Source: a virus. From it: DNA of 35,150 nt. Shown piece by piece: positions 1 through 35,150 of this stretch. The DNA lies in the IMG/VR virus record IMGVR_UViG_3300009466_000007, positions 1-35,150 of that record. The stretch is one strand, 5' to 3'. Position 1 is the stretch's first letter. Every line of letters starts with the position of its first letter. Under the pieces are notes generated by a model. That model saw nothing but the letters and a program-made list of their open reading frames with translations. It did not search any database and had not been told where the DNA came from. The translations under genes were made by a program, and so were the position numbers.

Positions 1-2
1 GT

Positions 3-272
3 GACTATGAAGATGGTCCAACCTACTGCTTAAATGTTGATTCACAAGGATATGGAGATCTGTATCAGAGGTCTTGGACTGCTGGATGTCCAGATGTATT
101 TTTTGGAAGAAGTTTTTGTGGAACAACATCAACTACAACACAGGCAACACAGGCTACACAGGCAACAACAGCAGAATGTGTTTATAATGGAGAAGTAACA
201 ATTGTTCCTTGCGGATATAATAATTGTGTTTATAGTAATTGCGGAGAATTCTTAGGTTACACTTCTACATGA
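3..272 (+). CDS. C-terminal part of a Cys-rich, Thr-linker protein (5' truncated)
   Basis: An open frame runs in from the left edge and stops at TGA 270-272, so 89 residues of the C-terminus are visible. It has seven cysteines (motifs PTYC, AGC, SFC, AEC, VPC, NNC, SNC). A Thr/Gln/Ala linker (STTTQATQATQATTAE) separates two Cys-rich blocks, and the composition is rich in Gly, Tyr and Asn. This looks like the tip of an extracellular or virion-surface protein, with disulfide-stabilised modules joined by a flexible Thr-rich linker. I do not recognise the family. The linker is of the kind that is O-glycosylated elsewhere, and the next genes encode sugar- and sulfate-transfer enzymes, but a link is inference. 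The codons used (GGA, ACA, GCA) match the rest of the phage. Confidence 0.7.
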   Translation, partial: DYEDGPTYCLNVDSQGYGDLYQRSWTAGCPDVFFGRSFCGTTSTTTQATQATQATTAECVYNGEVTIVPCGYNNCVYSNCGEFLGYTST

Positions 273-296
273 TATACTTTAAATGGAGGCTCTTAA

Positions 297-1076
297 TTGG
301 AAATAAATAGACGTTTGTATTTTTTACATATACCAAAAACTGGCGGTATATCGGTAACTTCTCAAATCAGGAATACCCTAAATAAAAACAGTATTCCTGC
401 GTACCCTCCATCTTCACCACCTCATGACGATATTTTTAATAACTATGTATATATTCAGGCACACCTAGCAAACTATCCACTAGATAAAACATCCAATCTT
501 GATGTAGCAACATTGCTACGAAATCCAGTAGATAGATCAATTAGCAACTTTTTGTTTATGTACAAAAACAATAGTTCTTTTGTAGAAAGATATTCTACTA
601 TTGATTCGATGATAAACAAGTTACGATTCTATTTGTTTGAGGATGAAGAGTACTCTTATCATAGAAACATACAGTCTAAGTTTATATGCGGATCACCAGA
701 AAATAACTATTACAAAGATAACAGTTTTACGCTAGAATCTTTAGTTAATAAAAGATCAAAAAATTGGTTTTTAGAGAATAATACGCCATCGCTACAGCAG
801 TCTTTAGATAAGATAAATTCATTTACTATTGTTGGAACAACAGAAAAAATTAATCTTTTTACAAGCAAAGTTAGTGATTGGTTTTTAAATAACTATGGGC
901 TGCCTATACCGTTTGACAACAACTTAATAGTAAATTATTCATCTATTCTTTATGACGGGATTGAGTATAATACACAAACACTAAAAGATATGCTTGGTGA
1001 CTTAGATATTGAGAAAGTCTTGGAAAACAACCTAATTGATTTTGAACTACACGATCACTTATATAACAGGGAGTAA
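297..1076 (+). CDS. Sulfotransferase family protein (PAPS-dependent)
   Basis: A 259-aa protein predicted to move sulfate from PAPS to a hydroxyl, most likely on a carbohydrate. The N-terminus carries the 5'-phosphosulfate loop (FLHIPKTGGISV, residues 9-20, with PKTGG at 13-17). The 3'-phosphate motif is at about 74-83 (LRNPVDRSIS, matching the family consensus LRxPxxRxxS). This is the arrangement of the Sulfotransfer_2 and heparan-sulfate 2-O-sulfotransferase group. There is no signal peptide or membrane segment, so it should act in the cytoplasm. The start is TTG at 297, chosen because GGAGG at 285-289 lies 7 bases upstream and the frame is closed just before. It is the first complete gene of a co-directional cassette ending at the 2816 terminator. 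Family assignment is firm; the acceptor is unknown. Confidence 0.8.
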   Translation: MEINRRLYFLHIPKTGGISVTSQIRNTLNKNSIPAYPPSSPPHDDIFNNYVYIQAHLANYPLDKTSNLDVATLLRNPVDRSISNFLFMYKNNSSFVERYSTIDSMINKLRFYLFEDEEYSYHRNIQSKFICGSPENNYYKDNSFTLESLVNKRSKNWFLENNTPSLQQSLDKINSFTIVGTTEKINLFTSKVSDWFLNNYGLPIPFDNNLIVNYSSILYDGIEYNTQTLKDMLGDLDIEKVLENNLIDFELHDHLYNRE

Positions 1077-1078
1077 CC

Positions 1079-1318
1079 ATGTCTGATAAAGAAAATTTAC
1101 TTGCTAGATATAAAAAAAATCTTGGAGAAACAAGACCTTGGGATTTAATTAATCCAAACACCAGTTTTTTGGAGGTAGAGGATGCTAACAAAAGGTTTGC
1201 TATATGTCAAATGTGTCCAGAGTTTGTTTCGCTTACAACACAGTGCAAGAAGTGTGGTTGTGTTATGAAACTTAAAACTAAATTAGAAAAGGCTACCTGC
1301 CCATTACAAAAGTGGTAG
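1079..1318 (+). CDS. Small zinc-ribbon-like protein
   Basis: A 79-aa protein starting 2 bases after the sulfotransferase stop, with a purine-rich SD (AGGGAG) inside the end of that gene. Six cysteines lie in the C-terminal half: C43-x2-C46, C56-x2-C59, C61 and C74. The core reads ICQMCPEF...QCKKCGCVM...CPLQKW. The two CxxC knuckles would bind one zinc, and C61 and C74 could add a second site. Small proteins of this type occur in aquatic phages close to 2OG-Fe(II) oxygenase genes, as here. The function is unknown. It could be an adaptor or specificity factor for the neighbouring modifying enzymes, or a small virion component. I rate it a certain gene with a speculative role. Confidence 0.75.
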   Translation: MSDKENLLARYKKNLGETRPWDLINPNTSFLEVEDANKRFAICQMCPEFVSLTTQCKKCGCVMKLKTKLEKATCPLQKW

Positions 1319-1327
1319 AAATAATAA

Positions 1328-2209
1328 ATGGAAAAGATATTTGTATCTATAGCATCCTATAGAGATGAAGAGTTGTTAGATACTGTTTTTTCTATTTTAA
1401 GACAGTCTGAAAATCCTCAAAGATTATTTTTATCTATATTTTCTCAAGATAGCAAACACCCAAAGTTGGAAGATATATTTTCTTTATTTGATGTCAAAGA
1501 CTATAATTATGAAAGAGTTCATTATGATGACGCCAAGGGAGTAGGGTACGCTAGGTATAAAACTCAAATCCCTTTAAATAAAACATACAAGTATTATTTT
1601 CAAGTAGATAGCCATACACAGTTTATAAAAAACTGGGACACAGTATTGATTGATGATTATGAAAGGTGTGTTTCAGTTTGGGGAGATTCAATTCTTACGG
1701 CATATCCAGGAACGTATGAATACACAGAAACAGGAAATATTAGGCTTGCATCTTCTCTTACTCCAACATGCTTGAGAGTACAAGATGTTGATGGCCAAGG
1801 TCCCACTAGGTATGAAGCAAAATATAAGCATTACTTTGGACAGGATATGGGAGAATTCCATGGGTTTTTTTGTGGAGGAATGGCTTTTGGATACACAAAA
1901 CATTTCTTAGAGGTTCCATATGATCCTAATATTTATTTTAATGGAGAAGAGCAAACTATGTCTATTAGGTTTTACTGTAAGGACATTAAATTAATCGCTC
2001 CACCAAAAAATTATTGCTTTCATCACTATACTGGTAAAAAAAGAATAAGGCATTGGGAAAATAACGAGGCATGGAAAAAGTACGACGAGTCTGGAATAAA
2101 CAGACTAAATGATTTCTTTGAATACAAACTAAATGACATATATGGTATCTCTGATATAGAAAAATACCATATGTGGCAATTTTGCTTTATAACACCAAGG
2201 GAGAGTTAG
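1328..2209 (+). CDS. GlcNAc-transferase-like glycosyltransferase (PF11397 type)
   Basis: A 293-aa protein with a GT-A-type fold signature. The start IFVSIASYRDEEL (residues 4-16) and the diagnostic QVDSHTQFIKNWD (92-104) contain the metal-binding D-x-H that replaces DxD in this family. Further on come VPYDPNIYFNGEEQTMSIR (196-214) and FHHYTGKKRIRHW (231-243). These blocks match the family of Dictyostelium Gnt1, which adds GlcNAc to hydroxyproline of Skp1 (established knowledge). No signal peptide is present, so it is cytoplasmic. The gene starts 9 bases after the zinc-ribbon gene with a weak SD and is followed 4 bases later by a prolyl-hydroxylase-like gene. The donor is probably UDP-GlcNAc or another UDP-sugar; the acceptor is unknown. 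Confidence 0.82.
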   Translation: MEKIFVSIASYRDEELLDTVFSILRQSENPQRLFLSIFSQDSKHPKLEDIFSLFDVKDYNYERVHYDDAKGVGYARYKTQIPLNKTYKYYFQVDSHTQFIKNWDTVLIDDYERCVSVWGDSILTAYPGTYEYTETGNIRLASSLTPTCLRVQDVDGQGPTRYEAKYKHYFGQDMGEFHGFFCGGMAFGYTKHFLEVPYDPNIYFNGEEQTMSIRFYCKDIKLIAPPKNYCFHHYTGKKRIRHWENNEAWKKYDESGINRLNDFFEYKLNDIYGISDIEKYHMWQFCFITPRES

Positions 2210-2213
2210 GAAG

Positions 2214-2816
2214 ATGGAAATGATAAAAAAAGAATTAGCACCAGGAATAGTCGTATATGAAAATATTTTAACTAATTCCTCTGACATAATTAATGAGTTA
2301 GAATTAAATGTTTCTGATAAAACACTTAACTGGAAGCAAACAAGTGTAAAGGCTGACAATAAAATATCTGTAGACCCTAAGTATAGAGACACAAATTTTA
2401 TATTTGTGAACTACCTAAAGTCTATAAAGGAGTCTCCAAAAACCCCTGCAGATTTTGCAAAAGCAACCTTGTCTGAATATTTCTATAGCGCATTTACAGA
2501 GTGTGAACTTGATTATGGATATGATTATAGGTTCATGCAATCTGAGCACGATGGGTATAGTATTTTAAGGTATTCGGAAGGCCAACAATTTAAGGATCAT
2601 GTTGATGATGCACCAGCCCTACACAGAAGAGTTTCAACAGTTTTTTACATGAATGATGACTATACGGGTGGAGAGATAGAGTTTCCTAGATTTAATCTTA
2701 AGATCAAGCCACAGAAGCATCAACTTTTAATATTTCCATCTACTTATGTTTATAACCATATTGTTCATCCTGTTTTGTCTGGTACCAGGTATTCAGTTGT
2801 TAGTTGGATAAAATAA
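2214..2816 (+). CDS. 2OG-Fe(II) oxygenase, prolyl 4-hydroxylase type
   Basis: A 200-aa protein with the double-stranded beta-helix core of P4H-like dioxygenases in its C-terminal half. YSILRYSEGQQFKDHVDD (115-132) gives the iron ligands H129 and D131. STVFYMNDDYTGGEIEF (141-157) is the family's central strand. HIVHPVLSGTRYSVVSW (182-198) supplies the distal histidine H182 and R192, which binds 2-oxoglutarate. It should hydroxylate an amino-acid side chain, most likely proline, using O2 and 2-oxoglutarate. It lies 4 bases behind the PF11397-like glycosyltransferase and is the last gene before a strong bidirectional terminator, so the cassette from 297 is probably one transcript. The substrate is not known; proline-containing fibre proteins in this window are candidates. 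Confidence 0.85.
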   Translation: MEMIKKELAPGIVVYENILTNSSDIINELELNVSDKTLNWKQTSVKADNKISVDPKYRDTNFIFVNYLKSIKESPKTPADFAKATLSEYFYSAFTECELDYGYDYRFMQSEHDGYSILRYSEGQQFKDHVDDAPALHRRVSTVFYMNDDYTGGEIEFPRFNLKIKPQKHQLLIFPSTYVYNHIVHPVLSGTRYSVVSWIK

Positions 2817-2850
2817 AAAACCCCTACTTTTACAGTAGAGGCTTTTTATT
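2813..2850. terminator. Bidirectional intrinsic terminator between convergent genes
   Basis: An A-run (AAAAAA) precedes the hairpin CCCCTACT-TTTAC-AGTAGAGG (one mismatch), which is followed by CTTTTTATT. Read on either strand it gives a stem followed by a T-run. It separates the plus-strand oxygenase gene, ending at 2816, from the minus-strand lysin gene, ending at 2861, so it probably stops transcription from both sides. Confidence 0.8.
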
Positions 2851-2860
2851 GTGTAGAACT

Positions 2861-3409
2861 TTAGTTGGGAAATTTACTCATCCACTCTTTTGTGCGTGGC
2901 GTTATGCCCTTCCAGGCTGACCAGTCTTCCCCACTATTTGACATGTGAAATGCAATCTGTGCATTTATGACGGGGTTTAATAAATCTGAATTCGAGACAA
3001 GGTTAAACTTCTCTCTACGATCAGGACCAAGCCTTCCAATCATATTAATCTGAAACATACCATAGGAACTGTCTCCAGTTTTGGTATTTCCATTAAATCT
3101 GATTGGTTGCCCATTAGATTCTTTTTTGGCTATTGCCCAAGCCTCCTTTAAATTGTTGCCCCTAAAGCCAACAAGGTATAAAAGTTCCTTGAGTTCACCA
3201 TCGGTTAGAGAACCCTTATTTTCAAACTTTTTTAATTTTTCCTCTGTAGAAACCAAAAAAACCTCTTTCGAGGCTTGGTCTTCAGCAACTACTATTTCAG
3301 TACTTAAATTGTTGCGTTCACTAGCATTGGCACCGTTAAGACCCTGTGCTGCCATTACTATAATCGTGAGTATTCCGATGAGTTTTTGTTTATCTTGTAT
3401 TACGTTCAT
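2861..3409 (-). CDS. Secreted SLT/lysozyme-like cell-wall lysin
   Basis: A 182-aa peptidoglycan hydrolase. An N-terminal hydrophobic segment (about residues 9-29, ending NGANAS) is a probable signal peptide or membrane anchor. The C-terminal catalytic domain (about 72-175) has the lysozyme/soluble lytic transglycosylase pattern: AWAIAKKESNG with likely catalytic E97, then GDSSYGMFQINMIGRLG (112-128) and a terminal DWSAW (162-166). Actinophage and other Gram-positive-phage lysins and virion muralytic domains look like this. It should cut the glycan backbone of the wall, either at lysis after export or at entry. The start is firm: AGGAGGA sits 4 bases upstream on the minus strand. It is the only minus-strand gene in the window and has its own promoter (3458-3487). 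No holin is apparent next to it. Confidence 0.82.
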   Translation of the reverse strand: MNVIQDKQKLIGILTIIVMAAQGLNGANASERNNLSTEIVVAEDQASKEVFLVSTEEKLKKFENKGSLTDGELKELLYLVGFRGNNLKEAWAIAKKESNGQPIRFNGNTKTGDSSYGMFQINMIGRLGPDRREKFNLVSNSDLLNPVINAQIAFHMSNSGEDWSAWKGITPRTKEWMSKFPN

Positions 3410-3428
3410 CTGTTCCTCCTTAGAAACG

Positions 3429-3447
3429 AAAAACCCTTTTCAGGGTT
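3429..3447 (-). promoter_or_regulatory. 5' hairpin in the lysin mRNA leader (possible attenuator)
   Basis: On the minus strand AACCCT-GAAA-AGGGTT forms a perfect 6-bp stem with a GNRA-type tetraloop, followed at once by TTT, and lies about 20 bases before the lysin start codon. It begins about 4 nt after the predicted transcription start. It could protect the 5' end of the mRNA or act as a weak terminator/attenuator that delays lysin expression. Confidence 0.5.
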
Positions 3448-3457
3448 GTTACTACTA

Positions 3458-3487
3458 AGTATAACATAATTTTGATCAAAAGGTCAA
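3458..3487 (-). promoter_or_regulatory. Sigma70-type promoter of the lysin gene
   Basis: On the minus strand TTGACC (3487-3482) is followed by an 18-base spacer and TATACT (3463-3458). The predicted start is near 3451, about 42 bases before the lysin ATG. This is one of only two promoters in the window with a near-consensus -35 box. Confidence 0.7.
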
Positions 3488-3523
3488 GTTTATGACAAAA
3501 TAAATACTTAGGTATTTTAAAAG

Positions 3524-3532
3524 TGGTATAAT
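3524..3532 (+). promoter_or_regulatory. Extended -10 promoter, leaderless start at 3541
   Basis: TGGTATAAT ends 8 bases before the ATG at 3541, so transcription should begin on or next to the start codon. No SD is present. It opens the fibre module and is back-to-back with the lysin promoter. Confidence 0.7.
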
Positions 3533-3540
3533 GAAATATT

Positions 3541-4071
3541 ATGGCATCAGGTAATACTAACGACGGTATATTTAATTTACCATTTCCAGTACCAGAAGAT
3601 CCAGTAAATGTCCACAAGGACATCGAAGCACTTGCTGATAGGCTAAAGATTGTTCTGCCACCACTGGGAATATCAGCATTTCAGTTAAGCGTAATAAATA
3701 AAAGCGGTCAGTCGTTAAGCGCAGGTCATCCTGTATATATAACTGGATACTCAACAAAACCAGAAATATCTTATGCCACCCAATCAACAGTTGGTCCAAT
3801 TTTAGGTTTATTAAAGCAGTCACTAGCAAACAATGCTGAAGGAATAGTTGTGGTTGCTGGAGTTATGGAAAATATTAATTTAAGTTCTGGTGGCTATGTA
3901 AATGGTAATCCAGTTTATGTTGGAGTATCTGGTGGACTTACTGGAACTAGACCAGCAACTGGAAATGCAACTGCTGTTGGAGTTGTAGCAGCAACAGGCA
4001 CCAATGGAATTTTAATTGTTCAAGCAAAAGGCAACGGGACCTGGCAAGCACTTAAAGATGGACTATCTTAG
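3541..4071 (+). CDS. Virion protein with beta-rich fibre-type domain
   Basis: A 176-aa protein. Residues 1-40 are a short N-terminal arm (FNLPFPVPEDPVNVHKDIEA). The rest is a Gly/Val-rich beta domain with the patterns VINKSGQSLSAGHPVYITGY, ANNAEGIVVVAGVMENI and NGNPVYVGVSGGLTG. This 'slot filled with a value' pattern (added G-x-PVYI, GIVV-x-GV and G-x-PVYVG strands) recurs in tail-fibre and virion-decoration proteins of aquatic tailed phages. A structural role, probably in a tail appendage, is inferred from that pattern and from being first in the fibre module. There are no catalytic motifs. The ATG sits directly behind an extended -10 box with no SD, so the mRNA is predicted to be leaderless. 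Confidence 0.65.
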   Translation: MASGNTNDGIFNLPFPVPEDPVNVHKDIEALADRLKIVLPPLGISAFQLSVINKSGQSLSAGHPVYITGYSTKPEISYATQSTVGPILGLLKQSLANNAEGIVVVAGVMENINLSSGGYVNGNPVYVGVSGGLTGTRPATGNATAVGVVAATGTNGILIVQAKGNGTWQALKDGLS

Positions 4072-4074
4072 GCG

Positions 4075-4083
4075 TGGTATAAT
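4075..4083 (+). promoter_or_regulatory. Extended -10 promoter, leaderless start at 4090
   Basis: TGGTATAAT lies just after the upstream stop codon and ends 6 bases before the ATG at 4090. There is no SD. It is a near-identical copy of the box at 3524-3532. Confidence 0.7.
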
Positions 4084-4089
4084 TTTACA

Positions 4090-4500
4090 ATGGCAACTTT
4101 AAGAGGATCTCAATCATCATACGACATAGGAAATAAACCTCCCACAGTTCTTTGGACTGTTGTTCGTGGAGATACATCTGGCTTTAAAGTTTATGTAACT
4201 GATGATGCAAAAGAACCTTTGATTTTAAAAGGTGAGGAATCAGAGTGGTCAATTACCATGAAGATTAAGAGACCTAACTCAACTCCTGGAGTAATTACAG
4301 ACGATGCAACACTTGTCTTGTCTTTAACTCCAGTCGCAGATGAAGACGACCTGGTTGGAGAATTTACAGTTTGGCTTACAGCAGAAGAATCAGTGCAACT
4401 TGAAACAGGAGACATCTTTGATATTCAGGTATCAGACCCAACAAGAGTATGGACAGTTTGCCAGGGTAGCATGAAGATCCTTGAAGATGTAACAGATTAA
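4090..4500 (+). CDS. Small virion-associated protein, possible Ig-like/baseplate fold
   Basis: A 136-aa acidic protein dominated by short predicted beta strands: TVVRGDTSGFKVYVTDD (23-39), WSITMKIKRP, LVGEFTVWLTAEES and DIFDIQVSDP. The opening 'x-RGDT-x-F-x-V-x-VTD' pattern resembles the small beta-sandwich proteins that join fibres to tails (BppU-N-like). That comparison is by eye only. It has no signal peptide or membrane segment. It is transcribed from its own leaderless promoter, and its stop overlaps the next start (TAATG), so the two are translationally coupled. It is a real gene on coding pattern and context; the exact role is unknown. Confidence 0.6.
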   Translation: MATLRGSQSSYDIGNKPPTVLWTVVRGDTSGFKVYVTDDAKEPLILKGEESEWSITMKIKRPNSTPGVITDDATLVLSLTPVADEDDLVGEFTVWLTAEESVQLETGDIFDIQVSDPTRVWTVCQGSMKILEDVTD

Positions 4501-4724
4501 TGGCAACAGCATTAATACTTGATAAACTTAATGGAAAAACAAAACAAATATTTCCTATTGACTACCCAATAATTCAGGTAGAAGGCTTTACAAGAAATAC
4601 TTTAGTTACAGAAATACTTCCTTTTAGAGTTAAGTTTTCAGCAATTCAAATACAGGCAATAGGTCTTGGAAATACTCCAGGAATTAGTTTACAGGTTATT
4701 GGATATAGTAACTATATTCTTTAA
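4500..4724 (+). CDS. Small hypothetical virion-module protein
   Basis: A 74-aa protein whose ATG overlaps the previous stop by one base (TAATG), so translation is probably coupled. The sequence is beta-prone and weakly basic (LDKLNGKTKQIFPIDYPI; FRVKFSAIQIQAIG). It has no cysteine, membrane segment or recognisable motif. I do not recognise the family. The position suggests an accessory piece of the same appendage as its neighbours. Confidence 0.55.
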   Translation: MATALILDKLNGKTKQIFPIDYPIIQVEGFTRNTLVTEILPFRVKFSAIQIQAIGLGNTPGISLQVIGYSNYIL

Positions 4725-4742
4725 TTATATTATTAAAAGGGG

Positions 4743-4751
4743 TGTTATAAT
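4743..4751 (+). promoter_or_regulatory. Extended -10 promoter, leaderless start at 4758
   Basis: TGTTATAAT ends 6 bases before the ATG at 4758. The only G-rich run (AAGGGG, 4737-4742) is too far upstream to serve as an SD. Confidence 0.65.
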
Positions 4752-4757
4752 TACAAC

Positions 4758-5207
4758 ATGGCTAAAATATCAATACCAGCGGTAAAGGCAAAGTTCCAAA
4801 CTGGTGATCGCCCATCACAGGCAGATTACGAAGATTTAATTGACACACTTGCAGGAGCAGGAAATGATCTTGGTTCAGCAGGTAACAATAGCGAAAACAC
4901 AATCTCTGGAATAGAGAATGTAACGGTAATCGATAATTTTGATGCCACAGAATGGCGCATGGTAAAGTACCTTGTGTCTATTGCAAAAACATCAGCAGGG
5001 GACAATAAGTTCTATGCTACAGAGTTAACAATTCTTGTTGACGGTACAAATGTAAATGTCAGCGAATACGGAACAATCGACAATGATGGGAATATTGGCA
5101 CCATTAATGTCTCTCGCACTGGAAATACCGTGGCTTTAACAGTCACTCCAGATCCTGCGATCAAGCCAGTCACTGTACGATTCGCTCGTATGGGACTTAA
5201 GGCATAA
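4758..5207 (+). CDS. Fibre-like protein with C-terminal beta domain shared with the next gene
   Basis: A 149-aa protein. The N-terminus (AKISIPAVKAKFQTGDRPSQ, 2-21) is a short arm of the type that starts small phage fibre proteins. The C-terminal ~85 residues (from VKYLVSIAK) form a beta domain with ELTILVDGTNVNVSEYGTI and GTINVSRTGNTVALTVTP. The last ~75 residues of the next protein (5226-6719) have the same pattern, with VKVAYG, KVLLTLDVNDNISITEYGVV and ISGTDVRLLVT. Such domains cap tail fibres of many aquatic phages and may bind receptors or trimerise the fibre. The two genes thus share a fibre tip on different stalks, here with almost no stalk. Expression starts at the extended -10 box at 4743. 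Confidence 0.65.
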   Translation: MAKISIPAVKAKFQTGDRPSQADYEDLIDTLAGAGNDLGSAGNNSENTISGIENVTVIDNFDATEWRMVKYLVSIAKTSAGDNKFYATELTILVDGTNVNVSEYGTIDNDGNIGTINVSRTGNTVALTVTPDPAIKPVTVRFARMGLKA

Positions 5208-5225
5208 TAAAAGGAGATATAAAAA

Positions 5226-6719
5226 ATGGCAACAGTAAATAAAGATTTTAAGATTAAGAGTGGACTCGTCGTTGAAGGCCTACAAGGTACAATCAATGGT
5301 GAAGTAATTCTTACAGAAAACGCAGGAGATCAATACATCCTTGACCTGATTGGCGGAGAAACATTAGTCAAGTCCGTATCAAACGAATTTGATGTTTCAG
5401 CAGGTGGAGAACTTTCACTTGATCGTGAAACAGTAGATGCTTACTATGATGCAGCAGGTTCTGCAGACGCAGCCGAGACAGCAGCAATCGCACACACTGA
5501 TGCTCGTGAAACAGCAATCACAACTGCTTACGAGTCATACGCTGACACAGCAGAAGCAGATGCAATTTCTACAGCAGCATCAGATGCAACTTCAAAGGCA
5601 AATGCAGCACAGGCTGCAGCAGAAGCAACCGCTTCAGCAGACGCAACTTCAAAGGCTAACGCTGCACAGGCTGCAGCAGAGGCCACAGCAGCAGCAGATG
5701 CAACTTCAAAGGCAAACGCAGCGCAGGCAGCAGCAGAGCAGCATGCAGATGACGCAATTGCAGCACTTGTAGATTCAGCACCAGAAACTCTTGATACACT
5801 CAATGAGTTGGCAGCAGCACTTCAGGATAATCCAGATATTATTTCTGATCTTCAAGGAATCGCAGCAGGAAAGCAAAATATACTAACACCAGGTGCAAAC
5901 ATTGATATCACATCAGATACAATCTCTGTAACTGGTCTTGTAGCAGCAGATATCTCAGACTTTGATTCTCAAGCAGTAACTGCTAACACTGGTCTATGGG
6001 ATACTATTGGTGATGCAGCAGCAGCACAGGAAGCAGCAGAAGACTACGCAGATGGACTTGCAGTCAACTACGATGCAGCAGGATCTGCAGCAACAGCAGA
6101 AGCAAATGCAATCGCACATGCAGATGCACTTACAACAGATGATGTTGCAGAAGGAACAACACAGTACTTCACAGATTCTCGTGCCAAGACTTCAGCAGCA
6201 GATCTTTTGACTGGTGCAAATCTTACAAACATTACAATTACAGGAAATGGTTCAGGACTTACTATCACCGCAGAAAACGGCGTAGCAGATTCTGATACTG
6301 ATGATCTAACTGAGGGTATAAATAACCTATACTTCACAGATACTCGTGCACGAGATGCGGTAGATGGAACAGATCGTTCATTTACTTCAGTTGAGTTAAA
6401 CTCAGTTGCTAAGCAGATTGCAGCAACACTTGAAGCAGCAACAGCAGGAACTCAGGTTGGATATGCATTTGCTAAGGCAAGTTACCGTTCAGCAGAATTC
6501 CTTGTAAAGGTTGCTTATGGAGATCATACAGAGATCTCAAAGGTACTTCTAACTCTTGATGTTAATGATAACATTTCAATCACAGAGTACGGAGTTGTTG
6601 GAACTAATGGTTCAGCATCAACAATATCTGCAGATATCTCAGGTACAGATGTAAGACTTCTAGTCACAACCGCTAACAATAACTCAACAGTTACTGTTGT
6701 GGGAACACTACTAGTTTAA
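5226..6719 (+). CDS. Long alanine-rich coiled-coil tail fibre protein
   Basis: A 497-aa protein with clear fibre architecture. The N-terminal arm ATVNKDFKIKSGL (2-14) is nearly repeated by the protein at 6787 and probably anchors the fibre to the tail. Then comes an Ala/Asp/Glu-rich helical stalk (about 75-180) with three tandem 19-residue units beginning DATSKANAAQAAAE. The element APETLDTLNELAAALQDNPD follows (about 186-205). A mixed region has two 'TQYFTDSRAK / NLYFTDTRAR' motifs, and the C-terminal beta domain is shared with the 4758 protein. No catalytic motif is seen. It should form trimers that project from the virion. AAAGGAG at about 5211-5217 supplies a good SD. Arg is often CGT, unlike the AGA-rich neighbours, which hints at high expression. 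Confidence 0.8.
   Translation: MATVNKDFKIKSGLVVEGLQGTINGEVILTENAGDQYILDLIGGETLVKSVSNEFDVSAGGELSLDRETVDAYYDAAGSADAAETAAIAHTDARETAITTAYESYADTAEADAISTAASDATSKANAAQAAAEATASADATSKANAAQAAAEATAAADATSKANAAQAAAEQHADDAIAALVDSAPETLDTLNELAAALQDNPDIISDLQGIAAGKQNILTPGANIDITSDTISVTGLVAADISDFDSQAVTANTGLWDTIGDAAAAQEAAEDYADGLAVNYDAAGSAATAEANAIAHADALTTDDVAEGTTQYFTDSRAKTSAADLLTGANLTNITITGNGSGLTITAENGVADSDTDDLTEGINNLYFTDTRARDAVDGTDRSFTSVELNSVAKQIAATLEAATAGTQVGYAFAKASYRSAEFLVKVAYGDHTEISKVLLTLDVNDNISITEYGVVGTNGSASTISADISGTDVRLLVTTANNNSTVTVVGTLLV
5583..5738 (+). repeat. 57-bp tandem repeat in the fibre stalk (3 copies)
   Basis: Units begin at 5583, 5640 and 5697, exactly 57 bases apart, each coding a 19-residue helix unit (DATSKANAAQAAAE plus a five-residue spacer). 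The third copy keeps only the first 14 residues. The period is a multiple of three, so gain or loss of a copy would change stalk length in frame. Confidence 0.85.
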
Positions 6720-6732
6720 TAATTGAAGGTTA

Positions 6733-6755
6733 GGGGGATCCTTTCAAAATCCCTC
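6733..6755 (+). other. Stem-loop in the intergenic gap (weak terminator candidate)
   Basis: GGGGGAT-CCTTTCAAA-ATCCCTC gives a 7-bp stem with one G-T pair. It is followed by an A-run, not a T-run, so it is a poor intrinsic terminator. It may be an mRNA processing or stability element between two fibre genes. Confidence 0.4.
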
Positions 6756-6786
6756 ACAAAAAAAATGTGGTACAGAGGAGAAATAA

Positions 6787-7242
6787 ATGGCAACAGTCGA
6801 TAAAGACTTTAAGGTAAAGAATGGACTACAGGTTTCTCTTGGAGGATCATTTGGCGGAGCAGTCGAAGTAGGATCACCTACACAGGCAACTCATGCAGCA
6901 ACCAAGGAGTATGTTGACTCTCTAACAGGCGGAATGCCAGTAGGAGATGCTGCTCCTTCTTCACCAACAAATGGACAATTATGGTTTGATACACTAACCA
7001 ATAGAGTTAATGTATACAAAGATTCAGAATGGATCACTCTAGCAGCAATTGATGATACTTTGAATTTGCCACAGCACATTCACGACACAGCAATTGATGG
7101 TACTGGATTTATTGTAACTACTTTCCGTGAAGGTGGAAGTTTCAATAGTCCTCAAGGATCAAGTCTTGATGGTGGAGGACCAAGTACAACAGTATTTGCT
7201 CTTACACTTGATGGCGGGTCAGCAGTAGATAACTTCAATTAA
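6787..7242 (+). CDS. Short tail-fibre-like protein sharing the 5226 N-terminal arm
   Basis: A 151-aa protein. The N-terminus ATVDKDFKVKNGLQV (2-16) is nearly the same as that of the long fibre at 5226, so both probably use the same attachment site. It is followed by ATHAATKEYVDSL, the common 'ATK-x-YVD' fibre motif. A segment typical of fibre heads comes next (TNGQLWFDTLTNRVNVYKD, then EWITLAA). The C-terminus is Gly/Ser-rich (GGSFNSPQGSSLDGGGPS). It is a structural protein with no enzyme motif. GAGGAG sits about 7 bases before the start codon. It could be a short companion fibre or an assembly partner that competes for the same site. Confidence 0.65.
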   Translation: MATVDKDFKVKNGLQVSLGGSFGGAVEVGSPTQATHAATKEYVDSLTGGMPVGDAAPSSPTNGQLWFDTLTNRVNVYKDSEWITLAAIDDTLNLPQHIHDTAIDGTGFIVTTFREGGSFNSPQGSSLDGGGPSTTVFALTLDGGSAVDNFN

Positions 7243-7250
7243 TAAATTGA

Positions 7251-7259
7251 TGTTATAAT
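7251..7259 (+). promoter_or_regulatory. Extended -10 promoter of the 7298 fibre gene
   Basis: TGTTATAAT with no clear -35 box. A leader of about 30 bases follows, so this promoter is leadered, unlike the ones at 3524, 4075 and 4743. Confidence 0.6.
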
Positions 7260-7268
7260 AATATAATA

Positions 7269-7283
7269 ATGGGCAGCACCCAT
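7269..7283 (+). other. Small hairpin in the 5' leader, next to the SD
   Basis: ATGGG-CAGCA-CCCAT forms a 5-bp stem directly before the SD AAAGGAG of the 7298 gene. It lies at the 5' end of the predicted mRNA and could stabilise it. The lysin leader has a similar arrangement. Confidence 0.45.
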
Positions 7284-7297
7284 AAAGGAGAATATAA

Positions 7298-8746
7298 ATG
7301 GCAACAAGAATGCAACAGCGCAGAGGAACTGCACAGCAATGGTTAGATGCAGACCCAGTTTTAGCAGCAGGAGAAATTGGATTTGAGACAGATACTAATG
7401 AGTTCCGTATCGGCGATGGTGTGAATGTATGGTCAGATCTATCTCCATTTAAGAATTTAGAAGACCTTGGTGGATCACTTGACGATTACGTTCCAGTAGA
7501 TACAAAGGGACAAGCAAATGGTGTAGCATCACTTGACTCAACAGGAAACATTCCTATGTCACAACTAGGAAACATACTTGATGGAGCACCAGACGCACTA
7601 AACACTTTGAATGAAATCGCAGATGCTTTAGATAATAATGGAACATTTGCATCAACAATCATTACTTCTATAGCAGCAAAACTTGCTCGTAGTGGTGGAG
7701 CAATGGGTGGAACACTAGATATGTCTGGTAATCCACTTACAAATGTTCCAGACCCATCAGCAAACTCTGATGCAGCAACAAAGGGATATGTTGATTCAGT
7801 AAGCAGCGGAAATGTATCATCACACAACTCAGAGACAACAAGTGTTCACGGAATTGCTAATACAGCAGATTTGGTTACATCTGCTGATATCGCTAACTTT
7901 GCTACAACATCTAGCCTTGGAACGGTAGCAACAGATGCAGATACAGCACTTACAAACCACAACCTTGCTACAACAGAAATCCATGGAATTAGCAATACTG
8001 CAAACCTAGTATATTCTGCAGATTTGTCTGAACACACAGATGCAACAACATCAGTTCATGGTATTGCAGACACTGCAGAAATTGCAACAAAGAATTATGC
8101 AGATTCAGCAGTATCAACACACAATTTAGACACTACAAATGTTCACGGTATTGCAGACACATCACTTCTTGCAACAACTGCAGATGTAGCAGCAGTTACA
8201 AAAACCACTCTAGGTCTTGGAAATGTTGACAATACTTCAGATGCAGATAAGCCAGTTTCAACAGCAACAGTTACAGCAATCGCAACAGCAAAGTCTGAGG
8301 CAATTGCAGAAGTAACAGCAGTTATTGATGGTGCTCCTGGAGCACTTAATACACTAAACGAACTTGCTGCAGCACTTGGCGATGACGCAAACTTTGCAGG
8401 AACAGTGACAACATTACTAGCAGCAAAGGTAGATTCATATACACCAATTACTCAAAAGACAGCATCTTATACTCTTTCAACATTAGATCACAGAGACGAT
8501 CTAATTGAAATGGGTTCAGAATCAGCACTTACATTAACAATCCCACTAAATTCATCAATTGCTTACCCAGTTGGAACATCACTAGATATTCTTCAAACTG
8601 GTGCAGGTCAAGTAACGATTGCTGGAGCAGCAGGAGTTACCGTAAATGCAACACCAGGTCTTAAGTTGAGAACTCAGTGGTCATCTGCAACTCTTTTCAA
8701 GAGAGCAGAAAACACATGGGTTGTCTACGGCGACTTGACAGCGTAA
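7298..8746 (+). CDS. Tail fibre protein with Mtd-like N-terminus and VHGIA repeats
   Basis: A 482-aa protein with several known fibre modules. Residues 6-50 (QQRRGTAQQWLDADPVLAAG then EIGFETDTNEFRIGDG) match the Mtd/fibre N-terminal domain. ANGVASLDSTGNIP (73-86) and DAATKGYVDS (158-167) are common fibre motifs. Four degenerate repeats with the core T-x-VHGI-x-(D/N)TA/S lie near residues 181-190, 226-235, 251-260 and 280-289. GLGNVDNTSDADKPVSTAT (306-324) follows. The GAP-x-ALNTLNE element occurs twice, near 96-106 and 345-355. The C-terminus (about 386-480) is a beta domain with YTLSTLDHRDDLIEMGS. No variable-repeat/reverse-transcriptase pair is seen, so there is no sign of diversity generation. 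Translation starts behind AAAGGAG. Confidence 0.8.
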   Translation: MATRMQQRRGTAQQWLDADPVLAAGEIGFETDTNEFRIGDGVNVWSDLSPFKNLEDLGGSLDDYVPVDTKGQANGVASLDSTGNIPMSQLGNILDGAPDALNTLNEIADALDNNGTFASTIITSIAAKLARSGGAMGGTLDMSGNPLTNVPDPSANSDAATKGYVDSVSSGNVSSHNSETTSVHGIANTADLVTSADIANFATTSSLGTVATDADTALTNHNLATTEIHGISNTANLVYSADLSEHTDATTSVHGIADTAEIATKNYADSAVSTHNLDTTNVHGIADTSLLATTADVAAVTKTTLGLGNVDNTSDADKPVSTATVTAIATAKSEAIAEVTAVIDGAPGALNTLNELAAALGDDANFAGTVTTLLAAKVDSYTPITQKTASYTLSTLDHRDDLIEMGSESALTLTIPLNSSIAYPVGTSLDILQTGAGQVTIAGAAGVTVNATPGLKLRTQWSSATLFKRAENTWVVYGDLTA

Positions 8747-8778
8747 TACAAAATTCAATAAGAAATTAGGAGATTAAC

Positions 8779-10050
8779 ATGGCAGCAGGTAAGAAATCAG
8801 GCAGAAAGTCCCAAGCGTCAAATGACTTTTTGGAACCATTAGCACCAACAGGTGTTACAGCAACAAATGTAGGAACTGGACGGGCATTTAATAATGGTGC
8901 AATTACTGTATCATTTTCTCTACCAGCACTTTCTCCTGCTGCTACTTCCTTTACAGTAACGGCAAGCACAGGACAGACAGCAACTGGAGCATCTTCTCCA
9001 ATTACTGTAACTGGAATTGCTTCATCCGCAACACCAACATTTACAGTAACAGCGACAAACGCTGCTGGAACTTCTGCTGCATCTGCTGCTTCATCAGCAG
9101 TTACAGTTACAACAGTTCCAGATACAGTTGGAACACCATCAGTTTCTACAGTAGCAATTGGTGGTGCTTCAGCCCAAGGTTCTGCAAATACTGCAACAGA
9201 TACAGTCTCATGGTCTGCTCCAGCAAATGGTGGATCTGCAATTACTAATTACCACTGGACATCATCTGATGGAAAATCAGGGGATACAGCAAGCACATCT
9301 GTAGCAGTATCTCAAGAATCAGGAACAGCACAGACATATACAGTTTATGCTACAAATACTAATGGAAATGGTGGAAGTGGAACATCTGGTTCAATTACTT
9401 CAGCATTTTCATTTACACCATTTGGATTCACACCTTTCGGGTTTGTTCCATTCGGTGCATTTGGTGCATTCGGTGCCTTTGGAGCATTTGGTGCCTTTGG
9501 AGCATTTGGTGCCTTTGGAGCGTTTTCGTTTACACCATTTGGAGCATACAACTTTGGAGGCATTTATAGTTTTGCTCCATGGTTTGACTCAATTGAAATT
9601 AACACAAAGGTTTTAACACCACAGGGATATAAGGCTGTTGGAGAATTAGCAGTAGGAGATAAGTTGATGGCTCTTAATATTCCAAATGGAGATAATACTT
9701 CTTGGCTATCTTGGTCTGCTCAAGACTTATCACTTTCAAATGATATGTTAGTAGAAACAACAGTCATGACTCTTGAAGAAGGCGAATCAGATACATTTAT
9801 TTACATAGATGGAGATCTCTTCGTTGGAACACACTACATCTTAACTAAAAAAGATGGACTAGTAAAATTTATAAGCGCTGCAGAAATAGATAATACATAT
9901 GAGAGATACTCTTACTCAGATGCTGGATTTGTTCAGATTGAATTAGTAGAAGAGATTGTTTCTAGAAATAGAAAAATATCTATTAACTGCGAACCTTATG
10001 ATAACTTCTTTACTGAGAACATGCTTGTGTTTGACCGTCGAGACAACTAG
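8779..10050 (+). CDS. FN3-(FGA)n-Hint domain virion protein
   Basis: A 423-aa protein with an unusual layout. After a basic N-terminus come two Ser/Thr/Ala-rich fibronectin-III-like domains (about 20-112 and 113-208). A phenylalanine/glycine repeat follows (FSFTPFGFTPFG at 210-221, then about nine FGA triplets to about 249). The C-terminus (about 270-420) is a Hint (hedgehog/intein) domain. Block A is SIEINTKVLTPQGYKAVGEL (271-290), followed by VGDK. The block B His lies in FVGTHYILTKKDG (H352), and the block F-like end is YDNFFTENMLVFD (407-419). The usual Cys1 is replaced by Ser271 and the terminal His-Asn by Phe-Asp, so N-side ester chemistry may remain while splicing is unlikely. The SD is TAGGAGA. 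Hint presence is likely, activity unknown. Confidence 0.72.
   Translation: MAAGKKSGRKSQASNDFLEPLAPTGVTATNVGTGRAFNNGAITVSFSLPALSPAATSFTVTASTGQTATGASSPITVTGIASSATPTFTVTATNAAGTSAASAASSAVTVTTVPDTVGTPSVSTVAIGGASAQGSANTATDTVSWSAPANGGSAITNYHWTSSDGKSGDTASTSVAVSQESGTAQTYTVYATNTNGNGGSGTSGSITSAFSFTPFGFTPFGFVPFGAFGAFGAFGAFGAFGAFGAFGAFSFTPFGAYNFGGIYSFAPWFDSIEINTKVLTPQGYKAVGELAVGDKLMALNIPNGDNTSWLSWSAQDLSLSNDMLVETTVMTLEEGESDTFIYIDGDLFVGTHYILTKKDGLVKFISAAEIDNTYERYSYSDAGFVQIELVEEIVSRNRKISINCEPYDNFFTENMLVFDRRDN
9406..9552 (+). repeat. FTPFG/FGA repeat tract with an 18-bp DNA repeat
   Basis: The tract codes FTPFGF-type units and then about nine Phe-Gly-Ala triplets. Inside it an 18-bp unit (GGTGCCTTTGGAGCATTT) is perfectly repeated at 9472 and 9490, with a partial third copy at 9508. 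All unit lengths are multiples of three, so slippage would alter length but not frame. Confidence 0.85.
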
Positions 10051-10059
10051 CGTTATAAT
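10031..10059 (+). promoter_or_regulatory. Consensus-like sigma70 promoter, leaderless start at 10065
   Basis: TTGACC, a 17-base spacer and TATAAT. The -35 box lies inside the end of the preceding Hint-protein gene. The -10 ends 5 bases before ATG 10065, and no SD is present, so a leaderless mRNA is predicted. Confidence 0.75.
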
Positions 10060-10064
10060 TAGTT

Positions 10065-10811
10065 ATGTCAAAAAACAAGTCCTCAAAAATAAAATTTATC
10101 AATACTAGTCCTAGAATGAAGGATATATTTCCAAAGCCTTCTCCAGCAATAAAAGATATACCTTCCTGGTATAAAAAAGTTGAAGGATTTTATGACTCTG
10201 ACAGCACTCCTTATAACGGAAATCAAAATATAACCGTAAAAAGGTGTGTTGCATTTCTTGATATTTTATCAAGCGGTTATATGATGAAGGCACCTTTTGA
10301 TATCTACATAGATACAACAGAGGGAAAGCAAGTTTTTGATATACCACAAGCAATGAGATCTTTAGGCAATCTTGGCTCTAAGATGATTATTGGTAGCCAT
10401 GACATGAAACAGGTTCCTGGATATCCATTTGACAAGGATCAATACATAGAGTATTTGTTTAGAGTAAACCTTATGTGGGTTGTTGAAACAGATCCAGGAT
10501 TTAGCACATTGTTTATTCAGCCACAGCATCACGATTTGAGCCCTCTCTATGCAATATCTGCAGTAATCGATACAGATGGGTTTCCATCTAATGGTCTTTT
10601 TTCCTTTTTAGTTAAAAAAGATTTTAAAGGTTTTATTGCAAAAGGAACACCACTGGTTCAAGCAATTCCATTTAAACGAACAAACTTTGAGTCAGAAATT
10701 ATTGAAACAGAAGAAGGAAACGAGTATGTTAGAAAAGTAAGTTTACTTATTAGAACTGTTTTTAATTCTGGATACAAAAAGTTTTTTTGGAAAAAAAAGA
10801 CATACAGATAA
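10065..10811 (+). CDS. DUF6065-like phage protein of unknown function
   Basis: A 248-aa soluble protein. Visible features are an N-terminal FPKPSPAIKDIPSWYKKVEG (22-41), a single cysteine in ITVKRCVAFLDIL, and a central segment with FRVNLMWVVETDPGFSTLF. A C-terminal part follows with AVIDTDGF and FKGFIAKGTPLVQAIPFKR. This layout ('P-x-IPxWYK', 'GYSTLF-x-P', 'DTD-x-F', 'KGTP-x-xQ-x-IPFKR') matches a protein family seen in aquatic phages and some bacteria that I associate with DUF6065. Its reaction is not known to me. The last 20 residues are strongly basic (KKFFWKKKTYR). It starts leaderless from a consensus promoter and ends just before an intrinsic terminator, so it is a single-gene transcription unit. 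Confidence 0.65.
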   Translation: MSKNKSSKIKFINTSPRMKDIFPKPSPAIKDIPSWYKKVEGFYDSDSTPYNGNQNITVKRCVAFLDILSSGYMMKAPFDIYIDTTEGKQVFDIPQAMRSLGNLGSKMIIGSHDMKQVPGYPFDKDQYIEYLFRVNLMWVVETDPGFSTLFIQPQHHDLSPLYAISAVIDTDGFPSNGLFSFLVKKDFKGFIAKGTPLVQAIPFKRTNFESEIIETEEGNEYVRKVSLLIRTVFNSGYKKFFWKKKTYR

Positions 10812-10820
10812 AATTTTTGC

Positions 10821-10860
10821 AAAACTCTAATCTACAACTTTAGGTAGAGTTTTCTTTTTT
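10821..10860 (+). terminator. Intrinsic terminator after the DUF6065-like gene
   Basis: AAAACTCTA pairs with TAGAGTTTT (9-bp stem, 15-base loop), followed by CTTTTTT. It separates the 10065 unit from the ribonucleotide reductase unit. Confidence 0.8.
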
Positions 10861-10869
10861 GTAAAACTC

Positions 10870-10878
10870 TGCTATACT
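10870..10878 (+). promoter_or_regulatory. Extended -10 promoter of the ribonucleotide reductase gene
   Basis: TGCTATACT lies directly after the 10821 terminator. The predicted leader is about 30 bases and contains AAAGGA (about 10899-10904) as a somewhat distant SD before ATG 10916. The leader is too short to hold a cobalamin riboswitch. Confidence 0.6.
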
Positions 10879-10915
10879 TAACACTTAATCCGTTTTTGAA
10901 AGGACGATACATATT

Positions 10916-12946
10916 ATGTCAGATTTTTTTAGTTTTAAACTTCCAGAAGACTTTGTAGAAAAGTACAAAGCACAAGAGAGCCCATTTGGTTTTAAAGATG
11001 CAGCAGAAAACTCACTTGGAGAAATTACTTTTATTCGTACATATTCTCGCATGAAGGAAGATGGAACTAAGGAAAGATGGCATGAGGTTTGTCGTCGTGT
11101 AATCGAGGGTATGTATTCAGTTCAGAAGAATCATGCTAAAGAAAACCGTCTACCATGGAATGACTACAAGGCTCAGAAGTCAGCACAAGAAGCGTTTCAA
11201 AGAATGTTTGAGTTAAAGTGGACACCACCAGGACGAGGTATGTGGGCATTTGGAACTCCTATGACTATGGAGAAGAAGAACTCAGCAGCACTACAAAACT
11301 GCGCTATGGTATCTACAAAGGACCTTGACAAGAATGATCCAGGAGCCTTATTTGCTTGGGTTATGGACGCACTAATGCTTGGTATTGGTGTAGGGTTTGA
11401 CACAGTGGGACAGGATAAGAATTTCTCAATCTATACCCCAACAGAACCAGAACAGGTGTTCGAAATTCCAGACACTCGTGAAGGCTGGGTAGAGTCAGTT
11501 AGACTTCTTATTAACTCATACCTTAGAGCAAACCAGAGCATTCAGAAGTTCAACTATGATTTGATTAGACCTCTTGGAGCACCTATTAAGGGCTTTGGAG
11601 GCGTTGCATCAGGACCTGCACCTCTTATCAAGTTGCACGACCAGATAGACCGTGTAATCGGCTCCAGAGGCGGAGAAACACTAGATTCTCGTGCCATCGT
11701 AGACTTGGTAAACTTAATTGGTACCTGTGTGGTATCAGGTAATGTTCGTAGATCAGCAACACTTGCTTTAGGTAACGCAGGGGATGAAACATTTATGAAT
11801 CTAAAAAATTCAGAATTATTCCCAGAACGTAACTCATTTGATCCAGAAAATCCAGGTTGGGCTTGGATGTCTAATAATTCTATCTCAGCAGAAGTAGGAA
11901 CAAAATACGAAGACTATGTAGATTTAATTACGGAAAACGGAGAACCAGGTTTTATCTGGCTTGATGTTGCTCGTAATTATGGACGACTAAAGGATGCGCC
12001 AGACGGTAAGGATTATCGTGTGATGGGATTTAACCCATGTGCGGAGCAGCCATTGGAATCATACGAACTATGTACACTTGTAGAAGTGCACTTAAATCGT
12101 CATGAATCTAAGGAGGACTTCCTGCGTACCCTGAAGTTCGCATACCTTTATGGAAAGACTGTAACACTTGTTCCAACACACTGGCCACAAACAAACGGGA
12201 TCATGCAACGTAACCGTCGTATTGGTACATCACTTACTGGTATTGCATCATTTGCAGATCAAAATGGTTTGCCTACTGTTCGTGAGTGGATGGATGAAGG
12301 ATATACAACAATTCGTAAATACGATCACTCATATTCAGAATGGCTATGTGTTCGTGAATCAATTCGTGTAACAACAGTTAAGCCATCAGGATCAGTTTCA
12401 ATTCTTTCTGGTGCAACTCCTGGAGTTCACTGGGGACCTGGAGGAAACTTCTTCCTCCGTGCAGTTAGATTTGGAAACACAGATCCAATGATGCATCTCT
12501 TCAAAGCAGCAGGGTACACAATTGAAGACGACGTAGTATCAGCAAACACATCAGTAGTTTATTTCCCAATAAAGTCAGGTCATCCAAGATCTGAAAAGGA
12601 TGTAACATTGTTTGAAAAGATTGCTCTTGCTGCAACTGCTCAGAAGTACTGGTCTGACAATGGAGTTTCTGTAACTCTCTCATTTGACAAGGAAACAGAA
12701 TCAAAGCATGTTATTCCAGCACTTCATATGTACGAGGGACAATTAAAGGCAGTGTCATTCCTTCCAATGGGAAATACCGTTTATCCTCAGCAGCCATATA
12801 CTCAGATTACTGAAGAGCAATATGAGTCATATATTGGTAAGTTGAAGCATATTGACTTTAGTGCAATTTACGACGGTGTAGATAATCTTGAGGCTCAAGG
12901 TGAAGCATACTGCACAACAGATTACTGTGAAATAAAAGTATCTTAG
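10916..12946 (+). CDS. nrdJ: Class II (adenosylcobalamin-dependent) ribonucleoside-triphosphate reductase
   Basis: A 676-aa enzyme that reduces ribonucleotides to deoxyribonucleotides for phage DNA synthesis, using adenosylcobalamin as radical source. The sequence follows the monomeric Lactobacillus leichmannii RTPR type. The redox pair is C129 (in ALQNCAMVST) and C386 (in ESYELCTLVEV). The active-site loop FNPCAEQPLE (372-381) carries the thiyl-radical C375 and E377. TVKPSGSVSILSGATPGVHW marks the substrate-binding region. The C-terminal pair C666-x4-C671 would shuttle electrons from thioredoxin. It is slightly shorter than the ~740-aa Lactobacillus enzyme. It has its own terminator-promoter boundary upstream and lies between fibre and head genes, away from any replication module in view. 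Many CGT codons suggest high expression. Confidence 0.92.
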   Translation: MSDFFSFKLPEDFVEKYKAQESPFGFKDAAENSLGEITFIRTYSRMKEDGTKERWHEVCRRVIEGMYSVQKNHAKENRLPWNDYKAQKSAQEAFQRMFELKWTPPGRGMWAFGTPMTMEKKNSAALQNCAMVSTKDLDKNDPGALFAWVMDALMLGIGVGFDTVGQDKNFSIYTPTEPEQVFEIPDTREGWVESVRLLINSYLRANQSIQKFNYDLIRPLGAPIKGFGGVASGPAPLIKLHDQIDRVIGSRGGETLDSRAIVDLVNLIGTCVVSGNVRRSATLALGNAGDETFMNLKNSELFPERNSFDPENPGWAWMSNNSISAEVGTKYEDYVDLITENGEPGFIWLDVARNYGRLKDAPDGKDYRVMGFNPCAEQPLESYELCTLVEVHLNRHESKEDFLRTLKFAYLYGKTVTLVPTHWPQTNGIMQRNRRIGTSLTGIASFADQNGLPTVREWMDEGYTTIRKYDHSYSEWLCVRESIRVTTVKPSGSVSILSGATPGVHWGPGGNFFLRAVRFGNTDPMMHLFKAAGYTIEDDVVSANTSVVYFPIKSGHPRSEKDVTLFEKIALAATAQKYWSDNGVSVTLSFDKETESKHVIPALHMYEGQLKAVSFLPMGNTVYPQQPYTQITEEQYESYIGKLKHIDFSAIYDGVDNLEAQGEAYCTTDYCEIKVS

Positions 12947-12948
12947 TA

Positions 12949-12957
12949 TGATAAAAT
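12949..12957 (+). promoter_or_regulatory. Extended -10 promoter, leaderless start at 12966
   Basis: TGATAAAAT ends 8 bases before ATG 12966. There is no SD. A 6-bp inverted repeat (ATGATA 12948-12953, TATCAT 12962-12967) spans the box and the start codon, which could matter for regulation but is short. Confidence 0.5.
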
Positions 12958-12965
12958 AGACTATC

Positions 12966-15900
12966 ATGTCTAGTCCATCAAATCTATATGCAGAAAAGGT
13001 GTTTGCAGAGCACCCTACTGTTTTGTGGGCACTAGATGACAAGGCAAATTATATTTCTCTTATATCTGAGCCACAAAGATCAGTGCACTCTTGGGAAGTT
13101 GTTGGTGGAACAGCAAGCAACTTTACAGAGACTATAGACGAGCCATTCGTTGACAGTTCTGTTACAAAAATTGTTGGAGATCTAACTACAGAAGATTTTG
13201 GCGAGATTGTGTGTGTAAGTGATGACATAATAAACTTTTCAGAACTCAATTCTTACATGTCAACTTTTTCTATTGGAGCGTACATATATTCGATTAGTTC
13301 TTATATTTCCAGCATTGAAATTGGGTACGAGTACTACGATACAACAACAGGGTCAAATGTTCAAAAATTAAAAAACTACGATACATCTATTTATAACAAC
13401 TGGATATTTGTATCCGACACATTCGATATACCAAATGAAAACACAACGTTTCGAGTTGTTATAAAGATTAGATATGTTGGTGGTGCATCATCTACAAATG
13501 ATTATCATTTTTTAGTTAATGGTGTTAGTCTTGGTCAATGGTCAGAAGAGTTTCACTCAGCATCACTTGGTGTATCAAAGATATCTTTGCCAATATCAAT
13601 ACCACTAACTTCAGCCTACGTGGTAGAGGCTAAGTCTTATGGATTAAAAGAAACACCTGGATATTATTTTGTTTCAAACAATGCGCTGGTAGCAAAAAAT
13701 TCTGGAATACCTCTTGTTTATGGTTCAGGCAATACGACAATTCTTAGTGAAAATACAAACGAACCATCACTGATTCTTCCTGGATATGGATTTTTAAATG
13801 AAGATGGAAAATTTAAAGAATATACGCTAGAGATGTGGATGAGAATAAATTCAGACTCATCAGTCAAAAAAAGAGTCTGTGGCCCAATTAAATCTGAAGA
13901 TGGAATATACGTTGATGGTCCTTTTATAACATTAAAGATTGGCGATAATCATTCTTCCCATTATGTCGGGGAATGGACAAGGCCAATGCTCATGCATATA
14001 AGAATAACCAATAATGCTGCAAGCCTGTTAATAAATGGAGAGCAAGTGATATCACTGAACTTTATAACAGATCAATTATCTTTTCCAAATAAATATGATG
14101 AAGATGGCAAAGATCAAGACTGGATAGGCTTCTATGCTTATGAGGACGTATCTCCGATAGAGATTGACTGCGTTGGAATATATCCATATCAGGTCCCAGC
14201 ATTGGTAGCAAAAAGAAGGTTTGTTTATGGGCAGGGAGTAGATGTTCCAGAAAATATTAATGCATCTTATAGTGGTACATCTATGTTTGTTGACTATGCT
14301 TTTGCTGATTATACAAAAAATTATTCTTATCCAGATCTTGTTAAATGGTCAGATGCTTCTATAGATAACCTCACAACTTCGTCAAACTATTTGTCATGTC
14401 CAGATTACTATTTGCCAGAACTATTCTTTAGCAATAAGACTAGCGAAGATTTTTATAACGACTCACTACTTTTGCCAAATGAAGACAACTTATATATAAA
14501 AATGAGACCGTCCGCTTCTTGGAATGAAACAAATGGTTACATACTGTTTGACAAGTTAAATGTAACCAACAATGAAGTTAAATGTTTTTACGGCGTATTT
14601 AAAATACTATCTGTTCCGACATCAAGTCAGGTTCTATTTAGAATAGAAGATGAGTCAACAAGCAACAGTTTCTCTATTGAACTAAAAACAAACCTAGAGA
14701 TTGAGTATAAACTAAAGTTTGGTGCATTAGAGGAAGTTATATATAAAACAGTAACAGCAATAGTTGGAGAAGAGTTTACAGTAGGTATAGATATTTATAA
14801 ATTTACAGAAAACTATGGAAACAATGTACGTTTGTTTTTTGGGAATAGAGCATCTTTAAAAATGTATGTTGGTGGAAGCAAAGACCTAAATAAAACCTTT
14901 ACTGGAAATATTTACAAGGTTGGGTTTTCTACAGAAAGAAACTACCTGTCTATAGCAGAACTATTTAACGATTTTGGTGTACCAGTAGACTTTGAAGATG
15001 TGTTTGAAACATTTGGACAGTATGTTGATTACGATGCTGGTGAGTACTATGGAGCAAGTTCTGGTTTTTGGAACTACGTTTTAGATGGAGGATCTCCTTC
15101 TCAGTTCTCCTCTGTTAGATTAATTGATCATATTGCAAGTTATACTTTAAGTCCAAAAAAGTATTTTGAAAAGTTTGCGTTAGATATAGATATAGACGGC
15201 TACTGGGAAGACAAAGTTGCTCTTAGACATTTTGCTCAATACGTAACAGATAGTAAAGGTAATCAGCAGTACGATTTAGATTTTCTTCAATTTAATATAA
15301 ATTATCCAGCCCCCTCAAAATATACGGAGCAGGAGACTTCTTCTGATTGGAACTATCAGGAACTTCAAGCAGAATATCAAAACCCCGTTCAAAGAAATTA
15401 TGACTCTTTAGATAATCATCTTTATACTGGATATAATGATTATGAAGATCTTGCAAATAGATCTATAAAAAGTTATAAGTATGATACTTCAGAATCTTTT
15501 GTGAAGTCCTACGTAACATTCCAATATCTTGAGAATACATCTACTAACGCAGAAGGATACTTTACAACAACAGAACTAGCACCTAAAAACGGTATTGTAA
15601 ATCCAATAGGCAATTGGATTAATACAAAATACGAAGTGGTTGATGGAATGCTTGTTTATCCTCCAACTGGAATAGATTTTAATGACCTATATGTTGTTCT
15701 TCACTTAAACTTTAAGGTTCGTGGAATACTAAATAAACCAATTAATATTAGAAGCCTACAACTTGCTTCACAGGCATATAATGATTCTTCTGCTAATCCT
15801 ATTGGAACTAGATTTGGTGTACCTGTTTATCCATATAAAAAGTCTGGAGTTTACTATGACTATAAGGGGGTTAATCCATATACAATTTATAAGGGTACAT

Positions 15901-16658
15901 CCCCGTATCTTTACTTGACAAGAAGTTCTGGTTTTCAGATAAAGGGAACATATGATCCTCTCGTAGATCGTGGATTGGCAATTCCAATTAATTCAAATCA
16001 GTCTAGCAACTACAAGGTAATGGCTATGCAAGCAGCAATTAGATATGATCAAGATTTTTTCCCTTTTGCTCCAACACAAATTTTTGAAATAGAGAGTAAG
16101 AGTGGTAGATTAAAGATATTTATGGTTGCAAATCACCCAGAAGGGAAAAGAGCAAAAATCTATGCAGTAAATGCAAATACTGGTCAAATTGAAGACGGTA
16201 TTGGTTTTTATTGGAATGGCAATATTGTTAAAGAACCAAACATTACAGTCCGTGAATGGGGAATGTTAGGTATATCATTTTCAAGCCTATTAGATTTTTC
16301 TAACTACATTGGATCAATTAAGATTACTGGCCCCATACTAGTTAATTTAGTTTCTCACTATAAGTCTACAAATCTCCAAGAGATTCAAAACATTACAGAA
16401 CGTCCATGGTTTAAGGTAAAATACAACGGCCCTTTGATTCTAGATTGGGAATACTGGAACCCAGCGTACATATGGCAGGGGGTTTTGATTTTGTCAACAA
16501 CATCATATTATGGAGTAAACCCAGCAGACATCTATAAGAGTTATGCTGGAACAAACAAGTTTATAATTGACGACACAAGGCTATTTAGGTTAAACAACTA
16601 CCAATATTCTTTTGATACAGAGATATCTTGGCAGTCATCAACCGAAAATGCCATCTAG
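12966..16658 (+). CDS. Large LamG/ConA-like virion (tail or appendage) protein
   Basis: A 1230-aa protein. The N-terminus NLYAEKVFAEHPTVLWALDD (6-25) resembles the start of large minor-tail proteins of actinophages. About residues 265-420 form a LamG/concanavalin-type sandwich (YTLEMWMRINSD, then ITLKIGDNHSSH, HIRITNNAASLLINGEQVIS and DCVGIYPYQV). A second sandwich-like region is near 510-660 (YGVFKILSVPTSSQVLFRI; NIYKVGFSTERN). The remaining ~500 residues are Tyr/Asn/Asp-rich beta sequence without a recognised motif. A carbohydrate-binding or receptor-binding role is likely. It starts leaderless, is followed by the head operon, and uses AGA rather than CGT for Arg, so its codon use differs from the reductase and capsid genes. 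Confidence 0.75.
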   Translation: MSSPSNLYAEKVFAEHPTVLWALDDKANYISLISEPQRSVHSWEVVGGTASNFTETIDEPFVDSSVTKIVGDLTTEDFGEIVCVSDDIINFSELNSYMSTFSIGAYIYSISSYISSIEIGYEYYDTTTGSNVQKLKNYDTSIYNNWIFVSDTFDIPNENTTFRVVIKIRYVGGASSTNDYHFLVNGVSLGQWSEEFHSASLGVSKISLPISIPLTSAYVVEAKSYGLKETPGYYFVSNNALVAKNSGIPLVYGSGNTTILSENTNEPSLILPGYGFLNEDGKFKEYTLEMWMRINSDSSVKKRVCGPIKSEDGIYVDGPFITLKIGDNHSSHYVGEWTRPMLMHIRITNNAASLLINGEQVISLNFITDQLSFPNKYDEDGKDQDWIGFYAYEDVSPIEIDCVGIYPYQVPALVAKRRFVYGQGVDVPENINASYSGTSMFVDYAFADYTKNYSYPDLVKWSDASIDNLTTSSNYLSCPDYYLPELFFSNKTSEDFYNDSLLLPNEDNLYIKMRPSASWNETNGYILFDKLNVTNNEVKCFYGVFKILSVPTSSQVLFRIEDESTSNSFSIELKTNLEIEYKLKFGALEEVIYKTVTAIVGEEFTVGIDIYKFTENYGNNVRLFFGNRASLKMYVGGSKDLNKTFTGNIYKVGFSTERNYLSIAELFNDFGVPVDFEDVFETFGQYVDYDAGEYYGASSGFWNYVLDGGSPSQFSSVRLIDHIASYTLSPKKYFEKFALDIDIDGYWEDKVALRHFAQYVTDSKGNQQYDLDFLQFNINYPAPSKYTEQETSSDWNYQELQAEYQNPVQRNYDSLDNHLYTGYNDYEDLANRSIKSYKYDTSESFVKSYVTFQYLENTSTNAEGYFTTTELAPKNGIVNPIGNWINTKYEVVDGMLVYPPTGIDFNDLYVVLHLNFKVRGILNKPINIRSLQLASQAYNDSSANPIGTRFGVPVYPYKKSGVYYDYKGVNPYTIYKGTSPYLYLTRSSGFQIKGTYDPLVDRGLAIPINSNQSSNYKVMAMQAAIRYDQDFFPFAPTQIFEIESKSGRLKIFMVANHPEGKRAKIYAVNANTGQIEDGIGFYWNGNIVKEPNITVREWGMLGISFSSLLDFSNYIGSIKITGPILVNLVSHYKSTNLQEIQNITERPWFKVKYNGPLILDWEYWNPAYIWQGVLILSTTSYYGVNPADIYKSYAGTNKFIIDDTRLFRLNNYQYSFDTEISWQSSTENAI

Positions 16659-16660
16659 TG

Positions 16661-16669
16661 TGGTATACT
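16661..16669 (+). promoter_or_regulatory. Extended -10 promoter, leaderless start of the head operon
   Basis: TGGTATACT ends 7 bases before ATG 16677, and there is no SD. It directly follows the stop of the large virion protein gene and would drive the 16677 gene and the portal gene. Confidence 0.65.
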
Positions 16670-16676
16670 TATTAAC

Positions 16677-17081
16677 ATGAACATGCAAGATCCAAAGAAA
16701 AAGCGTAAGCCTCTGCCCAAAATGAAGGGGCAAGTGGGTGAATCCCGTGCAAAAATTATTGAAAAGCATTATGACTGGGGCCTATATGTATATAAAAAGG
16801 CTAATGGAAAATGGTTTACAGATGGAACAGGATCTGTTTTAAATATTGAATCCATGAAGGGCGATATTATGCAGATTTCCAAATTAAAGGAAGCAGCAAA
16901 ATATTATGGCGATGAAGGAGATGGAGAGTGTATCTTCGTTCCAGGATTAACCAGAATTTCAGAAGAAGAGTACTCTGAGCAAAAGCAAAGACTTGCTGAA
17001 GGATTAATTCCATCCATGAATGACCTTGGTGCAGTACAAGCAGCCAAGGACACTATTGCAAAATATGGAAGTGATGACTAA
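16677..17081 (+). CDS. Small basic/acidic protein upstream of the portal
   Basis: A 134-aa protein with a very basic N-terminus (PKKKRKPLPKMKG, 6-18), a central part with DWGLYVYKKANGKWFTDGTG, and an acidic, helical C-terminus. Its stop overlaps the portal start by one base (TAATG), which indicates translational coupling and suggests that its product is needed with the portal. I do not recognise the family. It is too small for a large terminase and lacks Walker motifs. It might be a packaging-related accessory or a portal-assembly partner. The first of two in-frame ATGs is preferred because it is the one aligned with the leaderless promoter. Confidence 0.6.
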   Translation: MNMQDPKKKRKPLPKMKGQVGESRAKIIEKHYDWGLYVYKKANGKWFTDGTGSVLNIESMKGDIMQISKLKEAAKYYGDEGDGECIFVPGLTRISEEEYSEQKQRLAEGLIPSMNDLGAVQAAKDTIAKYGSDD

Positions 17082-18688
17082 TGAGTGAAGATAAAGACTT
17101 TGTTGTGAGAGCAAAGACTGACAGCCTTTTGCCAGAAGATGATACGTTTACAAAACAGGATCCGTTTAATCAAACATGGGATGTTGTTAAAGATTTGCAG
17201 GGGCTAGATAATAATTTTAAGAGAAGAACTTCTAGACTAGTAAAAGCAGAAGCAACACAGTCATATATTGATAGTTCAAGAGCAGAAAGCGTTGGAGTTA
17301 ACGGGGCAAGATCTAAAGAGATTAATTCTGGAACAGTATACAGAAATGCTTATGGTTTGTTTGACGTAATCACACCACCATGGAATCTATACGAACTTGC
17401 AAGTTTTTATGACACATCTTTTGCTAACCATGCAGCAATTGATGCCAAGGTAGAAAACATTGTTGGTCTTGGGTACGAATTCAAGGTTTCAAAGAGAACT
17501 ATGCTAAAGTTAGAGTCTTCTGAGCCAAAGACTGCAGAGAATGCAAGAAAGAGAATTGAAAGAGCCAAAATTGAATTGACAGACTGGCTTGAGTCATTAA
17601 ATGATGAAGACTCATTTACAACAACAATGGAAAAGGTTTTTACTGACTTACAGTCAACAGGAAATGGCTACCTTGAAATTGGACGAACAGTTCGTGGAGA
17701 GATTGGATATGTTGGGCACATCCCATCAACAACAATGCGTGTTCGCAGACTCCGTGACGGTTTTGTTCAGGTCATTGGAAATAAGGTTGTTTATTTCCGT
17801 AATTTCGGAGCAAGCAATCCAAACCCACTTGGAACAGATCCAAGACCAAACGAGATCATTCATTTTAAAGAATACTCACCACTAAATACTTTTTACGGAG
17901 TGCCAGATATTATGTCTGCAATCGGTTCGTTGCACGGAGATCAACTTGCATCTCAATACAACATCGATTACTTCCAGAACAAGGCAACACCAAGATATGT
18001 TGTAACCTTGAAGGGTGCAAAACTGTCTGCTGAAGCAGAAGATAAAATGTTTAGATTCTTACAGACAGGGCTTAAGGGGCAGAATCACAGAACCCTATAT
18101 ATTCCACTTCCTGGAGACTCAGATACAAACAAAGTAGAGTTTAAGATGGACCCAGTAGAAAATGGAGTCCAAGAAGCATCATTTAAAGAGTACAGAAAGC
18201 AAAACCGTGATGACATTCTTGTTGCACACCAAGTTCCACTTTCTAAGATTGGTGGTTCTGATTCGTCAGCAATTGCTGCTGCACTTTCTCAGGATCGTAC
18301 ATTTAAAGAACAGGTGGCTAGACCAGCACAAAGAAATCTTGAAAAAATGATCAATAAAATCATAAAAGAAAAGACCGACATTCTTGAATTTAAGTTTAAT
18401 GAGTTAACTCTTACTGATGAAATTGCTCAGTCACAAATTATTGAAAGACTTGTAAAGACACAGGTTATGCTACCAAATGAAGGCAGAGAACTATTGGGAC
18501 TGCCACAAATTGAGGGTGGCAACGAGCCTTTTGATCCAAAGCCTCAAGATACAGCAAATGATAATGCTAATCGGGCACGGGATACCGAAAGAACCAATAA
18601 CCAGTCTGATGGACCAGCCACTGTAAGTGGTAGGAACCCAAAAGGCGAAGGCAGAAAATTTGACTACATGACCGAAATGTCCGAATAG
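17081..18688 (+). CDS. Phage portal protein (HK97-type, PF04860)
   Basis: A 535-aa portal that would form the dodecameric DNA gate at one capsid vertex and the docking site for terminase and head-tail connectors. Diagnostic segments are SFANHAAIDAKVENIVGLGY (about 110-129), GNGYLEIGRT, VGHIPSTTMRVRRLRDG and NEIIHFKEYSPLNTFYGVP. These are followed by GSLHGDQLASQYNIDYFQN, and by DILVAHQVPLSKIGG with the stem/crown helices after it. The C-terminal ~60 residues are Asn/Asp-rich and probably disordered. It is preceded by a one-base overlap and followed by a promoter for the protease. No terminase gene is seen upstream, which is unusual. Confidence 0.92.
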   Translation: MSEDKDFVVRAKTDSLLPEDDTFTKQDPFNQTWDVVKDLQGLDNNFKRRTSRLVKAEATQSYIDSSRAESVGVNGARSKEINSGTVYRNAYGLFDVITPPWNLYELASFYDTSFANHAAIDAKVENIVGLGYEFKVSKRTMLKLESSEPKTAENARKRIERAKIELTDWLESLNDEDSFTTTMEKVFTDLQSTGNGYLEIGRTVRGEIGYVGHIPSTTMRVRRLRDGFVQVIGNKVVYFRNFGASNPNPLGTDPRPNEIIHFKEYSPLNTFYGVPDIMSAIGSLHGDQLASQYNIDYFQNKATPRYVVTLKGAKLSAEAEDKMFRFLQTGLKGQNHRTLYIPLPGDSDTNKVEFKMDPVENGVQEASFKEYRKQNRDDILVAHQVPLSKIGGSDSSAIAAALSQDRTFKEQVARPAQRNLEKMINKIIKEKTDILEFKFNELTLTDEIAQSQIIERLVKTQVMLPNEGRELLGLPQIEGGNEPFDPKPQDTANDNANRARDTERTNNQSDGPATVSGRNPKGEGRKFDYMTEMSE

Positions 18689-18711
18689 TGATATATCAAT
18701 AAAAAAGGGTA

Positions 18712-18722
18712 TATAATATAAT
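18712..18722 (+). promoter_or_regulatory. -10 promoter for the protease-scaffold-capsid operon
   Basis: Two overlapping TATAAT hexamers (18712-18717 and 18717-18722) lie 9 and 4 bases before ATG 18727. No SD is present, so the mRNA should be leaderless or nearly so. Confidence 0.6.
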
Positions 18723-18726
18723 AACC

Positions 18727-20043
18727 ATGACTATCTCTAAAGCACATTGGAATACAGATGGCGATAACGTTCGTTTATCTATGCCACTTACAAAAGTCGA
18801 CAAAGAAAGACGTATTGTTTCTGGCTTTGCATCATTAGATAATGTTGATAAGCAAGATGATATAGTTACTTCAGAAGCATCACTAGATGCATTTGCAAGA
18901 TTCCGTGGAAACATTAGAGAGATGCACCAGCCATCAGCAGTTGGAAAAATGGTTTCCTTTAAAGAAGACAAGTATTTTGATCCAGAGACAAAGAAGTTCT
19001 ACAAGGGCGTGTTTGTTTCTGCATATATTTCCAAGGGCGCACAGGATGCATGGGAAAAAGTTATTGATGGAACATACACTGGTTTTTCAATCGGCGGAAG
19101 AATGAATAAGTGGGATGATGCTTATGATGAAAAATCAGATAAAACAATTAGAGTTATTAAGGAATATGATTTGGTAGAGTTGAGTCTTGTAGATTCCCCT
19201 GCTAATCAATTTGCAAACATCGTATCTGTTGAAAAAGTAGATGGAGTAGATGTTATTAAAGGCGACGAGACAGTCCTAGAAAATGTTTTTTATGATAAAG
19301 AATCTGGAATAGTAATTGCATCAGAGAATGAGTCAGAAGTTAGTCCCGTTACAGGTGAGCAGATGACAAATATAGGATTCGTCGAAAAAACGGATAATGA
19401 AAAAGTAACAATGATAAAATTCTTAGTTGATAGTGCTAAAGGCATTAATACTTCTAAGATTAACAAGGAGGTAAAACCTATGACAGAAAACACAGAAACA
19501 GTTGCAGAAGTTATTGAAACAGAAGCACCAGTAGAAGTAGAAAAGTCAGAGGTCGCTCCAGAGGTTGATGCCGTTGTTGAAACACCTGCAGAAGATATTA
19601 CTAAGGCTGATGAAGCAGTAGTAGTTGAAGAGGTTGCAAAGTCTGAAGAGACAAAAGCAGTTGAAGCAGTTGAAGAAACAGCAGAGGTATCTAAATCAGA
19701 TGAAACAATTGTTGATTCAGTTGAAGAAATCAAGAATACTCTAGAATCAGCCTTTAGCGATCTAGTTTCAACAGTAAAGTCTTTGCAGGCAGAAGTAGAA
19801 ATGCTTAAGTCTTCTAAAGTAGATGTTGAAACAGCGAAACAATCATTTGAAGCAGTTGCAAAAGATATTGCATCAGTTTCAAGTGGATTCAATGAATTTG
19901 GTAAGCGTGTGGAACTTGTAGAGCAAGACACTGCTTTCCGAAAGTCTGGCGATCTCGGCGAGATAGTACAGAATCAGCCTGAAACGGTTGAAAAATCCCT
20001 ATGGGGCGGTAGTTTCCTCAAAACAGCCGACTTATTTAATTAA
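18727..20043 (+). CDS. Prohead protease fused to scaffold domain
   Basis: A 438-aa protein. Residues 1-170 are an HK97/XkdF-like prohead serine protease. The segment RRIVSGFASLDNVDKQDDIV opens the fold, the likely catalytic His is H67 (REMHQPSAVGKM), the likely nucleophile is S121 (YTGFSIGG), and LVELSLVDSPANQFANI is the family's closing motif. From about 250 the protein becomes a very acidic, Glu/Val/Ala-rich, then coiled-coil sequence (QAEVEMLKSSKVDVETAKQS) typical of scaffolds. The scaffold part also has its own SD and ATG at 19480, in frame. The protease should cut scaffold and capsid N-termini during maturation. The major capsid gene follows 35 bases later. Confidence 0.85.
   Translation: MTISKAHWNTDGDNVRLSMPLTKVDKERRIVSGFASLDNVDKQDDIVTSEASLDAFARFRGNIREMHQPSAVGKMVSFKEDKYFDPETKKFYKGVFVSAYISKGAQDAWEKVIDGTYTGFSIGGRMNKWDDAYDEKSDKTIRVIKEYDLVELSLVDSPANQFANIVSVEKVDGVDVIKGDETVLENVFYDKESGIVIASENESEVSPVTGEQMTNIGFVEKTDNEKVTMIKFLVDSAKGINTSKINKEVKPMTENTETVAEVIETEAPVEVEKSEVAPEVDAVVETPAEDITKADEAVVVEEVAKSEETKAVEAVEETAEVSKSDETIVDSVEEIKNTLESAFSDLVSTVKSLQAEVEMLKSSKVDVETAKQSFEAVAKDIASVSSGFNEFGKRVELVEQDTAFRKSGDLGEIVQNQPETVEKSLWGGSFLKTADLFN
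19465..19472 (+). promoter_or_regulatory. Internal Shine-Dalgarno for a nested scaffold protein
   Basis: AAGGAGGT lies inside the protease gene, 7 bases before an in-frame ATG at 19480. This is as strong as the SD of the capsid gene, while the protease gene itself has none. It is placed exactly at the junction between protease and acidic scaffold. Confidence 0.8.
19480..20043 (+). CDS. Nested scaffolding protein (internal in-frame start)
   Basis: A 187-aa product in the same frame as the protease, starting at M252 of the longer protein. It begins MTENTETVAEV, is extremely acidic over its first ~85 residues, continues as a coiled coil, and ends SLWGGSFLKTADLFN. A perfect SD 7 bases upstream supports a separate start. 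Lambda uses the same plan: scaffold Nu3 is made from an internal start in protease gene C (established knowledge). The expected outcome is many free scaffold copies and few protease-scaffold copies, the latter targeted into the prohead by the shared domain. The role is inferred from composition and position; the start signal is directly visible. Confidence 0.75.
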   Translation: MTENTETVAEVIETEAPVEVEKSEVAPEVDAVVETPAEDITKADEAVVVEEVAKSEETKAVEAVEETAEVSKSDETIVDSVEEIKNTLESAFSDLVSTVKSLQAEVEMLKSSKVDVETAKQSFEAVAKDIASVSSGFNEFGKRVELVEQDTAFRKSGDLGEIVQNQPETVEKSLWGGSFLKTADLFN

Positions 20044-20078
20044 AAAAACAATAAGTAAAAATCACAGGAGGTGACAAT

Positions 20079-21224
20079 ATGTCGGAACAAAATATAGAAA
20101 AGAACCAGCCTGGAACTTCAGGTCAACTTGGTGGAACAGCACCAGGTCTGTATCAGGGACAAGGTGCATTCGCATCTGGATCTGAAGCAGGTTCAAACGT
20201 ACCAGGTAACTACACCGATGGTGGTGTCTTGGGTAATATCCCAGTCGCTAACCTAGGAGTTACAGATGGACCAAACGCAGTAAACCCTTCAGGTGAGGCT
20301 GGATCAGGTATCCTACGCCCAGAGCAAGCACGTCGTTTTATTGACTACGTGTGGGATGCTACCATTCTCGCCCAAGATGGCCGTCGTGTTACTATGAGAG
20401 CCAATACAATGGAACTCGAAAAGGTAAACGTCGGAGAGCGTGTAATTCGTGCAGCAGCGCAAGCAGTTGGAGATTACACAAACGCAGGAGCAACATTCTC
20501 AAAGGTTGAATTGACTACAAAGAAGATTCGTCTTGACTGGGAAGTTTCTGCAGAAGCACTAGAAGATAACATCGAAGGTGCAGCACTAGAAGATCACATT
20601 GTCCGTTTGATGACAAATGCTTTCGGTAACGATATCGAAGACCTTGCAATCAATGGCGATGGCGCAACAGGCAACTTCTTGTCAATCATGAATGGTTTCG
20701 TAAACCATGTCAAGACTGACGGAGATGCTCACGAAGCAGTAGTTACAGTTACAAATGATAACTGGACAACTGATGCAATGCAGAAGATCATTCTTGCAAT
20801 GCCACGTAAGTACCGTGCAATCAAGTCTAACTTGAAGTTCTACGCAGGAACAGATGCATTCCAGGGAATCGTTAAGAATAACGGTACACTTGCAGATGCA
20901 GTTGCTGAAGCATTCGCTTCACAGGCTGGTGGAACACCAACAAACCGTCAGGCATACCTTGATGGTGGAGCACAGACATTCGGTGGAGCACGTACAACAC
21001 GTGTTCTCGGAATTGACGTACAGGAAGTTCCTTACTACCCTGCAGGATATGTCGACTTGACATTCCCACAGAACCGTGTATGGGGATTCCAGCGTGACAT
21101 CACTGTAAACCGTGAATACAAGCCAAAGAAGGACACTGTAGAATACACAGTCTTCGTTCGCTTCGGTATTCAATGGGAAGAGCAGGATGCAATCGCATTC
21201 GCTGATGCTGCAGCAGATGCATAA
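20079..21224 (+). CDS. Major capsid protein (HK97 fold)
   Basis: A 381-aa protein that builds the icosahedral shell. The Gly/Pro/Asn-rich N-terminus (1-75) is likely a flexible or protease-removed arm. The HK97-type core follows: RPEQARRFIDYVWDATILAQ (80-99), an E-loop-like hairpin, then TKKIRLDWEVSAEALEDNIE and LMTNAFGNDIEDLAINGDG. The A-domain contains KYRAIKSNLKFYAGTDAFQG, and the C-terminus ends with RFGIQWEEQDAIAFADAAAD. It has the best SD in the region (AGGAGGTGA, 20066-20074). Nearly every Arg is CGT/CGC with a single AGA, unlike the flanking genes, as expected for the most abundant protein. It is followed by a strong hairpin. Confidence 0.92.
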   Translation: MSEQNIEKNQPGTSGQLGGTAPGLYQGQGAFASGSEAGSNVPGNYTDGGVLGNIPVANLGVTDGPNAVNPSGEAGSGILRPEQARRFIDYVWDATILAQDGRRVTMRANTMELEKVNVGERVIRAAAQAVGDYTNAGATFSKVELTTKKIRLDWEVSAEALEDNIEGAALEDHIVRLMTNAFGNDIEDLAINGDGATGNFLSIMNGFVNHVKTDGDAHEAVVTVTNDNWTTDAMQKIILAMPRKYRAIKSNLKFYAGTDAFQGIVKNNGTLADAVAEAFASQAGGTPTNRQAYLDGGAQTFGGARTTRVLGIDVQEVPYYPAGYVDLTFPQNRVWGFQRDITVNREYKPKKDTVEYTVFVRFGIQWEEQDAIAFADAAADA

Positions 21225-21245
21225 TCTGTAAACAGTACACTTTAG

Positions 21246-21277
21246 GGGGAGTAGGAGTTAACGCTCCTGCTCCCCTT
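21246..21277 (+). terminator. Stem-loop terminator after the major capsid gene
   Basis: GGGGAGTAGGAG pairs with CTCCTGCTCCCC (12 bp with one G-T pair, loop TTAACG). It is followed by TTATCACTT, a weak T-tract, so termination may be partial. It may also protect the capsid mRNA 3' end. Confidence 0.75.
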
Positions 21278-21283
21278 ATCACT

Positions 21284-21297
21284 TATAATGATATAAT
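21284..21297 (+). promoter_or_regulatory. Tandem -10 boxes of the connector operon
   Basis: TATAAT at 21284 and the extended TGATATAAT at 21289-21297 lie just behind the capsid terminator. AGGAGG (21305-21310) then provides the SD for ATG 21316, so the leader is about 12 bases. Confidence 0.6.
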
Positions 21298-21315
21298 ACT
21301 AATCAGGAGGAAAAC

Positions 21316-21771
21316 ATGGAAAATTTTAATTATAATCCTGCAGAAGAAATTGTAGAACCAATCGTTGTTGAAGAAGCACCAGTAGTTGAAGAAATTGCTA
21401 TTGCTGAAGAAGCACCAGTTGAGGAAGCAGTAGAGCCTGCAAAGGAAGAAGCAAAGGCTGAAGAGCCAGAAGCAATCACTATACCTTCACACGAGTCAGA
21501 GCCAGAAGAGCAAGCACTTGGCGCAGTAGCAAATGGAGTTATCGGTGCATCATTTGCACCAAAGGCACCAAAGAAAAAGGCACAGCCAAAGCCTGAAAAG
21601 GACGCAAAGACCGTTGCAATCAAGTCTACCAAGAATGTTTCTTGGGTCGGAGTTGGCAAGGTATCAAAGGGAATCAACATCGTTTCACAGAGCGAAGCCG
21701 ATCAATGGCTAACTCGTGATCACATCACACTAGTTACACCAGAACAAGTTAAGTCGGAGTTTGGTAACTAA
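21316..21771 (+). CDS. Capsid-associated acidic protein with conserved C-terminal domain
   Basis: A 151-aa protein. Residues 1-65 are Glu/Ala/Pro/Val-rich and strongly acidic. Residues 75-100 are a basic Lys/Pro/Ala linker (PKAPKKKAQPKPEKDAK). The last ~48 residues form a compact domain (STKNVSWVGVGKVSKGINIV, then ADQWLTRDHITLVTPEQV). The C-terminal pattern (RNVxWxGVGxLxxGxNxVxxxxAxxWLxRxHxRxxTPE) recurs in proteins encoded next to major capsid genes of actinophage-type viruses. A head-decoration or head-tail joining role is plausible but unproven. It has a strong SD (AGGAGG) and is the first gene of the connector operon. Confidence 0.65.
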   Translation: MENFNYNPAEEIVEPIVVEEAPVVEEIAIAEEAPVEEAVEPAKEEAKAEEPEAITIPSHESEPEEQALGAVANGVIGASFAPKAPKKKAQPKPEKDAKTVAIKSTKNVSWVGVGKVSKGINIVSQSEADQWLTRDHITLVTPEQVKSEFGN

Positions 21772-21774
21772 CAA

Positions 21775-22692
21775 ATGGAGATATTGAGGGTTCCGCCATA
21801 TGATACTGTTGCAGTAAACTTTGTTGTGCCATCAGGCTACGATGAAGTAGACATGTATGCAAGAGTAACAGATATGGCGGACCTTTCAGTAGAAGTTTTA
21901 GAGTTTTTAGAATCTTCAACAGGAGAAACTATACAGATATCTCTTCCAGGAAGATACGATAATAACTATAGAGTAGAAATTTTTGTAATTAACGACGGCA
22001 TAGAAGATGTAATATACGAAGAGTTTTATGAGTTAATTAGACCATACATAGATCCAAATACACTAGGCACAACTGCATCTGAAATTGCAGAGTACACAAT
22101 TTTAGAATTAGTGGCACGATCAATCATTGACACATTTGTGCCAGAAGGATTTTATAACAAAAAGGTAACAGTAGTTGGAACTGGAAATGGATCAGATTAT
22201 TTTCCTCTATGGGAAAAGGTTTACAGAGTTTTCAAAGTATATGAGAATAATGAACTAGTCTATGACAGATCGACTCCAGATACAAACGAGAACGACTATA
22301 TAATAACAGCAGACAAAACTGCAATTCAAAGAGTTTACTCTGGACAAATGAACAGATACGAATCAACTGTTCCAAATCTTCCAATCGGAAGAGGAGACCT
22401 TGGCTATTATGGGTATGAGGGTGTTGCATTTCCTCAAGGATACGACTACACATTCGTTGTTGATTATGGATATATAACAGTTCCAGCAGATATAGAGTAT
22501 GCAGAGAAACTTCTGATTGAAGATTTAAAGTGTGGAAAGTTAGACTACTACAAGAGATATGTAACTGCCTATAATACTGATCAGTTTAGAATTCAGTTTG
22601 ACAAAACAATGTTCAACGGTACTGGTAACTTCTTGGTAGATAAGATACTGGAGAAGTACGTTAAAACTATTACCAAGCCAGGGATAATTTAA
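21775..22692 (+). CDS. Head-tail connector (adaptor) protein
   Basis: A 305-aa protein starting 3 bases after the preceding stop. The first ~95 residues are a beta domain (VDMYARVTDMADLSVEVLEF; YRVEIFVINDGIEDVIY). The remainder has the adaptor pattern seen in this genome position: PYIDPNTLGTTASEIAEYTI, then LVARSIIDTFVPEGFYNKK, a central beta stretch, and EYAEKLLIEDLKCGKLDYYK near the end. Position directly after the capsid-associated gene and before a short chain of overlapping small genes fits the gp6/gp15-type adaptor that binds the portal. The fusion with an N-terminal beta domain makes it longer than the usual 100-200 aa. Its stop overlaps the next start by one base. Confidence 0.6.
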   Translation: MEILRVPPYDTVAVNFVVPSGYDEVDMYARVTDMADLSVEVLEFLESSTGETIQISLPGRYDNNYRVEIFVINDGIEDVIYEEFYELIRPYIDPNTLGTTASEIAEYTILELVARSIIDTFVPEGFYNKKVTVVGTGNGSDYFPLWEKVYRVFKVYENNELVYDRSTPDTNENDYIITADKTAIQRVYSGQMNRYESTVPNLPIGRGDLGYYGYEGVAFPQGYDYTFVVDYGYITVPADIEYAEKLLIEDLKCGKLDYYKRYVTAYNTDQFRIQFDKTMFNGTGNFLVDKILEKYVKTITKPGII

Positions 22693-23138
22693 TGATATGC
22701 GAACAGCCAGACTTTATATTCCCAATGCAGGCAGACATCTACTATCCAATAGTTGAGCAGGGAACTTATGGCAATGTTAAAAAAACTTGGATTCTAGATA
22801 AAACAATTGCTGCTAACTTTAATGCTGCAGGTAGTGCTAATAAAGAAGAGATTACTCCAAACGTCAACATAACACAAAAGACATCATTAATTGGGAGAGC
22901 AAGAACAGATATTAGAATCTCAAGCCTAGATGCTCCACACTCAATAACTAACATTATATTAACAAACATTCGTGACAAGAATTGTAACGAGATTTATATG
23001 GAGACATCTGGTCCACGTGCAGGAAAGTCTACTATTTTTGAAGTGGCAACCCAAGAACCATATGTTGGTCCATTCGGCGGTATAGAATATTATAATTTAG
23101 TAATACGTCGATCAGAAAACCAGGCGGTAGACGTATGA
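22692..23138 (+). CDS. Probable head-closure (stopper) protein
   Basis: A 148-aa beta-rich protein overlapping the adaptor gene by one base and the next gene by four bases (ATGA). It begins MICEQPDFIFPMQADIYYPI and carries VEQGTYGNVKKTWILDKTIA, a pattern like head-closure proteins of the SPP1 gp16/HK97 gp7 type ('x-ADIYxxxxxQDxYGxxxKxW'). It then has ISSLDAPHSITNIILTNIRD and a C-terminal GGIEYYNLVIRRSENQ. It should seal the portal channel after packaging. The call rests on pattern and gene order. Confidence 0.6.
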   Translation: MICEQPDFIFPMQADIYYPIVEQGTYGNVKKTWILDKTIAANFNAAGSANKEEITPNVNITQKTSLIGRARTDIRISSLDAPHSITNIILTNIRDKNCNEIYMETSGPRAGKSTIFEVATQEPYVGPFGGIEYYNLVIRRSENQAVDV

Positions 23139-23806
23139 GAGTAAGGTTTGATGATAAGGCCTTTATGAGAGATATGGAAAATATCATAAAGTACTCATAC
23201 GGATTTCTTGAGGGTGTTCAAATAGGTAAGCGTAAACTCTACGAAAGACTTGGACCAGAGATTGTAGAACTTGCTTCACAATATATCGATGTAAATGCTA
23301 AGGTGACTCCAGAGTTGCTTCATCATATTTATGAATGGAACAAGACAGGAAGTCCAAAGGCAAGATTGTTTGATATAGATTATAAGATAAGCAACATAGG
23401 AATAACATTTACAAGTTCATTGAAGCAGTCAACATCAATAAAGGATGGATCAAATGTACCATTCTATGATAAAGCAACCATAATGGAAAAGGGAGTTGCT
23501 GTAACCATCGTTCCTAAAAAGGCTAATGCATTGAGGTTTGAAATAGATGGCGAAGAGATTTACTCTAAAGATGGCGTTGTAGTTGACAATCCTGGAGGAC
23601 AGACTAAGGACCAGTTTGAAAAGATTATTAATGAATTCTTTGGTGTATACTTTAAGCAATCATTCTTAAGATCAAGCGGACTACAGGATCACTTTAAGCG
23701 ACCACAAGTGTTTAAGAAAAATATTAAGGCAGGTAAAAGAGGTGGAAGAAGTCTTGGTAGAAAGATTGGCCATGACTGGGTAGCAAATGCAGGGATGGCA
23801 TCATAA
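23135..23806 (+). CDS. Probable tail-completion/neck protein (HK97 gp10-like position)
   Basis: A 223-aa protein. The N-terminal helical half (DKAFMRDMENIIKYSYGFLE; LYERLGPEIVELASQYIDVN) is followed by VTPELLHHIYEWNKTGSPKA, a beta middle (VAVTIVPKKANALRFEIDGE), and a very basic C-terminus (KKNIKAGKRGGRSLGRKIGH). Position between stopper and tail terminator fits the neck proteins of long-tailed phages. The start overlaps the previous stop by four bases. I cannot assign a precise family from sequence alone. Confidence 0.55.
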   Translation: MRVRFDDKAFMRDMENIIKYSYGFLEGVQIGKRKLYERLGPEIVELASQYIDVNAKVTPELLHHIYEWNKTGSPKARLFDIDYKISNIGITFTSSLKQSTSIKDGSNVPFYDKATIMEKGVAVTIVPKKANALRFEIDGEEIYSKDGVVVDNPGGQTKDQFEKIINEFFGVYFKQSFLRSSGLQDHFKRPQVFKKNIKAGKRGGRSLGRKIGHDWVANAGMAS

Positions 23807-24357
23807 TGGCAGAATCAGCATCAACATTTAATACGCCAACACTTTGGATTAACAAGTATCTTGGTGAAAAGATAATAGAAATGGCAGACGTACCAATGCC
23901 ATTCTTTCCATCAAGACCAGCATCTATAGATGAGTTGACAGAACAGTTTGTTGTTATTAATGACGTAAGATATTCATATTCAGGCGTAATGGCAACTTAT
24001 GACAGACTGGTCCGCATGCGTAGATCACCATTTCCTCATATTAAACAAGAGCAATTGTTATATTATTTTTATGCTACAGCAGAAGGTGTTACAGAGCAAA
24101 TGGTTCAGGTTCAAGAGGCAGTCCTCCGTTTAATGGACCGTGAGGATGAGACAGCAGAAGAAATAAATGAGTGGGCAAAGAACAAAGTCATAGACGGAAT
24201 GAACAATAAGTTCTACTTTCATCGATTCAAGATATACCAACTAGAAGAGGTCAGAGACATCATAGATTTCGGAACAGCCAGAACATATGGCGGAAACAAG
24301 ATAATCATAGATTTTGAGTACCACCAAGACGAAGATATCGTCAAGCGCACTGTCTAA
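23806..24357 (+). CDS. Probable tail terminator protein
   Basis: A 183-aa protein with a one-base start/stop overlap (TAATG). It is mixed alpha/beta with TPTLWINKYLGEKIIEMADV near the N-terminus, a long central helix (YYFYATAEGVTEQMVQVQEA), and a C-terminal beta strand pair (NKIIIDFEYHQDEDIVKRTV). Being the last gene before the major tail protein fits the tail-terminator that caps the tail tube next to the head. The functional name is an inference from gene order. Confidence 0.5.
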   Translation: MAESASTFNTPTLWINKYLGEKIIEMADVPMPFFPSRPASIDELTEQFVVINDVRYSYSGVMATYDRLVRMRRSPFPHIKQEQLLYYFYATAEGVTEQMVQVQEAVLRLMDREDETAEEINEWAKNKVIDGMNNKFYFHRFKIYQLEEVRDIIDFGTARTYGGNKIIIDFEYHQDEDIVKRTV

Positions 24358-24396
24358 AAGGGTTGTATAATTATAAATGAGGAAACAAGCCCTTTT
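24356..24396 (+). terminator. Interrupted stem overlapping the tail-tube promoter
   Basis: AAAAGGG-TTGT (24356-24366) pairs with ACAA-G-CCCTTTT (24385-24396) with one bulged G. It lies right after the connector operon stop. Read-through RNA could form it as a weak terminator, but RNA starting at the inner promoter lacks the left arm. Confidence 0.45.
24364..24371 (+). promoter_or_regulatory. -10 promoter of the major tail gene
   Basis: TGTATAAT within the loop of the 24356-24396 stem. It ends 5 bases before an ATG at 24377 and 57 bases before the major tail protein start at 24429. Confidence 0.55.
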
Positions 24397-24421
24397 AATC
24401 CAAAAGAAAAAAAAGAGGTGA
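24377..24421 (+). CDS. Possible leaderless leader peptide (14 aa)
   Basis: An ATG 5 bases behind the -10 box opens MRKQALLIQKKKKR and stops at TGA 24419-24421, which overlaps the SD (AGAGGTGA) of the major tail gene. It could couple translation to the downstream start, or be a chance ORF in a leader. It is very short, so confidence is low. Confidence 0.3.
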   Translation: MRKQALLIQKKKKR

Positions 24422-24428
24422 AACAAAT

Positions 24429-25070
24429 ATGGCATATACAAGAGGTACTAGCAACAACATCATCGTTGGTGCAGCAGCACTTTTCACATATGATCTAGGC
24501 AACTTAACTGATGCCGATCTTCCAGCATACGAAGTAAATACTTCATTCCGTGAGACACTATCTGACGAAGAAGATTTCCGTAACGTTGGTTACACAATGA
24601 ACGGACTTGAACTACAGTTCCAACCTGACTTCGGTGAGGTTTCTGTTGACCAGGTACTTGACGTTGCAAAGTTGTACAAGCAGGGTATGCAGGTTAATCT
24701 AAATACCACATTTGCTGAAGCAACACTTGAGAACCTTCTATTCGCACTTGCAGCATCAGATACTAACCTATCTGCGTTGACAGGAACAGGAATTGGAGCA
24801 AACTCACAGGAACTTAATCTTTCTGCAGGAGACTTGGGCGAATGTCCAGTTGAGCGTGGTTTGGTTGCAGTAGGTCCAGGTACAGGAGACTGTGCAGCAG
24901 GATCATCAATTGAACGTGTTTATGTAGCATACCGTGCACTCTCAATCGAGAATGTAACAGTATCTGCAAAGCGTGATGAAGCAACAATGTTTGAAGTTTC
25001 ATTCCGTCTTCTTCCAAATGATGATGCATCATACGGAAAGATTGTAGACCGTACAATCCCAGCAGTATAA
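24429..25070 (+). CDS. Major tail (tube) protein
   Basis: A 213-aa protein that would stack in rings to form the tail tube. It has the N-terminal pattern of actinophage-type tube proteins: TRGTSNNIIVGAAALFTYDL (4-23), FRETLSDEEDFRNVGYTMNG, and LQFQPDFGEVSVDQVLDVAK. The C-terminal part has VYVAYRALSIENVTVSAKRD followed by MFEVSFRLLPNDDASYGKIV. Position just before the chaperone pair and tape measure gene is diagnostic. The SD is GAGGTGA. Arg is mainly CGT, as in the capsid gene, consistent with high expression. A strong terminator follows. Confidence 0.87.
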   Translation: MAYTRGTSNNIIVGAAALFTYDLGNLTDADLPAYEVNTSFRETLSDEEDFRNVGYTMNGLELQFQPDFGEVSVDQVLDVAKLYKQGMQVNLNTTFAEATLENLLFALAASDTNLSALTGTGIGANSQELNLSAGDLGECPVERGLVAVGPGTGDCAAGSSIERVYVAYRALSIENVTVSAKRDEATMFEVSFRLLPNDDASYGKIVDRTIPAV

Positions 25071-25087
25071 TACAACTTAATAACATT

Positions 25088-25128
25088 ATTGCCCTTCTCA
25101 TTAATTTGAGCGGGGCAATTTTGTTTTT
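25088..25128 (+). terminator. Strong intrinsic terminator after the major tail gene
   Basis: ATTGCCC pairs with GGGCAAT, with an inner CTCA/TGAG stem, and TTTTGTTTTT follows. It isolates the abundant tail-tube transcript from the chaperone genes. Confidence 0.85.
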
Positions 25129-25136
25129 GGTATACT
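25128..25136 (+). promoter_or_regulatory. Extended -10 promoter of the long tail chaperone
   Basis: TGGTATACT overlaps the end of the terminator T-run. It lies 3 bases before ATG 25140 and 6 bases before ATG 25143. The second spacing matches the other leaderless genes here. Confidence 0.6.
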
Positions 25137-25142
25137 TGTATG

Positions 25143-25826
25143 ATGGCTACAAAAGTATATGAAAGCGACTATATAACCCTGGTAGATGGAACAGAGGTAT
25201 TTATAACTCCGCTTAAAATAAAATATTTAAGAGAGTTTATGAATGCTTTTGAAAATGTCAAGGGTGCAGGCAATGATGACAATGCTATTGATGCACTAGT
25301 AGAGTGTGCAAGAATATGTATGAAGCAATATTTTCCAGAAATATCAAAATCAACAGACCTCATTGAGGATGCTATGACATTAAAAGATATATATAGACTA
25401 TTAGACATATCTGCTGGTATCAAGGTAAACGAAAAATCAGAAGAGCCAGTTCAAAAACAAGCAACAGATAGTGGATCAACATGGGAAACACTAGACTTGG
25501 CAAAACTTGAATCGGAAGCATTTTTGCTAGGTATATGGAAAGACTATGAAGAACTAGAAAGGTCTATGTCTATGCCAGAAATAATGTCAACACTGTCTGT
25601 TAAAAGAGAACTAGATTATGCAGAAAAAAAATTCCTTGCAGCGATGCAGGGTGTGGATCTAGATAAGGAGTCTGGAAAGCAAGACGAGTGGGAAGCCATG
25701 AAAGCAAGGGTATATAGTAAGGGAACAACTAAGGATCCTAATGATATACTTGCATTACAAGGACAAAACGCTGCAAATAAAGGTTTTGGAATTGGCATGG
25801 GTCTAACCTATGAAAAAATTGACTAG
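25143..25826 (+). CDS. Long tail-assembly chaperone (GT-like)
   Basis: A 227-aa protein (228 if the ATG at 25140 is used). I prefer 25143 because its distance from the -10 box matches the other leaderless genes. Residues ~8-95 (YITLVDGTEVFITPLKIKYL, then CARICMKQYFPEIS) are paralogous to the whole next gene product. Residues ~105-225 are a second, more acidic and helical domain (WETLDLAKLESEAFLLGIWK; ELDYAEKKFLAAMQG). This matches the G-T layout of siphophage tail chaperones, where T binds tail-tube subunits and G coats the tape measure. Here it is a plain continuous gene, with no frameshift. Confidence 0.75.
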   Translation: MATKVYESDYITLVDGTEVFITPLKIKYLREFMNAFENVKGAGNDDNAIDALVECARICMKQYFPEISKSTDLIEDAMTLKDIYRLLDISAGIKVNEKSEEPVQKQATDSGSTWETLDLAKLESEAFLLGIWKDYEELERSMSMPEIMSTLSVKRELDYAEKKFLAAMQGVDLDKESGKQDEWEAMKARVYSKGTTKDPNDILALQGQNAANKGFGIGMGLTYEKID

Positions 25827-25843
25827 TTTTAGAGACTAGTTTG
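25821..25843 (+). other. ACTAGT inverted/direct repeat at the end of the long chaperone gene
   Basis: GACTAGT-TTTAGAG-ACTAGT overlaps the stop codon. The two ACTAGT copies are palindromic and can pair as a 6-bp stem followed by TTTG. It may be a weak terminator or regulator between the two chaperone genes. Confidence 0.35.
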
Positions 25844-25852
25844 TGATATAAT
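25844..25852 (+). promoter_or_regulatory. Extended -10 promoter of the short tail chaperone
   Basis: TGATATAAT, then a short leader with AGGAGGA before ATG 25877. The short chaperone thus has both a separate promoter and a strong SD, so it can be made in excess over the long form. Confidence 0.65.
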
Positions 25853-25876
25853 TAACTAACTAAACCAGGAGGAACA

Positions 25877-26200
25877 ATGGCTGAAAAAGCAAATAGCAAG
25901 ACAGTTACACTAGTAGACGGAACCACACTACAGGTTCAACCACTAAAGATTTCACTACTTCGCCCATTCGTAAAGCGATTTAGCGATCTAGCACTAGTTG
26001 CAGATGATAACGACAAGTCAATGGATGTATTGCTTGACTGTGTACAAATCGCAATGAAGCAGTACAAGCCAGAACTTTCAGAAAATAAGGAATCGCTAGA
26101 AGATCTTCTAGACCTTCCAACAGTATACGAGATCATTGAGGCTGCATCAGGAAGCGATGCTGCTACAAACAATAATCTTATTGCAACAATCAGCAAGTAA
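25877..26200 (+). CDS. Short tail-assembly chaperone (G-like)
   Basis: A 107-aa protein paralogous to the first ~95 residues of the preceding gene. Shared blocks are VTLVDGT (11-17), QPLKISLLRPFVKRF, the DDNDKSMDVLLDC region and AMKQYKPELSENKESLEDL. It has no second (T-like) domain. Position just before the tape measure gene and size match the lambda G/HK97 gp13 type of chaperone that coats the tape measure before tube polymerisation. Better translation signals (AGGAGGA) and a private promoter suggest it is made in excess of the long form, as the G:GT ratio requires in lambda. No slippery site is needed or seen. Confidence 0.75.
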   Translation: MAEKANSKTVTLVDGTTLQVQPLKISLLRPFVKRFSDLALVADDNDKSMDVLLDCVQIAMKQYKPELSENKESLEDLLDLPTVYEIIEAASGSDAATNNNLIATISK

Positions 26201-26224
26201 TTTGTAAAGGGGGTGTTATGAAAA

Positions 26225-29200
26225 TTGTCAGACGTCAATGCTAATATAGGCATAAATATAAACACGGCTGACGCCTTAGCACAACTAAGAACACTTCAGG
26301 CTGGTTTAAGCAAGTTTCATCAAACACTCGCTCAGGGAAACATTTCAGCAGCAAATGCACAAAAAGGTCTTAATGCACAACTTATCCAGTCAGTTAATGC
26401 GACTGGAAAGTTTGCTGCATCTCAAGTAAAAGTAGTAACAAGCACTCAAGCATTTACATCTGCGCTTGAGAAAAACAAACTAAGCATGGGGCAGTACTTT
26501 AAGTATACTGCTGCTGCTACCATGGCAAATACAAAGTCGTTGACTAACATGTTTGCTCAAGAGAGAGAGATCATCAACCGTGCACGTAGAGATAGAGTAA
26601 AGGCTTTACAGACACAGTATGTTCAATTGCAAAAAGCCAATGGTGGTTTTGCTGATGCAATAAGGATTATGCCAAAGACCTTGATGATGGCTAATGGTCA
26701 GTTCACGGAACTTGGTACAAGAATTCAATATGCTGCTCAAAGACAGCAATTTTTAAATCAGTTGCTCAAGCAGGGGTCAACACAACTTCTAAACTTTGGT
26801 AAGAATACTCAGTGGGCTGGTCGTCAGTTAATGGTTGGTCTAACCATGCCTCTGGCAATGCTTGGATCATATGCAGCAAAGGCTTTCAAGGAAATGGAAG
26901 CAGCGGTAGTTAAGTTTCAGCGTGTATACGGAGATATATTTACTGATAGCGCAGCAACAGATGTTGCAGTTGAAAATATTAAAAGAATTGCAAATGAGTA
27001 TACAAAGTTTGGAGTTAGCGTAACACAAACAATGGAAATGGCAGCAACCGCTGCTGCAGCAGGTTTTCAAGGAACTGCGCTTAATGCTCAGGTAAGAGAA
27101 GCAAACAAATTAGCAGTTCTTGGTCAAGTTGAACAACAGCAGGCATTAGAGACAACTATTTCTTTACAGAATGCATTTGGTTTGTCGACTGAAGATCTTG
27201 CAAAGAAGATCGATTTTCTTAACGCAGTTGAAAACCAGACAGTTCTTTCTATTGAAGATTTAACAATTGCAATTCCTAAAGCAGCACCAGTTGTAAGACA
27301 ACTTGGTGGAGACGTAGAAGATTTAGCATTCTTCCTTACAGCAATGAAGGAAGGTGGAATCAACGCATCACAAGGTGCAAACGCACTTAAGTCTGGACTT
27401 GCCTCTATGATTAACCCAACCAAGAATACATCAGAGATGCTTGCTAAAATGGGTATAAATATTAACGCTGTTGTAGAATCAAATAAGGGAGATCTAAAAG
27501 GTACCGTACTTGGCTTTGCAAGAGCACTGGATGAATTAGATCCACTTAATCGTGCACGAGCAATCGAGCAACTTTTTGGAAAGTTTCAATTTGCAAGAAT
27601 ATCAACACTATTTCAAAACGTAGTAAAAGAAGGTTCACAGGCATCACGAGCACTACAATTGTCTGGTGCATCACTTGAAGAACTAGCAATTATCTCTGAG
27701 CGAGAAATGGGAAAAATTGAAGATTCTGTTGGATTTAAGTTTCAGGCAGCAGTAGAACAGTTTAAACAAACAATTATGCCAATAGGAAAAGAATTCCTAG
27801 AGGCACTAACACCAATTGTTAAGTTTATTGGTGGACTGTTTGAAAAGTTTAACAATCTATCAGATGGAACAAAAAAGTTTGTAACAATAGTAACAACGTT
27901 AGTAGCAGGAATTGGACCAATATTCCTTATGACATTTGGTTTGCTTGCAAATGGCCTTGCTAACTTAATTAAGTTGTTTGCACTAATTAGAGGTGGAATG
28001 GCAAAGTTAAATGGCCAAAATAAAGTTCTTGGTGGTGGATTTGATTATTTAACACAGCAGGAAATTGAAAACTTAGCATCATCAAATGCATTACATGGTT
28101 CACATCAAAAACTTATTCAGGTATTTAATGTTGAAAGCACAGCGCTACAAAAACTTGCAGGATCATATGCAAACGCTGCTTCACAGGCACGTGCACTTGC
28201 TACATCTTCTCCTGGGCTGTTTGCTTCTCCAGGGGCAACAACTGCGGTTGCTGGACTTCCAGGTGGAAGAACAAGACCAGTTAGAAAATATGCTGATGGA
28301 GTTTTGCAGGTACCAGGTCCAAAGGGTGCAGGAGATATTCAACCAGCATTCCTTGCTCCAGGTGAAGCAGTAATTCCAGCAGACGTAACAGCAAAGAATA
28401 TTGGTTTCTTACATGCAATGATGGCTGGTAAGACTCCTGGATATATGGCTGGAAAGATTCCAGCAAGACCTAAGTTCCATGCAAAACCTGATGAAACACA
28501 GTCAGGTGCAAAGATGATTGGTATGCCAAAATCTATTGCACAAGTTACACAGTCAAGACAGATTGCTGATCGTATTGCAGAGTCAGTTCAAAAGAGTCAG
28601 TTTGGAAAGGTTCCACCAACAGATTTTGGAACATTGTTACAAGGAACTTCTGGAAGAAGTTTTCCTATTCCAAATGTAGGCGGAGTATACAGAAAGCCAA
28701 ACGGAGAAGTTGTATTCGTAAAACCAGCAGTTGATGCAACATCAGCACTAGCAGAACAACGTGCAACAATTATTGCAAGAGAAGCACACGGACTTAGTGC
28801 ACCAAAGCAAACAATCAAAACAATGATGGACCCAACAGATACAACTGGTAAGAGAAAGTTAATTGTACTTGAATCACCATATGATCCTAAATTAGCAGAA
28901 GCAAGTGGCAAGTTTACAAAGAAGCAAATGGTTACACAACTTGTTGCATCACTTCTTCGTGGAGACAAAGATTTATCAAAGTCAAATGTGTTTGGAAATA
29001 CACTTGCAGATGTTGGTCCAGCAGGAGTATTTGGAAAGGCTTCTGGATTTAGAGACATTCAGTCTGCAATGCCTTCAATGAAGGATCAGGCAATGATTAA
29101 TCTTCTTGGAGTTAAGGGCGGAGCAAGAAAAGACTTTGCTCTATCTACTGCAGACATAGCAAAGAAGATGACCCCACAAGAGTACAACTCTGCAATTAGC

Positions 29201-32200
29201 GGAGAGATTGCAAAGGTACTCCCAAAACTTAAAAATACTGTTGGTGGAATGAACCTTTCATCTGCAGAAGCAGCCCCATATAACGCAATGATTGCAAGAC
29301 TTGAAGCAGGACAAAAAGTTAACTGGGCTGACTTCCAAAAGATACACGCATCTGCAGGATCTCCAGTAAAGAAACTTATGGCTGGTTTTATTCCAGAACT
29401 ATCTCCAGTAGCAAAGAGCCAATCACAAGTTGAGATGCAAAAGTTTTTTGATTGGGCTGATAAGCAGGTAGAATCATCAAAACTAGATGGAACATTTAAG
29501 GGCAGATGGAAGAAATCAACAGGACCAGCATTCAGACAAAGTTTGATGGAAAAGATGATTTATGATCCAAATAGCAAAACATTCTGGACAAATCAAGGTG
29601 GAACAAATGGAGTTAACCTTGAGCGAATGCAAGAAAGATTCAACTATCGTTTCGGTATTGCACCTGATCCAAAGAGTGGAAAGTATGTAAAATCTAATCT
29701 ATTTAACATCAATAAATTCTTGAGCAATGTTACTTCAGGTGGAGCATCCAAGCGTGGTGGAGATATTGGTGCCAATAACTCAAAGGCAAAGATTGTATGG
29801 AATGATATTAAAAAGGCTGCAGCAGATCCTGGCGGAATAAAGTCAGACAAGACAATAAGAAAGTATACAGACTTCCTTGCAAACATGAAGGATGCAGCAG
29901 GAAATGAAACTCAGTTAGCAAAAGACTTAAAGTCAAAGGATCTTGGTGTTCGTAAGGCTGCAATGGAAAGCATCGATAAGATGTTTAAATTTGATGCATC
30001 TCACGCACAGGCAGTTAGAGTCTATGACAGTTTAGATGATGCTGCAGCAGGTAAATCAAGACCAGCAGCAAAGTCAGAAAAATACTCTATGGGAACAATG
30101 GGTCCAGACTATAGAGTTGTAAATGAATATGTTAAAACAAATGATCCTCAGAATAAATCTAGATTTGAGAAAATTTTAGACTGGAACAATAAAAGTGGCA
30201 ACCCGCTAGGTCTTAATGCATCACAAACAAGTAGTATTCAGGCTGCTATTCAGTCAATCGTAAAACAAGAGAATCACCCGTTTGAGCCACAGAACCAAAG
30301 ACATGTTAAGGCACTTGCAGAACTTGAAATAAAGGCAAGAGACATGATGACAACAAATCCATCACAGTCTAAGGGCCTATCATTCTTAAGCAAGAATCCT
30401 GGCGCATACATGAATGCAAGACTTGTTAACGAGGTAATGTCTGACAGAATTGCAGACTCATCTTGGTTTAAGAGAATGAATGCAAAAAAGATGTTTATGA
30501 ATACAGACATTCTTGATGAAAAGGGAAGACCAGTACGTGGAGGATTGGAAACTGTAAGAAAGTCAGAATATTATCGTGATCCAAAAACTGGACGATTTAT
30601 TCCTTACACTGGACAGAATACAATTCCAGTATCAACTGGTAGAGTAACTGGCAAGGGAACTGAAACTAGAACTCCAGATACCACAAAGACTGGTGGAGGA
30701 CCGACAGCAACAAGATCACAGGCAAGAACATTTGCTATTAGACGTGATGCGGGAGATCCAAGGTTCCAAGGCCTAGGCACAGAATCTGGATTAAGCAAGG
30801 CAGCACAAGGAAGAGTTACTAATGCTGTTCAGGAACAAGCACGACTATTGAAGGCAAGAAATAACCTAACCAAGCAAGAAATTAGTCAGGCTCTTTCACA
30901 GTATAGACGAAGAGTGGTTGCTGCTGAAATTGAAAAAAGCAATAATGTTTCACAAGAAAAAAGAATGCGTGAGCAAGCAAAAGCAGAAACAGCCAAACTA
31001 ACAAATGCTAAGGATGCTGCAAAGCGAGAGGCTGTCGAAAAGAGAATGGCCCGTCAGGAAAAAGTTGGCAGATATTCAGGTGGAACAGCAGGTGCCCTTG
31101 GTGGTGTAGCAATGGGAGCAATGATGACTGGTGCCGACTCTAAGGTCACTGGAGGCCTATTTGCGGCCTCTGCACTTGCAGGCATGGCTCCAATGTTAAC
31201 TAACCCATATATTGCTGCAGGAACGGCTGTACTGGCTCTTGCTGGATCTGTATGGATTGCAGAAAAAGCCAATAAGTCAGCAGCCGAAAAAATATCAAGG
31301 TTTACAGATGAAACATCTGCAACAACTGAAAAAATGAAGTCTATTGGAGAACTTACTGGAAAAGTCGGGGCTTCAGAACTATATGCACGAAAGAGATCCA
31401 CATCAGTATCTGATAGATATACTACTGGATTTGAAAGAGGAAAGCAGCAGTTTGGTGCAACCTTTGTAGAATCAGAAACTGGTAAGTCTATTGTAGAGTC
31501 ATTTACAAAAGATATGGTGACTGGTGGAAATAATGCTGTTAAGAAAATATCTTTACAACTTGCTGCCTATGTTTCAGATGGAATAATGAGTGCAGAACAG
31601 GCCCATTCAGTTGCAAGCCAAATTGGAATTAATTTAAATAATCAAACTGTAACTTCTCAGATAAGTGGTGAAATTCTTTCACTTATTGGTCCAGGTGGTG
31701 TAGACCTACTTAAAGATCCGCTAACTGTAAGAATGAACTTAGTTCAAGAGCAAATTTCTAGCACATCAATGAGCACAGAGGATTATGCTGCTGCTGGAGT
31801 TCCAGTATTTGATATGGGGGCTCAGGATGATATTCAAGAGGCTGCATCCAACTACTTTGATGATTACATTGCATTGTTTACAGAAACTGGACCAGAAAGA
31901 ATTGGAGCAGCACTAGGTTCATCCTTTGCTCAATCTTTCGAGTTTAATCAATCTCAGGCAGATTCATTTGCTAAATATTATGATGATCAGATATTGATAT
32001 TACAAAAACAAAAGTTACAAACATCTGAGGTTTCAAAGCAAAAAGTTATAACTGATAAAATTCTTGAACTAGAAGGAAAAAGAAATTCTGGCCTAGAGGC
32101 ATTTAAGAAAAACAATCAGGCAATATTAGATACCGCAAGTAAGGCTATTGGTGCACTACAAAACAGTAGTCCAGGAACAAAGGCACTTAAGACAGCCTCA

Positions 32201-35150
32201 CGAACACAACTATTAGACAAGTACAAGGGTGGGCCAGAAGAGTTAGCATCAGTTGTTCTTGCAGAGAAAACTAAAAAATTAGACACAGATCTAGAGATAA
32301 AGATTAATGCTGTAGCAGGAAGTGGAATTGTCGGTCCAGACGCATTAAGTAAAATGGTTGACATGTTTGGAACAGATGCAAAGGGACAAGCAGCAATCCG
32401 CAGAAATCTAGATTTGGCAATCACAAAGCACGACCCAGGAAAAGTTCAGCAGTTGCTTCTACAACTTGGAACATTCAAAAACGAAAAAACAAGTAGAAAA
32501 ATTTTTGTTGCATTAATGAAAAAAGATCCAGCAAAGTTTGATAAACTTGCATCAACAATTGCACTTATGCAAAAGATGGACACCAAGGAAATCAATTTAG
32601 AAGCATTCTTTGAATCAGAGGATGCCATTACAAAACTAGAAGACCTTCAGTTAAAACTTGAAGAAGTCGAAAACATGCCAACTCCAATTACCACAGAAGC
32701 AATTGCTCTTATTAATACTGATGGAAATTCAAAAACTAAGGATATGAGTGCATTACTTGCTATTTGGGACCAATGGGGCAATCTTCCAGATGAAACAAAA
32801 AAGACTGTTATTCAAGAGTACATTGCAATATATTCAACAATTGATGATGAAGCAGCACTTAACAGCATAAAGACTAGAAATCCAAAAGCAAGAAAAATTA
32901 CACAAGCACAAATTAATGCTGAAAAAGGAAGAATGGCAGCAGAAAGAACGATGCAGGTTGTCAATCAGGATATTGCATCTGCCAAGGCTAACGGCATTGA
33001 TGATGGGTCTAAGGATGGTTCAAAGAAGGAAGATCCAATCAATGACATTCTTAGAAGACTCAAAGAGGTAAGACTTGCGTCTGTTAATGCTGCTGGTGGC
33101 ATTTCAGAATTATTTAAAGCAGTCGGAGATGGCAAAAAGGTAAAGGGCGTAATTGGTGATGTATTCAACGGAATGCAACAGCAGTTAACTAAAAAGGGCT
33201 CAAACCAACAGTTTATTGACTTCCTAACCTCTATGATTGGTGACCCAGCAGAACTTGGCAAGTACATGAAGACTGCTACAAAGGCTCCCAGCGGAAAGAA
33301 CAAGGGTAAGGTTGTAGATCCATTTACTGGTAAGGTAATTCAGGGTGGCAAGGCTGGGGGTGTAGTTTTATCTGATAAGGGTAAAGCAGCACAAGCAGGG
33401 TTAGCAAAGGCTATTGGTGGAGACTACAATGCAGCACAACTTAAATCAATAACAAATGATAAAGATCGTGCCAAGGTCATGGAAAGAATTGCAACACTTG
33501 CAAAGACAAACAATAAGTTTGTTATTGATAATGCAACACTACAAAATATTTTAAATGACGAATACTATGTAACTGAAATTGCTGCTGGAAGAATTACAGA
33601 CAAGGAACTTGAGACAAACACACTTCTTGCAAAGCAAGCAGAATTAAGACAAAAGATTAACGGTATTGTAACTGAAGGACTTTCTGCACAACAGGAAATT
33701 TCAGATAAGGGTCGAATTGGTGAACTTCTAAAGTTTATGAAGGAGACTACAGATCTTCCACAACTTTCTGAGAACGCTTTGCTTGATATGATTAAGAATC
33801 CAAATCAACTATCTGCTGCAATTTCTGCAATGGATATGTATAAGACTGGAATAGAAAAGGTTCCTGCAAGCCTACAGAAGGTTGTTGATGGACTTAATAA
33901 TGTTCAGAAGAATGCTAAGATTCAGGGATACATCAATTTTGCATCACAAACAATGCCAGAGAAAATTTCTCAGGGAGCAGCAGCAGCACAAAATGTTTTA
34001 GGAGTTAAGGCACGTTTAAGAGAAAGAATGAACATGTCTGAACTCAGAAAGTATGGAACAAAGGCAAACCCTAGCATGGGAGAGACTGCCTATCAGAATG
34101 CACTAAAGGCAACTGGTGGTGCCTCATTGACAGGTGGCGGAAAGAGTTTGAGTCAGATTCAAGTTGCAAGACAAGGACTTGGATCCCAAATGAACCTTGT
34201 ACAGGCAAGAGCAAATCAGATTCAAAGAGACATCTCTGCAAAAGAAGATGAACTAAATAAAGCAATAGAAGATAAGAATAAGTATTATGAAAAGTTAATC
34301 GACACCGAAAAGGATTCTATTGAGGCAAATGAGTCAAACCTTAAGAAGCAGTTTACAGACTTAATTGATGCAAAGCAAACAGAGTCTAATAAGTTAAGCA
34401 ATGATTTAGCAATTATTAATCATCAAGAAGAAGAAATCAACAAGGTCTATGATGAAAGAATCAAGGCATTAAATGAAACACAGCAGATAAATCAAAGACT
34501 TATTGCTCAACAACAAACACAACTTGGTTTAGCAGATGCAATTACACAGGGTGACATAGCAGGAGCAGCCCGTGCTGCTCAAGAAATGCGATCACAGAGT
34601 GCAGCAGCATATGCAGAAGATACAACAAATGCTCTAACACAAGCAAGAGACAACCAGATCAAGGGCCTAAAGGGTGCAGAGTCTGGAATGACAAAGGAAC
34701 AAATTGCAGAGCGTCAGTATCAAATATCTCAAGAGATTTATAAGTTAGAAACAAATCCTGCAAGACTTGCAATAGTCGCTGCAATAGAAGCATCACAGGC
34801 TAAGATTACTCAGTATGAAAAAGATAGATCTGTTGCACTCGATGGAATAAATGCTAAGTATGAAACAGAGGTTGCTAATTTAAATAAGGCTCTTGCTGCA
34901 CAAACAAGCATCCTTGACTCATTAGAAAAAGAAGATGCAGCCCTTGCAGCACAAGAAGCAGAACTTATTTTGATTCTTGATAGTCTAACTAGCATGGATG
35001 ACCTTGCTGGAAAAACGCTACAAGATTTTGAAGATATGGTTCTTAAGGCAGAATCAATGGCCACTGCTCTAGAAGAAGATATTGTTAAGGCAATGATGGC
35101 TATTGAGGCAGACTCGGCAAGTGCCTCTGGATCTTGGACAAACATTGTGG
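26225..35150 (+). CDS. Tape measure protein (TP901 type), 3' truncated
   Basis: The frame is open from TTG 26225 to the right edge (2975 codons). I chose TTG because AAAGGGGGTG (26206-26215) is a good SD, while the ATG at 26218 hits TAA within nine codons. The protein sets tail length and helps eject DNA. Residues ~185-560 are the TP901 tape-measure domain (NTQWAGRQLMVGLTMPLAML; LGGDVEDLAFFLTAMKEGGI). A hydrophobic segment follows (about 555-590), then GEAVIPADVTAKNIGFLHAM, typical of these proteins. Residues ~819-945 look kinase-like (see findings). A Gly/Ala hydrophobic hairpin is near 1620-1680. The remainder is helical and Gln/Lys/Ala-rich, with long coiled coils near the right edge. AGA is the usual Arg codon. 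Confidence 0.93.
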   Translation, partial: MSDVNANIGININTADALAQLRTLQAGLSKFHQTLAQGNISAANAQKGLNAQLIQSVNATGKFAASQVKVVTSTQAFTSALEKNKLSMGQYFKYTAAATMANTKSLTNMFAQEREIINRARRDRVKALQTQYVQLQKANGGFADAIRIMPKTLMMANGQFTELGTRIQYAAQRQQFLNQLLKQGSTQLLNFGKNTQWAGRQLMVGLTMPLAMLGSYAAKAFKEMEAAVVKFQRVYGDIFTDSAATDVAVENIKRIANEYTKFGVSVTQTMEMAATAAAAGFQGTALNAQVREANKLAVLGQVEQQQALETTISLQNAFGLSTEDLAKKIDFLNAVENQTVLSIEDLTIAIPKAAPVVRQLGGDVEDLAFFLTAMKEGGINASQGANALKSGLASMINPTKNTSEMLAKMGININAVVESNKGDLKGTVLGFARALDELDPLNRARAIEQLFGKFQFARISTLFQNVVKEGSQASRALQLSGASLEELAIISEREMGKIEDSVGFKFQAAVEQFKQTIMPIGKEFLEALTPIVKFIGGLFEKFNNLSDGTKKFVTIVTTLVAGIGPIFLMTFGLLANGLANLIKLFALIRGGMAKLNGQNKVLGGGFDYLTQQEIENLASSNALHGSHQKLIQVFNVESTALQKLAGSYANAASQARALATSSPGLFASPGATTAVAGLPGGRTRPVRKYADGVLQVPGPKGAGDIQPAFLAPGEAVIPADVTAKNIGFLHAMMAGKTPGYMAGKIPARPKFHAKPDETQSGAKMIGMPKSIAQVTQSRQIADRIAESVQKSQFGKVPPTDFGTLLQGTSGRSFPIPNVGGVYRKPNGEVVFVKPAVDATSALAEQRATIIAREAHGLSAPKQTIKTMMDPTDTTGKRKLIVLESPYDPKLAEASGKFTKKQMVTQLVASLLRGDKDLSKSNVFGNTLADVGPAGVFGKASGFRDIQSAMPSMKDQAMINLLGVKGGARKDFALSTADIAKKMTPQEYNSAISGEIAKVLPKLKNTVGGMNLSSAEAAPYNAMIARLEAGQKVNWADFQKIHASAGSPVKKLMAGFIPELSPVAKSQSQVEMQKFFDWADKQVESSKLDGTFKGRWKKSTGPAFRQSLMEKMIYDPNSKTFWTNQGGTNGVNLERMQERFNYRFGIAPDPKSGKYVKSNLFNINKFLSNVTSGGASKRGGDIGANNSKAKIVWNDIKKAAADPGGIKSDKTIRKYTDFLANMKDAAGNETQLAKDLKSKDLGVRKAAMESIDKMFKFDASHAQAVRVYDSLDDAAAGKSRPAAKSEKYSMGTMGPDYRVVNEYVKTNDPQNKSRFEKILDWNNKSGNPLGLNASQTSSIQAAIQSIVKQENHPFEPQNQRHVKALAELEIKARDMMTTNPSQSKGLSFLSKNPGAYMNARLVNEVMSDRIADSSWFKRMNAKKMFMNTDILDEKGRPVRGGLETVRKSEYYRDPKTGRFIPYTGQNTIPVSTGRVTGKGTETRTPDTTKTGGGPTATRSQARTFAIRRDAGDPRFQGLGTESGLSKAAQGRVTNAVQEQARLLKARNNLTKQEISQALSQYRRRVVAAEIEKSNNVSQEKRMREQAKAETAKLTNAKDAAKREAVEKRMARQEKVGRYSGGTAGALGGVAMGAMMTGADSKVTGGLFAASALAGMAPMLTNPYIAAGTAVLALAGSVWIAEKANKSAAEKISRFTDETSATTEKMKSIGELTGKVGASELYARKRSTSVSDRYTTGFERGKQQFGATFVESETGKSIVESFTKDMVTGGNNAVKKISLQLAAYVSDGIMSAEQAHSVASQIGINLNNQTVTSQISGEILSLIGPGGVDLLKDPLTVRMNLVQEQISSTSMSTEDYAAAGVPVFDMGAQDDIQEAASNYFDDYIALFTETGPERIGAALGSSFAQSFEFNQSQADSFAKYYDDQILILQKQKLQTSEVSKQKVITDKILELEGKRNSGLEAFKKNNQAILDTASKAIGALQNSSPGTKALKTASRTQLLDKYKGGPEELASVVLAEKTKKLDTDLEIKINAVAGSGIVGPDALSKMVDMFGTDAKGQAAIRRNLDLAITKHDPGKVQQLLLQLGTFKNEKTSRKIFVALMKKDPAKFDKLASTIALMQKMDTKEINLEAFFESEDAITKLEDLQLKLEEVENMPTPITTEAIALINTDGNSKTKDMSALLAIWDQWGNLPDETKKTVIQEYIAIYSTIDDEAALNSIKTRNPKARKITQAQINAEKGRMAAERTMQVVNQDIASAKANGIDDGSKDGSKKEDPINDILRRLKEVRLASVNAAGGISELFKAVGDGKKVKGVIGDVFNGMQQQLTKKGSNQQFIDFLTSMIGDPAELGKYMKTATKAPSGKNKGKVVDPFTGKVIQGGKAGGVVLSDKGKAAQAGLAKAIGGDYNAAQLKSITNDKDRAKVMERIATLAKTNNKFVIDNATLQNILNDEYYVTEIAAGRITDKELETNTLLAKQAELRQKINGIVTEGLSAQQEISDKGRIGELLKFMKETTDLPQLSENALLDMIKNPNQLSAAISAMDMYKTGIEKVPASLQKVVDGLNNVQKNAKIQGYINFASQTMPEKISQGAAAAQNVLGVKARLRERMNMSELRKYGTKANPSMGETAYQNALKATGGASLTGGGKSLSQIQVARQGLGSQMNLVQARANQIQRDISAKEDELNKAIEDKNKYYEKLIDTEKDSIEANESNLKKQFTDLIDAKQTESNKLSNDLAIINHQEEEINKVYDERIKALNETQQINQRLIAQQQTQLGLADAITQGDIAGAARAAQEMRSQSAAAYAEDTTNALTQARDNQIKGLKGAESGMTKEQIAERQYQISQEIYKLETNPARLAIVAAIEASQAKITQYEKDRSVALDGINAKYETEVANLNKALAAQTSILDSLEKEDAALAAQEAELILILDSLTSMDDLAGKTLQDFEDMVLKAESMATALEEDIVKAMMAIEADSASASGSWTNIV

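Follow-up and report, generated by a model that had tools for sequence, protein, structure and literature searches.

The window analysed here is the whole 35,150-base IMG/VR virus record IMGVR_UViG_3300009466_000007. It opens on the 3' end of a tail-fibre/adhesin-like gene, truncated 5' by the record end, which is followed by a cassette of four co-directional genes in the order sulfotransferase (ST), zinc ribbon (ZR), glycosyltransferase (GT) and oxygenase (OX), with a gap of 4 bases between the last two (Table 1). ORF calls confirmed the four genes that an initial annotation had placed at 297-2816, with the same positions, and its four enzyme classes hold on profile matches and on PDB sequence and fold matches. 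An opposite-strand lysozyme-like gene forms the conserved right border of the cassette. A megablast search against phage isolates gave no direct DNA relatives of the window. Its host is likely actinobacterial, because the portal protein and the ribonucleotide reductase are closest to those of actinobacteriophages (Streptomyces phages), the reductase being nearest to that of Actinomycetia phage DSL-LC01.

Table 1. Features of the cassette and of the candidate substrate proteins in the window (L numbers denote loci of the survey).
Feature	Positions	Strand	Basis
3' end of tail-fibre/adhesin-like protein, presumed substrate	3-272	+	Open 5' frame, folded block, tail PHROGs of homologues
Thr-rich, Pro-free linker TTSTTTQATQATQATTA, presumed O-glycosylation target	123-173	+	Sequence; TQAT type
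C-terminal Cys/Tyr module ending GYTST, presumed ST target or docking site	174-269	+	ST association, conserved columns
ST, sulfotransferase, TTG start	297-1076	+	PAPS-type motifs HIPKTGG and RNPVDR; phrog_3347; L168 homologue over PF03567 cut-off
ZR, Cys6 zinc ribbon (DUF6171/phrog_13558)	1079-1318	+	Six Cys, profile matches
GT, PF11397 (GT60-type) GT-A glycosyltransferase, presumed polypeptide alpha-HexNAc transferase	1328-2209	+	PF11397 profile, model, invariant motifs
OX, 2OG-Fe(II) oxygenase, presumed prolyl 4-hydroxylase	2214-2816	+	PF13640, PDB sequence matches, model
SLT_3 lysozyme-like protein	2861-3409	-	PF18896 1.7e-13; same position in relatives
fn3-like protein, FTPFG/GAF repeats (9406-9549), Hint/intein-like C-terminus, second candidate target	8779-10050	+	Homologues by ZR/ST

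Enzyme classes and predicted folds

The four products were characterized by profile searches and, for GT and OX, by structural models, with the following results. First, GT matched PF11397 with an E value of 1.5e-40 (140 bits against a cut-off of 21), and D94-S95-H96, the metal-binding DxD-like motif, as well as G206-E207-E208 are invariant in an alignment of 34 relatives. The model built with this alignment of 34 locus proteins is confident (pLDDT 90) and has a GT-A fold; among solved structures it comes closest to human polypeptide GalNAc transferases, headed by ppGalNAcT-2, and several of these structures contain a mucin peptide. Searching PDB sequences with the profile of GT gave only two matches, both at chance level. 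Among isolate phages only remote matches to GT were found, in XacN1, CM1 and RAS14, and no oxygenase is annotated around the match in XacN1. PF11397/GT60 is recognised from mucin-type polypeptide alpha-GlcNAc transferases and from the Skp1 enzyme (PMC8724618). The family includes mucin-type Thr alpha-GlcNAc transferases (PMC8724618, PMC3769586), and the GT60 enzyme of T. cruzi acts on Thr, with KPPTTTTTTTTKPP as acceptor (PMC3769586). The putative donor sugar and anomeric configuration of GT are taken over from the family name.

Second, OX matched PF13640 (4e-16), and its HxD...H...R site is kept among relatives, with H129, D131 and H182 invariant and R192 present at 90% or more. OX is closest to prolyl 4-hydroxylases by both sequence and fold: the nearest PDB chains by sequence profile are of the Bacillus anthracis P4H (4e-11), and the top folds for its model (pLDDT 94, built with 44 OX relatives) are algal P4H-1, including its (Ser-Pro)5 complex, P. 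putida P4H, PHD2 and a Dictyostelium PHD. Since the models of GT and OX best match protein-modifying enzymes, both are most likely protein-modifying, with reactions that we infer.

Third, ZR matched phrog_13558 (1.5e-15) and fell just under the cut-off for DUF6171 (3.5e-5, 24.5 bits against 27). Fourth, ST matched phrog_3347, 'Galactose-3-O-sulfotransferase' (9.9e-9); Pfam sulfotransferase models miss it, and no ST was found in isolate phages. Of the motifs to which the initial annotation had pointed, the DSH and GEE blocks of GT and H129-D131-H182-R192 of OX are conserved among relatives, and PKTGG and RNPVDR of ST were read directly.

Candidate substrates and linker types in related loci

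We compared approximately 330 viral loci from IMG/VR, fetched with GT, the GT alignment, OX, ZR, ST, a second GT, a cupin gene and the C-terminal module, whose ORFs were called mechanically and classified by profiles built from the same loci. Because these loci were fetched by cassette genes, the frequencies given below are not population values; because repeat classes were defined after the data had been viewed, the p-values are descriptive; and since the loci are still interrelated after removal of near-copies, cell counts overstate independence. In these loci a tail-fibre-like protein with a low-complexity linker is encoded 5' of the cassette.

In the window, this neighbour is the fragment at the left edge, which itself has no Pfam or PHROG profile matches. 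Hits to minor tail and tail fibre PHROGs come from longer homologues in L018, L168 and L030, through their folded part. Its folded block is 82% identical to that of L088/L170 and related to those of L104, L171 and L176, in which the block runs on into another linker. The initial annotation had proposed the whole of 3-272 as a Thr-rich target; the linker, placed here at 123-173, remains a good candidate, and it is of the TQAT type shared with L013/L014/L018, which carry GT and no oxygenase. The second candidate, the fn3-like protein, has FTPFG/FVPFG motifs at 9412-9456 and 9529-9543 that flank GAF repeats, and its homologues in L139, L149, L227 and L234 stand directly 5' of ZR with ST close by. 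Its C-terminus (9565-10035) resembles a Hint/intein-type domain. Related C-termini end the linker proteins of L172, L152 and L299, and in L077 an Intein_splicing match (5e-6) fell below the cut-off, which suggests autoprocessing of tail proteins.

The same folded block, CLNVxxQGYGxxYQRSWTxGCPDxxxGRSFCG, is followed by differing linkers and enzymes in different phages. It continues into TTSTTTQATQATQATTA with ST, ZR, GT and OX in the window; into (TP)n with VTP and into ST, ZR, OX and a second oxygenase, OX2, in L088; into (VTPA)n with ZR and the cupin gene (CUP) in L104; into APTPV with ZR, OX2 and FT1 in L176; and into APPADPP with ZR, and neither OX nor GT, in L152. Over the survey, the following associations were obtained. 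First, poly-Thr linkers go with GT and no oxygenase (5/6 against 1/52, p 8e-6). Second, (TP)n, poly-Pro and APTPV linkers go with OX and/or OX2, often together with GT or another transferase-like gene; for (TP)n and transferases alone the association is suggestive only (p 0.057). In L067, ZR-OX-GT comes after a poly-proline run of 53 residues. Third, VTP repeats go with the cupin gene in 7/7 cases against 0/51 among loci not fetched by cupin (p 3e-9), and in all 34 of the 34 VTP tracts readable overall. Fourth, FFPP repeats, an unusual aromatic-proline sequence, occur mostly with OX and without a transferase. The exceptions are Pro-rich tracts without OX (L118, L150, L152, L159), a poly-Thr tract with OX (L140) and cupin loci without VTP (L285, L309, L320). 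As side observations, the cupin-domain family behind (VTP)n (L104, L105, L106, L155, L250-L325) has a weak AsnA-like match, and FFPPFFPF repeats, sometimes in long runs, occur in tail-type proteins of L016, L117, L121, L133, L144 and L306.

Of 61 PF11397 genes, 24 have a Ser/Thr-rich gene among the 3 genes on their 5' side, against 6/143 control positions (p 9e-10). Pro-rich tracts occur at the same distance 5' of ZR in 60/197 cases against 17/1185 for other genes (p 2e-39, odds ratio 30), and ZR is followed by an adjoining OX in 56/90 dereplicated cases against 209/3543 other genes. Short PF11397 genes (<340 aa) are mostly found between a repeat-rich protein and the opposite-strand lysozyme, with ZR, whereas long ones (mostly ~400-430 aa) are often directly behind (TPSxTPS)n proteins and nearly always without OX. 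Conservation of the hydroxylase-transferase pair, the check put forward with the initial annotation, stands for the short GTs, of which 21/30 dereplicated genes have oxygenase neighbours, but not for the long ones (1/45); OX genes are also present in many cassettes without PF11397. Tandem PF11397 pairs, mostly behind (TPSxTPS)n proteins, were observed in L002, L004, L036, L039, L048, L051, L056, L060 and L065, which suggests two sugars or two acceptor types. In the cultured Synechococcus phage Sf-FS3 (L351), a zinc ribbon, a P4H, a second 2OG oxygenase, epimerases and a glycosyltransferase stand in a row, and this cyanophage is a tractable model.

The window GT is 66-70% identical to its three nearest homologues, in L014, L001 and L016, and on the GT tree it groups with L014, L016, L017, L018 and L019 (SH-aLRT 97-98). 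All five clade-mates are of poly-Thr type and lack OX. In the sister clade every member has OX or OX2, and the tract is (TP)n wherever it is readable, with the exception of one short truncated fragment in L077. The window is the OX-bearing member within an otherwise oxygenase-free poly-Thr clade. A phylogenetic test of oxygenase against proline content on this tree had 1-3 independent contrasts, too small a number for significance.

With respect to ST, all 13 genes of 13 that end in a GYT[SG]T module (CVYxNCGxFxGYTST in the window) are followed by ST (p 3e-22), which starts 13-26 bp 3' of the module, and in an independent scan by the module alone, without use of ST, 14/14 contigs carried ST. 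The initial annotation had placed sulfation, as a possibility, after glycosyl transfer; ST tracks the module and not GT.

A probable modification kit and its alternatives

We consider it probable that the cassette is a modular kit that acts on the adjacent virion protein, which is tail-fibre/adhesin-like, and that the kit is matched to that protein's linkers and C-terminal module. The genes, their families, their predicted folds and the repeat-enzyme associations are what the data show; for the activities, the acceptors, the place in the virion and the advantage gained, we propose the following. First, the PF11397 enzyme would most likely attach a HexNAc in alpha linkage (GlcNAc by family) straight to Thr/Ser of the neighbouring Thr-rich linker, like mucin-type GT60 enzymes. 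Second, OX would most likely hydroxylate prolines of Pro-repeat linkers, which may lie in the FTPFG protein or in the missing 5' portion of the left-edge protein. Third, ST would most likely act on, or be recruited by, the C-terminal module. ZR is a conserved partner, usually of the oxygenase. The modified fibres would be stiffer, protease-resistant or glycan-shielded. A counter-point to this kit is the oxygenase itself, which sits inside a clade of poly-Thr type and is unexplained by the visible left-edge linker, as this offers no Pro.

The initial annotation had instead proposed a Skp1-like two-step pathway, in which OX forms hydroxyproline and the PF11397 enzyme adds GlcNAc there, and for the window we regard this as unlikely. 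Its enzyme classes stood and the pair recurs, since OX and GT adjoin here and in several other GT lineages, L067 pairs its poly-Pro tract with ZR-OX-GT, and Gnt1 and the mucin-type enzymes share one family (PMC8724618). However, the one-residue, two-step pathway is not supported in the window, where the clade-mates of GT have poly-Thr and no OX and the visible linker is Pro-free, and the many OX cassettes without PF11397, together with the single OX neighbour of 45 long PF11397 genes, also argue against it. The Skp1 pathway as such finds no support among the closest relatives. Direct Thr glycosylation appears the simpler reading for the window GT, because the enzyme falls in a poly-Thr, OX-free clade, the linker is Pro-free and GT60 has Thr enzymes; a hydroxyproline-GlcNAc linkage would fit better in other loci, above all L067.

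Hitchhiking, in which a hypervariable adhesin gene end and the genes that follow are swapped as a block with no enzyme-substrate relation, we judge quite improbable. Every linkage is physically close, and as ST directly adjoins the GYTST module, co-transfer by proximity could yield the same pattern. Yet VTP tracks the cupin gene despite the intervening ZR, and often OX, which are common to other types, and this link, which skips shared genes, is the best argument against mere co-travel. Thr/Pro-repeat genes also adjoin PF11397 genes in the bacterial loci L333 and L334 (Methyloprofundus, Pseudoduganella), where proteins with (TDAP)n and (DTPAPT)n repeats are encoded shortly before PF11397. Action on the host surface, nucleotides or 2-oxoglutarate pools (superinfection exclusion, DNA protection, metabolism), instead of a virion protein, is very unlikely, for although such roles have been proposed for phage glycosyltransferases (PMC10202952) and 2OG oxygenases (PMC3037559, PMC9602691), the GT and OX models best match protein-modifying enzymes and the cassette lies within a tail-protein block and co-varies with its neighbour's repeats.

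Beyond the window, the kit may be one instance of a repeat-matched post-translational modification code in aquatic phages, a proposal to which we give somewhat less than even confidence, where each tail-fibre linker type (poly-Thr, Thr-Pro, poly-Pro, Val-Thr-Pro, Phe-Thr-Pro-Tyr, GYTST module) would have its own downstream enzymes. If true, this code would imply mucin-, extensin- or proteoglycan-like fibres, with hydroxyproline O-glycans in some phages.

Significance and comparison with known systems

The roles proposed so far for phage 2OG-Fe(II) oxygenases and many glycosyltransferases are in host metabolism, DNA repair and DNA protection (PMC3037559, PMC9602691, PMC10202952). The link to tail-protein repeats offers a concrete candidate substrate for each enzyme and, if true, would extend mucin-type glycosylation, and possibly that of hydroxyproline, to bacterial viruses from the eukaryotes in which they are mainly known; the kit also bears on how phage fibres are constructed and vary. 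Our literature search found no mention of the combined cassette, or of DUF6171 in phages, and no report in which PF11397 enzymes, together with a prolyl hydroxylase and a sulfotransferase, are matched to the repeats of a linker.

Compared with the GT60/PF11397 enzymes, namely, the T. cruzi mucin Thr enzyme, the Dictyostelium mucin-type enzyme and Skp1 Gnt1, the phage GT belongs to the same Pfam family, far above the cut-off, and shares the GT-A fold. As with the T. cruzi mucin acceptor, it stands beside poly-Thr or Thr-Pro tracts, its closest solved fold being ppGalNAcT; unlike these enzymes, it is a phage gene that adjoins its likely substrate gene, with putative acceptor and donor. Both enzyme classes of the Skp1 pathway (P4H1/PhyA and Gnt1) are also present and adjacent in the window, but no annotated cassette gene was recognised as Skp1 or as an extending transferase (Pgt and others), the conserved target proline is not seen in the window, and the closest relatives are without hydroxylase. 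OX matches prolyl 4-hydroxylases (Chlamydomonas P4H-1, B. anthracis P4H, PBCV-1 vCPH) in sequence, fold and HxD...H...R site, and like them it is associated with TP/poly-Pro-like repeats; it differs in being phage-borne, in a tail gene block, and usually behind a DUF6171 zinc ribbon.

In bacterial serine-rich repeat adhesins, a repeat-rich surface protein is encoded beside dedicated glycosyltransferases. Here, in contrast with such clusters, the protein is presumably a virion protein, hydroxylase, sulfotransferase and cupin are options, and no accessory Sec system was seen. Phage virion glycosylation, for example of mycobacteriophage capsids, likewise relies on a phage-encoded transferase that acts, as we infer here, on virion proteins, and what sets the present loci apart from it is a PF11397 enzyme, a prolyl hydroxylase and a sulfotransferase matched to linker repeats.
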